From NCBI GenBank assembly GCA_946478235.1, contig CAMLBF010000005.1, positions 62,001-126,000 of the forward strand: 64,000 bases of DNA. The letters are read 5' to 3'. This DNA is from an uncultured Bartonella sp. GTDB taxonomy: Bacteria; Pseudomonadota; Alphaproteobacteria; Rhizobiales; Rhizobiaceae. The stretch's first letter is position 1; the number at the start of each line of letters is the position of its first letter. The notes under the pieces were generated by a model that did no database searches, had not been told where the DNA came from, and worked only from the letters and a program-made list of their open reading frames with translations. This document shows, piece by piece, positions 1 through 64,000 of the stretch. Position numbers and translations under genes: made by a program.

Positions 1-1307
1 GGATCGCCAGGGTGAAATAAGCTTTCCAGAATAAGCCGCAATAATGTGGCTGGCTGCACTTCTGTCAGCGGAACACCACCGGAATCGTTTGCTTCAATGC
101 CAAAACGGTTAAGTTCTGCAACAACACGGCGTGCCAGATTACGGTCACCCGTGACAAGTGCAGCGGTTTTTTCAGGGTTTTCAATTGCGTGGCGCAAACT
201 AACAGCAATAGCCAAAGCTTCTTCACGTTCATTTGCCGCTTCTATCAAGGTAAGATCGACAAAAACTTCGTCATATCCCTCGCGTGAAAGGTCTGACCAG
301 TTATCGGTTGTGGCTGCAGGGCGGAGTGCCTCAGACAGGATTTGCGCACGTTTGGCTTTCTTTTTATCAAGTTTTCCAAGCTCAACAACATTGCTGCGCT
401 TGACTTGCAATCTTTGTAGAAGTTTTTTCAGACTATATTGCGGATGCCCGAAAATGGATGGATCTTCATGGGTTTTTTCCAATGTTTCCCATTGCTTATC
501 GTCCATTGTCAGATCAAGCCCAGGCAATACAACAGCGCCATTTGGTAAGCGGCTGATAACTTTTAACAGATCGGCAATTGCCGGTATGGAACCGGTTGAT
601 CCTGCCACAATAATAGGTCGTTTTGGTTGATTACGCAAAAGCCGGTCGGCCTCAATACGCATTGCCTGATTGCGCCATTCAGCTGGGTTTTCTTTTTCTC
701 TTTCATGAAGAATTATCGGCCAATTCTTGGTGACAATTTCTAAAAAATCCAGTGTTACCTGCCACCATTCTGCCACCATATCTTGCGCAATTTCGTTCAA
801 TTTGGACCAATCAGCCGATTCCGTTTCCACTTCATCCATCAGCCGCACCAAATCTTGCGAAAGCCAGATAGCATCAGTCGTATTGGCTGGAATGAGCACA
901 TCTTCACTGCCAAACATCGCGCGGATATGGTCCGGCAATTTTTCACGCCATGGCCGGATTAACTGTGAAAGAAGCAATATACGCTCTAAATCACCTATTC
1001 TTGGATTGAGGGTTAAAGCATCGGCACCACTATCGAGAAAAAAGGCGGCATCTTCGTCGACATCACCAAGTGGCCTGATTGTTGGCAAAAAACTGGAATG
1101 ATTTTTGCTCATTTCAACAAAACACGAGCGCAATGCACGCGCAGCACGGCGCGTTGGAACATAAATTAATGTATCAGCCAAAACAGATTGCACATCTTCG
1201 GTGTTCCGATAACTTTCTACCAAACGACCAGAAAGAAGGGCATCAACAAAAGTAGGAAGGAAGGGAGCGCCTGTTGTGATGGAAAATATATTTGCTTTTT
1301 CTATCAC
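1..1307 (-). CDS. addB: Double-strand break repair protein AddB, N-terminal part (cut by window edge)
   Basis: Translating the minus strand from a GTG at 1307 gives about 435 uninterrupted residues running off the left edge. The start MIEKANIFSITTGAPFLPTF followed by LIYVPTRRAARAL fits the N-terminal region of alphaproteobacterial AddB, the helicase-nuclease partner of AddA that processes double-strand ends for RecA loading (family knowledge). Further in, VAGSTGSIPA and LVTGDRNLARRV match the degenerate helicase fold of AddB. The GTG start overlaps the TGA stop of the upstream nucleotidyltransferase as GTGA (1304-1307), so the two are probably translationally coupled. The order nucleotidyltransferase-addB is conserved in rhizobia. 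The C-terminal nuclease and Fe-S cysteines lie outside the window and cannot be judged. Confidence 0.9.
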   Translation of the reverse strand, partial: MIEKANIFSITTGAPFLPTFVDALLSGRLVESYRNTEDVQSVLADTLIYVPTRRAARALRSCFVEMSKNHSSFLPTIRPLGDVDEDAAFFLDSGADALTLNPRIGDLERILLLSQLIRPWREKLPDHIRAMFGSEDVLIPANTTDAIWLSQDLVRLMDEVETESADWSKLNEIAQDMVAEWWQVTLDFLEIVTKNWPIILHEREKENPAEWRNQAMRIEADRLLRNQPKRPIIVAGSTGSIPAIADLLKVISRLPNGAVVLPGLDLTMDDKQWETLEKTHEDPSIFGHPQYSLKKLLQRLQVKRSNVVELGKLDKKKAKRAQILSEALRPAATTDNWSDLSREGYDEVFVDLTLIEAANEREEALAIAVSLRHAIENPEKTAALVTGDRNLARRVVAELNRFGIEANDSGGVPLTEVQPATLLRLILESLFHPGD

Positions 1308-2035
1308 GCTTCTTCACCCCGCTCACGAAGCAGATCTTCGACCCTTCCAATCATATCCATTGTACCGACGGTATACCAGTTACCATGAAGCGGAAAACCA
1401 AATAGACGCCGCTCAGCAATGGCTTTGTCAAAATAGACGTTGAGCGACTGCGGTTCGATTGTTGCATCTTTAAAAATATTTGGATGCACAATAAGCGCCC
1501 CACCGTAAATAACTGCCTCTGGTATATTTGCCGGCGCACGCTTGAGCCTACCATCTTGAGATATAAGAAAATCGCCTCTTTCCGGTGCTGCCGCCTGCTG
1601 TCTTTCAACCGTCAATAACAACATATCCATTGTATCAGAATTGAAGTGATCTGCCATGGCTTGAAGATTGGATTGCCCACGATCAATCCAGAATGTATCT
1701 GCATTAAGAATATAAAATGGTTTATCACCAAGGCGTGGCAAAGCCTTGATGACGCCTCCAGCAGAATCCAGCAATTGCGACCGTTCATCTGAAATTTCTA
1801 TATGAAGATCCGAACGACTTTTTAAATGGTCTTCCACCGCATCTGCAAGATGGTGGACATTGACAATCACAGTCTCAACACCAGCATTTTTCAAACTATC
1901 CAAGGCGCGGTCCAACAAGCAACGCCCAGCTATTTCAACAAGTGGCTTAGGGGTTGTTAATGTCAATGGCCGCATACGTGTTCCAAGACCTGCGGCAAGA
2001 ACCATGGCGCTCTTGATATTTATCTGATCACTCAT
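1304..2035 (-). CDS. Sugar-1-phosphate nucleotidyltransferase (MurU / mannose-1-phosphate guanylyltransferase-like)
   Basis: This 243-residue protein has the nucleotidyltransferase signature AAGLGTRMRP at residues 14-23 and the fold-typical KPLVEIAG and ILNADTFW segments, so it transfers a nucleotide to a sugar 1-phosphate in the cytoplasm. It starts 8 bases inside the end of a gene carrying an AmgK-type sugar kinase domain. AmgK and MurU together recycle MurNAc to UDP-MurNAc (known from Pseudomonas and Caulobacter), so a MurU role is the best inference. Automated annotation would often call it mannose-1-phosphate guanylyltransferase. It is translationally coupled at both ends: an 8-bp overlap upstream and a GTGA overlap with addB downstream. 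Confidence 0.85.
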   Translation of the reverse strand: MSDQINIKSAMVLAAGLGTRMRPLTLTTPKPLVEIAGRCLLDRALDSLKNAGVETVIVNVHHLADAVEDHLKSRSDLHIEISDERSQLLDSAGGVIKALPRLGDKPFYILNADTFWIDRGQSNLQAMADHFNSDTMDMLLLTVERQQAAAPERGDFLISQDGRLKRAPANIPEAVIYGGALIVHPNIFKDATIEPQSLNVYFDKAIAERRLFGFPLHGNWYTVGTMDMIGRVEDLLRERGEEA

Positions 2036-3515
2036 CTAACAATCCAGTTTCTAAATAGAATTGTTGCAAAGGCTTTAATGATGGATGTTGCAAATTGCGT
2101 TTTAGATAATCACGCATATGTGGCAAATGTTTTAGATAGCCAGGTTTTCCATCACGCTTATCAAGCCGCACAAAAATACCCAGTATTTTTGATACGCGTT
2201 GTGCGCCCGCTATGGCATAGATCATGCGGAATTTTGCTTCATCAAATGGGCGTTTCATCTGTTTGCGACTGGTGCAATAAGCGTCAATAATTGTTGCTTC
2301 AAGGTCGCTTGAAATAGCAACCCGCGCATCTTGTGCCAGTGAAGCAACATCATAGGCTGTAGGGCCAATTTGACCATCCTGAAAATCCAACAGACCAATT
2401 TTATTGGAACCAATTTCATTTTCCCGCCAGATAATATTAGGCGAATGGTAATCGCGCATGACAAAGGTTTGCTCGGCTGTTTCAAATAAATCACAAAAGG
2501 GTTGCCAAATTTTATAAAATTCTTTGCCTTTTGCTTCATCAAGCGGCTGCGTTTTTATGTAAGGCAAATACCAATCCAGCAATAAAGATAGTTCGGCTTG
2601 TAAAACGCCATTGTCATAATGGGGAATATTCAACGTAAAATCATCAAACTTATGCTGTTCCGGCCAATTTTTCTGATGAAAATCTGCTAGCAGTTTCGCG
2701 GCCTCAACATAGCGTTCAGCAATCGGTTTTCCGTTACTATCCAATATACCATTACGCCCCAAATCTTCTAACAATAGAAGACCATTTGCCGGATCACCAG
2801 CCAAAATTTGGGGGGCAACAAAACCATTTTGTAAAATAAGCCGATCAATGCCAATAAATTGTCTTATATCTGTTCCTAAATGGGCAATTTCCGCATATGA
2901 TTGCCCTTTACTGTCGGGCATTTCCATTTGCGGCGCATTCATCAACACTTCCCGTACCCCATGATCCTCTATCAGTTCATAAGAGCGTGCCGATGCATCA
3001 CCAGTAAAATACTGCCGATAACTGTCACCCCGTCCATGTTTTTCTAAAAATGACCGGATAGCAAGTGATCTTTCTAAGCGTTCCGCCGCGTTACCCGATG
3101 CTTCTATTGTAATACGACGACCTTCCCCTTCATGGTCGAGTGTCACAGCAAAATCGGCTTGCCCAAGATCACCTTCGGCTTTTTCTGGCCATTCAACAAC
3201 AACAATTCCGTTTTCTCTTGCTTCTTCAAAACCAAGCTCATCTATCTCTTCTGGTGAACCGATACGATAAAGATCCGCATGGATAATGGAAAACCGTTTG
3301 GCCTCATAAACTTGAACCAATGTAAAAGTTGGGCTTGGTACTTCCATATCCGCATCATTGACAAGTGTTCGAACCATGGCACGCGCCAGCGAAGTTTTAC
3401 CGGCACCAAGGTCACCTTGCAGCGTAACCAGATCCCCTTTGACAAGAGACAGTGCAAAATCTTCAGCAAAGCGTTTCGTGGATTCTTCATTTGCAAGAAA
3501 GTAACTAAACGTCAT
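2028..3515 (-). CDS. tsaE: Bifunctional TsaE ATPase / AmgK-like sugar phosphotransferase fusion
   Basis: A 495-residue fusion. Residues 1 to about 150 are TsaE, the ATPase needed for the t6A37 tRNA modification, with Walker A GDLGAGKTS at 34-42, then SPTF, HADLYR and VVEWPEK. From about residue 180 it is an aminoglycoside-phosphotransferase-fold kinase with RDYHSPN (catalytic Asp and Asn, around 352-358) and LLDFQD (metal-binding Asp, around 375). The kinase half resembles AmgK, the anomeric MurNAc/GlcNAc kinase. The start at 3515 (MTFSYFLANE) is chosen because AAGGA lies just upstream; a start at 3575 would overlap divL by 40 bp. The fusion is known in Rhizobiales. The next gene is the probable partner nucleotidyltransferase. 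Confidence 0.9.
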   Translation of the reverse strand: MTFSYFLANEESTKRFAEDFALSLVKGDLVTLQGDLGAGKTSLARAMVRTLVNDADMEVPSPTFTLVQVYEAKRFSIIHADLYRIGSPEEIDELGFEEARENGIVVVEWPEKAEGDLGQADFAVTLDHEGEGRRITIEASGNAAERLERSLAIRSFLEKHGRGDSYRQYFTGDASARSYELIEDHGVREVLMNAPQMEMPDSKGQSYAEIAHLGTDIRQFIGIDRLILQNGFVAPQILAGDPANGLLLLEDLGRNGILDSNGKPIAERYVEAAKLLADFHQKNWPEQHKFDDFTLNIPHYDNGVLQAELSLLLDWYLPYIKTQPLDEAKGKEFYKIWQPFCDLFETAEQTFVMRDYHSPNIIWRENEIGSNKIGLLDFQDGQIGPTAYDVASLAQDARVAISSDLEATIIDAYCTSRKQMKRPFDEAKFRMIYAIAGAQRVSKILGIFVRLDKRDGKPGYLKHLPHMRDYLKRNLQHPSLKPLQQFYLETGLLDE

Positions 3516-3535
3516 TCTATATCCTTGACTATGAC

Positions 3536-5977
3536 TTATGATGCGACTGGTGTCCTTGAAATAGGAAAGGAACACAACACTGTTGTTCCCTGACCTTCTC
3601 CTGTTTTTATAGCAACCGTGCCACCATGTAGTTCTACAAAACTTTTAACGATAGAAAGCCCTAAGCCAGCGCCTGCACGCGAACCGTGGTGGGCGTGCGA
3701 TGAAAACCGTTTGAATACGGTATCCAATATATCTTCAGGAATACCGCAGCCATGATCGTGAACGCTGAAAACAACTTCATTTCCCTGCTTTTGGGCAACA
3801 AATTCAATCACGCTATGATCTGGCGCAAAATTGGCTGCATTGCTAAGCACGCTGACGAATATCTGGCGCAAGCGCAACGGATCTGCCGAAAATGCTGTTA
3901 AACCGGGATCTATCTTTTCTTCGATAATTACCGGACGCTCACCCAGCCGCTCTTTTGTCCGCTCGGTTGCATAATTCATGGCATCAGCAATGTCGACTTG
4001 TTGGATATCAAGCTCCATAATGCCAGCATCAAGCTTGGCAAGATCGAGAATATCATTAACAATATTCAACAGTGCATCCGACTCTGTACTGATATGTTCA
4101 AGATATTCATGCTGACGTGGATTAAGCGGCCCATAAAGTTCGTTGCGCAATACGTCTGAAAATCCCATAATATTGGTCAGTGGCGTCCGCAATTCATATG
4201 ATACGTGACGCACAAATTCGCTTCTTAACCGGTCAGCGCTTGTTAATGCCTCATTCTTTTCTTGCAGGGCGCGCGTGACATTAACCGTGTCGGTAACATT
4301 CACAAATGTCATCATTGTCTGGCTATTGGGTAATGGTACCAACGCATAATCCAGAACAATACCGTTTAATAAATCCATTCTGCCAGAAATAGCATCGCGT
4401 GTTTCTGTAAAGCCAGTGATAAACGCGCTAAATGTGCTCCATGCATCACTTTTTGTTTGTGGGGCGCATTCGGCTTGTAGTTTTGCTATATGCGTCCCCT
4501 CAACCATCAATTCTTGCGGCAGCGACCAAAGCCTTGCAAGAGCTGGGTTAGACAAACGAACACGCCCATCAGGACCGAAAACGGCAACACCTTCCGACAA
4601 ATGATCCAGTGTTTCCCCTTGCATTTCAATCAGCGTATTGTAGCGCCGTTCCAGATTAATTTTTTCGGTCAGGTTTTCAAACAGCCATGTTACACCACCT
4701 TGTGGGTGTGGGCTTGCCAACACACGCAAAGTGCGACCGTCCGGTAAATTCCATATTTGTTGACTGGGCTCACCAGAGCGATATGCCGAAAACAATTCGT
4801 CTTTCCAACCGCGCCAGTCAGGTTTTTCGGCAATAATCCCTTCTTCTCTCAAACGGTCGAGCAGCAGGGTGTGACTTGGTTCGCTTTCTAAGAAAACCGT
4901 ATCTAGCGGCCACAACATGGCAAAGGCCTGATTGGCAAATTTCAGCTTTTGATCGGCACCAAAAATCGCCACCGCTGTTGAAATCTGATCCAGTGTTTCA
5001 GAATGCGCCCGCATCATGCGTTTCATTTCGTCTGATAGATTTTCAAGGGCACTCACATCATGCGCAAATGTCGCCTCACCTTTATCTGTTGTTATTTGGG
5101 TAACGTCGAATAAGCGCCTTTCGCCTTGCGCAATCGCATAGGCCGGACCTTTAAAAAGTGGCTTGCTATCTGCCAGTCTTGCGCGCGTTGCTTCATTAAA
5201 AAAGGACGCATTGTCTGGCTTTTCTGGCTCATAACCGCTGGCATCGTGAAAAGCTTGGTTGGCATATATAATCCTACCTTCATGATTGGTTAGCCATACA
5301 GGCTCTGCCAAGGCATTCAACAAGGTGTTTCGCAACTCCAACATATCACGCATAGCCGCCGTATCTTTTTGGATACGGGCTGTTTGTTGTTCGCGCTCCG
5401 ACAAATCCTGAAAGCGGACAATTGCAGCTGTGCCCGCAATAACGCCATTTACCTCAATCAAAGCACCTGTTTGGGTTTCAAGATAAAGTTCAAAACCCCG
5501 TGCTTCCTGCCTTAGATCAGTGATCGCGTCATCAAGAATACGCAATTCATTTTCATGCAGCCATTGTCCAAACCGCAAAACATTTTGGCTACCAACACCC
5601 ATATTATCTAGCACTGTCAGGCGGCCAACGATAATGGGTTGCGCAAGAGGTGTATTCCAAATAACAGCACATTGACCGGTATGCGCCAGCAATCTTTCAT
5701 AATTGCCAATCTGTTGAAGAATAGCGCTTTGCCCATTGTCATACGCATATGGTGAAAAGCGTATCATGCGCCGAATGAGAAAAAAGCAGACAATAGCTGC
5801 GCTGATAACAATACCGCCACAAACAGCTAGGCCAAGCCATATATGGCTATTTAAGCGGGTAATGCCAAATGATGCCGAAAAGCCATTATTAACCGAACCG
5901 AAAAAGCACAATAAAAGGGCAGCGCCATAATAAAATGCCGTTTTTAAATGCCGATTATTTATAGCTTTTAACTGCAA
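3536..5977 (-). CDS. divL: DivL-type PAS sensor kinase with Tyr in place of the phosphoacceptor His
   Basis: This 813-residue protein has two membrane segments (about 12-30 and 45-68), several PAS-like regions, and a C-terminal HisKA-HATPase module. The H-box reads HVSYELRTPL, so the usual phosphoacceptor His is Tyr594. The ATPase domain is intact: N box VLSNAANFAP, G1 DHGCGIPEDI, G2 GAGLGLSIVK. A Tyr at this position, two N-terminal membrane helices and multiple PAS domains are hallmarks of DivL, the pseudokinase that tunes CckA and hence CtrA in alphaproteobacterial cell-cycle control (established for Caulobacter and rhizobia). Its position between ahcY and tsaE matches rhizobial synteny. 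The gene probably has its own promoter, because an ahcY terminator lies upstream. It may be co-transcribed with tsaE, 20 bp downstream. Confidence 0.85.
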   Translation of the reverse strand: MQLKAINNRHLKTAFYYGAALLLCFFGSVNNGFSASFGITRLNSHIWLGLAVCGGIVISAAIVCFFLIRRMIRFSPYAYDNGQSAILQQIGNYERLLAHTGQCAVIWNTPLAQPIIVGRLTVLDNMGVGSQNVLRFGQWLHENELRILDDAITDLRQEARGFELYLETQTGALIEVNGVIAGTAAIVRFQDLSEREQQTARIQKDTAAMRDMLELRNTLLNALAEPVWLTNHEGRIIYANQAFHDASGYEPEKPDNASFFNEATRARLADSKPLFKGPAYAIAQGERRLFDVTQITTDKGEATFAHDVSALENLSDEMKRMMRAHSETLDQISTAVAIFGADQKLKFANQAFAMLWPLDTVFLESEPSHTLLLDRLREEGIIAEKPDWRGWKDELFSAYRSGEPSQQIWNLPDGRTLRVLASPHPQGGVTWLFENLTEKINLERRYNTLIEMQGETLDHLSEGVAVFGPDGRVRLSNPALARLWSLPQELMVEGTHIAKLQAECAPQTKSDAWSTFSAFITGFTETRDAISGRMDLLNGIVLDYALVPLPNSQTMMTFVNVTDTVNVTRALQEKNEALTSADRLRSEFVRHVSYELRTPLTNIMGFSDVLRNELYGPLNPRQHEYLEHISTESDALLNIVNDILDLAKLDAGIMELDIQQVDIADAMNYATERTKERLGERPVIIEEKIDPGLTAFSADPLRLRQIFVSVLSNAANFAPDHSVIEFVAQKQGNEVVFSVHDHGCGIPEDILDTVFKRFSSHAHHGSRAGAGLGLSIVKSFVELHGGTVAIKTGEGQGTTVLCSFPISRTPVAS

Positions 5978-6010
5978 CGTTTTCTCGATGATTTCAGGTG
6001 TCGAATCAAT

Positions 6011-6037
6011 GTTACATTATATTGTGCGATATGTAAC
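6011..6037. promoter_or_regulatory. Dyad upstream of divL, possible operator
   Basis: Perfect 7-bp inverted arms GTTACAT (6011-6017) and ATGTAAC (6031-6037) are separated by 13 bp, and lie 34-60 bp upstream of the divL start. Their position between the ahcY terminator and divL suits a regulatory site. I do not recognise the binding protein. Confidence 0.3.
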
Positions 6038-6052
6038 GTGAAGTACATCTAT

Positions 6053-6084
6053 AACAAAAAGGCCGAACATATAACTGTTCAGCC
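6053..6084 (-). terminator. Rho-independent terminator of ahcY
   Basis: On the minus strand a 9-bp stem (GGCTGAACA paired with TGTTCGGCC, one G-T pair, 6-base loop) is followed by TTTTTGTT. It sits 42 bp past the ahcY stop and separates it from divL. The plus strand also has a T-run after the stem, so it may work both ways. Confidence 0.8.
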
Positions 6085-6125
6085 TTTTGAATTCGATAGA
6101 TATATAAAAGGGATATCTAAACCTT

Positions 6126-7523
6126 TTAGTAGCGATACCGGTCCGGTTTGAATGGGCCTTCTGGTGTTACACCAATATAGGCGGCCTGCTCTTCTGAAAG
6201 TTTACTGAGTTTAACGCCCAAACGATCAAGATGCAGCTTGGCAACTTTTTCATCCAGATGTTTTGGCAGTACATAAACTTCGTTCTTATACTGGTCACCA
6301 CGCGTAAACAATTCAATCTGTGCCAATGTCTGGTTTGTAAAGGACGCAGACATAACAAAAGATGGATGCCCTGTTGCATTGCCAAGATTGAGCAAGCGGC
6401 CTTCCGAAAGAAGGATAATTCTTTTTCCATCAGGGAAAGTAATCATATCCACTTGCGGCTTGATATTGGTCCATTTGAGGTTTTTCAATGAAGCAACCTG
6501 GATCTCATTATCAAAGTGACCGATATTTCCGATGATACACATATCCTTTACGGCACGCATATGCTCAAGACGAACAATATCGCGGTTTCCTGTTGCTGTA
6601 ATAATCATATCAGCCGATGGCGCAGCCTCTTCCAGCGTTACCACTTCGTAACCGTCCATCGCAGCTTGTAACGCGCAAATTGGGTCAACTTCCGTTACTT
6701 TTACACGTGCACCGGCACCTGAAAGCGATGCAGCACACCCTTTACCAACGTCACCATAACCACATACAACTGCTGTTTTACCAGCCATCATAACGTCAGT
6801 TCCGCGACGGATACCGTCCACCAACGATTCTTTACAGCCATAGCGATTATCGAATTTTGACTTGGTAACACTGTCGTTTACATTAATCGCAGGAAATGGC
6901 AGCAATCCTTGCTCTTGCAAATGATATAGACGATGAACACCCGTGGTTGTTTCTTCCGTAACACCTTTTATAGCATCACGTTGACGCGTGAAAAATCCCG
7001 GCGTTGCAGCCATACGTTTCTTGATCTGGGCAAAAAAGATCGCTTCTTCTTCTGACTCTGGATTTGACAATACATCTTCCCCTGCTTCTGCACGGGCACC
7101 TGTCAGAATATAAGCCGTGGCGTCACCACCATCATCAAGGATCATATTGGATGGTTCACCATCTGGCCATTGGAAAATAGCATCTGTATAAGTCCAATAT
7201 TCTTCCAATGTTTCGCCTTTGACAGCAAAAACCGGTGTACCACCGGCGGCAATAGCAGCTGCTGCATGATCTTGCGTTGAAAAAATATTACATGATGCCC
7301 AACGGACATCAGCACCAATCATTTTCAGTGTTTCAATTAAAACCGCTGTTTGAATGGTCATATGCAGCGAACCGGAAATACGAGCGCCGCGCAACGGCTG
7401 AGATGAACCGAATTCTTCACGACAGGCCATCAGGCCCGGCATCTCTGTTTCAGCAATATCAAGTTCTCTACGGCCATATTCAGCAAGACCAATATCTCTG
7501 ATTATGTATTCATTCGCAGCCAT
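6126..7523 (-). CDS. ahcY: Adenosylhomocysteinase (S-adenosyl-L-homocysteine hydrolase)
   Basis: A 465-residue cytoplasmic enzyme that hydrolyses S-adenosylhomocysteine to adenosine and homocysteine, relieving product inhibition of methyltransferases. The NAD-binding segment [16 protein letters not shown], the substrate-site segments [11 protein letters not shown] and [16 protein letters not shown], and the C-terminal PFKPDRYRY are all typical. The start at 7523 ([10 protein letters not shown]) is preceded by an excellent AAGGAGT ribosome site; an in-frame extension to 7592 lacks one. It is followed by its own terminator. No SAH riboswitch could be recognised upstream. Confidence 0.97.
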
Positions 7524-7922
7524 TGTGCACTCCTTAAAGATTTCCGCCTGTGTCGATTTATCAGATATGCCGAATAATCGCAACCACGACATAAAGATTA
7601 CTTTATATCACCAATATAAGGCAGTCTTCACTGATATGACTTTTTTTTTCGTGATAAATTTTAAAATTGGAAATCTATTTAAGTAAAATTGGAAATTAAT
7701 TTAAGCGTGTTGGCCGTTAATCAGATGCCATGACCATAATGCACACCAGCAACAATGGCGTCATTTTGCTTTAACAATGGTGTCATTTTGCCTTTTGTGA
7801 GGCGCACGGGCTAGAGATTACTATTATGTTTCAAAAATAAAAAGTGGCCATGACAAGAGTATCATGACCACATGGGAAATCGTCAAAAATTATGGTATAT
7901 TATCGCCAGCAAAAGCCGTGGT
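7524..7922. other. Intergenic spacer upstream of ahcY
   Basis: About 400 bp between ahcY and the FkbM-like gene with no credible gene. It should hold the ahcY promoter, but I cannot assign boxes. The only visible structure is the 22-bp duplication at 7752-7795. Confidence 0.5.
7752..7795. repeat. 22-bp imperfect tandem duplication
   Basis: Two adjacent 22-bp units, each starting ACAATGG and containing GTCATTTTGC, differ at only a few positions. This belongs to the class of short tandem duplications seen in many spacers of this window. Confidence 0.7.
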
Positions 7923-9125
7923 TTAACTGTTTTTCTTGAAAAACAAATTTTCGCCTTTTAGCGGTAATTCCGTAAATCTACCTTTCAGAGCATTACGAAC
8001 CATCGCTTCCGAATTTGGTTTGAAACGATCATGTGTTTCAATAATAATCAAGCCAACTTTATCCAGCCAGCTTTCATAACCTTTTTCAAAAAGCTCGTAT
8101 TCTGCCCCTTCAATATCCACTTTCAGAATATCAATATAATTTATTGAAGACTGCTTCATAAGCGTTGGAATGCTAATGGCACTTACTGAACCTTCAGCCC
8201 CCTCGGTCAAGGTTTCTGTTCGATACCCCCAAGCGCCTAAACCTTCATTGCTTTCATCATGTTCCACCAAAGATACTTCACCATCCGAAGGCCATATGGC
8301 GGCGTTTAAAAGCGTAACATGACTGGAATAATCCTCGAGATTTCTTTTCATAATCTCAAAATTTATGGCATCTGGTTCCACAGCTATAATACGTGCATCC
8401 GGATATTTTTTCATGAAAAATAGTGCAGACAACCCAATATTAGCTCCCAGATCGACTATAGTGTCGACCACTTTAGGAAGATTTAAACTATCATATTCAT
8501 TGTCTACGAATATCTGCTTGAAAACACGGATATCTGAATCATCTATCCGCATGGACAAATTGCTTCCCAAAAATTTCATATCCAAGCTAATATCACTAGC
8601 ACGTTCGTCTTTAATAAGATTTTTTAATATCTCAAGCCTGTCATCGTTAATAATATAGTCTTTTTTACTGACATTATTATTTAACGTTAGCAGGTTGTTA
8701 TATATTGTGTCCAACTTGCTATAAACGCCTACAAGATCTTTATTGCCTAGCCCCCCGCCAAACAATTCACCATTTTGTAAATTTTTCTTTATGAAATGGA
8801 TTTCTTCAGCAGTACCCCGCAAACGTTCATTGTTTTCTTGTACAAGATTATGGTTTTCTTGTACAAGATTATTGACTGCCAAAACATGATTATTGGTTGT
8901 ATCGCAACTTGTTTTATAATTGCTATCCAACAAATCAATTTTATTTTGTATGTCTCTAATGTTTTCGTGATTTAAATCGTCCGACTGGCTTAACGAGTCA
9001 ATTTTCTCACTGATCCCTTTGAGGTCAGTTTCAACACCATTCAGATTATTTTCATCCAACTTCTTGTCTAGCGATTTCAGTTTCGCAAACAATTGATTAA
9101 TTTTTAAATACTGACGTAACCCCAT
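7923..9125 (-). CDS. FkbM-family methyltransferase with long N-terminal coiled coil
   Basis: A 400-residue protein. Residues from about 215 onward form an FkbM-type SAM-dependent methyltransferase: motif I VDLGANIGLSALFF, the acidic IIAVEPDAINFEIM, and the family signature ILKVDIEGAEYELFEKG near residue 338, then IIETHDRF. FkbM proteins commonly O-methylate sugars in surface glycans. Residues about 10-165 are rich in Leu, Asn, Asp and Glu with heptad-like spacing and probably form a coiled coil; a 21-bp duplication at 8832-8873 repeats NLVQEN. The ATG at 9125 is chosen because GGAAGGA precedes it; a TTG at 9149 is the alternative. It lies beside glycosyltransferase genes on the other strand, which supports a role in surface polysaccharide. 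The acceptor is unknown. Confidence 0.85.
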   Translation of the reverse strand: MGLRQYLKINQLFAKLKSLDKKLDENNLNGVETDLKGISEKIDSLSQSDDLNHENIRDIQNKIDLLDSNYKTSCDTTNNHVLAVNNLVQENHNLVQENNERLRGTAEEIHFIKKNLQNGELFGGGLGNKDLVGVYSKLDTIYNNLLTLNNNVSKKDYIINDDRLEILKNLIKDERASDISLDMKFLGSNLSMRIDDSDIRVFKQIFVDNEYDSLNLPKVVDTIVDLGANIGLSALFFMKKYPDARIIAVEPDAINFEIMKRNLEDYSSHVTLLNAAIWPSDGEVSLVEHDESNEGLGAWGYRTETLTEGAEGSVSAISIPTLMKQSSINYIDILKVDIEGAEYELFEKGYESWLDKVGLIIIETHDRFKPNSEAMVRNALKGRFTELPLKGENLFFKKNS

Positions 9126-10119
9126 AATTCCTTCCAGACCAAATGCCAATGAGTCTAAATGCTTGCAATCTTTAATAATATTAGATTATGACAAACCAAA
9201 GTCTCAATTTGCTTTTATAAACTATCCCCGCTGTCAATGGGTAATTTTCAATAGTAGAATATAAATTCATATTGATCTTAAATAGCAAAAAATATGCTCA
9301 TTTTCAAGATTGTAACCTTTTCTATAAACCGGCTATCATTTTTAATTTTATTGGTTATTTTATTGCAATATTCTTTTCCTTATCGCTTCAATATTATTAT
9401 CTAAATATATGAATTTCAATATGATTAAGCAAAACAATCCATACAATGTATAATTATAATTAACTTAGTGTTTTATGTAATTAAAAATTTTCAAATTACA
9501 AAATACAAATTATATATTTTATTTCAAATAAATTTTATTTTAATAAAAAAATAATATATAAGTATGCTTTATCTGGATATTTTTGTATTTATTATGTATT
9601 TATTTTTAATAAAAAATTTTTATGCCACTTGAAATAAATATTAATTTAATTAAAAAATAAAATTTCAAAATAAAACATTTTTATATTTTAGCATTTTTTT
9701 ACATTGTTATCGATATAAAATTCGAGACGGATATATAGCTAGAGTAAAATTTGACAAAATTTCTTTTTATAGTATCTAGAAGGCGCCTGATTCGTTCGAG
9801 GGGCAACGCACCGTTAGGTGTGTGGTATCGGCAACTTACTTAGTTTGGAATTTGCCAATTGCTCGAAAAAATGGGGTTTATATGGTCAAAATAATGGCCA
9901 TTGTTAGTAAGTGTTTCTCAGTACATTAATTATTTTCCGCCAAGCTTTTATTATTTAATTTTTTACATATTAATTTAGCTGGCTTAAAGATAATTAATAT
10001 TATGTCAATGTAAACCGAGTATAAATATTATTTAGTCATCAATTATTACATAAAGCTTTCGCATGAGAAGCAATGTTGGTAATTGACAGGTAGGGATCTA
10101 CTTTATTTAGTGAGACAAA
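9126..10119. other. Very AT-rich 1-kb spacer in the glycan island
   Basis: No coding sequence is supported. From about 9290 to 9770 the sequence is almost entirely A and T with many TA steps. A patch of ordinary composition at about 9775-9925 has no open frame I can identify. The spacer separates the divergent FkbM-like and GT2 genes, so both promoters are probably here. Such a tract could be a target for MucR/Ros-type silencing (inference). Confidence 0.6.
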
Positions 10120-11058
10120 ATGATAAAAGTTTCTGTAATCGTACCAGTTTATAATGTAGAAAATTTTGTCGAAAAGACCCTAACCTCTGTTTGCAATCAG
10201 ACATATCGGGATACTGAAATTATCGTCATAAACGATGGTAGTACGGATAATTCTGGCGCTATTTGTGATAAATTTGCCAAAACAGACGCTCGAATACGTG
10301 TTATCCATCAACAAAATCAGGGAATCACCAAAACAAGAAACCGTGGCATGAATGAAGCCAAAGGCGAGTTTCTTTGCTTTGTTGACTCTGACGATTGGCT
10401 AACACCAAATTTTATTCATGCTTTGGTCAATGCGTGTGAAACCGAAGACGCGGATATAGCCTTTACCAATCATGCTATTGTTAATGATAATACCGTCACC
10501 AATAGAGATGATTATCATCAAACAATTTACACCAAGCCTGACGAAAAGAATGCTCTTTTATGCCAGATTATTTTTCCGGCTGTGCATGGAAAAATATACC
10601 GTCGCACGTCACTTCAAAATGCAAAGGTAAAATTCTTGGAGCAAGATGGATACCATGGTTTTGCCGAGGATATCCTATTTAATTTTCAGGCCATCAATAG
10701 TGCCAAGAAAATCGTCTTTGTGCCCAACGAATATTACTTTTATAATCGCGATAATCCTAATTCTGTTTGCGCTCTTCCGTCCAAGCAGGAAGAAAATAAC
10801 GATGATCGCTTAACAGTTTTAGCGAAAATATTCTCACTAGCGTCCCAAATGCCTTATCGGCATGAAATATCGCCAACTTTGCGGGAAATCTCCATGCAAC
10901 ATATTCAATGGGGTAAAGAGGATATGGCTCGGAAATTTATAAAGTCCCCTTTTGCTGGCTTGGAAAAAGCAGAGCGCGCGTATCTTCTAGACATAGCCCA
11001 CGGAATTGTTGGCACGAAAAGAAGTTGGTTATCCCGTTTGTTTAATTTGAAACATTAG
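10120..11058 (+). CDS. Family 2 glycosyltransferase
   Basis: This 312-residue GT-A glycosyltransferase begins with the nucleotide-sugar-binding strand VSVIVPVYNVENFVEKTL, has INDGSTD at about 37-43 and the metal-binding VDSDDW (Asp89, Asp91, Asp92). It transfers a sugar from a nucleotide donor on the cytoplasmic side of the membrane; donor and acceptor cannot be read from sequence. There is no membrane segment, but the C-terminal end is basic. It heads a plus-strand run of three glycosyltransferases with short gaps (16 bp, then 2 bp), probably one operon. The ribosome site is weak (GTGAGA). Confidence 0.9.
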   Translation: MIKVSVIVPVYNVENFVEKTLTSVCNQTYRDTEIIVINDGSTDNSGAICDKFAKTDARIRVIHQQNQGITKTRNRGMNEAKGEFLCFVDSDDWLTPNFIHALVNACETEDADIAFTNHAIVNDNTVTNRDDYHQTIYTKPDEKNALLCQIIFPAVHGKIYRRTSLQNAKVKFLEQDGYHGFAEDILFNFQAINSAKKIVFVPNEYYFYNRDNPNSVCALPSKQEENNDDRLTVLAKIFSLASQMPYRHEISPTLREISMQHIQWGKEDMARKFIKSPFAGLEKAERAYLLDIAHGIVGTKRSWLSRLFNLKH

Positions 11059-11074
11059 TTAAGTAGACATTATC

Positions 11075-12058
11075 ATGGAAAATATACCGCAGATTCCTAA
11101 GCGCCTATTTTACGTCTGGTTTGGTAATGATATGCCAGCTGATGTGCATGCTTGCATCCAGACATGGAAACTTGCGATGCCAGACTATGAAATTATAAAA
11201 GTCGGCGAAGAAAAAACGGAATGGTTTGATTTTCAAGCCGTCCTTAAGGAATGTGATTGGCTAAAAGCTGTCTATGAGCGCAAATTATGGGCATATGTAT
11301 CTGATTATGTCCGTATAAAAATTCTACATGATCATGGCGGCATATATTTGGATACCGATGTAACAGCATCACAGAGCTTTGAGCCATTGCGCAAGCGGAC
11401 CATGTTCATGGGCTATCAATGCGAGACTGAGGTTAATGGCGCGGTAATCGGTAGTGTAAAACATCATCCATTTTTGCGGGCAATGTTGGATTATTATGAA
11501 AATGGTTCCATTTTCAAAACCTCGCGTTACCTCTTGCCAGAAATCATTACCCATATTCTAGAAAAAGATTATGGTATGGTGCCTTTTGACAGCCGCTTAA
11601 CACCAAAGATAACAGAGCTAAAGAATGGTATCACCATATATCCTGAACAAGCTTTTTATCCATTTCGTTATAGAGAAAAATATACTGATGCCTGTGTCAC
11701 GCCAAACACCTATAGTGTGCATTGGTGGAAAGCCAGCTGGCATTCGGAAGAAGACATTGCCTGGTTACAAAAAGGCCGTTTAACGCATCTTGATGACAGG
11801 AATAAAGCTGCTAACCAGAAAGAGCAAGCTAACTCTGGAAGTTGTCAGGCGGAACAGCAAACATGCGGACATAATCCCGATGTTTCCACAAATGCCGAAC
11901 AGAAAAAATCTTCGGGTTTGAAATGGTTATATCACGTAAAACGCCGGAGTCACGGGACAAAATACTTTATTTTGGGTATTCCTTTTTTGGTCGTGAGAAA
12001 ACCACACCATAGGGAATATGTTTATTTATTTAACACCATACCGATATATGGCAAATAA
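11075..12058 (+). CDS. GT32-type glycosyltransferase (OCH1/capsular sugar transferase-like)
   Basis: This 327-residue protein matches the DXD sugar-binding family: IPKRLFYVWFGN at 7-18, SDYVRIKILHDHGGI at 76-90 and the metal-binding YLDTD (Asp93, Asp95), then VHWWKASW. Relatives add mannose, galactose or similar sugars to surface glycans. After the catalytic domain (about 250 residues) comes a polar Gln/Ser-rich linker and a basic tail with two hydrophobic-aromatic units (YFILGIPFLVV and YLFNTIPIYG), a tail style seen in bacterial surface glycosyltransferases that may attach them to the membrane. It lies in the middle of the three-gene run. Confidence 0.87.
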   Translation: MENIPQIPKRLFYVWFGNDMPADVHACIQTWKLAMPDYEIIKVGEEKTEWFDFQAVLKECDWLKAVYERKLWAYVSDYVRIKILHDHGGIYLDTDVTASQSFEPLRKRTMFMGYQCETEVNGAVIGSVKHHPFLRAMLDYYENGSIFKTSRYLLPEIITHILEKDYGMVPFDSRLTPKITELKNGITIYPEQAFYPFRYREKYTDACVTPNTYSVHWWKASWHSEEDIAWLQKGRLTHLDDRNKAANQKEQANSGSCQAEQQTCGHNPDVSTNAEQKKSSGLKWLYHVKRRSHGTKYFILGIPFLVVRKPHHREYVYLFNTIPIYGK

Positions 12059-12060
12059 GA

Positions 12061-13023
12061 ATGATACCTTCTATCTCTGTTATTGTACCCGTTTACAACG
12101 TTGCCCCGTGGCTAAAAGAATGTTTAGATAGCGTATTAAACCAAACGTTCCGTGATATGGAAATTATCATTGTTGATGATGGTAGTACGGATTCAAGTCC
12201 GGAAATTATCAAGGAATATGCAGAGAAAGACGACAGAGTTATTGCCATTCGCAAGGAAAACGGTGGCTTGGGGTCAGCGCGCAACGTTGCACTTAACGTC
12301 GCCAAGGGTGAATATATAGCATTTCTTGATTCAGATGATAAAATTCATCCGGACGCCTATACAAAGCTTTATGAAAAGGCAAAAAAATACGATTGCGACA
12401 TTGTTTTTTGTCAAACTGCTTATCTCGATGATTTAACTGGTAATATCACAGAAGAGAAAAACCAGACGGCATTACCGCTGTTTGAGAAATATCGCGATAA
12501 CACAGATCTCATCACACTCGATCAAATGGATCCATTTGATATATTTTCATACGATTCATTTGTGGTCGCTTGGAATAAAATCATCAAACGGTCTCTCATT
12601 GAAAAAACCAATGCCCGTTTTCCAGAGCGTCTGATATTTGAAGATATGCCGTTTTACTTCAACACTTTGCTGAATGCGCATAATCTGGCAATCGTCTGGG
12701 AGCGTTTGATCTATTACCGCATCAATCGCAAAAATTCTATCATGAGCAGTCGGAAAAAAGAGGGCGATATTGTTCAAATCCTGCTAACCATTGCCGATGA
12801 TCTTGTAAAAACCAAAAAGAGAACTGGTCATGATTATAAAGCAGCTTTGAGCCCCTTTGCATTTCAGGAATTGTGCTACAAATTTGATAATATTGATAAA
12901 TCAAAGCTTACACGTAGTGTTCTGGATAAGCTGCTTGTTAAAGAAGATAGAATACGCTTTGAAACTGAGAAATTACCAAAGATATCTTTTCTAACCCGCT
13001 TAAAAAACAAGCTATTCAAATAG
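12061..13023 (+). CDS. Family 2 glycosyltransferase
   Basis: A 320-residue GT-A enzyme with SVIVPVYNVAPWLKECLD at 6-23, VDDGSTD at 38-44 and FLDSDD (Asp90, Asp92, Asp93). It resembles the GT2 two genes upstream in fold but differs clearly in its C-terminal half, so the two probably add different sugars. The start lies 2 bp after the GT32 stop, consistent with one operon. The C-terminus is short and basic. No terminator is visible in the 145-bp gap to thpR, whose gene converges from the other strand. Confidence 0.9.
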   Translation: MIPSISVIVPVYNVAPWLKECLDSVLNQTFRDMEIIIVDDGSTDSSPEIIKEYAEKDDRVIAIRKENGGLGSARNVALNVAKGEYIAFLDSDDKIHPDAYTKLYEKAKKYDCDIVFCQTAYLDDLTGNITEEKNQTALPLFEKYRDNTDLITLDQMDPFDIFSYDSFVVAWNKIIKRSLIEKTNARFPERLIFEDMPFYFNTLLNAHNLAIVWERLIYYRINRKNSIMSSRKKEGDIVQILLTIADDLVKTKKRTGHDYKAALSPFAFQELCYKFDNIDKSKLTRSVLDKLLVKEDRIRFETEKLPKISFLTRLKNKLFK

Positions 13024-13168
13024 TTGGTGACTTTCTTATTCGTCAAAATGCAACGATAAAGAATTGCACTGTTGTTCTTAATAACAGTCAAGTTGGAACT
13101 ATTGAAAGGCATAGAATATATTATTTTACGCATGATACGTAAAAGCAATCTATCAAATCATTGATGCT

Positions 13169-13723
13169 TCAAAACAACTCTGGCTGTGTTCCATTAAGAG
13201 ACCAACTATCTTCTATAATATAGGGACCACCGCCGACAGATTCCCGCGATGACATCATGACAAATCGCGTGATGGGAAAATAATCTGATGAAAAATTACC
13301 TCGAGATGACAGGTAATGCAGAAGATCTTCAAGCTTCACCTGCTTAAGACGCGCTATTGTAACATGCGGTACAAATTTTGCTTTATCTGGATTAATTCCA
13401 AGACGATTGGCTATTCTAACAATATCACTTTGGAGCTGTGTCAATTCTTCACAAGGCTCAACGCGCGCATAAAGCGAATGTGGTTTTTTAGAACCAAAAA
13501 CATCTATTCCCGACAAGCGAATTTTAAATGGCTGTTTTTTTATACGATCCAGAGCATTTAAAAGCTCATCGGCCATTTCATTCGATATGTCACCAAAAAA
13601 ACGAAGTGTGATATGATAGTCTTCCGCTTCTACCCAATGCGCACCAGGCAAGCCACCGCGTAATAGCGAAAGTGATAATGCCGCATCACGCGGTATTTCT
13701 AATGCTGTAAACAAACGAGGCAT
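13169..13723 (-). CDS. thpR: RNA 2',3'-cyclic phosphodiesterase (LigT/2H family)
   Basis: A 184-residue 2H phosphoesterase with both catalytic motifs: HITL (His37) and HVTI (His120). The family hydrolyses RNA 2',3'-cyclic phosphates to 2'-phosphates. Length and the N-terminus PRLFTALEIP are standard for ThpR. The gene stands alone, 81 bp downstream of tamB on the same strand, and marks the return to conserved chromosome after the glycan island. Confidence 0.92.
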   Translation of the reverse strand: MPRLFTALEIPRDAALSLSLLRGGLPGAHWVEAEDYHITLRFFGDISNEMADELLNALDRIKKQPFKIRLSGIDVFGSKKPHSLYARVEPCEELTQLQSDIVRIANRLGINPDKAKFVPHVTIARLKQVKLEDLLHYLSSRGNFSSDYFPITRFVMMSSRESVGGGPYIIEDSWSLNGTQPELF

Positions 13724-13804
13724 TATGAGTCCCTTCCACCTGTTTATTGCATTACTGAAAATTTAAAAGCCACAATAAATCGTCAACTACAGATGGTGCG
13801 ATTA

Positions 13805-16800
13805 TCAATAATCTTTTTCGTAATAGACACCAACGCTTGAATCCCCTTCTGCACCTAAGGCACCCTTGGCTTTCAAGTCTTTGGTAATATCAAGATTAAC
13901 TGTTCCCTTGGTATTTCCACCAGAACCCGCTTCAACACCCAAATATATATTATCACGTATATACCGACCGGCTTTCACCCCTGTGTTGCCCTGTTTGTCG
14001 GTGACAACATCAAGATCATCAAGCCCAGTGGATGCCCGAAGAGACCCTAAGAGGGACGTATTGGTAACACCGGCAAGTTCAGCCGCGGCAGAGGCAAGCT
14101 GCGCTATTTGGAATGGTGACAATTCACTAATTGAGCGGTTGAATATCAACCGTGCCAAGACTTCATCTTGCGGTAAAGTTGGCGTGGACGAAAACGCAAC
14201 AACCAATGCGTCAACAGTGCCACTAACGGTAACAGTAACTGTAATGTCACTTCCTTCCGTTGTGGCAACAAAGTTTACTTCTGGGTTGAGATTACCAACC
14301 AAGGTTACCCGACCTTCACTGAAGGTCAAACGCTGCGAAAGAATTTCAAACCGACCTCTTAACATCTGGAAGCCACCAACAGGACGGATATTGTTGACGG
14401 GTCCGAAAATTCCAATCTCGCCACCCAATTCAACATCAAGCCCCATACCACGAACAAAGATCTGGTTTGGTGCGCGGATACGCATTTTTACTTGCGCAAT
14501 GGCTGGTTTATTTGGTGTTGCGGCTCCCTTTTTCGGGCGTGTTTCAATTTTTGCCCGATCAAGCGTTGTCTGAACATTCTTTGATAAATGCTTATGCTTA
14601 ACATCGATCAAAGATGAGCCACCAAACCGGTCAGGTACGGTAATTTCTGCCTTTTCAAGGGTAAGATCACCGCCAATAACCGGATTGCGCAACAGAGGAC
14701 CTGTTATAGTCACCGTACCATCAACAGTGGCAATAACCATTTCACCATCGCTATAGCGCGTATGATTAAGCTTAATTGCAATATCAGCTGGCATACCGGC
14801 TGAAAAATCTGTCGAAATACTACCACTTGCGGCTATTGAACCGCCAGCAGATGACGCTGCATTGACATGATTGATAACAAGGCGATCTCCTGTCAGACTG
14901 CCTTGTACGTCAATTCCATTCAATCGCAAATTGGTTTGTGAATCGATAAAGCTACCATTTGAAAGAGCAAAACTGCCCCCCAGCTGTGGTTTAGCAAAAG
15001 ATCCTTTTACGCTGGCATCAACCGTTGCCGTTCCAGTTATTTGTGCGCCTCTTTCAGCCAAAAACTGATTGGCAATGCCCAACGGAGCCTTGCCTTTGAC
15101 TTGTAAATCAAGCCCATTTCCAAGAAGAGGAATATGACCAGACGCTGCAATATTGAGACCTTGTGGTCCATTTGCGTTTAACCGTTCTAAATTTAGCGCA
15201 GAATTCTGATAGCTTCCCTGCATAGCAAGGCTAATTGGTGCCAAGCCATTTTTTGCCAAAAGATCGGCGGTCAATCCCTGTCCAGATAGATTAAACTCGG
15301 CTGATGGATTTTTTAAATTACCACCTATATGCGCACGTCCCTTAATGTCACCACCTAAATGCTGACCAGTGGCAAAACCATTGGCCAATGCAACAGGTAT
15401 ATTTTTTAATTCGACATTAAGATCGAGATTGCCATTACCAAGCGGAACTTTACCATTAGCATTAACATCAAGTCCTCCTCCGGAAATGACCGCATTAACG
15501 CCAAGCATTTTACCATCTGTGTTACCTTTCGCGGTGAAGCTCATCGGCGCAACATTTTTTTCCTTCAAGGTCGCAACGGTTAGGCCTTCACCTTTCAGAT
15601 CAAAATGAATGTCAGGATTATCACTTTTTCCCTTAACAACCGCCTGCCCCGTTAAAAAGCCGGACGCACCAAGATCGCGTTTTACCACATTTGCCAGCGA
15701 AACTGGCAAGCGATCCAGAACAAGTTGTAAGTCTAGCTGATTGCCAACATTACCGGCGGCAGTTAAATTTCCGCCATCAACATTCAATACAAAGGAATTA
15801 ATCCGAACATTTCCGTCAGATAACGCAATGGATGCTGGCTTTGCGAGTTTTGCATGCACGTTATCCTGCATAACATTGAGCGTATCCAAATTGATAGCCA
15901 ATCTGTCATTATCCGGTAAATTCGCATAAACCAACGCGCCGGCCATCTCTGCCTTCGTATTGTTTTGAACTTCAGCTGTCAGATTGAAATCCGTTTGACC
16001 ATTCAACCCTTTTGCTGTGGCCTTTATACTATTTACAACCAAGGCCGAGGTTTGAATGTCACGTGCATTGACATAACCATCAATACGGAAAGCGCCTTTT
16101 GGATCACTCAAAGCGGCTTTCATGTCTAGACTTTCAACATGATTGCCACCAAAAACAAGTTTGTCGATATGGGCTTGTAAATTTGCATTCTGTTTGCCGT
16201 CATCACTGGCAAATGCAAATTTACCTGTCATGCTGCCTTGCCCCTCTGTTAAGGCCAAGGCAGAAAGCGTAGAAATATCGGGTGCATTAATCTGCAAATT
16301 GCCGTCAATAAGACCATTAATATTCTGGGCAATATCGCCAGATATCTTAGCGCCACCAATGGTAATATTTAAGCCATTCAGGCTTTTACCATGATCGTTA
16401 TTTGAAAAATCGCCGGCCAATTCAAGTTTTTGTCCGGCAAAGCTTCCATTACCAGATATTGAACCACTGATATAGGATGATATTGGTGACGTATTATCAA
16501 GGATAGCATTGATAAAAATAGCCGTATTTTGCATCTTTTTGCCTGAAAGCGTTGCTTCAGGAATTTTTGCACCAAGGCTGAATGCGACAAGCCGGTTATG
16601 ACCACGCGCGGCTCCTTTTAACGCTATCGGCCCTTGCATGCGCGGGTTGAGAAGAGCAAGATCGGCAAGATCTACCTGAAAGTCCATATTGGCTTCTTCA
16701 CTTGAAAATTGGCCATTTGCCAAAAGTTTTAAATGATCATTGCCCAATATAAAGTTGCGTGTTGTTATGCCGTTCTGGTCACGTTTTATACCACCAGACA

Positions 16801-18469
16801 ATTTGGCATCACCACTTAACAAGCGGTCAGCGGCATCATTGCCTGTTTTGACTTCCGAAGTTTTACCAGAAAGATCAAGGTCAAAAGTGCCCCCTATTAG
16901 GCCTATTGTACCATTTGCCTCGATATCTGCCGCCCCTGAAAGAGGTTTGCCTGTCAACATAGCCAAGGGTTGCAGAGTATCAGCCTTGATACCCAAATTA
17001 CCCTTGAAAACCATTTTTTCGATTTCGCCCTTCAACCCAAGTGTCAGGCCATTGGCTGTTAAGCTTAAAGTCCGAACATCAATTGGTCGATTGGCTAAAA
17101 TATCAGTATCAATTTTCAAATTGATTGAATTGCCAAGTGCTGCCGACAGTTTGCTGCCGCGCGTCAACATGCCGTTAATGCCACCCGTAACCTGTATACT
17201 GACATGGCGATTTTGTGGGTCATCCAGATTTTGGCTGTCACCCCCCATATCGAATGTCATGTCATGGGCACTAAAATTCTCATTGGTAAAATTATTGACA
17301 GTAAATTGCCCATTCCACATATCGGCATTGTTTGCACCGTAATCGATATTAAGTGCTATACGGTCTGCTTTGGTTTGCCCACCAGCAACCGGCAAAACAA
17401 GTGCGCCACCCGATTGTGCTGCGATCGTTGCATTTACCTTTAACCGTCTTAAAAAGCCATCCGGCAATGTCTCGGCATTTGCGGCAATATGGATTCCTTC
17501 ACCATTGAGGGATAGTCCATCCAACCGGAAACCACCGCCCTTTTTCACCATGGCATTAAATTGCAATGCAGTTTTAGAACCAAAAAAAGCGTGGTATTCA
17601 TCAGGCATCAAAAAAGCTATGGGACCAGAAAGATTCCCTGCAATAATTTTTCCATTCTCATCGGCTTTGAGCTCAAATGCACCACTCAATACTGGTTCTT
17701 GCCCAGCCTGCATTGCCAAATTCAAATGGAAATTGTCCAAGCGACCATCACCTTTAATTGTAAGGTCTACCGGTGGCTTGTTTTTAATTTTTAATGCATT
17801 GGCAACAATGCCATTTTCAGGCTCTGAAACAGCAATATCGATTTTTGCTTTGTTTTTGCTGTTTGATATATCTGTAAAGACATCGAAATGGCCTGCTGCA
17901 TCAAGGCGTTGCATATTGAGCTTTGTTTCAAGATCACCATTTGCAAGCGAGATAGCGCCCTTTAACGACACTTGAGAGGAAAGGCCGAATATTGGTTCAC
18001 CAAAAACAAGTGCCTTGGCTTCAATTGCTTTTACGCTGACGGCCACCGGCAATTGAGGAATAGAAAAACCTTTTGATTCCGGTGAAGGTACTGAAGGTTC
18101 TGGCAGGGGTTTGCGCAAAAATTCGATCTTTTCAGCGGCCAATTCATTGATAGAAACTTGGCCACGCAACAAGGCCATACGGTTCCAGTCCATTTTGGCA
18201 TTGGTTATCTTTAGCCAAACGCCTTGACGATCCGCAATTGTAATAGAGCCAATCGTCGCACTTGAAGACAAAGCGCCCTGTATATTGGAGATTCTAATTT
18301 GTCTATTGGGCGATGAAATCTTGCTTTCAATAAATGACAACATCCAAGACTTATCAGCCTCATTGGCGGAATTATCTTGTGCTGAACCATCTGCAGCGTG
18401 AACAAACCCTAAGCCGAGAACAAAGAAAATAGCGATGATAAAAGCTGGAAAGGATATTTTTTTCATCAT
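13805..18469 (-). CDS. tamB: TamB, inner-membrane AsmA-like translocation/lipid-transfer protein
   Basis: A 1554-residue protein with an N-terminal signal anchor (about 5-25), a long repetitive beta-rich middle built of AsmA/DUF490-like units, and the conserved C-terminal TamB domain ending GVYYEKDY. TamB spans the periplasm as a hydrophobic groove and works with TamA in outer-membrane protein and phospholipid homeostasis (family knowledge). The last segment NIYLGVEAGSGGNTKGTVNLD is typical. Its ATG overlaps the tamA stop by one base (TGATG at 18467-18471), so the two are translationally coupled. A second ATG follows immediately and could be the true start. Confidence 0.93.
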   Translation of the reverse strand: MMKKISFPAFIIAIFFVLGLGFVHAADGSAQDNSANEADKSWMLSFIESKISSPNRQIRISNIQGALSSSATIGSITIADRQGVWLKITNAKMDWNRMALLRGQVSINELAAEKIEFLRKPLPEPSVPSPESKGFSIPQLPVAVSVKAIEAKALVFGEPIFGLSSQVSLKGAISLANGDLETKLNMQRLDAAGHFDVFTDISNSKNKAKIDIAVSEPENGIVANALKIKNKPPVDLTIKGDGRLDNFHLNLAMQAGQEPVLSGAFELKADENGKIIAGNLSGPIAFLMPDEYHAFFGSKTALQFNAMVKKGGGFRLDGLSLNGEGIHIAANAETLPDGFLRRLKVNATIAAQSGGALVLPVAGGQTKADRIALNIDYGANNADMWNGQFTVNNFTNENFSAHDMTFDMGGDSQNLDDPQNRHVSIQVTGGINGMLTRGSKLSAALGNSINLKIDTDILANRPIDVRTLSLTANGLTLGLKGEIEKMVFKGNLGIKADTLQPLAMLTGKPLSGAADIEANGTIGLIGGTFDLDLSGKTSEVKTGNDAADRLLSGDAKLSGGIKRDQNGITTRNFILGNDHLKLLANGQFSSEEANMDFQVDLADLALLNPRMQGPIALKGAARGHNRLVAFSLGAKIPEATLSGKKMQNTAIFINAILDNTSPISSYISGSISGNGSFAGQKLELAGDFSNNDHGKSLNGLNITIGGAKISGDIAQNINGLIDGNLQINAPDISTLSALALTEGQGSMTGKFAFASDDGKQNANLQAHIDKLVFGGNHVESLDMKAALSDPKGAFRIDGYVNARDIQTSALVVNSIKATAKGLNGQTDFNLTAEVQNNTKAEMAGALVYANLPDNDRLAINLDTLNVMQDNVHAKLAKPASIALSDGNVRINSFVLNVDGGNLTAAGNVGNQLDLQLVLDRLPVSLANVVKRDLGASGFLTGQAVVKGKSDNPDIHFDLKGEGLTVATLKEKNVAPMSFTAKGNTDGKMLGVNAVISGGGLDVNANGKVPLGNGNLDLNVELKNIPVALANGFATGQHLGGDIKGRAHIGGNLKNPSAEFNLSGQGLTADLLAKNGLAPISLAMQGSYQNSALNLERLNANGPQGLNIAASGHIPLLGNGLDLQVKGKAPLGIANQFLAERGAQITGTATVDASVKGSFAKPQLGGSFALSNGSFIDSQTNLRLNGIDVQGSLTGDRLVINHVNAASSAGGSIAASGSISTDFSAGMPADIAIKLNHTRYSDGEMVIATVDGTVTITGPLLRNPVIGGDLTLEKAEITVPDRFGGSSLIDVKHKHLSKNVQTTLDRAKIETRPKKGAATPNKPAIAQVKMRIRAPNQIFVRGMGLDVELGGEIGIFGPVNNIRPVGGFQMLRGRFEILSQRLTFSEGRVTLVGNLNPEVNFVATTEGSDITVTVTVSGTVDALVVAFSSTPTLPQDEVLARLIFNRSISELSPFQIAQLASAAAELAGVTNTSLLGSLRASTGLDDLDVVTDKQGNTGVKAGRYIRDNIYLGVEAGSGGNTKGTVNLDITKDLKAKGALGAEGDSSVGVYYEKDY

Positions 18470-20469
18470 CAGAATGCCTGCCCTATACCAATGTAGAACC
18501 CTAAATCAGGATCACCACTTTCTTTATCCAACGGTACAGCTACATCGAACCGCAAAGGTCCCAAGCCAGTCATATAACGGACACCCAAACCAGCACCAAT
18601 TTTAGTATTTTCAGAAAAATCAGGATAGGAATCCTCGCCAACCACACCGGCATCAACAAAGCCAACAAACCCCAACGTGTCTGTCATCATTGTGCGCAAC
18701 TCTGCTGAACCTTCAACCAGTGAACGCCCACCAATTGTATCACCTGTGTTGGTTTTAATACCAATGTTACGATAACCATAACCACGAACGGAACCACCAC
18801 CACCGGCGAAGAAAAGCATATCCGATGGAATTTCCTTGGCGTCTGGCCCTGTGATTGAGCCAACCTTTCCACGCAATGCAATGACATAACGATCTTTCGC
18901 ATCTATTGCGAAATAAGACCGTCCTTCAAGCGTCATCTTTCCGATGAAGTTGCCATATTGAATTTCATAAACCGGCTCTAAGACAACCTCGCCATAAACG
19001 CCATGTTTCGGATTATTTTTGTTATCGCGATTGTCGTATAATAACCCACCAAGGAAGCCGACTGTTGTGAAATCGCGATTACCAAAATAGTCATCTTCAG
19101 ACTTTGTTTGTGCCGCGTTGAAATAGATACGCCCTGACAATTCGTCCGAGAAATTATGGGTTAACCCGACCTGACCAGTCACACCTGTTGTGGTGTAGTT
19201 ATCCAGAACCTCGCGTTGCCCTTTTAAGCTTGCTACAAAATCCGTATCAGGTGTTATAACACCGGGACGGGTAAAGGTGGAGCCAAGCAAATAGCTGAAA
19301 TTTTTCGGGTTATACGAATCGTCCTGTTGCCCACCAATGCCACTAATGCGGGCATCAAAGCGTAACCGTTCAGCATGACCAAACAAATTGCGCTGCATCC
19401 AATAGGCTTCAAGCCCTGCACCATCAAGCGTTGAATAGCTACCACCAACGCCAAACCGATGCGGAGGTCGCTCTTGAACAACCAGATTAAGCGGCAAACT
19501 TCCGTCAGGATTGATTTTTTCCGCTTCTCTTACATTGGCAGCACGGAAAACATCAAGCTTTGCCAACCGTTTATTGGCCTTGGTAATATCATCAGGGTCA
19601 TATTCTGCCCCCTGCTGAATCCCTGTCATCCAAGCCACATAAGCCGAATCCATTTGTGGCTTTTTACTGACATTTTTTACGGTCAATTGGCCAAAAGTGG
19701 CTTTTCTACCCGGATCAACCTGAATATTCGAATCAACGATATGGGTTGCATGATCGGCAACAACATCATGCCCCTTAACAGTGGCTTTTGCGTAACCCTG
19801 CTGACGCCACCCTTCGACTGCAAGTTGTTCTGCCTTGAATACAGCACCTGATTTTGCAACATCACCTGTTGCATAGCCCGAATCTTGTGGCAACGGCACT
19901 TTATCTTTTTTGTCATCTGTCGGTGGCGCAAGCGTGTTTATATTTGCTTGACCAAAATGATATTCAGGCCCTTGATCGATTGTGATAACAATCTCTGATT
20001 TTTCTGGCAATTCAGCATCGGGGCGAATATTGGCTGCTTCCTGACCATTGACCGTGATGCTGATTGTGCCGCCATAATGGCCTTGCGCGTAAAGAGCAGC
20101 CAGAATCTTACGGTAATCACCACGAGCCTTTGCCAAGAGACCAGCAGACCCTGAAGCCGGCTTTTTATGGTCTTCTACCAATGAGGATGCGGATTTTGCA
20201 AGTTTAACGCCAGCCTTTTCGGCACCGGGTGCAGCCACAACATCAACAGTATAATATTTGGGCACACCGATGACATCTTTCGCATCGTCCTGTTTTTTCT
20301 TGCCCCATAAATGCACACCAAAAAGATCAAACGCCATAGCAGTTTGCGGAACAGAAATAGCCAAAGCAAAGCCGCTAAGAAGAGCTATTACAGCACTTCC
20401 TGTTTTTAATAGCGATTTTCCCCGTAAAACTATCAAATCCGTTACTCTTGCACTGTTCCCGTTTCTCAA
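18469..20469 (-). CDS. tamA: TamA, BamA/Omp85-family outer-membrane protein
   Basis: A 666-residue protein with an N-terminal signal peptide ending near PQTAMA (about residue 46), POTRA domains (about 70-330) and a C-terminal 16-strand barrel. The barrel carries the Omp85 signature region GGGSVRGYGYRNIG and a terminal Phe in YIGIGQAF. It partners TamB, encoded directly downstream with a one-base overlap. The signal peptide has an unusually long n-region, so the true start may be internal. Confidence 0.92.
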   Translation of the reverse strand: MRNGNSARVTDLIVLRGKSLLKTGSAVIALLSGFALAISVPQTAMAFDLFGVHLWGKKKQDDAKDVIGVPKYYTVDVVAAPGAEKAGVKLAKSASSLVEDHKKPASGSAGLLAKARGDYRKILAALYAQGHYGGTISITVNGQEAANIRPDAELPEKSEIVITIDQGPEYHFGQANINTLAPPTDDKKDKVPLPQDSGYATGDVAKSGAVFKAEQLAVEGWRQQGYAKATVKGHDVVADHATHIVDSNIQVDPGRKATFGQLTVKNVSKKPQMDSAYVAWMTGIQQGAEYDPDDITKANKRLAKLDVFRAANVREAEKINPDGSLPLNLVVQERPPHRFGVGGSYSTLDGAGLEAYWMQRNLFGHAERLRFDARISGIGGQQDDSYNPKNFSYLLGSTFTRPGVITPDTDFVASLKGQREVLDNYTTTGVTGQVGLTHNFSDELSGRIYFNAAQTKSEDDYFGNRDFTTVGFLGGLLYDNRDNKNNPKHGVYGEVVLEPVYEIQYGNFIGKMTLEGRSYFAIDAKDRYVIALRGKVGSITGPDAKEIPSDMLFFAGGGGSVRGYGYRNIGIKTNTGDTIGGRSLVEGSAELRTMMTDTLGFVGFVDAGVVGEDSYPDFSENTKIGAGLGVRYMTGLGPLRFDVAVPLDKESGDPDLGFYIGIGQAF

Positions 20470-20784
20470 TTTGTCAATTTTTTCTGATAAAAGACCGATG
20501 CACTGTTAGCAATTAAAGTGATTAGAAAGCACCCGTTCCGTTTTCAGAATAGCGTTTATTTTGACTGCCAATCTTTTTTACCCTCATTACCATAACTACA
20601 CATCGAATAATATACATAGGGTAGTAAATTTGCTCTATCTTCGTCAAAGAAGTGTTAAGTTTGATAAATTTTCAACAATGAATAACTCTAATTTATAAAT
20701 TATATGTTCTTGTATTGTTCTTGATTTTTTTTAAAATTCATGATTGTCTCTTATCAAGCAATATTTTAGCGAGGGGACAGAGAT
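20470..20784. other. Divergent spacer tamA / comM-like
   Basis: A 315-bp gene-free region, AT-rich in its right half. It holds the LexA-type box at 20706-20720 and must contain the promoters of both divergent genes. No other structure is recognised. Confidence 0.5.
20706..20720 (+). promoter_or_regulatory. LexA (SOS) box upstream of comM-like gene
   Basis: GTTC-TTGTATT-GTTC is an exact match to the alphaproteobacterial LexA consensus GTTC-N7-GTTC, 64 bp upstream of the comM-like start. The box and its flanks are nearly identical to the one at 28295-28309 before imuA. Confidence 0.8.
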
Positions 20785-22317
20785 ATGGTAGCGCGGGTTA
20801 CAACCGTTGCTTTTAACGGGATTGAAGCTTTACCAGTTGATGTGCAAGTTATGATTGCACCTGGTAAAATGGGAATGTCGATTGTTGGCCTTGCCGATAA
20901 AGCGGTGGCCGAAAGCCGTGAACGGGTACAAGCTGCCCTTCATGCCTGTGGCCTTTCTATGCCAGTCAAGCGTGTCACGGTTAATCTTGCACCAGCAGAT
21001 TTGCCTAAGGAAGGCTCCCATTACGATTTACCAATTGCTGTTGGTCTTATGGTTGCGATGGGACTTCTGCCAGAAGACGTGGGGCAAGATTATATTATTC
21101 TCGGCGAATTATCGCTTGATGGTTCAATTGCCGCAGTCAATGGTGTGCTTCCGGCGGCAATGGCGGCCGTTGCTTTGGATAAGGGGTTGATTTGTCCGGA
21201 AAAATGCGGCCCTGAAGCCGCTTGGGCAGGAACGGATATTGAAATTCTAGCGCCGTCCAATCTACTGGCCTTGGTCAACCATTTCAAAGGCACACAAATA
21301 TTATCACGACCCACGCCCCGCCAATATGTCATTCAAGACAATTTGCCTGATCTTGCCGATATAAAGGGACAAGAAGTCGCAAAACGCGCATTGGAAGTCG
21401 CGGCGGCCGGCTGCCATAACCTGCTTTTTGTTGGCCCACCAGGGGCTGGCAAATCTATGCTGGCACAGCGGCTACCATCTATTTTGCCACCGTTAGATGC
21501 GCGTGAATTGCTCGATGTGGCCTTAATTGCTTCTATTGCCGGCGAAACAACAAATGGCTCTGTTTCAGTGCATCGCCCATTTCGTGCGCCGCACCATTCC
21601 GCTTCCATGGCTGCCATGGTTGGTGGTGGTTTGAGGGCGCGCCCGGGCGAAGTTTCATTGGCGCATAATGGCGTATTGTTTTTAGATGAATTTCCGGAAT
21701 TTTCGCCACAGGTTCTCGACTCATTACGGCAACCCTTGGAAAGTGGCGAATGTGTTGTTGCCCGTGCCAACCATCATGTCAGCTATCCAGCACATATCCA
21801 ATTGGTTGCGGCAATGAACCCATGTCGTTGTGGTATGGCCGGTGAACCAGGGCATGTCTGTGCCAAAGGGCCACGTTGTCAGGCTGATTATCAAGCACGC
21901 ATTTCTGGCCCTTTGCTTGATCGTATTGATTTGCGCATTGATGTGCCGGCTTTATCGGCATTGGATTTGATGAAACCAGCAAAAGCCGAACCAAGCCATG
22001 TTGTTGCGGCAAGAGTTGCCAAAGCACGTTTGATACAATCAAACCGGTTTTCTGCTTTAGGGTTACCAAACATTCGCACCAATGGTGAGTGTCCAGCAAA
22101 TATTATTGAACAAATAGCCGTTTGCGACGCTGGCGCGACAGCATTGTTGCGTGACGTTAGTGAAAAAATGCGCCTTTCCGCACGTGCTTATCATAGAGTG
22201 CTTAAAGTGGCTCGCACGATTGCCGATCTTGCCGGTGCAAAACGTTTAAATCGACACCATCTTGCTGAAGCTATTTCCTATCGTTTAGGAAATGAACGCC
22301 TTGTTGCCGTTGCGTAA
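20785..22317 (+). CDS. comM: ComM/YifB-family Mg-chelatase-like AAA+ ATPase
   Basis: A 510-residue protein with the N-terminal Lon-protease-like fold (residues 1 to about 170), Walker A VGPPGAGKSMLAQRLP, the segment PGEVSLAHNGVLFLDEFPEF holding Walker B, the AMNPCRCG motif and the C-terminal Mg-chelatase domain. In naturally competent bacteria ComM is a hexameric helicase that promotes branch migration during recombination; in others its role is less clear. A GAGGGGA ribosome site precedes the ATG. A LexA box upstream suggests DNA-damage induction. The last codons fall in a short tandem duplication that extends past the stop (22297-22348). Confidence 0.93.
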   Translation: MVARVTTVAFNGIEALPVDVQVMIAPGKMGMSIVGLADKAVAESRERVQAALHACGLSMPVKRVTVNLAPADLPKEGSHYDLPIAVGLMVAMGLLPEDVGQDYIILGELSLDGSIAAVNGVLPAAMAAVALDKGLICPEKCGPEAAWAGTDIEILAPSNLLALVNHFKGTQILSRPTPRQYVIQDNLPDLADIKGQEVAKRALEVAAAGCHNLLFVGPPGAGKSMLAQRLPSILPPLDARELLDVALIASIAGETTNGSVSVHRPFRAPHHSASMAAMVGGGLRARPGEVSLAHNGVLFLDEFPEFSPQVLDSLRQPLESGECVVARANHHVSYPAHIQLVAAMNPCRCGMAGEPGHVCAKGPRCQADYQARISGPLLDRIDLRIDVPALSALDLMKPAKAEPSHVVAARVAKARLIQSNRFSALGLPNIRTNGECPANIIEQIAVCDAGATALLRDVSEKMRLSARAYHRVLKVARTIADLAGAKRLNRHHLAEAISYRLGNERLVAVA

Positions 22318-22348
22318 ATAACGGCGCTTGTTGGCGTTGCGTAAATTT
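22297..22348. repeat. Tandem duplication across the comM stop codon
   Basis: Two adjacent units of about 24-28 bp, each containing TTGTTG(C/G)CGTTGCGTAAAT. The first encodes the last residues and stop of the comM-like protein; the second lies just past the stop. Confidence 0.7.
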
Positions 22349-22428
22349 AGCAATGTTTTGCACGTGTCCATTTGATATTGGTCTAAACTTTTAAACGTAT
22401 TGAACCTTATAACTGCAAGGATTTTAAT

Positions 22429-22581
22429 ATGTCTCGAAACTTTAACATCGGCGATAGAGAGAGAAGGCAAACTCAGCAACATATATCACCATCATCATGC
22501 GCAATTGATAGGTTTTTTCAGTCATCGGCATTTGTACCTATAAAACATTTTTCTCAACAACCGTCATTTGATGGGCGGTAA
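22429..22581 (+). CDS. Possible small protein, 50 residues
   Basis: A short open frame from ATG 22429 to TAA 22581 with a good AAGGA 8 bases upstream. The product is polar, rich in Ser, Gln, Phe and Arg, starting MSRNFNIGDRERRQTQQ, with no signal peptide, membrane segment or known domain. It lies between the comM-like gene and the convergent dnaE2. It may be a chance frame; the ribosome site is the only positive evidence. Confidence 0.3.
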   Translation: MSRNFNIGDRERRQTQQHISPSSCAIDRFFQSSAFVPIKHFSQQPSFDGR

Positions 22582-22619
22582 ATTTTGTTTCAATAATCTT
22601 AATAAAAATCACGCAGAAC

Positions 22620-25600
22620 CTAGTGGAAATCACGCGATTTAGGCAAAGCACGGAATTGGCGCGGATGACGTGCAACAGGCTCATTTTCTATTTTTGAAAA
22701 TTGCTCTGGAATATCACTTAATGCGATAAGATCATAACTTTTATCTTCTATAGAATTGGCAACAAGATGTGTAACACCAGACGTATCCCGCTGGACTTTT
22801 CCAGTAATGGACAATAATTTTCCGCCCATTACCTCACGGCGAAACCTTTCCATAATTTTTGGCCAAACAACTATATTGGCAATGCCACTTTCATCTTCCA
22901 TTGTTAAAAAGACTACACCTTTAGCACTACCCGGTTTTTGCCGCACCGTTATTATACCGGCTATTGTTACAGTGGCACCACCTGCCACGTCCATTGCATC
23001 ACGGCAAGTTAGAACACCGCGTGTTTTTAACGTTTTGCGTAAAAAACTCATTGGGTGTGCTTTTAATGACAAGCGTGTTGTTTCATAATCATGAATAACA
23101 TGTTCACTCGCTTTCATAGAGGGTAGAACCAACTGTTCTTCTTCAGCAAGTTCTGTTTGTTGCGCTGCGGCAAATAATGGCAAAGTTTCGGTATTGGGTA
23201 GCCGCCGCACCGCCCATAACGCCGCACGACGTTCTATGTTGAGGCTACGAAAACAATCAGCATCGGCTAAAAGCTGGAACGCACGCTGCGGCAATGCAAC
23301 CCTTCTGTGCAAATCTTCGATTGACGCAAAACACCCATCCATGCGTGCTTCTACAATTTTCTCGCTCCAGTCTTTTGAAAAACCGTTAATTTGGCGAAAC
23401 CCCAAGCGTAAGGCCAAATGTTGATTGGTTTTTTCTAAACAATGGTCATAACCACTCATATTCACATCAACGGGTAAAACCGTGACACCATGATTGCGAA
23501 CATCTTGCACGATTTGTGCCGGTGCATAAAATCCCATAGGCTGGGAATTCAATAAAGCCGTAGCAAAAACTTCAGGGTGAAGACATTTCAGCCATGCCGA
23601 AACATAAACCAAATGGGCAAAACTTGCCGCATGGCTTTCTGGAAAACCATATTCGCCGAAACCTTCAATCTGTTTAAAACAGTTTTCAGCAAAATGCCGC
23701 TCATAGCCGCGTTTTACCATTCCCTCTATCATTTTGGTGCGCATTGTATGAATTGTGCCCACACGCCGAAACGTAGCCATAGCACGCCGCAGAAGATTGG
23801 CTTCATCTGGTGTGAATTTAGCCGCTTCAATAGCAATACGCATTGCCTGTTCTTGAAACAGCGGCACACCTAGTGTTTTCCCTAAAACGCGTTTCAATTC
23901 ATCTGGTGGGCCATATTCCGGTGAAGGCGACGGATAAATCGTTTCTTCTTCATGATTACGCCGACGTAAATAGGGGTGAACCATATCCCCCTGTATCGGT
24001 CCTGGGCGGACAATGGCAACCTCGATAACCAGATCATAAAATTCTTTTGGTTTTAGTCGTGGCAGCATATTCATTTGTGCCCGACTTTCCACTTGAAAAA
24101 CACCTATGGAATCGCCGTTTGACAGCATTTCATAGACTTTTTTATCGTCTGTTGGCACATCATGCAGGCCATAGTTGATGGCCTTATGTTTTTTTAACAG
24201 GTCAAAGGCTTTGCGGATACATGTCAACATACCAAGAGACAAAACATCCACTTTCATCAATTTGACACTATCAATATCATCCTTATCCCATTCTATAAAA
24301 CTGCGCCCCTGCATAGCAGCAGGCCCAATCGGCACTGTTTCATCAAGGCGACTTTGTGTAAGGACAAAACCACCAACATGTTGCGATAAATGGCGTGGGA
24401 ACCCCAAAATTTCCTGTGCCAAATGCACGGTCAAACCAATCATGGGATTTTTAGGATCAAGCCCTGCTTGCCTGATTTGCTCGTCGCTTATGCCCTTGCC
24501 GGACGTTCCCCACACAGTGCCGGCAATAGCACCGGTGATATCTTCACTAAGACCTAATGCTTTGCCAACATCCCGTATTGCACTGCGTGAGCGATAGCGA
24601 ATGACAGTGGCGACGATAGCAGCCCGCTTACGACCATAACGGCGGTAAATATATTGCATAACCTCTTCACGCCGTTCATGTTCAAAATCAACGTCAATGT
24701 CGGGGGGCTCTTTGCGTTCTTCCGAAATAAATCTTTCAAAGAGAAGCTCTATCTTCTCAGGGTTGACATTTGTTATTCCCAAACAATAACAAACCGCCGA
24801 ATTTGCTGCAGAACCGCGCCCCTGACATAAAATTTTCTGCTCTTTTGCAAAACGCACAATATCATAAACCGTCAAGAAATATGGCGCATAATCAAGCTTC
24901 TTGATAAGTGCCAATTCCTTTTGCAAAAGTGGTTTTATCTTATCGTAAGCTGATGGTGAAAACCGTTCTACCATTCCTGCCCATGATAATTCTTCCAAGT
25001 AAGACTGGGGTGTCTTTCCTTCCGGCACTGGTTCTTTAGGGTATGAATAAGAAAGATCATCCAATGAAAAGGTAATGGGATCTGTAAAAGCTTTATGAGC
25101 CAATAATGCTTCGGGATAATGATGATACAGGCGTTTTATTTCTTGAATGGGTTTTAAATATTTTTCGCCATTCGCTTCCAAGGCAAAACCTGCTGTTTCG
25201 ATGGTTTTATGAAGGCGAATGCAGGTTAATACATCCTGCAACACTTTTCTTTTTTTGCTATGGTAAAGAATATCTCCTGCTGCAATAAGACCAATATGAC
25301 AGGCTTTTGCTATATCGGCCAATTTTTCTGCGCGGCGTGCATCTTTACCAGAATAATCCATTGGTAAAGCTAGCCATATCTGACCTTTGGCAAAAGTTTG
25401 TAATTGCTGCAACACAACTTCGGTATTTTGCCCAATTGTGACAATGATCTGGAAACCCCGTGCCCGAAATAGAAAATCACTGAATTTCAATACACAGGCA
25501 CCTTTTTCACCCGCTGTTGTTTTTCCTTCGCTCAACATTCGGCACAACATTCCGTAAGCTGCCCTATCACGCGGATACACAATCAGATCAGGTGTTCCAT

Positions 25601-25820
25601 CACTAAAAACCAACCGACAACCAACAAGATAACGGAATGTTTTTTGCTGCTTGATAATTTCTCGCGCCATTGCAAAACCGCGAACGACACCTGCCAATGT
25701 ATTTTCATCTGCAAGTCCAATACCAGCATAACCAAGCTTTGCTGCGCGTTCGACAAGTTCTTCGGGGTGCGAAGCGCCTTTCAAAAACGAAAAATTGCTT
25801 CTAACAGATAAAGCAAACAT
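22620..25820 (-). CDS. dnaE2: Error-prone DNA polymerase III alpha subunit DnaE2 (ImuC)
   Basis: A 1066-residue C-family polymerase: N-terminal PHP domain (FSFLKGASHPEELVE), palm with the catalytic acidic motif PDIDVDF near residue 375, fingers, and a C-terminal OB-fold (GATVTIAGIITVRQKPGSAK). It lacks the tau-binding extension of replicative DnaE, as DnaE2 does. It copies damaged DNA during SOS mutagenesis together with ImuA and ImuB. The ATG at 25820 (MFALSVRSNF) is preferred over the upstream TTG, which gives an N-terminus unlike the family. It is third in the imuA-imuB-dnaE2 set, 139 bp after imuB, and is presumably driven by the LexA box at 28295. Confidence 0.95.
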   Translation of the reverse strand: MFALSVRSNFSFLKGASHPEELVERAAKLGYAGIGLADENTLAGVVRGFAMAREIIKQQKTFRYLVGCRLVFSDGTPDLIVYPRDRAAYGMLCRMLSEGKTTAGEKGACVLKFSDFLFRARGFQIIVTIGQNTEVVLQQLQTFAKGQIWLALPMDYSGKDARRAEKLADIAKACHIGLIAAGDILYHSKKRKVLQDVLTCIRLHKTIETAGFALEANGEKYLKPIQEIKRLYHHYPEALLAHKAFTDPITFSLDDLSYSYPKEPVPEGKTPQSYLEELSWAGMVERFSPSAYDKIKPLLQKELALIKKLDYAPYFLTVYDIVRFAKEQKILCQGRGSAANSAVCYCLGITNVNPEKIELLFERFISEERKEPPDIDVDFEHERREEVMQYIYRRYGRKRAAIVATVIRYRSRSAIRDVGKALGLSEDITGAIAGTVWGTSGKGISDEQIRQAGLDPKNPMIGLTVHLAQEILGFPRHLSQHVGGFVLTQSRLDETVPIGPAAMQGRSFIEWDKDDIDSVKLMKVDVLSLGMLTCIRKAFDLLKKHKAINYGLHDVPTDDKKVYEMLSNGDSIGVFQVESRAQMNMLPRLKPKEFYDLVIEVAIVRPGPIQGDMVHPYLRRRNHEEETIYPSPSPEYGPPDELKRVLGKTLGVPLFQEQAMRIAIEAAKFTPDEANLLRRAMATFRRVGTIHTMRTKMIEGMVKRGYERHFAENCFKQIEGFGEYGFPESHAASFAHLVYVSAWLKCLHPEVFATALLNSQPMGFYAPAQIVQDVRNHGVTVLPVDVNMSGYDHCLEKTNQHLALRLGFRQINGFSKDWSEKIVEARMDGCFASIEDLHRRVALPQRAFQLLADADCFRSLNIERRAALWAVRRLPNTETLPLFAAAQQTELAEEEQLVLPSMKASEHVIHDYETTRLSLKAHPMSFLRKTLKTRGVLTCRDAMDVAGGATVTIAGIITVRQKPGSAKGVVFLTMEDESGIANIVVWPKIMERFRREVMGGKLLSITGKVQRDTSGVTHLVANSIEDKSYDLIALSDIPEQFSKIENEPVARHPRQFRALPKSRDFH

Positions 25821-25949
25821 AATGGACAAGCCGTTCTATAACAATTTGAGTAAGCGCCCAATCACCACTGATGTATGTCTTGGGCTTATGATACGTATTT
25901 CTATTGAGAGGCATAATGTTTTGGGTCGTGTCATTTTGTGCAAATGACC

Positions 25950-25985
25950 CATGCAAAATTCATGCAAACAAACCATGCAAAAACC
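25950..25985. repeat. Short CATGCAAA direct repeats at the imuB end
   Basis: Three CATGCAAA units at 25950, 25961 and 25974 with 11- and 13-bp spacing. They overlap the final codons and stop of imuB, so the C-terminal WFLHGLFA is partly made of repeat sequence. Confidence 0.5.
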
Positions 25986-27564
25986 ATTTTAGATTTGTGT
26001 ATGGCCCATGACGAAATATCCAGAAACGTTGACCATTTTCGTCCTCTACGCGGTAATAATCCCGATCACCACCTGAATTTTTCCACCATTCCGCACTTAT
26101 TCTTTCAGGCCCTTCTGCAAGGCGGACTTTATGAACAACGCGCCGCCAACGAAAAGACGCAGGTGGGTCATCTGGCAATGCTGCAATGACATCAATCGGT
26201 TGCGGTGGACAGAAAAGCCGCAATGGACGTTCTGGCGGATTTTTTCCAAGGGGAACCAATCCTTGCGCAATCAGCTCAGCAGATATTGTTTTTGCCGCAG
26301 TATTTGGAGATATTCGTGGCATATTCTGTTGCGCCACCCCCCAAAAAGCAGCAACTTCAGGCAAATGGCTTTCTTTACTTTGAGCCACCAGAATATAATC
26401 GGCTCCAAGGCGGGTTGATAAACGATCAACCAGCTGCCCGATATGCGGTTTATCACCATCATCTATCAGGCCGGTTTGAATAGGATTAAGTGGTATACAA
26501 CGACTAACAGCCAAGGTTAATGTGTCAAAACCGTAACCGGCATCAAGTGGTGTCGCAAGATTTTGAAGCCGTTCTTTTAATAAGCGTTGAAAAATAATTG
26601 GATCATTTAAAGGCTGTCCGGTTTCAATAACAAGTTTTTCAATATGCCCATCAACGCGGAATAAGCCCACTTGTAATAAGAGACTCCCCAAACCAAGTTT
26701 TTCAAGACGTTTGAAAAAAGCTTGTGCCAATTTTACAAACTGATTTTCAATCATGACTTGATCAATAATGGGCTCTTCAAGACGTAAATTCTGATAAAGC
26801 GATGGAAGAGGATTAATGAAAGAAAGAGGCTCATTCCTCTTGCCATAAAGAGCATCGAGACGTGCTGGCAAAACTGCACCAAATCTGGCAGCCAAGGCCT
26901 TGGCCGGCACATGTCTGACATCGTGCAAATTATTAAAACCGGCGCGTCTTAGTCCCATTTGGCTTGCAGGCATTGCTTCAAGTGCCGGAAGTTTTAGCCT
27001 ATCCAATTCAAAAACAAGCTCTTGTTCTGTAACAAAACGATTGACCCCAAAACGAGCAAAAGCACGCGCCGCTGCCGGATTGGTACTCAATGCTGACAAG
27101 GTTTCAAAACCAAGCCGCTGAAAATAAGAAGTCACGTTCTGCAACATTGTTTTTGGCCCACCAAAAAGATGGTCGCAACCGGTTACATCAAGCATCAAAC
27201 CATGCGGAAGGCTATAGGCAACAAGAGGTGTGAAACGCTCACTATTCCTTGCCAGATATTGTAAACAGGTTTGATCTGCATTTTCATCCTGATATGCCGT
27301 TTCAATTCTTTCACAAAGGCTGCGGGCATGAACCAGCGATAACCCCGGATAAAGCCCAGCACGCGCCGCTGCCTGATTGACACAAGTAAGCTCTAACCCA
27401 TGGGCAACACGCGCGATGATTGCAAAAGGTTCTTCTAAAGTGGGTGCCTGCTCAGGCGGCAAATCCACTTTGAGACGGTCTATTGGCAGACGAGGAAAAG
27501 TGAGTGCCAGATAAAGACGCTCTTGCGGTTTTTTGTATTTGAAGTTCTTTGAAGATCTGCTCAT
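25960..27564 (-). CDS. imuB: ImuB, catalytically inactive Y-family polymerase homologue
   Basis: A 534-residue Y-family-like protein. The first strand reads YLALTFPRLPIDRL instead of the DxD-containing strand of active Y polymerases, as expected for ImuB, which bridges the beta clamp and DnaE2 rather than synthesising DNA. Other family blocks are AARAGLYPGLSLVHARSLC, DVTGCDHLFGG and ALSTNPAAARAFARF. The start at 27564 overlaps the end of imuA by 113 bp in another frame; a later start is possible because the conserved domain begins near residue 15. Confidence 0.93.
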   Translation of the reverse strand: MSRSSKNFKYKKPQERLYLALTFPRLPIDRLKVDLPPEQAPTLEEPFAIIARVAHGLELTCVNQAAARAGLYPGLSLVHARSLCERIETAYQDENADQTCLQYLARNSERFTPLVAYSLPHGLMLDVTGCDHLFGGPKTMLQNVTSYFQRLGFETLSALSTNPAAARAFARFGVNRFVTEQELVFELDRLKLPALEAMPASQMGLRRAGFNNLHDVRHVPAKALAARFGAVLPARLDALYGKRNEPLSFINPLPSLYQNLRLEEPIIDQVMIENQFVKLAQAFFKRLEKLGLGSLLLQVGLFRVDGHIEKLVIETGQPLNDPIIFQRLLKERLQNLATPLDAGYGFDTLTLAVSRCIPLNPIQTGLIDDGDKPHIGQLVDRLSTRLGADYILVAQSKESHLPEVAAFWGVAQQNMPRISPNTAAKTISAELIAQGLVPLGKNPPERPLRLFCPPQPIDVIAALPDDPPASFRWRRVVHKVRLAEGPERISAEWWKNSGGDRDYYRVEDENGQRFWIFRHGPYTNLKWFLHGLFA

Positions 27565-28279
27565 TGAAATCCCATTGCATCAACCAATGTCCGATATTTC
27601 CGGCTCTATTACGCAAAAGTGTAACGTCAAAAGCTGCCAAACCCGGTGACCTTGCTCCAAAGCTTTGTGACGGTGCAGCCGCTATCTGCCAACGTGTAGC
27701 GGCATTGCTTGTTTTAAGAACCTTTTTTGCAAGCAAAAGAATAGTCGGACAATGTGCCTTTTCTGCCAATAGATGCAAGCGCCGTGTGGCAGTAAAATCG
27801 AGTGCCTTACTAGAACCTGACAAACTTATTACCACACCGGCAACACCTTTTTCAGAAAGGGCATCCACACTTGCTTTCAAGACATCAACTGCAGATTTGC
27901 AGCGCACAAAAACAAATCGCGTGGGTTCTAGCCCAAAAGCGGCTATTCCTGATGGATAGGGCATACCATATTCAAATGCTATATTTTCATCTTCTAACCA
28001 GATAAAAAAGCCCTTTTTCGTTTGGCTTCGAGCCAAAATTCCAAGAGAAAACCCCGTTGCAACATTCATTGCTGTGGGCGCCGCCATAATTTCATGCAAG
28101 GCATAGGAAGAAAATGGGCCAGTTGCATCATCAACTTCTTTATATCCAAAACAAAAAAATCCATCAGCATGGGCCGATGCTTTTGTTGCAGGGTTCAAGT
28201 CATTATGCGCAACAAGTGGCGAAATAATTTTTCCTTCCATGCGGGCAACAAGGTGGCGCAATTGTGCTATATTCTTCAT
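27452..28279 (-). CDS. imuA: ImuA, RecA-like SOS mutagenesis accessory protein
   Basis: A 275-residue ImuA-type protein with ALHEIMAAPTAMNVATGFSL near the N-terminus, FIWLEDE, RFVFVRC and the C-terminal VTLLRNRAGNIGHWLMQWD that matches the conserved ImuA tail. It is a RecA-like, Walker-degenerate partner of ImuB and DnaE2. A GAGT ribosome site sits before the ATG, and a LexA box lies 15 bp upstream of the start, where bound repressor would block transcription. It overlaps imuB by 113 bp. Confidence 0.9.
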   Translation of the reverse strand: MKNIAQLRHLVARMEGKIISPLVAHNDLNPATKASAHADGFFCFGYKEVDDATGPFSSYALHEIMAAPTAMNVATGFSLGILARSQTKKGFFIWLEDENIAFEYGMPYPSGIAAFGLEPTRFVFVRCKSAVDVLKASVDALSEKGVAGVVISLSGSSKALDFTATRRLHLLAEKAHCPTILLLAKKVLKTSNAATRWQIAAAPSQSFGARSPGLAAFDVTLLRNRAGNIGHWLMQWDFNEQIFKELQIQKTARASLSGTHFSSSANRPSQSGFAA

Positions 28280-28294
28280 AAGAGACTCAAATAT

Positions 28295-28309
28295 GTTCTT
28301 GTTTTGTTC
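28295..28309 (-). promoter_or_regulatory. LexA (SOS) box of the imuA-imuB-dnaE2 operon
   Basis: GTTC-TTGTTTT-GTTC on the plus strand is an exact alphaproteobacterial LexA box. It shares its left flank and most of its spacer with the box at 20706. Confidence 0.88.
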
Positions 28310-28414
28310 TATTATGGAATCTATTTCAAATGAGAGTCAAGCCGGTATTTTAAGGCGTGCAGCGATATTGGTAAAAACAGGTTTTAAAAACTGGAACTTG
28401 TAAAAAATATCTGT

Positions 28415-28456
28415 GTTCCTATTTCTATTCCAACAGTTCCTATTTCTATTTCAATA
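28415..28456. repeat. 21-bp tandem duplication
   Basis: Two adjacent 21-bp units starting GTTCCTATTTCTATT differ at a few bases. They lie between the divergent imuA and YkvA-like genes. Confidence 0.7.
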
Positions 28457-28471
28457 AAGGTTCTTTGGGAT

Positions 28472-28888
28472 ATGTGCCCGAACGGAAATTCTAAGATGGA
28501 CAAAACAGCAATCGATAAAATTCTGCAACCTGGCTCAAAAAAGGAGCAAGCAAGTCGGGCAGCCCGTATAAGGGCTGGTTTTTGGAAAACTGTTCGCAAG
28601 GCAGCAGCCCATATTCCTTTTATGGAAGATGTTGTTGCAGCTTATTTTTGTGCATTTGATCCTGCGACACCTGCACGGGTGCGCGGTATTTTATTAGCAG
28701 CCCTTGCTTATTTCGTTATGCCATTTGATTTTATACCCGATATGCTGGCTGTTATAGGTTTTTCTGATGATATTGCCGTTTTAACAATAGCAATTGCGGC
28801 GGTACGTTCGCATATTACAGAAGCCCATCGTCTTGCTGCCCGTGAGGCTTTATCTGGTGAAGAAAAAACAGAAGACAAAATCGTATAA
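28472..28888 (+). CDS. YkvA/DUF1232-family membrane protein
   Basis: A 138-residue protein with the DUF1232 core: ARVRGILLAALAYFVMPFDFIPDMLAVIGFSDD, in which the PxDxIPD segment is diagnostic, plus a second hydrophobic stretch (IAVLTIAIAAV). Function is unknown; the family consists of small membrane proteins. An internal ATG at 28496 (MDKTAIDKIL) is an equally good start, as neither has a strong ribosome site. Confidence 0.8.
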   Translation: MCPNGNSKMDKTAIDKILQPGSKKEQASRAARIRAGFWKTVRKAAAHIPFMEDVVAAYFCAFDPATPARVRGILLAALAYFVMPFDFIPDMLAVIGFSDDIAVLTIAIAAVRSHITEAHRLAAREALSGEEKTEDKIV

Positions 28889-29065
28889 TAGTTTTTTGTC
28901 ATTTGATAAAATTTAACTGAAATTTCACCTTTTGGTAACCATAAACAAGTCAAAATTACATGAAACACTGTTTGCATATCCGGCAAGTGGTATGCTGGTT
29001 TGATATAATTTAGCAGTTTAAAGCCAAATGGCTTTGCAATGGAAAACAAGAAGTGAGCTGAGTAT

Positions 29066-29566
29066 ATGATGTTTGGAAAAACTTTTGTTGCTGCGTCTGT
29101 TATGGTAATGGCTATTGCTGGTACCGCTTCGGCACAAACACCAACCCGCATCAATCAATTTGACGCTTGGGGTGCCTATTCCTACAAATCAGGTAACAGC
29201 ACAGTTTGTTATGTGTTATCAGCACCAGTAACGTCAGAACCTAAATCTGTCACACATGGTGATAATTATTTTCTTATCAGTAAACGGGCGGGTGCTACCG
29301 TATCCTATGAACCGCAGTTTATGGCAGGATATACCTTGAAGGATAAGGTTACAGTTTCTGTTGATGGCAAGAATTTTGAATTCTTCACTAAGGATTCTTC
29401 AGCATGGGCCACAACACCTGCCATTGAAACTCAATTGATTACCGCAATGAAGAGTGGATCGAAACTGTCAATTAATGCTGTTTCACAACGTGGCACAAAA
29501 ACCAGCTACACCTATTCCCTAAAAGGGGTCAAGGCTGCACTTGCCGCTGCGCAAAAGTGTAAATAA
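29066..29566 (+). CDS. IalB-family (invasion-associated locus B) periplasmic protein
   Basis: A 166-residue protein with a clean signal peptide cleaved after ASA (about residue 23) and the IalB-type beta-rich domain: FDAWGAYSY, CYVLSAP, YFLISKR, FEFFTKDSSAW, LITAMKSGSKL and a final AAQKCK. The family was named for Bartonella invasion, but members are widespread in non-pathogenic Rhizobiales, so a role in virulence should not be assumed. The neighbour rlmN is the usual one in this order. Two ATGs are adjacent at the start. A terminator follows. Confidence 0.88.
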   Translation: MMFGKTFVAASVMVMAIAGTASAQTPTRINQFDAWGAYSYKSGNSTVCYVLSAPVTSEPKSVTHGDNYFLISKRAGATVSYEPQFMAGYTLKDKVTVSVDGKNFEFFTKDSSAWATTPAIETQLITAMKSGSKLSINAVSQRGTKTSYTYSLKGVKAALAAAQKCK

Positions 29567-29594
29567 CTTCTCACAAAATATATTTTAACCCATT

Positions 29595-29638
29595 TAAGCA
29601 CCGTATCATGGTATTGCCATGTTGCGGTGCTTATTTTG
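29595..29638 (+). terminator. Terminator after the IalB-like gene
   Basis: AAGCACCG pairs with CGGTGCTT, with an inner CATGG/CCATG helix, followed by ATTTTGT. It separates the IalB-like gene from rlmN. Confidence 0.7.
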
Positions 29639-29716
29639 TAAAGTATAAGTTTGGTGACGTTGGCGGGTTTTTGTGTTAAATGCGCCAGACGAATTGTAAC
29701 AAACAACCGGAAGACC

Positions 29717-30946
29717 ATGAGCGTATCCTACGACCTCAGACCTATTGGTGCAAATGCTGCCTTGCGCCCTGCTATGACCGATGAACAAATGCCATCCCTC
29801 ATTGGCTTGTCACGGGATGAAATGGGTGATGCACTTAGAAAAATAGGCGTCAATGACCGCCAGATAAAGATGCGGGTAAGCCAGCTATGGCATTGGCTTT
29901 ATGTGCGTGGTGTTTCCAGTTTTGATGATATGTTCAACATCTCCAAAGAAATGCGCGAGACGTTGAAAAAGCATTTTTCCATTGCGCGGCCTGAAATTGT
30001 CGAAGAACAGGTATCCAATGATGGTACGCGTAAATGGTTGTTGCGTTTTCCACCACGTGGCGCAGGCAAGCCTGTCGAAGTGGAAATGGTTTATATTCCA
30101 GAAGAAGGGCGCGGCACTTTGTGTATGTCATCACAAGTTGGCTGTACATTGACATGCTCTTTCTGTCATACTGGCACACAAAAGCTTGTCCGCAACCTCA
30201 CTGCCGAAGAAATTTTGGGTCAGTTGCTTATTGCTCGTGATCGGTTGGGCGATTTTCCAGAAAAAGACACTCCAGACGGTGCAATTGTGCCTGCGGAAGG
30301 GCGCAAAATCACCAATATTGTCATGATGGGCATGGGGGAACCGCTTTACAATTTTGAATCGGTGAAAAAAGCCTTGTTAATCGCGTCCGATGGCGATGGA
30401 TTATCGCTTTCCAAACGACGCATTACTTTATCAACGTCTGGTGTTGTGCCTGGCATTATTCGTACCGGTGAAGAAATTGGTGTGATGTTGGCAATTTCTC
30501 TTCATGCTGTGCGTGATGAATTACGGGATATGCTTGTGCCAATTAACAAGAAATATCCTTTGGAAGAGCTGATTGCTGCCTGCAAGGCATATCCTGGTCT
30601 TTCCAATGCAAAGCGTATTACATTTGAATATGTCATGTTGAAAGACGTTAACGACAGTCTTGATGATGCAAAATGTCTCATAAAATTATTACAAGGAATT
30701 CCGGCAAAAATAAATCTTATCCCTTTCAACCCATGGCCGGGTAGCAATTACCAATGCTCGGATTGGGAACAGATTGAACGATTTGCAGATGCGATCAATC
30801 AGGCTGGATATGCTTCGCCTATCCGCACACCACGCGGACGAGATATTCTTGCTGCTTGTGGGCAACTAAAATCGGAATCGGAACGTTTACGTAAGTCCGA
30901 GAGATTGAAACTTGAAGCCATGATGATTGCCGGACACGGCGAGTAA
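29717..30946 (+). CDS. rlmN: Dual-specificity 23S rRNA/tRNA adenine C2-methyltransferase
   Basis: A 409-residue radical-SAM enzyme that methylates A2503 of 23S rRNA and A37 of some tRNAs. The iron-sulfur motif CTLTCSFC is present, with VGCTL before it and [13 protein letters not shown] and [13 protein letters not shown] after it. The start at 29717 ([10 protein letters not shown]) has GGAAGA upstream and gives an N-terminus typical of rhizobial RlmN; the upstream in-frame TTG lacks a ribosome site. Confidence 0.96.
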
Positions 30947-30971
30947 AAATATGGCTGGAACAGGAAACAAT

Positions 30972-31397
30972 ATGAAGAATATGACAGCTTTTCACATTAC
31001 ATGGATTTTGGTCGGCTGCATTTTTGCCGAAGCTGCTTTCATGATTGTCCAAATAGCCCTTACGATAGCGTGTTCAGGACAAAGTGTTAGCTTGCATGAT
31101 ATGTTGTCACCCGATAATCCGCTTTATGCTATTCCGCCGCATTTTCTGATTGTTGGTGTTGTTTTTCTTGCAGCCATTATTTTTGGCGAATACAAGCAGA
31201 TTTATAACATTGGCTACTATATTGTTGCGGCCGTTATTGCTGCCATACTATATTTTATTTCTCTTTGGCTGAGCGATTTTACCTTATTGTTCAAGGATAT
31301 TGTGATTAATCTTGTTGCCGCTGTTATTTCTGGCGCAATCTATTGGGTAATCACGCCGCGCCGTTACAACCGCCGCTCATTATCTACTTTCAACTAA
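30972..31397 (+). CDS. Small multi-pass membrane protein, unknown function
   Basis: About 141 residues with four predicted membrane segments: HITWILVGCIFAEAAFMIV, FLIVGVVFLAAIIFG, IGYYIVAAVIAAILYFISLW and IVINLVAAVISGAIYWVI, then a basic end. I recognise no family. The ATG at 30972 is preferred because AGGAA lies just upstream; ATG 30951 is an alternative. It starts 25 bp after rlmN and is probably co-transcribed. Confidence 0.7.
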   Translation: MKNMTAFHITWILVGCIFAEAAFMIVQIALTIACSGQSVSLHDMLSPDNPLYAIPPHFLIVGVVFLAAIIFGEYKQIYNIGYYIVAAVIAAILYFISLWLSDFTLLFKDIVINLVAAVISGAIYWVITPRRYNRRSLSTFN

Positions 31398-31440
31398 GTC
31401 TACTTGAAACTAGGATATATTGATTTCTATCAGTAATAAC

Positions 31441-31473
31441 AAAGCCGAAACGCTCTGCTTTTCGGCTTTTTAT
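31441..31473 (+). terminator. Terminator between convergent membrane-protein genes
   Basis: AAAGCCGAAA pairs with TTTTCGGCTTT around an 8-base loop and is followed by a T-run. The A-run on the other side suggests it also serves the minus-strand gene ending at 31487. Confidence 0.8.
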
Positions 31474-31486
31474 ATACAATGAACGA

Positions 31487-31984
31487 TTAAAACTGATAGC
31501 CTTTTGCTACCAGATTTTTATGACGTTCTGTGAGACGCTCTGTCATTTTGCCGTCTTTTACCATTTGGCGTAGTTTTTCCATATGTTTCCGACGCAATTT
31601 TGGTGAACCCCGACGCACCATTGGCCACAATATCCACGGCAACGCAAAAATATGAAACATGGCAAATACAATGACCGTCGCCACTTTTGATGCCATAATA
31701 TAATGCCCACCTGCACGCAAAATACGATAGGGAATAGTGGCGCAAATAGCGACAAATACCGCCCATAATGCCGGAATAAGAAGTGCAGCCAGCAAAATTC
31801 CGAAACCACCAAGATTAAGAAAAAATTTTAAATCCCACGCATGGATAAGCCAATTGGCAACACCCAAAAGTCCAACCAGAAGCGCGCCATAAATAAACAC
31901 AACAAACATAATCAAAAAAGTGAGTGGCGCGGCAATGCCAGGTTCACGAAATCGATCGTCTTGAACATGAGCCAATGAGGTCAT
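31487..31984 (-). CDS. Multi-pass membrane protein, unknown function
   Basis: A 165-residue protein with about three hydrophobic helices (PLTFLIMFVVFIYGALLVGLL, FGILLAALLIPALWAVFVAI, VIVFAMFHIFALPWILWPM) and a strongly basic C-terminal tail. No family recognised. ATG 31984 (MTSLAHVQDD) has AGGAA at a good distance; an extension to 32014 does not. Confidence 0.7.
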   Translation of the reverse strand: MTSLAHVQDDRFREPGIAAPLTFLIMFVVFIYGALLVGLLGVANWLIHAWDLKFFLNLGGFGILLAALLIPALWAVFVAICATIPYRILRAGGHYIMASKVATVIVFAMFHIFALPWILWPMVRRGSPKLRRKHMEKLRQMVKDGKMTERLTERHKNLVAKGYQF

Positions 31985-32160
31985 TTTATTTCCTGTCATC
32001 AAAAACAATAGCATAATGCTATTTCACTGAAACCTAACAGCCGTTTCCCCCAAAGGTCAACAGTTGTGATAAGCAAAATCCATCTACATGGTTCGTTAGA
32101 TGACTTAAAACATAGCTATAATATATGCCGCACCATCAATTTGGCTGTTAGGCTCTGCCA

Positions 32161-32628
32161 TCAGGCAGCATTAGTTGCTGCCTGTGTTTGCGTTAAAAAA
32201 GTATGCAGTGCCTGTGCCTCATGGGTATTGCGTAATTTTTGCACCATATCAGGATCACGCAATACGCGCGCTATTTTTGACAAGGCTTTCAAATGGTCAG
32301 CTCCAGCACTTTCCGGTGCCAATAGTAAAAACACCAGATCAACAGGCTCATCATCAAGCGCTTCAAAATCAACTGGTGTATCAAGGCGGGCAAACACACC
32401 CACAATATTATCGAGCTGGGCAAGTTTACCGTGTGGAATGGCAATTCCATTACCAACACCGGTAGAACCGAGCTTTTCGCGCTGTAAGATGGTATCCAGC
32501 ACAACTCTTTCTTCCAATCCTGTGAGATCGGCTGCCTTTTCCGCCATAATCTGCAAAACCTGCTTTTTAGAATTGGCCTTAAGAGCCGGTATTATGGCCT
32601 GCGGTGCGACTAAATCACTAAGATCCAT
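32161..32628 (-). CDS. ptsN: PTS IIA-like nitrogen regulatory protein (EIIA-Ntr)
   Basis: A 155-residue IIA-Ntr protein; the phosphoacceptor is His66 in GNGIAIPHGKL. It is the last acceptor of the nitrogen PTS phosphorelay and modulates potassium transport, stringent response and other targets. It lies 123 bp after hpf and downstream of rpoN, the classic rpoN-hpf-ptsN arrangement. AAGGA precedes the start. Confidence 0.95.
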   Translation of the reverse strand: MDLSDLVAPQAIIPALKANSKKQVLQIMAEKAADLTGLEERVVLDTILQREKLGSTGVGNGIAIPHGKLAQLDNIVGVFARLDTPVDFEALDDEPVDLVFLLLAPESAGADHLKALSKIARVLRDPDMVQKLRNTHEAQALHTFLTQTQAATNAA

Positions 32629-32751
32629 ATAACATTTCCTTATTTCGCGACCGATTTTTGCTAATATATTTAAAAGCTATTAGCCATAAAGATCACGGAT
32701 TTTACAGTATTGATTGCCAAATTAAATCAGACAATCCAATGATTTTCCCGT

Positions 32752-33336
32752 TCAAGCTTGGTTTTTAACAGTTGAGGGGTCTATCCAACCGATATTTCCA
32801 TCAGCACGGCGATAAACGATATTGATTTTATTATCAACTGCATTGCGGAAGACGAGAACCGGATTATCCATAAGATCAAGTTCAACAACAGCATCAGCAA
32901 CAGACATATCTCTTAAAGACATAGATGTTTCAGCCACGATTGTTGGTGCATAATCAACCGGTAAACCGTCCTCGACATCAGGAACAGGTTCCATAATATG
33001 ATAGGCATATTCTGCCATAGCCGTGTTGTCATTTTGCAGGTTACTGCGTGATTTTAAACGGCGTTTATAACGACGAAGGCGCGTTTCAATACGCTCGGCT
33101 GCCACATCAAAGGCAGCTTGTGGGTCTTGCGCCTGACCAGTGGTTTGTAAAACTGCACCGCTACTCAAATGCAGTACACAGTCGGCTGAAAAGCGTGAAC
33201 CGGATTTAACGACAGTTACATGACCTGTGACACTTCCACCGAAATATTTGGAAACAGCATCATTAATGCGCTCCTCTATCCGCGTGCGGAAAGAATCACC
33301 AATGTCCATATGTTTCCCCGAAATGCGCAAGCTCAT
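32752..33336 (-). CDS. hpf: Ribosome hibernation-promoting factor, long form
   Basis: A 194-residue long HPF: N-terminal S30AE domain (SLRISGKHMDIGDSFRTRI, residues 1 to about 100) and C-terminal dimerisation domain (VVELDLMDNPVLVFRNAVDNKINIVYRR). It binds the 30S subunit and pairs ribosomes into inactive 100S dimers in stationary phase. GAGG precedes the ATG. It lies between rpoN and ptsN. Confidence 0.95.
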   Translation of the reverse strand: MSLRISGKHMDIGDSFRTRIEERINDAVSKYFGGSVTGHVTVVKSGSRFSADCVLHLSSGAVLQTTGQAQDPQAAFDVAAERIETRLRRYKRRLKSRSNLQNDNTAMAEYAYHIMEPVPDVEDGLPVDYAPTIVAETSMSLRDMSVADAVVELDLMDNPVLVFRNAVDNKINIVYRRADGNIGWIDPSTVKNQA

Positions 33337-33482
33337 TATAAACCTCGTTCATAATTCGTGACTGGGTTAGTTTAGCGGCATCTGCCATCGGAAGCAACCG
33401 TAAGCACACCCCTCATGGTCAAAGGCCATTACCCTTTTTTAGCGGCTTCTATTAATTAAGCCTGCTGATGTCAATTATATTT

Positions 33483-35015
33483 TCAACTACTGGTTGTATT
33501 TTGTTTGGCCTTCTTTTCTCTTCGGCGAGCAACAGAAGATGGAATATTCATGAGTTCTCTATACTTTGCGACCGTGCGACGGGCGATATCGATGTTTTCT
33601 TTCTGCAAGAGTTGGACAAGTGTATCATCGGATAGAATATGATCGGCATCTTCATTATCAACCAGTTCACGAATGCGAAAACGAACCGCATCAGCAGCAT
33701 GGCTCTCCTCACCCGAGGTTGATTGCAAAGAGGCTGAAAAAAAACTGCGCATCTCGAAAGTGCCACGTGGAGTCGCCACATATTTGTTGGCAGTAACGCG
33801 GCTTATTGTTGATTCATGCATGCCCACCGCTTCCGCGACCGTTGCCAATGTCAGAGGTTTAAGAAAACCAACGCCGTGACGCAAGAAATCCTGCTGAAAT
33901 CGGACAATTTCAGCGGTTACTTTCAACAAAGTTGTGGCGCGTTGATCGAGCGCACGCAATAACCAATTGGCATTTTGCAAGCATTCATTGATAAAATGGC
34001 GTTCGGCAGTATCGCGACCTATTTTTAGGGCGTAATCCCGATGGATTATCAATCTTGGTAGAATTGCCTGATTTAATTCAACCAAAAATTCTCCATTGCC
34101 TGAAGCACGAATAATCACATCCGGCACAACAAAGCCTAATGGATCCTGACTGAATGCCAAACCGGGTTTAGGATTAAGTCGGCGGATTTCCTGCAAAATA
34201 TCCAGAAGCTCACTTTGATCGAGGTTAGATATTTTCGACAAATAGGCAAAATCGCGTTTTGCCAAAGCAGGCAGATTATCCAGCACAGCCGCAATTGCCG
34301 GATCAAGTCGATTTACACGTTCTAGTTGTAATGCGAGACATTCTTTTAATGACCGACAAAAGACACCGGCGGGATCAAATTGTTGTAAACGCGCAAAAAT
34401 TGAATCTATTTCTTTAATGTCTATGGCAAATTTTTCTGATGTCTCGCTCAAGGAGCCCACAAAATAGCCCGCTTCATTAAGCTGATCGGCAAGATAGCGG
34501 GCAATATCTCTTTCCTTTTGACTGGCGAATGCCAAAGCAATCTGTTCTGCAATAAAGGACTGTAAACTCGGCTTATCAGCAACCGTTTCTGCGATATTTG
34601 TCATCTCGAGAGGAAGCGGTTTTAACGATATTTCGTTCCAATCTGTTGGCCTATCGCAATTATAAGTCAACTCCGCCTGATTTTCGTGCGAATGATTGGG
34701 GGACTCTTCACTATCGAATATATTTTGCAAAGCTTCCGCCGAAGAAAACTCTGGAATCAGCTTCTCCGCACTATCATCAGATGCTAAATTCAAATGCTCA
34801 TTATTTTCTTCAGGGCTATCGACTGAAGGTTCAACATTATCAGTGCTATTGGTTGCGTCTACACGTTCCAGCAATGGATTTTTTTCCAGCACGTCATTCA
34901 AATATTGCTCGAGTTCCAGTGCCGCCATTTGCAACAGCTTGATAGATTGCATCAATTGTGGAGTCATGGTGAGTGATTGCGCTTGATGCATATCAAGCGA
35001 TGGTGAAAGCGCCAT
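33483..35015 (-). CDS. rpoN: RNA polymerase sigma-54 factor
   Basis: A 510-residue sigma-54: Gln- and Leu-rich region I (SLTMTPQLMQSIKLLQMA), an acidic region II, the core-binding domain, the DNA-binding helix-turn-helix (TVAEAVGMHESTISRVTANK) and the RpoN box ARRTVAKYRE near the end. It directs transcription of nitrogen and other genes with AAA+ activators. A very long gene-free spacer separates it from lptB, its usual upstream neighbour, so it probably has its own promoter. Confidence 0.96.
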   Translation of the reverse strand: MALSPSLDMHQAQSLTMTPQLMQSIKLLQMAALELEQYLNDVLEKNPLLERVDATNSTDNVEPSVDSPEENNEHLNLASDDSAEKLIPEFSSAEALQNIFDSEESPNHSHENQAELTYNCDRPTDWNEISLKPLPLEMTNIAETVADKPSLQSFIAEQIALAFASQKERDIARYLADQLNEAGYFVGSLSETSEKFAIDIKEIDSIFARLQQFDPAGVFCRSLKECLALQLERVNRLDPAIAAVLDNLPALAKRDFAYLSKISNLDQSELLDILQEIRRLNPKPGLAFSQDPLGFVVPDVIIRASGNGEFLVELNQAILPRLIIHRDYALKIGRDTAERHFINECLQNANWLLRALDQRATTLLKVTAEIVRFQQDFLRHGVGFLKPLTLATVAEAVGMHESTISRVTANKYVATPRGTFEMRSFFSASLQSTSGEESHAADAVRFRIRELVDNEDADHILSDDTLVQLLQKENIDIARRTVAKYRELMNIPSSVARRREKKAKQNTTSS

Positions 35016-35192
35016 TACAAATCCCTCCCCACTTTTAAAACAGAGACATCAGAATGCTTTTTGGCATACTGATATGATGATCTACCAATGCTGTTTTTAA
35101 CTATGAAAACTGGTATGAACCTTGCTTGTCAATATAAAATTTTATTATGCTGGCTTACAATCACGCTTCTTTTTTAGTTCATCTTGTGGCGC

Positions 35193-35238
35193 ACTGTCAG
35201 TTTGTAGTGTTGCTTACTGTCAGTTCATAATGTTGCAC
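35193..35238. repeat. 23-bp tandem duplication
   Basis: Two adjacent 23-bp units starting ACTGTCAGTT and containing A(G/A)TGTTGC. Confidence 0.65.
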
Positions 35239-35960
35239 ACTAAATAACCCTCTTTCTACATATCTCGCCTGATTATGTGCGACCAATCATTGTTGTCAGT
35301 GTTTTGCGATAGCGCTGTTTGACAATGTTATATTGGATATCAAATGAGAATAATGCATGATTTTTATAGCTAATGGCGCATATGGAAGACTTTAAAATAC
35401 TGTTCCCTCATAACTGTCCCACATGACTGTTCTCCATAACGCTACATTCCATTACACGCGTACTACCAGCTATAACAGGCATACCAGAAGTCTGGTTAAA
35501 TCCCTCAACACCACATCATTGGGGTCTAAGCTTATTATGCGTAAGCTGTCACTTTTTATCTCTATTTCTCTCAATTTATGCCAATCAATCCGGCGATAGA
35601 TCTGAATAAAGATAGCTATCATTATTGCTGGGTATCAATCATCGCAACCATAGATAAATTGTATCTGTCTTCTCTCGAATAATGATCGAAAGTCAGGCGC
35701 TTGATTGCATTAAATAGCCCACACATATTGGGTAAACTTGCAGTATTTATAACGTCGTTTCAATAGACTTTTATAAACTTTTCCTCATAGACTTTGTGAC
35801 AATGGCATTCAAAAACTATCAATATTTCAGCAATCAAATAGCCACTGGTGACTTTTGGCGGTACTTCTGACGCTGATGATAACACGATATGCCAACGCTC
35901 ATAATGGTTGGCACGACAGCCCATAACTGGCTACGCTTTAGTTGATTGGAAATCGTAAGC

Positions 35961-36135
35961 TAATTGGAAATTGTATTACTGCTGGGAATTGATCGCGTTG
36001 TTGCTGGTCTGGAACGATACAACGGCTTGAAATCAATCACGCAGTAGTTGGTTTGGAACTGCACAACAGATTGCAATTAATCACCTGTCACTGGTTAGAA
36101 ATTGCAGCACAGCTGGCAATGGATTGTGCTGCTAT
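35961..36135. repeat. Degenerate 44-bp tandem repeat, four units
   Basis: Four head-to-tail units at 35961-36004, 36005-36048, 36049-36091 and 36092-36135 (44, 44, 43 and 44 bp). Three begin TGGT followed by (C/T)TGGAA or TAGAAA. Shared positions include ACAAC/GCACA near base 15 and AAT near the centre. A partial fifth copy may precede them at 35941. The units are too diverged and contiguous to be CRISPR repeats. Confidence 0.7.
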
Positions 36136-36310
36136 TCGCCTTTGGTCGTGTTGCAGTTGATGACCGTTTGCTTTGTTCAAATGCGTGTTGATGACCAATT
36201 ATTTTCAACAAAACCATTTAATATCAAATACAAAATTGAATCTTATTGACAAAACGCCACAGCTAATCGGCACAAGATGCCAAAGTGTGTTTGATACAAA
36301 TTCGTTCTTT

Positions 36311-36346
36311 ATATATAGCAGCAGCCAAATATATAGCGGCAGCCAA
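36311..36346. repeat. 18-bp tandem duplication at the lptB end
   Basis: Two adjacent 18-bp units, ATATATAGC(A/G)GCAGCCAA, differing at one base. They end just before the lptB stop codon on the minus strand. Confidence 0.75.
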
Positions 36347-36348
36347 AA

Positions 36349-37152
36349 TCAGAGTGAAAACTGATCGCCAAGATAGAGTCTGCGAACGTCCGCATTGGTG
36401 ACAATATCATCTGGCTTGCCATGCGTAAGAACCTGACCATTATGGATAATATAGGCTCTGTCGACGAGACCCAATGTTTCACGCACATTATGATCGGTAA
36501 TCAACACACCAATGCCACGGCTGGTCAAATGCCGTACGAGTTGCTGGATATCTGCAATAGCGATCGGATCGATACCTGCAAATGGTTCGTCCAGCAGCAT
36601 AAAATTTGGCCGTGAAGCCAATGCTCGCGCAATTTCTAGACGCCGACGTTCACCACCAGAAAGTGACAGTGATGGGCTCTTTCTTAAGTGCGCAATTTTG
36701 AATTCTTCCAGCAGCGCGTCAAGTTCTTCAGCACGTTTGTGGCGATCTTTTTCGACGACTTCCAGAACAGCTTTAATATTATTCTCAACCGACAGACCAC
36801 GGAAAATTGAGGCTTCTTGTGGCAAATAGCCAATGCCTAAGCGCGAGCGCCGATACATTGGCATATCTGTTACGTCAAAACCGTCAATCTCAATACTGCC
36901 GCTATCCACTTCGACAAGACCGGTTACCATATAGAAACAAGTGGTTTTACCAGCGCCGTTAGGCCCCAATATACCAACAGCTTCACCAGCACGAACACCA
37001 AAAGAAACGCCTTTGACAACCTGACGCCCACGATAGGTCTTTGTTAAATCATGGGCGACGAGCGTGCCTTTCAGCCGCTCTTTTAAAGCGTCACTTGAAC
37101 TGTCTTCATATGCGATTTTCTCGAAAGCTGCTTGAGAATTACTTTGTGACAT
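36349..37152 (-). CDS. lptB: LPS export ABC transporter ATP-binding protein
   Basis: A 267-residue ATPase with Walker A GPNGAGKTT, Q-loop LPQEASIF, signature LSGGERRRLEIARAL, Walker B FMLLDEPFAG and switch His in DHNVRE. It powers LptFG extraction of LPS from the inner membrane. An N-terminal extension of about 25 residues precedes the ABC core, as in many rhizobial LptB proteins. It is 6 bp after lptA, in the lptC-lptA-lptB operon. Confidence 0.96.
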   Translation of the reverse strand: MSQSNSQAAFEKIAYEDSSSDALKERLKGTLVAHDLTKTYRGRQVVKGVSFGVRAGEAVGILGPNGAGKTTCFYMVTGLVEVDSGSIEIDGFDVTDMPMYRRSRLGIGYLPQEASIFRGLSVENNIKAVLEVVEKDRHKRAEELDALLEEFKIAHLRKSPSLSLSGGERRRLEIARALASRPNFMLLDEPFAGIDPIAIADIQQLVRHLTSRGIGVLITDHNVRETLGLVDRAYIIHNGQVLTHGKPDDIVTNADVRRLYLGDQFSL

Positions 37153-37158
37153 TCAGGA

Positions 37159-37815
37159 TTATTTCCCGTTCTGCTCATTACGGTTCATAATAATGGAGAC
37201 ACGCCCATTATTTCCATTTTTTCCAGATGACTTACAGCTTTCCATAAAAGCTTTTCCCGTATCCATATGGGCCGTCAGTTTACAACCTGTTGCGATATTA
37301 TCACCGTCTGCCAAGATAACACGTTGGCCAGTCAGCACCATAATGTTTGATTTACCGTCAAAAATACCTTGGTCACCGGTGGCAACCTGTGTTGCCGTTT
37401 TAATGTAAACCTTACCCGAGGCTTCCATTTTTTCTACACCTGTTGAGCCAAGCCCCCCAATACCACTTGTTGGAACGGCTTTGCCTGTTTTACCAGTAGA
37501 TTTCTTGTCCGACTTGGCTGTGCCTTTTGCACCTGTGTCATCGTCAGGTTTTGTATAATGGACAATCAATTTAGATGTGCGCATGATGCGATCACCTTGA
37601 ACAACAGAAACATTGCCGGTGAAAATAGCGACGCCATCTTTGTCACGCATTTCTAAATTGTCAGCATTTAACTGAACAGGCTCTTTTCCGCCAGAAAGAT
37701 TGATGCCAAAGTCGGCTTGCTGGGCAGATGCCGGCAAATTGCCAATGCCTGATACTGCAATCCCCATAGCCATTATCGCCCATGTCTTACGCGAAAACTG
37801 TTTTAACAGCTTCAT
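37159..37815 (-). CDS. lptA: LPS transport periplasmic protein
   Basis: A 218-residue protein with a signal peptide ending near NLPASA and an OstA/LptA domain (PVQLNADNLEMRDKDGVAIFTGNVSVVQGDRIMRTSKLIVHY). It forms the periplasmic bridge for LPS. A Lys/Gly/Thr/Ser-rich insertion (about residues 95-125) interrupts the domain, as seen in rhizobial LptA. The start at 37815 has GAGGG at good distance; a start at 37866 would put extra residues before the signal peptide and overlap lptC. Confidence 0.92.
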   Translation of the reverse strand: MKLLKQFSRKTWAIMAMGIAVSGIGNLPASAQQADFGINLSGGKEPVQLNADNLEMRDKDGVAIFTGNVSVVQGDRIMRTSKLIVHYTKPDDDTGAKGTAKSDKKSTGKTGKAVPTSGIGGLGSTGVEKMEASGKVYIKTATQVATGDQGIFDGKSNIMVLTGQRVILADGDNIATGCKLTAHMDTGKAFMESCKSSGKNGNNGRVSIIMNRNEQNGK

Positions 37816-37869
37816 TCTATCACCCTCAATTAAACGCCACATCGGCGAAAAAGCATAGTCTTTCAAACT

Positions 37870-38517
37870 CTATTGCCCATTTGTGTTGTCAATGACAAGA
37901 CTGACACCACCACGAAAAAATAAAACTTGGCCATTTTCACGAATTTGTAATCCGTTTGCCTTCAAATGTTGTCCACCGCGAAGGATATCAACAGCCTTAT
38001 CTGTATTAAGCTGACTCGTCGACAAATTGACATCTGCCGATTGGAGCTTGGCAACCATGCCATCATCTGTCTTTATTTCGAATGGTTTATCAAACTGCAA
38101 ACGACCATTAATATTATCATAATATGCGCCAATGGCGGCAACTGCGGCCTGCCCACGTTCACCCAAGGGCAGTGCAGCGGTAATGTTTTCCAACTCGATC
38201 ATACCGGGACGGGCTGGATCCTGAACCGCTTTTCCCGCTTTTAGGGAATATGGCTTGTTTGCAGCTGTATAACCTTCAAGTTTTGGGTCGGTCATGGTCA
38301 AACGGCCATCCGAATTCTGGTCATCATTAAGCACAACAAGATCAGCAGAGCTTGGGGCTGCAAAAAATGTAAACCAAGAGAATACAAACGCAATAAAAAT
38401 AGCAAAAGCCGGCAGGAGAACCTTTAATAATCGTACACGCGTTGAATGGTGTCGTGCCGCATTAAATACAGCATCGGACTTATTACTAGCCGAAAATATC
38501 TCGGAACTATTCTTCAT
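37870..38517 (-). CDS. lptC: LPS export system protein LptC
   Basis: A 215-residue bitopic protein with one membrane helix (LLKVLLPAFAIFIAFVFSWFTFFA, about 30-53) and a periplasmic LptC beta-jellyroll fold. It connects LptB2FG to LptA. It heads the lptC-lptA-lptB operon; the gap to lptA is 54 bp from the chosen lptA start. Confidence 0.92.
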   Translation of the reverse strand: MKNSSEIFSASNKSDAVFNAARHHSTRVRLLKVLLPAFAIFIAFVFSWFTFFAAPSSADLVVLNDDQNSDGRLTMTDPKLEGYTAANKPYSLKAGKAVQDPARPGMIELENITAALPLGERGQAAVAAIGAYYDNINGRLQFDKPFEIKTDDGMVAKLQSADVNLSTSQLNTDKAVDILRGGQHLKANGLQIRENGQVLFFRGGVSLVIDNTNGQ

Positions 38518-38904
38518 TCTGCTTCCTGGCGCTTACCCTTTTTGACAACGAAACCGCTTCAACCCCTCATCACCCTTGGATTGATTTATGGCTTTTGTCT
38601 CATTTATTCAATACTGCTTTCTTTATTCAACACTGCTTTCACTATGCAGTTTTAAAAAAAACAAAACAACATACAATTAAATAATTCTTTTGCCCGCTTT
38701 CTTCCTATCTGCAACATTTTTTATCAAACAGCGTTGACGAAATGCCTATTCCAGTCAATAAACTATAGTTTAACGACGATATCTTAAGGAACAATTGTCA
38801 ACATCGGCAGTTTGTGGTTAGAAATGGTTGTTATAGCTTTATTATGAGGCTGTCAAAATAGTAAAATTTAGGACTGGCGACTCATAATAGGAATTGATTT
38901 ATTA
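38518..38904. other. Divergent spacer lptC / ihfB
   Basis: Gene-free, AT-rich. It holds the 19-bp duplication at 38603-38640 and presumably the promoters of both operons. No assignable promoter boxes. Confidence 0.5.
38603..38640. repeat. 19-bp tandem duplication
   Basis: Two adjacent 19-bp units, TTTATTCAA(T/C)ACTGCTTTC, with one mismatch. Confidence 0.75.
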
Positions 38905-38928
38905 TTGTTGTTTCATATGGAGATCATT

Positions 38929-39210
38929 GTGATCAAGTCAGAACTCGTGCAGATTATAGCCAATCGCAACCCCCATTTGTTTCAGCGCGATGTAGAAAAT
39001 ATCGTTAGTGCAATTTTTGATGAAATTTCCACGGCTCTTGCTGAAGGAAATCGTGTTGAGCTCCGCGGTTTTGGTGCTTTTTCTGTAAAGAACCGTCCAG
39101 CACGTTCAGGTCGCAATCCTCGTACAGGTGAAACTGTTTCCGTTGATGAAAAATGGGTACCATTTTTTAAAACAGGCAAGGAATTGCGTGACCGTTTGAA
39201 TAATGGATAA
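38929..39210 (+). CDS. ihfB: Integration host factor subunit beta
   Basis: A 93-residue HU/IHF protein. The GTG at 38929 is chosen because translation then begins with [10 protein letters not shown], the usual IhfB N-terminus, and GGAG lies 6 bases upstream. The DNA-bending arm [12 protein letters not shown] and [12 protein letters not shown] are present. It forms a heterodimer with IhfA and bends DNA at promoters, including sigma-54 promoters. It overlaps the next gene by 8 bp. Confidence 0.95.
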
Positions 39211-39532
39211 AATGATGACAGCGAAACGGATTTCTTCTCTCATTATCTTGATACCGGTAGCGCTTATTCTGATTGCATTTATCATTGCCAATCGGGAAAC
39301 AGTTGCTTTATCTCTTAATCCGTTTCAGTCTCAATCTGGCAATTTGATTTTTCATGCGCCATTATTTGTATGGCTTTTTCTATTCCTTGTTATTGGCATT
39401 GTCATTGGTGGCATTACGGTGTGGTTTACCCAACACCGTTTTCGCAAAGCGTTAAAAGACGCACAGACTGAATTGCAGGGATTGAAAATGCAGTTGCCCA
39501 ATAAGGATAATCTTCCAGTCGAAAACCATTAA
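39203..39532 (+). CDS. LapA-domain (DUF1049) membrane protein
   Basis: A 109-residue protein with two membrane helices ([20 protein letters not shown] and [22 protein letters not shown]) followed by a basic coiled-coil-like stretch, matching the LapA/YciS domain. In enterobacteria LapA works with LapB in controlling LpxC and LPS assembly; whether this applies here is inference. It overlaps ihfB by 8 bp and is translationally coupled to it. Confidence 0.85.
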
Positions 39533-39685
39533 TCCTGCGCTTTCTAGCGGATTAATCCAAATCTTTTCTCGTATTCCTGATTAAGATGGCTTGCTGCGAT
39601 AGAGCCATATAAATATTTAGCATCTTTTGATAAAGATGCATTATATGTATGGAATCATTACGATAACCACCGGAAAAATCGAGCA

Positions 39686-40828
39686 GTGAAACCGTCTTTC
39701 AAAAACAAAGAAAAAAGAACATCGCGGGTATCACGCGATAATGCCCCGAAAAAAGCACGGACGCAAAAGCCGGCTCTAACAGCTGCATCTGGTGACAGCA
39801 AATTTCACGTGAAACCGAGGCGCGCGCCATCTCACATTTTAGACGAGACTGTAAAAGATAAAGCGCCTAAGGAAACCATTAACACGCCCAGCACCGATAC
39901 GCTCAAATTTTTCCAACCGCGACCAACAGGTATGCGACCACAAGAACGTCTACCCATTATAATGGAAACGACTGCCAGTGCCGATTATGCCCTGATTGAT
40001 AGTGGAAATGGGCGAAAGCTGGAACGTTATGGCGCTTTGCGTATCATTCGCCCAGAGGGACAAGCCTTGTGGCAACCTGCCTTAAGTGAAAAAGAGTGGG
40101 AAAATGTCGATGCAATTTTCACCGGTAATACCGATGAGGAAGGTATGGGGCGTTGGAATTTTCCCAAGCAACCACTGGGTGAGACTTGGCCACTTGAATG
40201 GAATGGAATGCCATTTCTTGGCCGTTTTACATCATTTCGTCATGTGGGTGTTTTCCCTGAACAGGATGCCCATTGGCGCTATATGGAAGGTTTGATTAAA
40301 TCGGCAAAATGCCCAGTCAAAGTATTAAACCTGTTTGGATATACGGGGCTTGCTTCACTCATTGCGGCTCGTGCGGGTGCAGAAGTGACCCATGTTGATG
40401 CTTCCAAAAAAGCTATTCTTTGGGCTAAGGAAAATCAGGAAATGGCTGGACTGACTGATCGCCCTATTCGCTGGATTTGTGATGATGCGGTCAAGTTTGT
40501 CGAACGTGAAAAACGGCGTGAAAAAAGCTATGACATTATTTTGCTCGATCCACCAGCCTATGGACGTGGGCCACATGGCGAGGTCTGGCAACTTTTTGAC
40601 CACTTGCCAGATATGGTAAAAAGCTGTCGGGCTATTCTGTCGGACACACCCTTAGCTGTTATCCTGACTGCCTACTCTATTCGTGCTTCATTTTATGCCA
40701 TTCATGAATTGATGCGTGATGAATTTACTGGCCTTGGCGGCACAGTCGAGTCTGGTGAATTGATTTTGCGTGAAGAACAGGCACACCGCGCCTTATCAAC
40801 CTCTTTGTTTAGCCGTTGGATTGCTTAA
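39686..40828 (+). CDS. Class I SAM-dependent rRNA methyltransferase (RlmI/RlmK-like)
   Basis: A 380-residue protein with a basic, disordered N-terminus (about 1-70) and a C-terminal RlmI-type domain: motif I VLNLFGYTGLASLIAARAGA, acidic motif VDASKKAI and catalytic-type ILLDPPAYGRG. The fold methylates cytosine or guanine in rRNA. The GTG at 39686 is uncertain, because the ribosome site is weak and the conserved domain begins near residue 73. An 8-bp hairpin (GCATCTTT/AAAGATGC) lies just upstream at 39620-39639. Confidence 0.85.
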   Translation: MKPSFKNKEKRTSRVSRDNAPKKARTQKPALTAASGDSKFHVKPRRAPSHILDETVKDKAPKETINTPSTDTLKFFQPRPTGMRPQERLPIIMETTASADYALIDSGNGRKLERYGALRIIRPEGQALWQPALSEKEWENVDAIFTGNTDEEGMGRWNFPKQPLGETWPLEWNGMPFLGRFTSFRHVGVFPEQDAHWRYMEGLIKSAKCPVKVLNLFGYTGLASLIAARAGAEVTHVDASKKAILWAKENQEMAGLTDRPIRWICDDAVKFVEREKRREKSYDIILLDPPAYGRGPHGEVWQLFDHLPDMVKSCRAILSDTPLAVILTAYSIRASFYAIHELMRDEFTGLGGTVESGELILREEQAHRALSTSLFSRWIA

Positions 40829-40829
40829 A

Positions 40830-41678
40830 ATGACACAAAAACATATGGGCCAAGTTAAAGAAATTACTTCACTTGCCAATCCTATTATTAAGGACATGAA
40901 AGCCTTAAGCCTCAAGAAAAACCGTGATCGTGAAGGTGTTTTCATGGCAGAGGGTCTGAAACTTGTTATTGATGCATTAGACCTTGGCTGGACCATTCGT
41001 ACATTTTTGTTTTCCAAAGCCGGTCTTGGCAATCCTATTATTGAGAAAACCGCAGCTCGCACCAAAGCAGCCGGTGGTTTGATTATTGAAGCCTCACAAA
41101 AGGTCATGGAATCTGTCACACGTCGTGATAACCCACAAATGGTTGTTGGCGTGTTCGAGCAGCGTTGGCTACCCATTGAAACTTTGCAGGCAAAAGGCGA
41201 TGATGTTTACATTGCCCTTGACCGGGTTAGAGATCCTGGCAATCTTGGCACGATAATTCGCACCGCAGATGCTGTTGGTGCCAAAGGATTAATTCTTGTT
41301 GGGGATACGACAGATCCGTTTTCATTAGAAACGGTCAGAGCCACAATGGGGTCAATTTTTGCTATGCCCTTATATCGCTTGAGTGCCGATGCATTTTTAC
41401 AATGGCGCAAAAATTTCAAAGGAACGATTATCGGTACGCATTTGAAAGGCTCTGTCGATTATCGCACAATAGATTATAGCAAAGGTCCAACCATATTGTT
41501 TATGGGAAATGAACAACAAGGATTGCCAGATAATCTTGCCGATAGTTGCGATACATTGGCTCGCATTCCTCAAGCTGGACGCGCCGATTCCCTTAATCTT
41601 GCTGTTGCAACAGGTGTGATGCTTTATGAAATCCGCCGCAATACAATAGCGCTTGACCCACGTGAGGCGCGGTCATGA
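40830..41678 (+). CDS. TrmH/SpoU-family RNA 2'-O-methyltransferase
   Basis: A 283-residue SPOUT enzyme with an N-terminal RNA-binding subdomain and the three SpoU motifs: ALDRVRDPGNLGTIIRTADA, TILFMGNEQQGLP and IPQAGRADSLNLAVATGVMLYE, which form the trefoil-knot SAM site. The substrate (rRNA or tRNA) cannot be told from sequence. It starts one base after the upstream methyltransferase stop, and its own stop overlaps lspA by 4 bp (ATGA). Confidence 0.9.
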   Translation: MTQKHMGQVKEITSLANPIIKDMKALSLKKNRDREGVFMAEGLKLVIDALDLGWTIRTFLFSKAGLGNPIIEKTAARTKAAGGLIIEASQKVMESVTRRDNPQMVVGVFEQRWLPIETLQAKGDDVYIALDRVRDPGNLGTIIRTADAVGAKGLILVGDTTDPFSLETVRATMGSIFAMPLYRLSADAFLQWRKNFKGTIIGTHLKGSVDYRTIDYSKGPTILFMGNEQQGLPDNLADSCDTLARIPQAGRADSLNLAVATGVMLYEIRRNTIALDPREARS

Positions 41679-42151
41679 CACGAAAATCCGCAGCGTTACT
41701 CATTTTGGGTCTTTTGATCACAGTTGGGCTGGATCAGGCAATTAAATCTTGGGTCATTCATACGCTCGCCGTTGGCGACGAAATTGTGTTGCTGCCGTTT
41801 CTTTCGCTTTATCATGCAAGAAATACCGGCATCGCTTTTTCCATGCTGTCTTCTTTCTCTGATTGGGGACTTATTGCACTGACGATTGTTATCATCGGAT
41901 TTGTCATCTGGTTATGGAAAAACGCTGGCCCAGAAAAGTCATTATCCCGATTTGGTTTTTTACTGGTCATTGGTGGGGCGATTGGCAATTTGATAGATCG
42001 TGTACGCTTTCATTATGTGATAGACTACATTTCATTCCACATTGATGGTGTCTTTTCCTTCGCCATTTTTAATCTGGCAGATGCATTCATTACGGTTGGT
42101 GCGTGCTTTATAATCCTTGACGAAATCATCATCTGGTTGAAATCCCGATAA
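41675..42151 (+). CDS. lspA: Lipoprotein signal peptidase
   Basis: A 158-residue four-helix membrane aspartyl protease that cleaves prolipoprotein signal peptides. The signatures are RNTGIAFSML, GGAIGNLIDRVRFHYVIDYI (first catalytic Asp) and FNLADAFITVGA (second Asp). It overlaps the upstream methyltransferase as ATGA. Confidence 0.96.
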   Translation: MTRKSAALLILGLLITVGLDQAIKSWVIHTLAVGDEIVLLPFLSLYHARNTGIAFSMLSSFSDWGLIALTIVIIGFVIWLWKNAGPEKSLSRFGFLLVIGGAIGNLIDRVRFHYVIDYISFHIDGVFSFAIFNLADAFITVGACFIILDEIIIWLKSR

Positions 42152-42498
42152 GCCAAAATACCCCTATCGGGAACAAAATAGCACTTTGTGCCGTTATATG
42201 CTTCGTTGGTGTTACCAAAGGCATGATGATCGTTTTCTCTTCTATTGGAAGCATCATCAATATTTAATGGTAAATACTGGCAATATCTGTGGTGAATACT
42301 GGTCATAACCGTTAACCTTTGTCTGGCGAGATTAATACTTCATTAATCATCAATTTGTGCTTTTGTGCACTGCCATAAAAAAGTCACTTTCCGGTCATTG
42401 TCGTGCAACATCAAAGGTCTAAATCGGTGTTTGTAAAATAACGGTAATACCCGTTTATTCATCTGTTTTATTGGCTAATTGCCTAAAGGAGCATTGAA
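42152..42498. other. Spacer lspA to OlsB-like gene
   Basis: A 347-bp gene-free region. A weak hairpin (CCCGATA/TATCGGG, 42144-42171) lies at the lspA end without a T-run, and a 22-bp tandem duplication lies at 42269-42312. Confidence 0.5.
42269..42312. repeat. 22-bp tandem duplication
   Basis: Two adjacent 22-bp units, each containing GGT(A/G)AATACTGG. Confidence 0.7.
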
Positions 42499-43248
42499 AT
42501 GACTGCCTATGCACGGACACTTCTTAAGCAGTCTCATTATGAGACTCGTGAAGGAACAGATTCGGCAATTCTTGCAACTCTTGGATCATTGGAAGCTCGT
42601 GTTGTTGATGCTTCAAACTTGTTGAATGAAACCAGTTGTCAATTGGCTGTCCAAAATGACGTGGATGCTCAATCGGAATTTTTTATTGTTATTACAGAAA
42701 AACAAACGCCTACCGAGATCATGGCGCTATGCCGCATGACTCTTGCCGGGCATATGCATTCGAATAAAAAACTGAAAGCTATTGGTCTTAGTGAACAGCT
42801 GGAAATTGAATTTGGTCAGGCTGCGCCGCGTTTGCTAACAATTGCCCCCTTTGAATTTACCGACAAAAATAAAGCACATCGTGCGCAAGGGCTTTTATGG
42901 CAGGCAATTGCAAGATTTTGCACCTTGAAAAATGTCGATTATGTCATTGGCAGTTTAGCGTTTAATAGTCGCTATCCAGCGGCCCATGCATTGGAGCTAT
43001 CTTATCTTTATCATTTTTGCCGCTCACAATCGGGCGTGCTGGTTAAAGCCAATCATGGGGTCACGATGGATATTATGCCAGAAGAAGCAATACGCCCCAA
43101 TGAAGCCTTTTCATCCTTGCCACCAATGCTGCGCTATTGTTTACGTATTGGTGCCAAAGTGGGTGAAAATGCTATCGTTGACCACTTAAAAAACCAAACG
43201 CGTGTTTTGTTGCTTTTCTCTGCCCGCTCTATTTATGCCAGAAAATAA
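42499..43248 (+). CDS. Divergent OlsB-like GNAT acyltransferase
   Basis: A 249-residue protein. GSLEARVV (29-36), LLWQAIARF (132-140), HALELSYLYHF (163-173) and LPPMLRYCLRIGAKVGENAIVDH (207-229) align in order with ornithine/lysine N-acyltransferase OlsB, which makes lyso-ornithine lipid from acyl-ACP. Two blocks usual in OlsB are not visible: the Arg/Tyr-rich helix after the first strand and the ELGRSCV-like strand, replaced here by LLTIAPFEF (112-120). It may be a changed-specificity or inactive relative. AAAGGAG precedes the ATG. It is a single gene with its own terminator and no olsA neighbour. Confidence 0.6.
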   Translation: MTAYARTLLKQSHYETREGTDSAILATLGSLEARVVDASNLLNETSCQLAVQNDVDAQSEFFIVITEKQTPTEIMALCRMTLAGHMHSNKKLKAIGLSEQLEIEFGQAAPRLLTIAPFEFTDKNKAHRAQGLLWQAIARFCTLKNVDYVIGSLAFNSRYPAAHALELSYLYHFCRSQSGVLVKANHGVTMDIMPEEAIRPNEAFSSLPPMLRYCLRIGAKVGENAIVDHLKNQTRVLLLFSARSIYARK

Positions 43249-43301
43249 CAACAATCACCGTACTCTCTACTTTACAAAGCTACTTTGATTGTTCGTTTAT
43301 G

Positions 43302-43335
43302 AAAAATGCCGGCATTGAACTACCGGCATTTTTGT
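43302..43335 (+). terminator. Terminator, probably bidirectional
   Basis: AAAATGCCGG pairs with CCGGCATTTT around a 10-base loop and is followed by T on both strands. It lies between the convergent OlsB-like and PheC-like genes. Confidence 0.8.
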
Positions 43336-43406
43336 CATAAACATCACAAAATCATAGCTTTATGCCTGTCTTTTAAAAATCAAACCACGGCCATTTATAA
43401 TCGCTA

Positions 43407-44171
43407 TCAATTCAACCATTTCTCGGCAAATACGTGATATTCACTGCTCATTGTGGATCGTAACCAGTTATCGACATAACGTTTCCATGTGGCGTCGCCT
43501 TTCGGCAACATATAACCGCGCTCGCCATAAGCTAATATTGGCCCCTTTCCCTTATTCATAAGGCAAATTGTATTGGTTGGATCGTAAAAGTTTGCCAATT
43601 CATCTGTAATTACAACATCGGCTTTTTCATCCATAATATTCTGGCGAATGACATTAATATTATCGAACACTTGCCGTTGCGCATTCGGTAATTGTTTCCG
43701 CGCAAAAGCGTCATTTGCATCACCATCAATCTCGTTTACCCGAACATTTTTGTTATTAAGATCATTAAGCGACCGATACTTATCCGTATCTTTGCAACGG
43801 ATATAAGCAACCTTGCGATCCATCAACATTGCTTCTGTCATATAAACCTGTTGTTGCCGTTCTAATGTTATGGAAATGCCACCCACCGCTATATCGCATT
43901 TATTGGCAATAAATTCTGATACCAGACTTTTCCAACTTATCTGTTTAAATTCGATTTTTGCATCCAAAGATTCGGCCAATGATTGTGCCATCGAGATATC
44001 AAGCCCCTCAAATGTACCGTGCTCTTTGCGCATGGTATAGGGGCTATAATTGCCGGTTGTGCAAACACGTAGTGTTTTGCTTTCCAACACCTTGTCCAAT
44101 GTCGAGGGTTCCGCATAAGCGTTGCCAATCATACAAATAAGTCCAAAGCTCAAGAGAAATAATTTTTTCAT
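43407..44171 (-). CDS. PheC-like periplasmic protein, copy 1 (catalytic Glu replaced by Ala)
   Basis: A 254-residue secreted protein with a signal peptide ending AYA (20) and a solute-binding fold closely matching periplasmic cyclohexadienyl dehydratase (PheC): LDKVLESKTLRVCTTG, DIAVGGISITLERQQQ, YMLPKGDATWKRYVDNWL. Aligned to Pseudomonas PheC from memory, Trp80 and Lys120 match Trp60 and Lys100, but the position of catalytic Glu173 is Ala193 (VITDELANF). It is therefore probably a binding protein or has another activity. The ATG at 44171 has GAGTG upstream; GTG 44180 is an alternative. No ABC permease or ATPase is nearby. Confidence 0.85.
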   Translation of the reverse strand: MKKLFLLSFGLICMIGNAYAEPSTLDKVLESKTLRVCTTGNYSPYTMRKEHGTFEGLDISMAQSLAESLDAKIEFKQISWKSLVSEFIANKCDIAVGGISITLERQQQVYMTEAMLMDRKVAYIRCKDTDKYRSLNDLNNKNVRVNEIDGDANDAFARKQLPNAQRQVFDNINVIRQNIMDEKADVVITDELANFYDPTNTICLMNKGKGPILAYGERGYMLPKGDATWKRYVDNWLRSTMSSEYHVFAEKWLN

Positions 44172-44382
44172 ATTCGGCACACTCTATGGGAAAAATGGTT
44201 TTATAAAATTTTATGCAATTCTTTTCGTTTACGACACAAATGATAAAAATCCACCAGCTGATCTATTCCAGACTTAAGGATATTTACGCAATATAATCTG
44301 CATGCTTAAAAGATTTCATCATGAATAATAAAGCTCGGTTGTATTCTATCCAAAGTGATGATTGCTTCCAGCATATTGAATG

Positions 44383-45159
44383 TTACTGCAACCATTGTTG
44401 TTGAATTTTGTAATAAGCACCGGTTTTCTTGGTAATTCTCAACCATTGGTCAACATATAATTTCCAAGTGTCATCGCCTTTAGGAAGCATATAACTTTGT
44501 TCGCTGGCAAAAAATTCCGTTGAACACAAGCTAGGATAATTGCGCAGCTCATATTCTGCTTGTGTCATGTCGGTAATCATTACATCAGCTTTTTTCTCGA
44601 CGAGATTTTGAAAAATCACATGAACATCATCAAAAGCTTCAATTTTTACACCTTCAGGAGCGGATTTACGGACAATGGCTTCGTTGGTGTCATTTGCATG
44701 AACATTGACTCGGATCTTATCTGGATCCTTGACCGGCTCTTCGTCATAAAACAGCATTTCGTATTTTTCTTTATCTTCACAACGCCCGATTTGTGATAAA
44801 CCTTTCATATCCGTTGCATCAGAAACATAAACTTTTCTTTGCCGCTCAAGTGTTGATGTAATTCCGCCTACGGCAATATCACATTTGCTTGCCACAAAAT
44901 CTTCAACCAAGGTTTTCCAGCTTATTGGAACAAATTCTATTTTTGCATCAAGAGATTGCGCCAAAGACTCCACCATGGCAATGTCTATGCCCTCATAAGT
45001 GCCATCTGCCTTTTTAAAGCTATAAGGTTTATAATCACCCGTAGTGCAAACATGCAAAGTTTTACTCTGCAAAACCTTATCCAAGGTTGATGTTTCAGCA
45101 TAAGCAATTTTGCTGAAAGACATAAAAATAAGCGTTATAAAAAACAGTTTTTTCATCAT
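44383..45159 (-). CDS. PheC-like periplasmic protein, copy 2 (catalytic Glu replaced by Gln)
   Basis: A 258-residue paralogue with a signal peptide ending AYA (21) and the same fold: LDKVLQSKTLHVCTTGDYKP, DIAVGGITSTLERQRK, YMLPKGDDTWKLYVDQWL. Trp81 is kept, but the position of PheC Lys100 is Leu121 and that of Glu173 is Gln200 (MITDMTQAE). It has an insertion after RCEDKEKYEM relative to the other copies. Loss of both residues argues against dehydratase activity. AGAGAT precedes two adjacent ATGs. It stands 211 bp from copy 1 and 243 bp from copy 3, so each may have its own promoter. Confidence 0.85.
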   Translation of the reverse strand: MMKKLFFITLIFMSFSKIAYAETSTLDKVLQSKTLHVCTTGDYKPYSFKKADGTYEGIDIAMVESLAQSLDAKIEFVPISWKTLVEDFVASKCDIAVGGITSTLERQRKVYVSDATDMKGLSQIGRCEDKEKYEMLFYDEEPVKDPDKIRVNVHANDTNEAIVRKSAPEGVKIEAFDDVHVIFQNLVEKKADVMITDMTQAEYELRNYPSLCSTEFFASEQSYMLPKGDDTWKLYVDQWLRITKKTGAYYKIQQQWLQ

Positions 45160-45402
45160 ATCTCTAAAAGTGGTATAAATATTTCATCGTATAAACACAC
45201 AATTCATAAGAGATGAGTTTTCCATTGAATTGGTGTTCTTCTCAAAATACTTCATTTTTTTGCTATTTTTCACTTAAAACAGCAAGAATGTTTCCTTTAT
45301 CAATGTTTGACAATTTCTTGTGAAACAAAGTTTATAATCAATCTCTGTGCATCATAATTGCCAAACTGAAATAGCTATACGAATTTGCAACCCGACGGGC
45401 TA

Positions 45403-46170
45403 TCACTTGAGCCATTCGGCTTGGATAAGATTATACTCGCCATTTTTCTTGGTTAGCCGCAACCATTGGTCGACATAAAATTTCCAAGTTAGATCACCTT
45501 TCGGAAGCATATAAGCCTTTTCCAAAAATAGTAACGGCACATCTGGATTGACGACACATAAGGTTGGGTAATAGCGTTTTTGATAGCGTGCCTCTGATGC
45601 ATCGGTAATCATTACATCGGCTTTCATATCAACAAGATTTTGGAAAATAATCGTGTTGTCATGAAAAAGCTCAAGCTGCGCTTGCGGCATAAATTTATGC
45701 ACGAATGCTTCATTTGTGCCGCCAGCAGGTTCTATAGCACGAACGTCCTTCTGGTTCAGTTTTTCTATCGTATCGTATTTGTCCTTATCTTCACAACGAA
45801 CAAATGGAACTTTTCCGTCGACGTCCAGAGGCTCAGACATATAAGCTTTTTGTTGTCGAGCCAGTGAAATTGAAATACCGCCCATGGCAATATCACATTT
45901 ATCGGCTAGAAAATCGTCCATCAATGTTTTCCACGTTGTTGGAACGAACGTGACTTTCACATTCAATGTCGCAGCAAGTGAATTGGCCATCGAAATATCA
46001 ATGCCCTCATAGGTGCCATCCGATTTACGAAATGTGTATGGTTTATAATCGCCTGTGGTACAAACACGCAAATTTTTGCTTTCCAATACCTTATCCAGTT
46101 TGGAAGGCTCGGCATAAGCGTGTCCCCCTATCATGGAAAAAACTGCCATAAACAGAAATAACTTTTTCAT
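45403..46170 (-). CDS. pheC: Probable periplasmic cyclohexadienyl dehydratase, copy 3
   Basis: A 255-residue protein with a signal peptide ending AYA (20). This copy keeps the residues I recall as catalytic in Pseudomonas PheC: Trp80, Lys120 (DGKVPFVRC) and Glu193 (MITDASEAR). GGTNEAF and FLEKAYMLPKGD also match. The enzyme converts prephenate to phenylpyruvate and arogenate to phenylalanine in the periplasm, a side route to Phe. One PheC active-site Asn (Asn128) appears to be Pro here, so activity is likely but not certain. The ATG at 46170 has GGGGAT upstream. It is the first transcribed of three tandem paralogues. Confidence 0.75.
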   Translation of the reverse strand: MKKLFLFMAVFSMIGGHAYAEPSKLDKVLESKNLRVCTTGDYKPYTFRKSDGTYEGIDISMANSLAATLNVKVTFVPTTWKTLMDDFLADKCDIAMGGISISLARQQKAYMSEPLDVDGKVPFVRCEDKDKYDTIEKLNQKDVRAIEPAGGTNEAFVHKFMPQAQLELFHDNTIIFQNLVDMKADVMITDASEARYQKRYYPTLCVVNPDVPLLFLEKAYMLPKGDLTWKFYVDQWLRLTKKNGEYNLIQAEWLK

Positions 46171-46402
46171 AATATCCCCGACTTGAAACATAACCTCAAT
46201 GTTGGCCTATGATTGTTCAGAAAAGCCAAAAATAATCCAACCGCTGTCAGTATCATTTCAAAAAATGCTGTAACCGACTCTTCAAAAACCTTTTTATAAA
46301 AGAAAATTATCAATTCTGGCTTAACAAACCGACAATAGCGCGAGATTAATTCGGCCTCAAATATACTTATCCCGTTTTGCGCTATATTGAAGCGCTGGCG
46401 CT

Positions 46403-46444
46403 TTTTTAGCGACTGGAACAATATTTTTAGTGACTGGAACAATA
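46403..46444. repeat. 21-bp tandem duplication
   Basis: Two adjacent 21-bp units, TTTTTAG(C/T)GACTGGAACAAT plus A, with one mismatch. Confidence 0.8.
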
Positions 46445-46465
46445 ATTGCTTTGTTTTGAACATAT

Positions 46466-46509
46466 GAAACCAGCGTTTAAAACGTCTGAAACTAGCGTTT
46501 AAGATGTAC
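46466..46509. repeat. 22-bp tandem duplication
   Basis: Two adjacent 22-bp units, each starting GAAAC(C/T)AGCGTTTAA. Confidence 0.75.
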
Positions 46510-46540
46510 AAAGTCTTTTGATTGACCAGACGTAAATTAC

Positions 46541-46600
46541 CTATTGAGCGATATTGACCCGATTAAGCAATGTTGACCCTGCTGAGCAGTGTTAGCCCTG
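46541..46600. repeat. Three units of about 20 bp
   Basis: Three consecutive units of 21, 20 and 19 bp, each with AGC then TGTT or TATT then (G)ACCC or AGCCC. A partial fourth may follow. Confidence 0.6.
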
Positions 46601-46749
46601 TTAAACGACCACAAGATTTAAGTTCAGTCGAGAGTATCGTACATAGTTTGATACCAACGATATATTTGTGCTTATCACACCTTTGTATAAGCATAATTAT
46701 TTTATATCAGCCGTTTGTTTATGATTTATAATATGCTGCAGTTTTGCTT

Positions 46750-46805
46750 ACATTTGCGACAACTTTAGCACATGAAACGAATTTGGCATATGCAACAGCT
46801 TTGGC
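46750..46805. repeat. Three units of 18-20 bp before the yeiH-like start
   Basis: Three consecutive units starting A(C/T)AT and ending CTTTAGC, ATTTGGC or CTTTGGC (20, 18 and 18 bp). They stay open in the frame of the downstream gene, reading FATTLAH-ETNLAYATALAH. Confidence 0.6.
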
Positions 46806-46833
46806 ACATCGTGTAATTATCTTGAGATATAAA

Positions 46834-47850
46834 ATGCTTAACAGGTTTCAAACACTTTTCTATCGTTATGCTCCAGGCATCATATTATGCTGTATCATAT
46901 CGCTGATCGCCATCTTATTAGAAAGGTTGGAACTGTTTTTGTTTGGCCAAGCTTGGTTGGAAAGTTTGGTGCTCGCCATACTTATTGGCGCAATTTTTCG
47001 AACAGCAAAAACATTACCCAAACAATATGCTGAGGGGATAGGTTTTTCTGCCAAAATACTTTTAGAAATAGCCGTTGCACTGCTCGGAGCCAGTATCAGC
47101 GTTCATGCGGTATTATCAGCGGGTCTAGGTCTTATTGCAGGGATAGCGGCAATTGTATTTTGTGTTATTGTTATAACCTATACGATCGGCCGGCTTATGG
47201 GGCTGACACGGCATCTTGCTATTCTTGTTGCATGTGGCAATTCTATATGTGGTAACTCGGCCATTGCGGCTGTTGCGCCTGTTATCAAGGCAAATGCGTC
47301 TGATGTTGCTGCATCAATTGCTTTTACTGCCGTTCTGGGCATTTTTGTTATCCTAGTTTTACCATTTGCTGTACCAGCCCTTGGTCTATCCTTTAGCCAA
47401 TATGGAATATTGTCCGGCATGACGGTTTATGCCGTACCGCAAGTTCTCGCGGCAGCAGCACCCGTTTCATTGGTAAGCGTACAAATGGCAACTTTGGTCA
47501 AGCTGGTTCGGGTATTGATGCTAGGACCTGTCATTTTTATCATCGGACTGATTGCAGGTGCCGGAAGTCATAATAGACCGAGTTTTGGCAAACTTGTGCC
47601 TTGGTTCATCATCGGCTTTGTTGTGTTATTATTAGCCAATTCTGCCAATATCATTCCAGAATCTGCCTTAAAAGTCATGGCGGCGGCAACCAAGATATTA
47701 ACAGTCATTTCCATGGCTGCATTAGGGTTGGGCGTTGATGTTTATGCGCTTAAAAAATCCGGCATCAAAGTTATATCAACAGCTGTTATTTCCATCATTA
47801 TTCTGGCGCTATCCGCCCTAATAATGATCTTTACCTTGAATATTGCGTAA
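46834..47850 (+). CDS. YeiH-family putative sulfate/anion exporter
   Basis: A 338-residue polytopic inner-membrane protein with about ten hydrophobic helices. The family signature VACGNSICGNSAIAAVAPVIKA is present, with AVALLGASISVHAV before it. Members are annotated as putative sulfate exporters; the substrate is not established. The ATG at 46834 (MLNRFQTLFY) is preferred; an in-frame extension to TTG 46744 is made of spacer repeats and has no ribosome site. Confidence 0.87.
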   Translation: MLNRFQTLFYRYAPGIILCCIISLIAILLERLELFLFGQAWLESLVLAILIGAIFRTAKTLPKQYAEGIGFSAKILLEIAVALLGASISVHAVLSAGLGLIAGIAAIVFCVIVITYTIGRLMGLTRHLAILVACGNSICGNSAIAAVAPVIKANASDVAASIAFTAVLGIFVILVLPFAVPALGLSFSQYGILSGMTVYAVPQVLAAAAPVSLVSVQMATLVKLVRVLMLGPVIFIIGLIAGAGSHNRPSFGKLVPWFIIGFVVLLLANSANIIPESALKVMAAATKILTVISMAALGLGVDVYALKKSGIKVISTAVISIIILALSALIMIFTLNIA

Positions 47851-47853
47851 GCA

Positions 47854-47882
47854 CCAAAAAGAAACAGCCCAATTGGGCTGTT
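47854..47882 (-). terminator. Terminator of the hslV-hslU operon
   Basis: AACAGCCC-AATT-GGGCTGTT hairpin followed on the minus strand by TTTCTTTTTGG. It lies between the convergent yeiH-like gene and hslU. Confidence 0.75.
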
Positions 47883-47959
47883 CCGATTGTCTTATCAAAA
47901 GTGCAATTGTTATTTTTACCCAACGGGCAAAAATCATACCGATTTGCTATAGATTTTTT

Positions 47960-49270
47960 CTAAAGAATAAAGCGTGACAAATCGGTATTAGATGCAAGGT
48001 CGCCAACTGCTTTTTTGACGTAATCAGCATCAACGGTAAATGTCGTACCAGCCTTATCAGGAGCCGTAAACGAAATTTCGTCCAGAACTCTTTCCATGAC
48101 GGTTTGCAAACGACGCGCACCGATATTCTCAACTGTTGAATTGAGATCAACCGCTATATCTGCCAATGCATCAATTGCATCATCTGTGATTTCCAACGTA
48201 ACATTTTCGGTCGCCATAAGCGCAATATATTGCTTGATAAGGCTAACCTCTGTTTCTGTTAAGATACGGCGCAAATCTTCGCGTGACAACGCGTTCAATT
48301 CTACACGTATCGGTAAACGCCCCTGAAGTTCAGGAAGAAGATCAGAAGGCTTTGAAACGTGGAATGCGCCAGATGCAATGAATAGAATATGGTCTGTTTT
48401 AATTTGGCCATATTTGGTAGCAACCGTGGTTCCTTCAACAAGAGGTAACAGATCACGTTGGACACCTTCACGTGACACACCAGCGCCCATGCCACCTTCG
48501 CGTGCAGCAATCTTGTCAATCTCGTCGATAAAAACAATGCCATCGTTTTCGGCAGCGCGTAGAGCTTCCTGAACAATCTGATCCTGATCGAGAAGTTTGT
48601 CCGACTCATCATCAATTAAAGGCTTGAATGCATCTTTGACCGTTGTTTTACGGGTCTTGGTGCGTCCACCCATTTTGCCAAAAATATCGGATAAATTCAT
48701 AATGCCCATTTGAGCACCCGGCATACCAGGAATATCAAATGTCGGGGCGCCATTATTGCTATTATCAGCAACCTCAATTTCGATTTCACGATCATCAAGC
48801 TCGCCCTCACGCAATTTTTTGCGGAAACTATCCCGCGTTGCAGGGCTTGCAGTTTTACCAACCAACGCATCAAGAACGCGTTCTTCTGCATTAAGATGTG
48901 CCTTGGCTTCAACTTCTTCGCGTTTTTTCTCACGAACAAGATTAATGGCAATATCAACAAGATCACGAATAATCTGCTCGACATCACGACCAACATAACC
49001 GACTTCGGTAAACTTGGTTGCTTCTACCTTTACAAAGGGTGAGCCAGCCAGTTTTGCCAAACGACGAGCAATTTCTGTTTTACCAACACCTGTCGGTCCT
49101 ATCATCAGAATATTTTTTGGCATAACCTCATCACGCATCTGGCCATCCAGCTGCTGACGACGCCAACGATTGCGTAATGCGATAGCAACAGCGCGCTTGG
49201 CATCATTTTGACCAATGATGAAACGGTCAAGCTCGGAGACAATCTCGCGGGGGGAAAATACAGAACTCAT
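47960..49270 (-). CDS. hslU: ATP-dependent protease ATPase subunit HslU
   Basis: A 436-residue AAA+ unfoldase: Walker [16 protein letters not shown], pore-loop region [15 protein letters not shown], the I domain, Walker [15 protein letters not shown], and the C-terminal SRFIL tail that docks into HslV. It unfolds substrates for HslV. It lies 72 bp after hslV on the same strand. Confidence 0.97.
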
Positions 49271-49342
49271 CTAAAGTGCTTTCTCTTTCATACTTCCAGT
49301 GTCCATACTATGCATGGAAGGCTGTTTTACAAACTATTCAGC

Positions 49343-49900
49343 CTATTCAGCATCAAGCGTTTCAACAATAAAATTGCTGTTGGTATAAACGCATATATCC
49401 GAAGCAATTGTCATTGCTTTACGTGCAATTGTTTCAGCATCAAGGTCCATATCAATTAATGCACGCGCCGCTGAAAGGGCAAAGTTACCGCCTGAGCCGA
49501 TAGCCATAACACCATCTTCCGGTTCAAGGACATCACCAAGGCCAGTTAATGCTAAAGTCACATTCTTATCAGCCACCAGCATCATTGCTTCCAACTTACG
49601 TAAATACCGGTCTGTCCGCCAATCTTTTGCAAGTTCGACACAAGCACGCATCAACTGATCTGGATATTGTTCCAATTTGGTTTCAAGGCGTTCAAGCAAC
49701 GTAAATGCGTCTGCTGTCGCTCCGGCAAATCCGGCAATAACAGAGCCGGTCTTGCCAATACGCCGCACCTTACGTGCATTGCCTTTCATGATTGTCTGGC
49801 CCAAAGTCACTTGCCCATCACCGGCAATGACAACCTTATTGCCTTTGCGTACTGTAATGATGGTTGTACCATAGATTGTATCGGGCTTATGTTCTATCAC
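49343..49900 (-). CDS. hslV: ATP-dependent protease peptidase subunit HslV
   Basis: A 185-residue threonine peptidase. The nucleophile Thr is exposed after removal of an 11-residue propeptide ending IYG, giving [30 protein letters not shown] and the ALSAARAL segment are typical. It forms the double hexameric core of HslUV. AAGGAG precedes the ATG. Confidence 0.97.
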
Positions 49901-49955
49901 AAGAAAACTCCTTTTATCTACACGCTTTATCCTATTTCAAGCAATAAAAGCGGTC

Positions 49956-49969
49956 ATATGCATGCATAT
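49956..49969. promoter_or_regulatory. 14-bp perfect palindrome upstream of hslV
   Basis: ATATGCATGCATAT lies 56 bp upstream of the hslV start, in the spacer shared with the divergent asparaginase gene. It could be an operator for either gene; no regulator is recognised. Confidence 0.3.
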
Positions 49970-50135
49970 TTAGGAACTGACAGCGAAAAACTCAACCACA
50001 ATAAAAAAGAGTTTTTAACAGTCACATTATTATTAGGATAAAACAACACTGATTGGCGGATAGAGGAATTGGTGTTAAATGCGCATTCTGTCCCACTTGA
50101 TTTGTTGTAACAAAGTATAGTTCAAGGAAGAAATT

Positions 50136-51134
50136 ATGCCAGCCCTACCTAAAATTGCCATTGGTGCCCTTGGTGGAACAATTGCTATGGTTGCCTCTGA
50201 CAGTGGTGGGGTTCAACCAACGCTGACAGCAGACATGCTGGTTAAAAGTGTGCCAGCACTTGCAGACATTGCTGAAATTAATGCTACGACACTAGCCCAA
50301 TTACCAAGTGGTTCTTTATCTTTTGAGGTTTTGTTTCAGGCACTTCAATGGGCAAAACAACAAATCGATGATGGTGCAACCGGCGTTATTTTGACCCAAG
50401 GAACCGATACACTTGAAGAAGTGGCATTTTTACTGTCGCTTTATTGGGATAGGCCACAACCACTTATCTTTACGGGTGCCATGCGTGCACCGCTTGCTGC
50501 AGGGGCTGATGGCCCAGCCAATCTTTTAGCCTCAGCACAAGTTATCGCCGACAAAGAAAGTCTGGGGCGCGGTGTTATGGTTGTGCTTAACGACACAATC
50601 CATTCGCCTTATTGGGTGAAAAAAAGCAACACACTGCAAGTGCAAACATTTCACTCTGGTTTTGCAGGACCATTGGGAACAATCATTGAAAGCAAGCCCA
50701 TCTATTTTAGCGCTTCGCATAATTTTGCCGCGCCAATGGTCATGCCAAAAGCGATAAATACAAAAGTTGCGCTGATAGAAGCCTGCCTATCTTCGGGAGA
50801 CGACCTGCTAAAACTTGTGTTTGAAAGTGGCATTTATCAGGGTGTTGTTATTGCTGGTTTCGGATCGGGACATGTCAGTTATGCAGAAGCAGATATTATT
50901 CGGCAATATGCCCAAACCATTCCTGTTGTGATTGCCACACGGGCTTATAGCGGCTCAACAAGTCAAAATACTTATGGCTATAAAGGTGGTGAAATTGACT
51001 TGTTACAATGTGGCGCCGTAATGGGTGGCTGGCTTTCTCCTTTAAAAGCCCGATTGGTTTTATGGTCATTATTAGCGTCTGGCATGGATAGGCAGCAAAT
51101 CCTTTCCAATTGGCAGATCTGGCAAAAGTATTAA
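50136..51134 (+). CDS. Asparaginase, bacterial type
   Basis: A 332-residue enzyme with both catalytic Thr motifs: ALGGTIAM (Thr15) and VILTQGTDTLEEVAF. It hydrolyses asparagine to aspartate and ammonia. There is no signal peptide, so it acts in the cytoplasm, unlike periplasmic type II enzymes. GGAAG precedes the ATG. It is a single gene, divergent from hslV. Which subtype (ansA or other) cannot be told safely. Confidence 0.92.
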   Translation: MPALPKIAIGALGGTIAMVASDSGGVQPTLTADMLVKSVPALADIAEINATTLAQLPSGSLSFEVLFQALQWAKQQIDDGATGVILTQGTDTLEEVAFLLSLYWDRPQPLIFTGAMRAPLAAGADGPANLLASAQVIADKESLGRGVMVVLNDTIHSPYWVKKSNTLQVQTFHSGFAGPLGTIIESKPIYFSASHNFAAPMVMPKAINTKVALIEACLSSGDDLLKLVFESGIYQGVVIAGFGSGHVSYAEADIIRQYAQTIPVVIATRAYSGSTSQNTYGYKGGEIDLLQCGAVMGGWLSPLKARLVLWSLLASGMDRQQILSNWQIWQKY

Positions 51135-51354
51135 CCAATATGGTCGTTCTTTATGCCTATTTTCAATGAAAGGATTTGGTTATTATTTCGAGATGTTTTA
51201 AATAATCAGTCTATAATATGGGCAATTAATAGAAGTTACTTGTAGAGCGCGCGTAAATACAATTTACTCTTCAAGGAAAATCTTTAAGCATGCTTAGGAG
51301 CAATTGATACGTTCATTCTGGAAATGCTCTTAACACTCGAGAAATGGGATAGAT

Positions 51355-51951
51355 ATGGTTCGCATAGCTGACATAAAACGTAAAACCAATGAAACAGACA
51401 TTTCCGTTGCAGTTAATCTCGATGGAACTGGAAAGTTCACGATTGATACCGGCGTTGGCTTCTTCAATCATATGCTTGAACAACTTTCACGACATTCCCT
51501 GATCGACATCAATATCAAAGCCATTGGTGACACCTATATTGATGACCATCACACGGTTGAAGACTGCGGCATTGCTCTTGGTGATGCCATTAATAAAGCC
51601 TTAGGCGAGCGGCGCGGCATTACACGATATTCGTCCCTTGATTTGGTTATGGATGAAACATGTACAAAAGCGGCGGTTGATGTATCGGGCAGACCTTTTC
51701 TAGTTTGGAACGTCAATTTTTCCCACGCAAAAATTGGTACCTTCGATACCGAATTGGTACGGGAGTTTTTTCAAGCCCTGTCACAGCACGCTGGCATTAC
51801 ATTGCATGTTACCAATCATTATGGTGTCAACAATCACCATATTGCAGAAACGTGCTTTAAAGCAGTTGCACGTGTGTTACGTCATGCTATTGAAATAGAC
51901 CCTAGACAAAAAGATGCTGTTCCTTCTACCAAGGGCTCTTTGAAAGGCTAA
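51355..51951 (+). CDS. hisB: Imidazoleglycerol-phosphate dehydratase
   Basis: A 198-residue monofunctional HisB (sixth step of histidine synthesis), with the duplicated metal-binding motifs [14 protein letters not shown] and [11 protein letters not shown] and [14 protein letters not shown]. It lacks the phosphatase domain of enterobacterial HisB. It heads the hisB-hisH-hisA-hisF-hisE-coaA operon. The 220-bp upstream spacer contains a TAAGCATGCTTA palindrome at 51285-51296 that could be regulatory. Confidence 0.96.
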
Positions 51952-51955
51952 AATA

Positions 51956-52606
51956 ATGCGGGTAGCCATTATCGATTATGGGTCGGGTAATCTGCGTTCT
52001 GCGGTCAAAGCCTTCGAACGGGCAAGTCACGACCACAATATTGCTGCAGAAATCATTTTGACGAATAAGGCTGATGATGTTCGTCACGCCGACCGCATTG
52101 TGCTGCCGGGTGTGGGGGCTTATGCCGATTGTCGCTCTGGACTCAATAGTGTTGCAGGTATGGTAGAAGCCTTAGAAGAAACTGTTATCCACGCTGCCCG
52201 TCCCTTTTTAGGCATTTGTGTGGGTATGCAGCTTATGTCATCACGCGGCATGGAAAAGACAGTTACACAAGGGCTCAACTGGATTAAAGGCGATGTCACT
52301 TTGATGGAACCGAAGGCAGCACATCTCAAGGTTCCACAAATTGGTTGGAATACGTTGAACCTTAAACGTGACCACCCATTGTTTAAAAATATTCCGACGG
52401 GTGAAAAAGGTCTCCATGCTTATTTTGTGCATTCCTACCACCTTGTTTGCGCCCACAATGACAATCTTCTGGCAACAACAGATTATGGCGGTGAAATGAC
52501 GGCGGCGGTTATCCGTGATAATATGATTGGTACACAATTTCACCCTGAAAAAAGCCAACGCCTTGGTTTGACACTGATTGCCAATTTTTTGGAATGGAAG
52601 CCATGA
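51956..52606 (+). CDS. hisH: Imidazole glycerol phosphate synthase, glutamine amidotransferase subunit
   Basis: A 216-residue class I amidotransferase with oxyanion strand VLPGVGAY, nucleophile Cys in [10 protein letters not shown] and the His-Glu pair in QFHPEKS. It delivers ammonia to HisF. It starts 4 bp after hisB; many rhizobia have a small membrane-protein gene here, which is absent. Its stop overlaps hisA (ATGA). Confidence 0.96.
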
Positions 52607-53349
52607 TTCTTTATCCTGCAATTGATTTAAAAGATGGCGTATGTGTGCGTCTAAAACTCGGTGATATGGATAAGGCAACTGTCTATAATGCTGATCCGGC
52701 GGCACAAGCACAGCAATTTCAAGCACAAGGTTTTAAATGGCTGCATGTTGTTGACCTTAATGGTGCATTTGAAGGTGAGTCGGTCAATGGCCAAGCTGTT
52801 GAGGCTATTTTAAAGGCGACGTCTAACCCTGTTCAGCTTGGTGGCGGCATCAGAACACTTGGCCATATCGAAAACTGGCTTGAAAAAGGTTTGGCACGTG
52901 TCATTCTTGGCACAGTTGCTGTGCGTAATCCGCAATTGGTTTATGAAGCCTGCAAACTTTTCCCCAGTAAGGTTGCCGTTGGTATTGACGCCCGTGGCGG
53001 CAAGGTAGCCGTTGAAGGCTGGGCGGAAGAATCTGAGCTATCTGTTCTTGATTTGGCAAAACGCTTTGAAGGTGCTGGTGTTGCGGCTATTATCTATACA
53101 GATATTGACCGCGATGGCATTTTAACTGGTATCAATTGGCAATCAACCTTGGAGCTAGCACGTTCGGTTTCCATACCGGTTATTGCTTCAGGTGGTTTGG
53201 CTTCCATGGAAGACATTAAAAGGCTAACAGAAGATGATGCCGCTATTCTTAATGGCGCCATTACTGGACGCGCCCTTTATGATGGCCGCATTGATGCAAA
53301 AGCAGCACTTGATCTTCTGGAAAAAAGCAAAAGGGGAGCTATGGCATGA
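52603..53349 (+). CDS. hisA: ProFAR isomerase (HisA)
   Basis: A 248-residue TIM barrel, with [13 protein letters not shown] (catalytic Asp), [18 protein letters not shown] (second Asp) and [10 protein letters not shown] phosphate loop. It catalyses the fourth step of histidine synthesis. The ATG at 52603 overlaps the hisH TGA; an ATG at 52594 is less likely. It overlaps hisF by 4 bp. Confidence 0.96.
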
Positions 53350-54137
53350 CCCTTAAAGCCCGCATTATACCATGTCTTGATGTCAAAGATGGACGTGTTG
53401 TTAAAGGTGTAAATTTTGTGGATCTGATTGATGCTGGTGATCCTGTTGAAGTTGCCAAGGCATATGATGCTGCCGGCGCTGACGAATTATGCTTTTTAGA
53501 CATTACTGCCAGCAGCGATAATCGGGATACGCTTTTTGATGTTGTGGCACGCACTGCAGATCAGTGTTTCATGCCGGTTACGGTCGGCGGTGGTGTGCGC
53601 AGTGTGGCTGATATCCGTAAATTGTTATTAGCAGGCGCAGACAAGGTTTCCATCAATACAGCCGCTGTAAAAAGTCCTGATTTTGTAGCAGAAGCCGCGG
53701 ATAAATTTGGCGACCAATGTATTGTTGTTGCGATTGATGCCAAAGAAGTCCCCACTGAGGGAAACGAACGCCGTTGGGAAATATTTACACATGGTGGCCG
53801 TCAACCAACAGGCATTGATGCTGTGTCATTTGCCCGTCTTGTTGTTGAAAAAGGTGCAGGCGAAATATTATTAACCTCGATGAATCGTGATGGAACAAAA
53901 GAAGGTTATGATATTGCACTGACACGTGCCATTGCCGATGCCGTGCATGTACCAGTCATTGCATCTGGTGGTGTTGGCACACTCGACCATCTGGTTGAAG
54001 GGGTTCGTGATGGCCACGCAACAGCCGTTTTAGCTGCTTCTATTTTCCATTTTGGAACATATACCATTGGAGAGGCAAAACGCTACATGGCACAGTCTGG
54101 TATTCCAGTGCGTCTGGATGAATTTAGAGAGAATTGA
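53346..54137 (+). CDS. hisF: Imidazole glycerol phosphate synthase cyclase subunit
   Basis: A 263-residue TIM barrel homologous to His[17 protein letters not shown] (catalytic Asp), [29 protein letters not shown] (second Asp) and [10 protein letters not shown]. It uses ammonia from HisH to make imidazole glycerol phosphate and AICAR. It overlaps hisA as ATGA and is followed by hisE after 3 bp. Confidence 0.97.
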
Positions 54138-54140
54138 TTT

Positions 54141-54464
54141 ATGGACCAATTTGACTTGCATAAACTTGAAAAAATCATTGCTGAACGTGCTTTGGTGCAA
54201 GATGGCAGCTCTTATACAGCGAGTCTGGTTTCCAAAGGCATGGGACGTGCGGGCAAAAAAATGGGCGAAGAAGCGGTTGAAACAGTTATCGCGGCTTTAA
54301 CCGAAGATAAGCAACATTTTATTAGTGAAAGTGCAGATCTTCTTTACCACCTTCTGGTTATGTGGAATATAGGTGGCATTAAGTTGGATGAAGTTCTAAC
54401 AGAGTTACAAAGAAGAACAACCCAAACGGGTCTTGAGGAAAAGGCGTCCCGCAAACATGGTTGA
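54141..54464 (+). CDS. hisE: Phosphoribosyl-ATP pyrophosphatase
   Basis: A 107-residue all-alpha MazG-like pyrophosphatase with [19 protein letters not shown] and [13 protein letters not shown], carrying the metal-binding Glu/Asp pairs. It catalyses the second step of histidine synthesis. It overlaps the coaA start by 8 bp. Confidence 0.95.
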
Positions 54465-55452
54465 TGCAAAGCGGCATACCGAGCACGCTAATGAGCCGAG
54501 TGATTTTGTTTTTGGTAAATATTCGCCCTATAGCATATTTACCGCTCATGAATGGTCGGTATTTCGTGCCGATACACCCCTGACATTAACATTTGACGAA
54601 GTTAAACGCCTAAGATCAATCGGCGACCCGATTGATCTTGAGGAAGTGCAACGTATCTATCTTTCTTTATCTCGTTTATTGTCCACGCATGTTGAAGCTA
54701 TCCAAGGGCTTTTCCAGCAAAGAAAACGGTTTTTGCGCACACAACATACCGCAAAAACACCATTTCTTATCAGTATTGCTGGTTCGGTTGCTGTTGGCAA
54801 ATCCACAACAGCGCGCATTTTGCAAGAATTGTTAAAACGGTGGCCATCAAGCCCAAAAGTGGATCTTATTACCACGGACGGTTTTCTATATCCCAATGCT
54901 GTTTTGAAAGAAGAAAACCGCATGGATAGAAAAGGCTTTCCCGACTCTTATGATGTCGGCAAATTGCTGCGTTTTCTTTCGGCAATAAAAGCTGGAATGG
55001 GTGATGTCAAAGCACCAATTTATTCCCACTCGGCTTATGATGTCTTACCAAACGAGCATATTGTCATTGATAGGCCGGATATTCTTATTGTCGAAGGTGT
55101 AAATGTATTACAGGTTCGCGATTTGCCATGTGATGGCAAAGCTGTTCCATTTGTTTCCGATTTTTTTGATTTTTCCATTTATATTGATGCAAAAACCGAT
55201 ATTATCCGTAATTGGTATATGGAAAGATTCCGTCGTTTTCGACTAACAGCATTCCAAAATCCACAATCATTCTTTCATCGTTATGCAATTATGACGGAGG
55301 AAGAGGCCATGGCAGTGGCTGCCGATTTATGGAATAATATCAATTTGAAGAATTTGCAGGAAAACATATTGCCAACCAGACCACGTGCTGATCTCATCTT
55401 GCGAAAAGGCAGCACCCACCGTGTTGAATATGTGGCACTGCGCAAATTATAG
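54457..55452 (+). CDS. coaA: Pantothenate kinase, type I
   Basis: A 331-residue kinase with Walker [47 protein letters not shown] and [14 protein letters not shown]. It phosphorylates pantothenate, the first committed step to coenzyme A, and in homologues is inhibited by CoA. The ATG at 54457 lies in the hisE end; linkage of coaA to the his operon is typical of Rhizobiales. Confidence 0.96.
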
Positions 55453-55459
55453 GTGACAC

Positions 55460-56851
55460 ATGTCCGCAAAAATTTCTTCCTATACAACCTGCCCTATTGA
55501 ATTTACCACCGAGCAGGCAAATGATAGCCGCGCAATCTGGCTGGTTGCAGAAGGCAATACCAAACTCTTTGCCAACGATCCTTTTTTGGAGCAATGGGTA
55601 AAGATCAATACCTTTAGCGGCAAAGCCGGTGAATTTGTCGTAGTGCCCAATACACATGGACAGGTTGATAAAATTTTGTTTGGTATCGGTGATGGTAGCG
55701 ATCCCTTTATCAGTGGAAATTTGTTTAAAGCATTACCGCAAGGGCACTGGCATTTTGAAAATCTAACTGAAAATGCCTTTGCAATATTTCTTGCGCTTGG
55801 ATTAGGCAGTTATAAATTCCGCCATTATCTCAAGACAAAAAATGATAAGAAGCTGACATTTTTTGTTCCTGCAAATGTTGATATCCATGAATTACGCCGC
55901 ACAATTGAAACCACGTTTATAGTGCGCGACCTTATTAATACGCCAACAAATGATATGGAGCCGGACACAATTGAACTGGCTGTGCGTCAACTTGGTATGA
56001 CCTATCACGCCGACGTAACCAGCATCTGTGGTGATGACCTACTTGATAAAAACTTTCCGATGATTCATGCGGTTGGTCGTGCTGGCGCAATAGCACCTCG
56101 GCTTATCGACTTGCGGTGGGGACAAAAAGATCACCCGACAGTAACACTTGTCGGTAAAGGTGTGGCGTTTGACACTGGCGGGCTTGATATAAAATCAGCC
56201 GGCAATATGTTGTTGATGAAGAAAGATATGGGGGGTGCGGCCAATGTCATTGGTCTTGCACGCCTTATCATGGATGCAAAACTACCCATCTGTCTGCGTC
56301 TTATTATTCCTGCCGTGGAAAATTCCATTGCAGGCAATGCTTTCCGCCCAGGCGATGTGCTTAAAAGCAGAAAAGGGCTAAGTGTCGAAGTTGGAAATAC
56401 CGATGCTGAGGGCAGACTTATTTTGGCAGATGCCCTTTGTTATGGCGACGAGGAAAAACCGCAATATCTGTTTGATATGGCAACTTTGACAGGTGCGGCA
56501 CGTGTTGCTTTAGGACCTGATTTGCCGCCTTTCTACTGCGATAACCAAGCGCTTGCTGACAAAATTGCCAAAACATCTATGCAAATACATGATCCATTAT
56601 GGCAAATGCCGCTTTGGACTCCTTATCAATCCAAGCTTTTTTCACGCATTGCCGATGTCAACAATGTCACCACTGATGGATTTGCCGGTTCAATTACAGC
56701 AGCATTATTTTTACGCAAATTTGTCGATAAAGCCGCCCATTGGGGTCATTTCGATATTTACGGCTGGACCCCTGCGGAAAAACCCGGTTTCCCTGTTGGT
56801 GGAGAAGCGCAAGGTATCCGTACACTGTACACTGTGTTGAAAGACCTTTGA
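55460..56851 (+). CDS. Leucyl aminopeptidase family protein (M17)
   Basis: A 463-residue M17 metallopeptidase. The catalytic segment GKGVAFDTGGLDIKSAGNM, metal ligands in KKDMGGAANVIG, and the family signature NTDAEGRLILADAL are intact. It releases N-terminal residues from peptides in the cytoplasm. It starts 8 bp after coaA and overlaps the next gene as TGATG, so it may belong to the same long transcript. The N-terminal domain differs from PepA, hence no symbol. Confidence 0.92.
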   Translation: MSAKISSYTTCPIEFTTEQANDSRAIWLVAEGNTKLFANDPFLEQWVKINTFSGKAGEFVVVPNTHGQVDKILFGIGDGSDPFISGNLFKALPQGHWHFENLTENAFAIFLALGLGSYKFRHYLKTKNDKKLTFFVPANVDIHELRRTIETTFIVRDLINTPTNDMEPDTIELAVRQLGMTYHADVTSICGDDLLDKNFPMIHAVGRAGAIAPRLIDLRWGQKDHPTVTLVGKGVAFDTGGLDIKSAGNMLLMKKDMGGAANVIGLARLIMDAKLPICLRLIIPAVENSIAGNAFRPGDVLKSRKGLSVEVGNTDAEGRLILADALCYGDEEKPQYLFDMATLTGAARVALGPDLPPFYCDNQALADKIAKTSMQIHDPLWQMPLWTPYQSKLFSRIADVNNVTTDGFAGSITAALFLRKFVDKAAHWGHFDIYGWTPAEKPGFPVGGEAQGIRTLYTVLKDL

Positions 56852-57705
56852 TGGATAATCTCGACCAACGTCTTAACGCTTATCGGCCAGATCTGGCTGA
56901 TGAGCGCTTACGAGGAATAATAGACGCACCGCGCTATGTCACAGGTAAGCTTATGCGGGTTATAGCACCAGTGGCTGCGCTTTATAAAATTCCGGATAGA
57001 AAGTCGGAAAGACAGAGTGAATGTCTTTTTGGTGAAGATGTATTGGTTTTTGATATAGCTGATAAATTTTGCTGGGTTCAATCTTTACAAGATGGCTATG
57101 TGGGATATGTCGAACAGGTAAATTTGGGTGATTTTCAGTCAACGCCTACACATATTGTTATTGCGCCACGAAGCTTTCAATATGAAAACGCAGACTTAAG
57201 AAGCCCTATGGTGTCTGCTTTATCCATAGGCAGCAAAGTGACAATCGTTGGTGAAAGTGAAACGCGAGCAACACTTTATGCCAAACTTGATAATGGCAAT
57301 TATGTAATTGCCGATCATCTTGTTCCAGTAGCACACATAAGTCCAGACTATGTTAGCACCGCGGAAAATCTCATTCACACACCTTATCTTTGGGGCGGCA
57401 AAAGTGGTCTTGGAATTGATTGTTCAGGCTTGGTGCAACTCTCCATGATGATGGCAGGCAAACGGGTACTGCGTGACACCGATATGCAGATAAACACAAT
57501 TGGTACCGACATTGACCCGTCTGATGGCCTACAGCGTGGCGACCTCGTATTCTGGAAAGGTCATGTCGCTATTATGGTCGACCATCAAAATATCATTCAT
57601 GCCAATGGTGCTTCCATGAATGTGAAGATAGAACCGTTAGAACAAGCTATTGCCCGTATAGCTCGTCATTATGCGCAACCAACCTGTTATCGCCGTCCGG
57701 ACTAA
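56851..57705 (+). CDS. NlpC/P60 cell-wall hydrolase with SH3-like domains
   Basis: A 284-residue protein with two N-terminal SH3-like regions (about 35-160) and a C-terminal NlpC/P60 domain with catalytic Cys191 (GIDCSGLVQ), His238 (WKGHVAIM) and His250 (IIHANG). These enzymes cut peptidoglycan stem peptides, usually gamma-D-Glu-diaminopimelate bonds. No signal peptide is visible, suggesting cytoplasmic recycling of wall peptides, which fits coupling to an aminopeptidase. The start overlaps the aminopeptidase stop. Confidence 0.9.
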   Translation: MDNLDQRLNAYRPDLADERLRGIIDAPRYVTGKLMRVIAPVAALYKIPDRKSERQSECLFGEDVLVFDIADKFCWVQSLQDGYVGYVEQVNLGDFQSTPTHIVIAPRSFQYENADLRSPMVSALSIGSKVTIVGESETRATLYAKLDNGNYVIADHLVPVAHISPDYVSTAENLIHTPYLWGGKSGLGIDCSGLVQLSMMMAGKRVLRDTDMQINTIGTDIDPSDGLQRGDLVFWKGHVAIMVDHQNIIHANGASMNVKIEPLEQAIARIARHYAQPTCYRRPD

Positions 57706-57716
57706 AGGAAACTATT

Positions 57717-58616
57717 ATGCTTGTGGTGTGGCTAAAAGATTTTTTGGAATTGGCCCGCACCCGTAGTTTTACCAAAGCAGCGGAAAATCGTCATGTTACC
57801 CATCCAGCTTTTGGGCGGCGCATCAAACTGCTGGAGGAATGGGCTGGCGTTCCGCTTGTCGAGCGAACAAAGCCGGTAGAGCTTACAGCAGACGGTATCA
57901 TTGTTCTTGAAGCTGCCACGGATATATTGGAAACAATGCGCCTCCTGCAAGAGCGTTTGGCTGCCCGAAAAGATGATGCACAACCCGATCTTAGAATAGC
58001 AACAGGTGTTGCCTTATCCGTCACGTTCTTTCCGCAGTGGTACAAGGAAATGAACGAAAATGTTGCGACATTTCAAACGCGCATTATCGCGGGCAGCAAT
58101 GAAAGTGCAATTGCAACACTCGCAAACAATGAAGCAGACCTTTTATTGGCATATTCAAGCTATCATACGCGATTGCGCATTAATCCGGCACAGTTTAACT
58201 GGTTGACAATTGCCCATGAAACGCTTGTCCCCATCAGTGCCGCGGACGAAAACCGGCAACCAATTTTTACTGGAATGACAGAACAGTCTGACCCATTTCT
58301 GGCTTTTTTACCAACAACGGCACTCAAAACTATTATAACCCGCCACCTTGCTACACTTGAGAATAAGCCGAATTTGCACGTTGTGCATGAAACAGACTCT
58401 TTTAGTTCTATCGTTGAATTGGTGGCTGGCGGTTTAGGGTTGGCTTGGTTGCCTTATCAGCTTTGTAAACCAGCCATAGACAGTGGGCGTGTGGTGCAAA
58501 TTGAAAAACCAGAATGGCTTATGCCGGTTGACATAGCGCTTTATCGCAAGAAATTTTCTAGCCACCCTATCGTTGATAAGATATGGGGCTACTATACTAA
58601 TGGCCGTTTAAAATAA
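57717..58616 (+). CDS. LysR-family transcriptional regulator
   Basis: A 299-residue LTTR with N-terminal winged helix-turn-helix (FLELARTRSFTKAAENRHVTHPAFGRRIKLLEEW) and a periplasmic-binding-like effector domain. AAAGGAAAC precedes the ATG. It probably regulates the downstream MFS and AstE-like genes: the intergenic palindrome at 58698-58718 contains a T-N11-A LTTR core. The effector is unknown. Confidence 0.92.
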   Translation: MLVVWLKDFLELARTRSFTKAAENRHVTHPAFGRRIKLLEEWAGVPLVERTKPVELTADGIIVLEAATDILETMRLLQERLAARKDDAQPDLRIATGVALSVTFFPQWYKEMNENVATFQTRIIAGSNESAIATLANNEADLLLAYSSYHTRLRINPAQFNWLTIAHETLVPISAADENRQPIFTGMTEQSDPFLAFLPTTALKTIITRHLATLENKPNLHVVHETDSFSSIVELVAGGLGLAWLPYQLCKPAIDSGRVVQIEKPEWLMPVDIALYRKKFSSHPIVDKIWGYYTNGRLK

Positions 58617-58652
58617 GCACAGACTTGTGCAAAATAAGCACGGGTATTTTGC
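58610..58652. repeat. Duplicated end of the LysR gene
   Basis: AAAATAAGCAC occurs at 58610 (spanning the LysR stop) and again 21 bp later at 58631. Only the first 11 bases are well conserved. Confidence 0.45.
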
Positions 58653-58697
58653 CCTCTCCCTAGTTTAGAATTTACCAAAACTGGTTGATTGCCAACG

Positions 58698-58718
58698 GTC
58701 GTGAACACCCTTCACGAC
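58698..58718. promoter_or_regulatory. Probable LysR-type operator before the MFS gene
   Basis: GTCGTGAA-CACCC-TTCACGAC is a perfect inverted repeat of 8-bp arms. Its centre reads TGAACACCCTTCA, matching the T-N11-A core of LTTR sites. It is 87 bp upstream of the MFS start. No T-run follows, so a terminator is less likely. Confidence 0.55.
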
Positions 58719-58804
58719 ACGGAAACTGCAATAGACCGGATAAATAACGGTTTTCATAAATAAAATTACAAAAATTTAAAAACCTAAAATTGGTAGAGGG
58801 AAAC

Positions 58805-60115
58805 ATGGGACAAGAAACAAGGGGAAGTAAACCGTCAATCCGACAAAGTATTAGGCAACACTGGCGCGAATTTGCTGCCGCAAGTGCAGGAAATGCTCTG
58901 GAATTCTATGATATTCTGATTTACGGCTATTTTGCTATTACAATTGGGCATTTATTCTTTCCAAATAAAGACAGTACCGTATCATTACTCATCTCGGTTG
59001 GAACATTTGGCATATCATTCATTACCAGACCACTAGGTTCAATCGTCTTGGGCAGTTATGCCGATAAGGCTGGACGTAAAGCGTCTATGTCACTTTCTAT
59101 CACCTTGATGGTGGTTGGCACAGCGTTGATAACATTTTGCCCGACATATGAAACGATCGGCTTTTGGGCACCGCTCATCATCATTATTGCGCGAATGCTG
59201 CAGGGCTTTTCAACGGGTGGAGAATTTGGCTCCTCTGTTGCCTTTCTCGTAGAACATGCTGGCATTGACAGACGTGGCTTTTTTGCCAGTTTCCAAATGT
59301 CGACGCAAGGATTAGCAACTGTATTTGCAGCCGGTTTCAGCGCATTATTATTTGCGGTACTGACGCCAGAACAACTGAATAATTGGGGCTGGCGCATAGC
59401 CTTTGCTTTCGGGCTGCTGATTGGTCCCATTGGTTGGTACATACGCCGCAGCGTATCTGAAACGGCCGATTTTGAAAATATAAAGACAATTCGTCCTAAA
59501 AACACACCTTTACATGACCTGATTAAATATAATTGGCGTAATATTCTATTATGTATTGGTGTTGTCGCTGCAGCCACGGCATTCAACTATGTTCATAAAA
59601 TTTACATGCCAACCTATGCCATCAAGCAACTCCATTTGCCTGAAACCTTCTCCTTTATCGGCGCGATGATTACTGGATTTATGCTACTTATTGTTTCGCC
59701 AATGGTTGGGGCAGTATCCGACCGGTTTGGACGTATCCGGATTGTTGGTGTTTCGCTGTTGTTTCTTGGTATCACGTCATGGCCGCTATTCTACATTCTC
59801 AATGCAATGCCGATACCGGCTGTGTTGTTTGCTGTACAGGCCTTCGTTGGTTTTCTTTTGGCTTGTAGCTTGGCGGCAATGCCTGCACTCATTGCCGAAA
59901 TTTTTCCGACCAATGTGCGCAGTACAGGGCTTGCTGTCAGCTATAACGTGTCTGTGACGATTTTTGGTGGCTTTGCACCATTGATAGCAACCTGGCTTAT
60001 CCAAACGACCAAAAACAATATGTCACCCAGCTTTTATGTCATGTTTACAGTTTTACTCAGTCTCATATCAATTTTCCTTTTAGCACGCCGCCATCACACG
60101 ACAGCGGTGGAGTAA
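58805..60115 (+). CDS. MFS transporter, metabolite:proton symporter type
   Basis: A 436-residue protein with twelve predicted helices of the ProP/ShiA/citrate-symporter branch: ASAGNALEFYDILIYGYFA in helix 1, motif A GSYADKAGRKASM and the second-half copy GAVSDRFGRIRI. It imports an organic acid or zwitterion with protons; the substrate is not readable. The ATG at 58805 has GAGGGAAAC upstream. The LysR gene precedes and the AstE-like gene follows 19 bp later. Confidence 0.9.
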   Translation: MGQETRGSKPSIRQSIRQHWREFAAASAGNALEFYDILIYGYFAITIGHLFFPNKDSTVSLLISVGTFGISFITRPLGSIVLGSYADKAGRKASMSLSITLMVVGTALITFCPTYETIGFWAPLIIIIARMLQGFSTGGEFGSSVAFLVEHAGIDRRGFFASFQMSTQGLATVFAAGFSALLFAVLTPEQLNNWGWRIAFAFGLLIGPIGWYIRRSVSETADFENIKTIRPKNTPLHDLIKYNWRNILLCIGVVAAATAFNYVHKIYMPTYAIKQLHLPETFSFIGAMITGFMLLIVSPMVGAVSDRFGRIRIVGVSLLFLGITSWPLFYILNAMPIPAVLFAVQAFVGFLLACSLAAMPALIAEIFPTNVRSTGLAVSYNVSVTIFGGFAPLIATWLIQTTKNNMSPSFYVMFTVLLSLISIFLLARRHHTTAVE

Positions 60116-60134
60116 AAGATTACAGGGAACAATC

Positions 60135-61094
60135 ATGAAGAATCATCTTAAACAATATCCGATAGAATTGCCTTTTCCCGATATAACACCGTGGAGAGAC
60201 GGAAATTGCGGCGTTGAATATGTCTATCAATTCAAGTCCGAAAAACCTGGTAAACATGCCATGATAATGTCTTTGATTCATGGCAATGAGATTAGTGGTG
60301 CATTGGTGGTTGACCGTTTGTTACGAGACAACTTCAAGCCCAAACGGGGTACACTGACTTTGGCCTTTGCCAATGTTGCCGCCTATGAGGCTTTTTCACC
60401 AGACGCCCCTGATGCAACCAGATTTCTTGATGAAGATATGAACCGCGTATGGAACGAGGAAGCACTTGATGGACCGCGTGAAACAAAAGAGCTACTTAGA
60501 GCGCGTGCCTTGCGCCCTATTGTAGACCAAGTAGACCTATTGCTGGATCTTCATTCTATGCATGAAGCGGACCCAGCAATTATGATGGGTGGATACCTGA
60601 AAAAGGGCGAAGAACTTGCCCGTGCAATTGGTGTCCCCGACTATATTGTCATGGATAAGGGGCATAAAGCGGGGAAACGGTTACGCGATTATGCCGGTTT
60701 TGGTGATCCTGAAAGTGAGAAGGCAGCGGTTCTATTTGAATCTGGCCATCACTTTGAAAAGCAAGCCTATCCAGCTGCACTTGATGTCGCTGCGAGATTT
60801 TTAATGGTTGCCGGTATTGCTGATAAAGAAGATATTGAAAATTACCTGCTACCGACAAAAGAACTGCAACAAAAACTGGTTGATATTACAAATGCTGTTA
60901 CGATTAAAACCGACCAGTTTCGCTTTGCAAATGATTTTGAGGGTATGCAGCAGATTGATAAGGCAGGCACTGTTATTGCTTATGACGGTACCGAAGAAAT
61001 CAAGACACCGTATGACAATTGCATCCTTGTGCAACCGACAATGCGCCATGCCCGTAAAGGAACAACAGCCGTACGTCTTGGGCGCTTGTTGTAA
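60135..61094 (+). CDS. Succinylglutamate desuccinylase/aspartoacylase-family protein
   Basis: A 319-residue zinc carboxypeptidase-like amidohydrolase with the metal motif HGNEISG (His and Glu), DMNRVW (substrate Arg) and LLDLHSM (third ligand His). The family removes acyl groups from N-acyl amino acids or related amides. The cytoplasmic location and adjacency to an MFS importer and LysR regulator suggest the importer brings in its substrate. AGGGAAC precedes the ATG. Confidence 0.87.
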   Translation: MKNHLKQYPIELPFPDITPWRDGNCGVEYVYQFKSEKPGKHAMIMSLIHGNEISGALVVDRLLRDNFKPKRGTLTLAFANVAAYEAFSPDAPDATRFLDEDMNRVWNEEALDGPRETKELLRARALRPIVDQVDLLLDLHSMHEADPAIMMGGYLKKGEELARAIGVPDYIVMDKGHKAGKRLRDYAGFGDPESEKAAVLFESGHHFEKQAYPAALDVAARFLMVAGIADKEDIENYLLPTKELQQKLVDITNAVTIKTDQFRFANDFEGMQQIDKAGTVIAYDGTEEIKTPYDNCILVQPTMRHARKGTTAVRLGRLL

Positions 61095-61139
61095 CTATCC
61101 CATTAGGATAGAGGTTAACTCTACCAACATATGAGTTTT

Positions 61140-61161
61140 ATGGCGGCAATATTGCCGCCAT
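61140..61161. terminator. Perfect hairpin between convergent genes
   Basis: ATGGCGGCAAT directly abuts its complement ATTGCCGCCAT. T-runs are weak on both sides, so its role as a terminator is probable rather than certain. Confidence 0.55.
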
Positions 61162-61165
61162 TCAT

Positions 61166-62179
61166 TTAGAAATTTTCAATGACAAGTTTGCCAACAGAGC
61201 GTTGTGTTTCGATTAAACGGTGTGCCTCACGCAGATTTTCGGCATTAATTGGTGACATAACTTTTGAAAGTGTCGGGACAATCTTTTTCTCATCAATCAA
61301 TTGCGCAACATGCCGCAATATTTCACCTTGGCGCGAAATATCATCTGTAACAAACATTGAACGGGTAAACATCGATTCCCAATGCACCGAAATGCTCTTC
61401 ATTTTCAGAGGATTTATATCAAAAACCTTGGGGCCATCTATCAATCCCAAGCGGCCTTGTGGACTGATGATTTGTGCATATTGAGGAAGATAACCATCAG
61501 AGTTTGCAGTCGAAAAAATAAAGGCAGGATTGGGAAAACCGATTTTTTCCAGTTGTGGCTGAAAGGGCTGGCTATGATCAATGACATGATGCGCACCCAT
61601 TTTTAACGCCCATTCGCGCGATTGTGGGCGAGAAGCTGTTGCAATAATCTCAACATCGGAAAGATGCCTTGCCAATTGGATAGCTATAGAGCCGACACCG
61701 CCTGCTCCGCCAATCATCAAAAATGCATTTTTGCCATAGTAAACGGGTTTTGAAATATTGATACGATCAAACAACATCTCATATGCAGTTAAAGACGTTA
61801 ACGGCATGGCAGCCGCTGTTTTGAAATCAATACTTTTAGGTTTTAGCGCAACAATCCGGCTATCAATAGCTTGATATTCACTGTTGGAACCTTGCCGATT
61901 AATAGCGCCAGCATAAAAGACCTCATCATCTGCATTGAAGTCCTTTACATTCTTACCCTTTTTCACCACGACACCGGCAGCATCAAAACCCAAAATACGT
62001 GGTTTGCCATCTGTCGGTCTAGCGCTTTGGCGCGTTTTTACATCTATCGGATTAACTGAAATCGCTTTTACTTCAACAAGAAGATCATAGTCGCCAATAT
62101 CTGGCGTATCAAGGTTGAGATCTTGAAGCGCCCTATCGTCTGTTATAGGTAGATTCTCAAAATAGCCCACAGCTTTCAT
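61166..62179 (-). CDS. Zinc-type alcohol dehydrogenase / quinone oxidoreductase-like protein
   Basis: A 337-residue medium-chain dehydrogenase/reductase with a GroES-like N-terminal domain and Rossmann motif IGGAGGVGSIAIQLARH. No zinc-ligand cysteines are visible, so it is probably a zinc-free NADPH-dependent quinone or enone reductase (the ZADH-like subgroup). It has a good AAGGAG before its ATG. The physiological substrate is unknown. It stands alone. Confidence 0.9.
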   Translation of the reverse strand: MKAVGYFENLPITDDRALQDLNLDTPDIGDYDLLVEVKAISVNPIDVKTRQSARPTDGKPRILGFDAAGVVVKKGKNVKDFNADDEVFYAGAINRQGSNSEYQAIDSRIVALKPKSIDFKTAAAMPLTSLTAYEMLFDRINISKPVYYGKNAFLMIGGAGGVGSIAIQLARHLSDVEIIATASRPQSREWALKMGAHHVIDHSQPFQPQLEKIGFPNPAFIFSTANSDGYLPQYAQIISPQGRLGLIDGPKVFDINPLKMKSISVHWESMFTRSMFVTDDISRQGEILRHVAQLIDEKKIVPTLSKVMSPINAENLREAHRLIETQRSVGKLVIENF

Positions 62180-62287
62180 CGATCATTCTCCTTATAAGGG
62201 CTCTCCAAAATAGAGCATTGCACAGCACCAACTTACGAAAAAGCTGATGCGAATATATTTATAAGGGAGAGGTTACGCCAATCAAGT

Positions 62288-62314
62288 GACCGGTTCAATC
62301 GAATTGAACCGGTC
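62288..62314. terminator. 12-bp stem hairpin downstream of the ABC exporter
   Basis: GACCGGTTCAAT pairs perfectly with ATTGAACCGGTC around a 3-base loop. There is no T-run, so it may be a terminator-like or 3'-end stabilising element of the minus-strand ABC gene. Confidence 0.5.
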
Positions 62315-62360
62315 GGTAAAAGTGTCTTATGATTGTATTGAATTATCAGCGTCTGACAGA

Positions 62361-64000
62361 TCACTTGCTGGCATCATGCTTCACAAGTTCATCGACCTCA
62401 TCAAAATCAGGATCTCGGAACTGTAAATCGTGAAGATGCTTATAAAGGCCGTCTTCAATTCTCAACAATTCAGGTTGTGTTCCTTGTTCGGCAATTTCAC
62501 CATCTTTCATAACAACAATTTTGTCAGCACGTGAAATTGTTGACAGACGGTGGGCAATAACAATTGTTGTCCGATTGGTTGTAAGACGTGCCAAAGCTTC
62601 CTTAATCAAGGCTTCCGATTCAGAATCAAGCGCACTGGTTGCTTCGTCCAATATCAATATCTCGCTGTTGCGCAACATGGCACGTGCAATTGCAACACGT
62701 TGTTTTTGACCACCAGACAAGTGATTGCCATTATCACCGACATCTGTGTCATAACCATTTGGTAATCCAAGAATAAAGTCATGGGCATTGGCCGCTTTTG
62801 CAGCTTCGATAATTTCTTCGTCCGTGGCACCTTCGCGCCCGAGCCCGATATTATATTTCACAGACCCCTGAAATAGAAATGTATCTTGTCCAACATAAGA
62901 CATAAGCTGACGCAGCGATTTGAATGACACATTCCGAATGTCTTGCCCATCAATCATGATGCGCCCCTCTACCGGATCATAAAGGCGCATAATCAAGTTA
63001 ATCATGGTTGATTTACCTGAACCAGACGGACCAACCAAAGCGGTCATTTTACCGGCAGGAATATCCAGATTGATATTATGGAGAACCATGTGATCTTCGA
63101 TATAGGAAAAACCAACATTCTCAAAGCGGACATTACCTTTAGATTTTTCAAGGTCAACTGCGTCCTCATGTTCCATAATGGTAATCGGGTGATCGAGAAT
63201 CTCAAACATCATACGAACACCGATCATACCGGATTCAATCTTGACGCGAACATTGGCCAGTCTTTTGGCCGGTTCATAGGCCAGAAGAAGCGCAACAATA
63301 AAAGACATCAACTCGCCTTGGACACCAGCACGTTGTGTTGCCATATAGCCTGAAAAACAAATGACGATAGCAATTGCTATACCAGCCAATGTTTCCATAA
63401 TTGGGCTTGTTGCGGCTTCCAATGTGGCAATGCCGTTGGCACGCATTTCAACATCGGTAATGGCTTTGTTCATTCTGCGTTTCATAAGCCCTTCAAGAGA
63501 AAAAGCTTTCACAACGCGGATACCGATAGATGTTTCCTGCATCACCTGGATAATTTCAGCAATGGAAGATAATTCTTTTTCCATTAGACTTTTGATACGC
63601 TTTACCACTTGCCGAACAGCAAAAAATGCCAAAGGCCCTACAGTCAAAGCTATGATGCTCAACATAAAGTTCTGCATCAACATAACAGCCAGCAAACTCA
63701 ATACCGAAAAGAGATCGCGCACGAATGTTGTTACAATAATATCAATGATACTACGGGCGGAATTCGCATTGTGTGTCACACGAACAAGAAGGTCTGATGA
63801 TGCATTGTTTTGGTAGAATGCAACCCCTTGCTGCATCAATCGGTCGTAAATACGGCGTTGTTGCTCAGCAACAATACTATTACCGGCTTTGCTCAAATAA
63901 TATGTCTGGGCAAAGGTCGCAAAACCTTTAACGATAAAGATTGCGGCTACACCGGCAGATACCCAAGCAATTATGGTAAAATCATTTGCTTCAATAATGT
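62361..64000 (-). CDS. MsbA-type ABC exporter (permease-ATPase), cut by window edge
   Basis: The frame is open from the right edge to a stop at 62361, about 546 residues, with the N-terminus outside the window. The visible part has membrane helices of a type I exporter and a complete nucleotide-binding domain: Walker A GPSGSGKSTMIN, Q-loop YVGQDTFLFQ, signature LSGGQKQRVAIARAML, Walker B ILILDEATSALD and switch His VIAHRLST. It resembles lipid A or multidrug exporters; the substrate cannot be told. Confidence 0.92.
   Translation of the reverse strand, partial: IIEANDFTIIAWVSAGVAAIFIVKGFATFAQTYYLSKAGNSIVAEQQRRIYDRLMQQGVAFYQNNASSDLLVRVTHNANSARSIIDIIVTTFVRDLFSVLSLLAVMLMQNFMLSIIALTVGPLAFFAVRQVVKRIKSLMEKELSSIAEIIQVMQETSIGIRVVKAFSLEGLMKRRMNKAITDVEMRANGIATLEAATSPIMETLAGIAIAIVICFSGYMATQRAGVQGELMSFIVALLLAYEPAKRLANVRVKIESGMIGVRMMFEILDHPITIMEHEDAVDLEKSKGNVRFENVGFSYIEDHMVLHNINLDIPAGKMTALVGPSGSGKSTMINLIMRLYDPVEGRIMIDGQDIRNVSFKSLRQLMSYVGQDTFLFQGSVKYNIGLGREGATDEEIIEAAKAANAHDFILGLPNGYDTDVGDNGNHLSGGQKQRVAIARAMLRNSEILILDEATSALDSESEALIKEALARLTTNRTTIVIAHRLSTISRADKIVVMKDGEIAEQGTQPELLRIEDGLYKHLHDLQFRDPDFDEVDELVKHDASK

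Follow-up and report, generated by a model that had tools for sequence, protein, structure and literature searches.

The emergence of the cyclohexadienyl dehydratase (CDT) PheC from the arginine-binding AncCDT-1 has been studied as an instance of a binding protein that turned into an enzyme. According to the part of PMC7683729 available to us, AncCDT-1 is the reconstructed arginine-binding ancestor of CDT, AncCDT-1 and AncCDT-2 are considered non-enzymatic binders, and a Tyr-to-Gln change at residue 177 helped to reposition Glu173 en route to PaCDT, the PheC of Pseudomonas aeruginosa. The active-site residues of PaCDT are Y22, W60, K100, N128, T132, N133, N152, T169 and E173 (available part of PMC10520331); the same text reports that the substitution E173Q inactivates PaCDT, and that in two fusion enzymes carrying E173Q the CDT activity was not measurable. 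It also describes the CM-CDT fusions, whose exported CDT domain has an unclear role and which in some genomes have substrate-binding and transport proteins placed alongside, and it calls the role of exported CDTs controversial, an enigma. The locus described here resembles these fusions in its putatively exported CDT domains, but no chorismate mutase is fused to any of its three copies. An enzyme standing beside two conserved descendants that lack the catalytic acid would let the opposite step, from enzyme to binder, be measured in extant proteins, and the trio might help to show what exported CDTs are for.

Our analysis covers a 64,000-nucleotide stretch of DNA (the window) from a 2.46-Mb genome of an uncultured Bartonella. 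Three pheC-like genes lie in tandem on the minus strand and are transcribed in the order copy 3 (45403..46191; likely start at 46170, MKKLFLF...), copy 2 (44383..45159) and copy 1 (43407..44180; likely ATG start at 44171); 243 bases separate the first two genes and 202 the last two. Judged by eye, each has a signal-peptide-like N-terminus, followed in copy 3 by the mature domain, and each has one SBP_bac_3 domain over the cut-off. The divergent upstream neighbor encodes a YeiH-family membrane protein (PF03601; 46744..47850, plus strand) and the convergent downstream neighbor an OlsB-like acyltransferase (42499..43248, plus strand); both flank the locus in the nine relatives examined. The NCBIfam ornithine acyltransferase models match the OlsB-like gene well below cut-off, and it has no Pfam hits. 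When the regions upstream of the three copies were compared, no clear common repeat was found, and scans for promoters and terminators gave site counts below the mean of shuffles.

Among the closest described counterparts are the single-copy pheC genes of Bartonella apis (a bee gut symbiont; available part of PMC12661939), B. choladocola and B. apihabitans, whose products are 71-73% identical to copy 3. They share the locus with the trio (yeiH on one side, the olsB-like gene on the other; seven loci examined), and two trio relatives, like 7/7 of the single-copy loci examined (of ten), have the genes arranged as hslU-yeiH-pheC-olsB-like. They differ from the trio in having one copy, with Glu173, and a LysR-like ORF alongside. 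This ORF, of 299-311 aa, lies between yeiH and pheC in all seven (L030-L036) and is LysR-like by eye in the two that were read (L031, L032). It is absent at this place in the trio lineage, and a tblastn search for a LysR remnant in the window, L028 and L029 found none. Loss of the LysR-like ORF may have accompanied the duplication of pheC.

The first-pass annotation had described the trio as PheC paralogues over their whole length, and our comparisons bear this out: each copy aligns with AncCDT-5 and PaCDT along almost the whole mature length. Identity to PaCDT is 48% for copy 3, 39% for copy 2 and 37% for copy 1, and the best PDB matches by sequence are, for every copy, AncCDT-5, AncCDT-3 and PaCDT. 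The AlphaFold2 model of copy 2 (mean pLDDT 91.9) returns the same three as its top Foldseek hits. For copy 1, Foldseek gives TM scores by target length of 0.92-0.94 for AncCDT-1 and 0.88-0.90 for PaCDT; since the binder scores as high as the enzyme, such a search fails to separate the two. From these models, the type-II SBP fold of copies 1 and 2 is predicted to be intact. They would have the same fold as AncCDT-1 and AncCDT-2, and like AncCDT-1 they have no Glu at residue 173.

We compared the active sites in the numbering of mature PaCDT, in which all nine letters fall at the positions stated in the available part of PMC10520331. At those nine positions copy 3 has Y, W, K, P, T, N, N, T and E, keeping eight of the nine, with Pro in place of Asn128. 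Copy 2 has Y, W, L, H, T, N, V, T and Q, and copy 1 has Y, W, K, I, A, N, I, T and A. The residues that the first-pass annotation had singled out therefore read as it said: the Trp60 equivalent is present throughout, Lys100 is lost in copy 2 only, and residue 173 is Glu in copy 3, Gln in copy 2 and Ala in copy 1, HMMER pairwise alignments to AncCDT-5 yielding identical residues in copies 1 and 2. That annotation had numbered from an internal ATG, so that its E193 of copy 3 is E200 of the 262-aa ORF and its A193 of copy 1 is A196 of the 257-aa GTG ORF; the Gln of copy 2 is Q200. Asn152 is also changed in copies 1 and 2 (in copy 1 the change to Ile depends on the alignment, as HMMER leaves that position gapped and moves the neighboring letters over by one), both have D131, and copy 1 has R156 and has lost Thr132. 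In the multiple alignment, copy 2 carries a 5-residue insertion before residue 128. Because E173Q abolishes CDT activity, the Gln of copy 2 is a natural occurrence of an exchange known to inactivate the enzyme. Judging from these residues, copies 1 and 2 have very probably lost CDT activity, and copy 3 would be the member of the trio with CDT activity.

How unusual these losses are can be seen from the conservation of PheC. From a 259-row alignment we removed the eight copy 1 and copy 2 rows, five SBPs of the same genome, three reconstructed ancestors and the divergent row P0207, leaving 242 reference rows, copy 3 included; these are redundant, with 215 distinct by their last 180 residues and 120 at 90% identity. 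Glu173 is present in 241 of the 242 (the last, a 203-aa fragment, is gapped at this position) and in 119/120 of the representatives at 90% identity, the remaining one being gapped. P0207 also has Glu173, as do 10/10 further loci from Bartonella and family genomes, several of which are genomes already among the reference rows. The homologue lists used were the best 120 of 2340, the best 120 of 1851 and 36 of 36, so that more distant PheC proteins without Glu173 could exist. Pro128, the one departure of copy 3, is usual in its branch (178/181 homologues in one alignment; 213/242 reference rows). Among 61 columns conserved in at least 95% of the reference rows, none is changed in copy 3, itself one of those rows, 11 are changed in copy 2 and 18 in copy 1, some of the 18 depending on the alignment (near residue 185, for example, another alignment pairs a Cys of copy 1 with the conserved Cys). 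Compared with the other conserved columns, the active-site columns are not significantly enriched in losses in copy 1 or copy 2 (Fisher p 0.67 and 0.10, respectively).

Another residue of the same region is changed in both copies. Residue 177 is Gln in 238 of the reference rows, Lys in 3 and a gap in 1; it is Asp in copy 1 and Glu in copy 2, and an acid is found there only in these copies and their orthologues, in 0/241 of the lettered reference rows. This raises the idea of a relocated acid, in which E177 of copy 2 and D177 of copy 1 take over from Glu173 and serve a dehydratase or other lyase reaction. Residue 177 governs the pose of Glu173 (available part of PMC7683729), and in the model of copy 2 it lies one helical turn past residue 173 (protein residues 204 and 200, in helix 198-205). 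In the relative L028, moreover, the copy 2 orthologue has His at 173 yet keeps E177. However, copy 2 has lost Lys100 and Asn152 as well, and in the model of copy 1 the stretch after Asp170 is a coil of lower confidence, with no helix. The acid at 177 could be a relocated acid or a sign of shared descent, since it may be common to copies 1 and 2 by descent alone, and we consider its replacing Glu173 in catalysis quite improbable.

The first-pass annotation had also suggested that the enzyme was reverting or diversifying toward binding. A literal reversion to the ancestral binder was tried against AncCDT-1 at 16 positions and rejected: only one of them, Thr80 in copy 2, has regained the AncCDT-1 state by change. 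AncCDT-1 has Q100, Q128, T131, T132, S133, N152, V173 and Y177. At the same positions copy 2 has L100, H128, D131, T132, N133, V152, Q173 and E177, and copy 1 has K100, I128, D131, A132, N133, I152, A173 and D177. Since the changed pocket states, apart from Thr80 in copy 2, are not those of AncCDT-1, copies 1 and 2 would be new binders rather than throwbacks; unlike AncCDT-1 and AncCDT-2, they would descend from an enzyme rather than precede it. We take R85, T132 and D170 to be the head-group residues of the amino-acid binders of this family. Arg85 and Asp170 are kept in copies 1 and 2, and also in AncCDT-1 and in an SBP of the same genome (L001), and Thr132 is kept in copy 2 and replaced by Ala in copy 1. 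Because active PheC keeps all three as well, they do not single out a binder. Taken literally, the reversion part of the suggestion is not supported. The loss of the catalytic acid in two PheC-clade paralogues and the purifying selection described next agree with the diversification part, and diversification into binding proteins is the best reading, with binding itself a putative function.

Purifying selection acts on copies 1 and 2 across three genomes. Among the window and two trio relatives, copy 2 has dN/dS values of 0.03-0.08, copy 3 of 0.07-0.13 and copy 1 of 0.10-0.18. In 9/9 comparisons, which share genomes and are not independent, the synonymous rate is higher than the nonsynonymous one (p 0.0003 to 1.7e-09, for all nine as for the six that concern copies 1 and 2). 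The change before this was fast: from the fork with copy 3, copy 1 has accumulated about 1.4 and copy 2 about 1.2 changes per column, a shared stem of 0.29 included, against 0.16 for copy 3. Such long branches, together with the many conserved columns lost, might suggest that copies 1 and 2 are decaying duplicates. This is very improbable, since the low dN/dS is joined by open frames without a single stop in all three trio genomes. Fast change after duplication followed by present conservation is what one would expect of genes whose function has changed, and the purifying selection on copies 1 and 2 is as expected for a retained role other than CDT.

In the main rival to a binding function, copies 1 and 2 are pseudoenzyme subunits that form mixed trimers with copy 3 and stabilize or regulate it. 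PaCDT is trimeric and oligomerization is thought to aid its activity (available parts of PMC7683729 and PMC10520331), and the three genes are adjacent on one strand, with all of their products under purifying selection. On the other hand, none of the seven single-copy loci examined has a second pheC copy alongside, pairwise identity among the three copies is only 49-55%, and active CM-CDT fusions are predominantly monomeric, so that a trimer is not required for activity (available part of PMC10520331). We consider such mixed trimers unlikely.

The descent of copies 1 and 2 bears on whether they ever were PheC. In the tree, the three copies fall in a 21-row branch (support 96/96) that holds every named Bartonella PheC together with metagenomic rows, which answers a point the first-pass annotation had left to a phylogeny, namely whether the trio belongs to the PheC clade. 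The long branches of copies 1 and 2 meet in this tree, and we therefore removed each in turn, using a quick method and leaving out the outgroup SBPs, P0207 and P0184 as well. Without copy 1, copy 2 joins copy 3 (SH-aLRT 88); without copy 2, copy 1 joins copy 3 and P0003 (SH-aLRT 77); in both trees the remaining copy lies inside an 18-row set at SH-aLRT 99. With four family loci added to a further quick tree, the nine trio rows group at only 54. Two of these loci, from another genus of the family, are 67-68% identical to copy 3 and lie inside the Bartonella PheC branch; they share 96-99% identity with P0079, a row labelled Bartonella sp. HY329. The two more distant loci fall outside the branch. 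From these trees, it is firm that copies 1 and 2 belong to the Bartonella PheC branch; the order of the duplications, and copies 1 and 2 as sisters, are not firm. It has also to be considered that copies 1 and 2 arose separately, as ordinary binders of amino acids that just happen to lie beside pheC, since they have the Pfam family SBP_bac_3 in common with such proteins. With CDTs as their best PDB matches by sequence, and with the trees placing them in the Bartonella PheC branch unless long branches mislead, we give a separate origin hardly any weight. All three copies lie inside this branch, so the trio is a product of local duplication. The branch itself sits among gammaproteobacterial PheC (Erwiniaceae, Pectobacteriaceae, Yersiniaceae, Pseudomonas and Acinetobacter), which suggests acquisition by transfer.

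As to what the putatively exported copies do, the genome encodes elsewhere a homologue of PheA and a single chorismate mutase homologue (PF01817); judged by eye, both lack a signal peptide, so that the trio seems unneeded for phenylalanine synthesis. A search of the genome with the single family PF01817 found no exported source of prephenate. There are nine SBP_bac_3 genes in the genome, and five loci have HEQRo-type permeases over the cut-off, each with its own SBP gene; a search for the TIGR01726 (HEQRo) family found no such amino-acid permease on the contig of the trio. Since the HEQRo loci have their own SBPs and the trio has no such permease nearby, copies 1 and 2 can be read as orphan binders. 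Another SBP_bac_3 gene outside the window (L006; G000:C5:37376-38059) likewise lies on a contig without a HEQRo-type permease.

Based on these findings, we propose the following course of events. In part of Bartonella, a pheC gene that was probably acquired by transfer has yeiH on one side and the olsB-like gene on the other; in one lineage, tandem duplication brought it to three copies. Copy 3 would have stayed a putatively exported cyclohexadienyl dehydratase. Copies 1 and 2 have lost the general acid and other pocket residues and would now be periplasmic proteins without catalysis. Most likely they are solute-binding proteins of the venus-flytrap type whose ligands have changed; relatives of prephenate, arogenate or phenylpyruvate are candidates. 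The bound solute may be handed to a permease or sensor encoded elsewhere. We favor, with moderate confidence, the view that copies 1 and 2 lack CDT chemistry and work as orphan binding proteins of the periplasm, in which binding is the presumed part. Against it count the missing HEQRo-type permease on the contig, the lack of significant enrichment of losses at active-site columns, the stretch without a helix after Asp170 in the copy 1 model and Pro128 in copy 3. A bolder view takes the two acid-less descendants, kept by selection and with the acid at 177 instead of 173, as a case in which binding or a new lyase chemistry was reached by un-evolving an enzyme in a non-ancestral direction; we regard this as rather doubtful. 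The kind of protein is known; the literature searched (CC-licensed PMC papers) held no report of a PheC trio with two acid-less members, and the available part of PMC12661939 names a bacterial pheA2 once but not pheC.

The trio has a narrow distribution. Among 71 Bartonella genomes, 3 have the trio, 10 have one copy and 58 have none. In a draw of 297 genomes of the family, 15 have a match (E up to 1e-40), and more than one match is found only in the source genome. The nearest named relatives at the trio locus are uncultured Bartonella metagenome bins, in a list that may omit records of the source genome itself, and further off are B. choladocola, B. apihabitans and B. apis. Another pheC duplication, which is not in tandem, is seen in Acinetobacter rathckeae, where two pheC loci (L054 and L055) with equal match scores lie about 78 kb apart on one contig, and both have Glu173.
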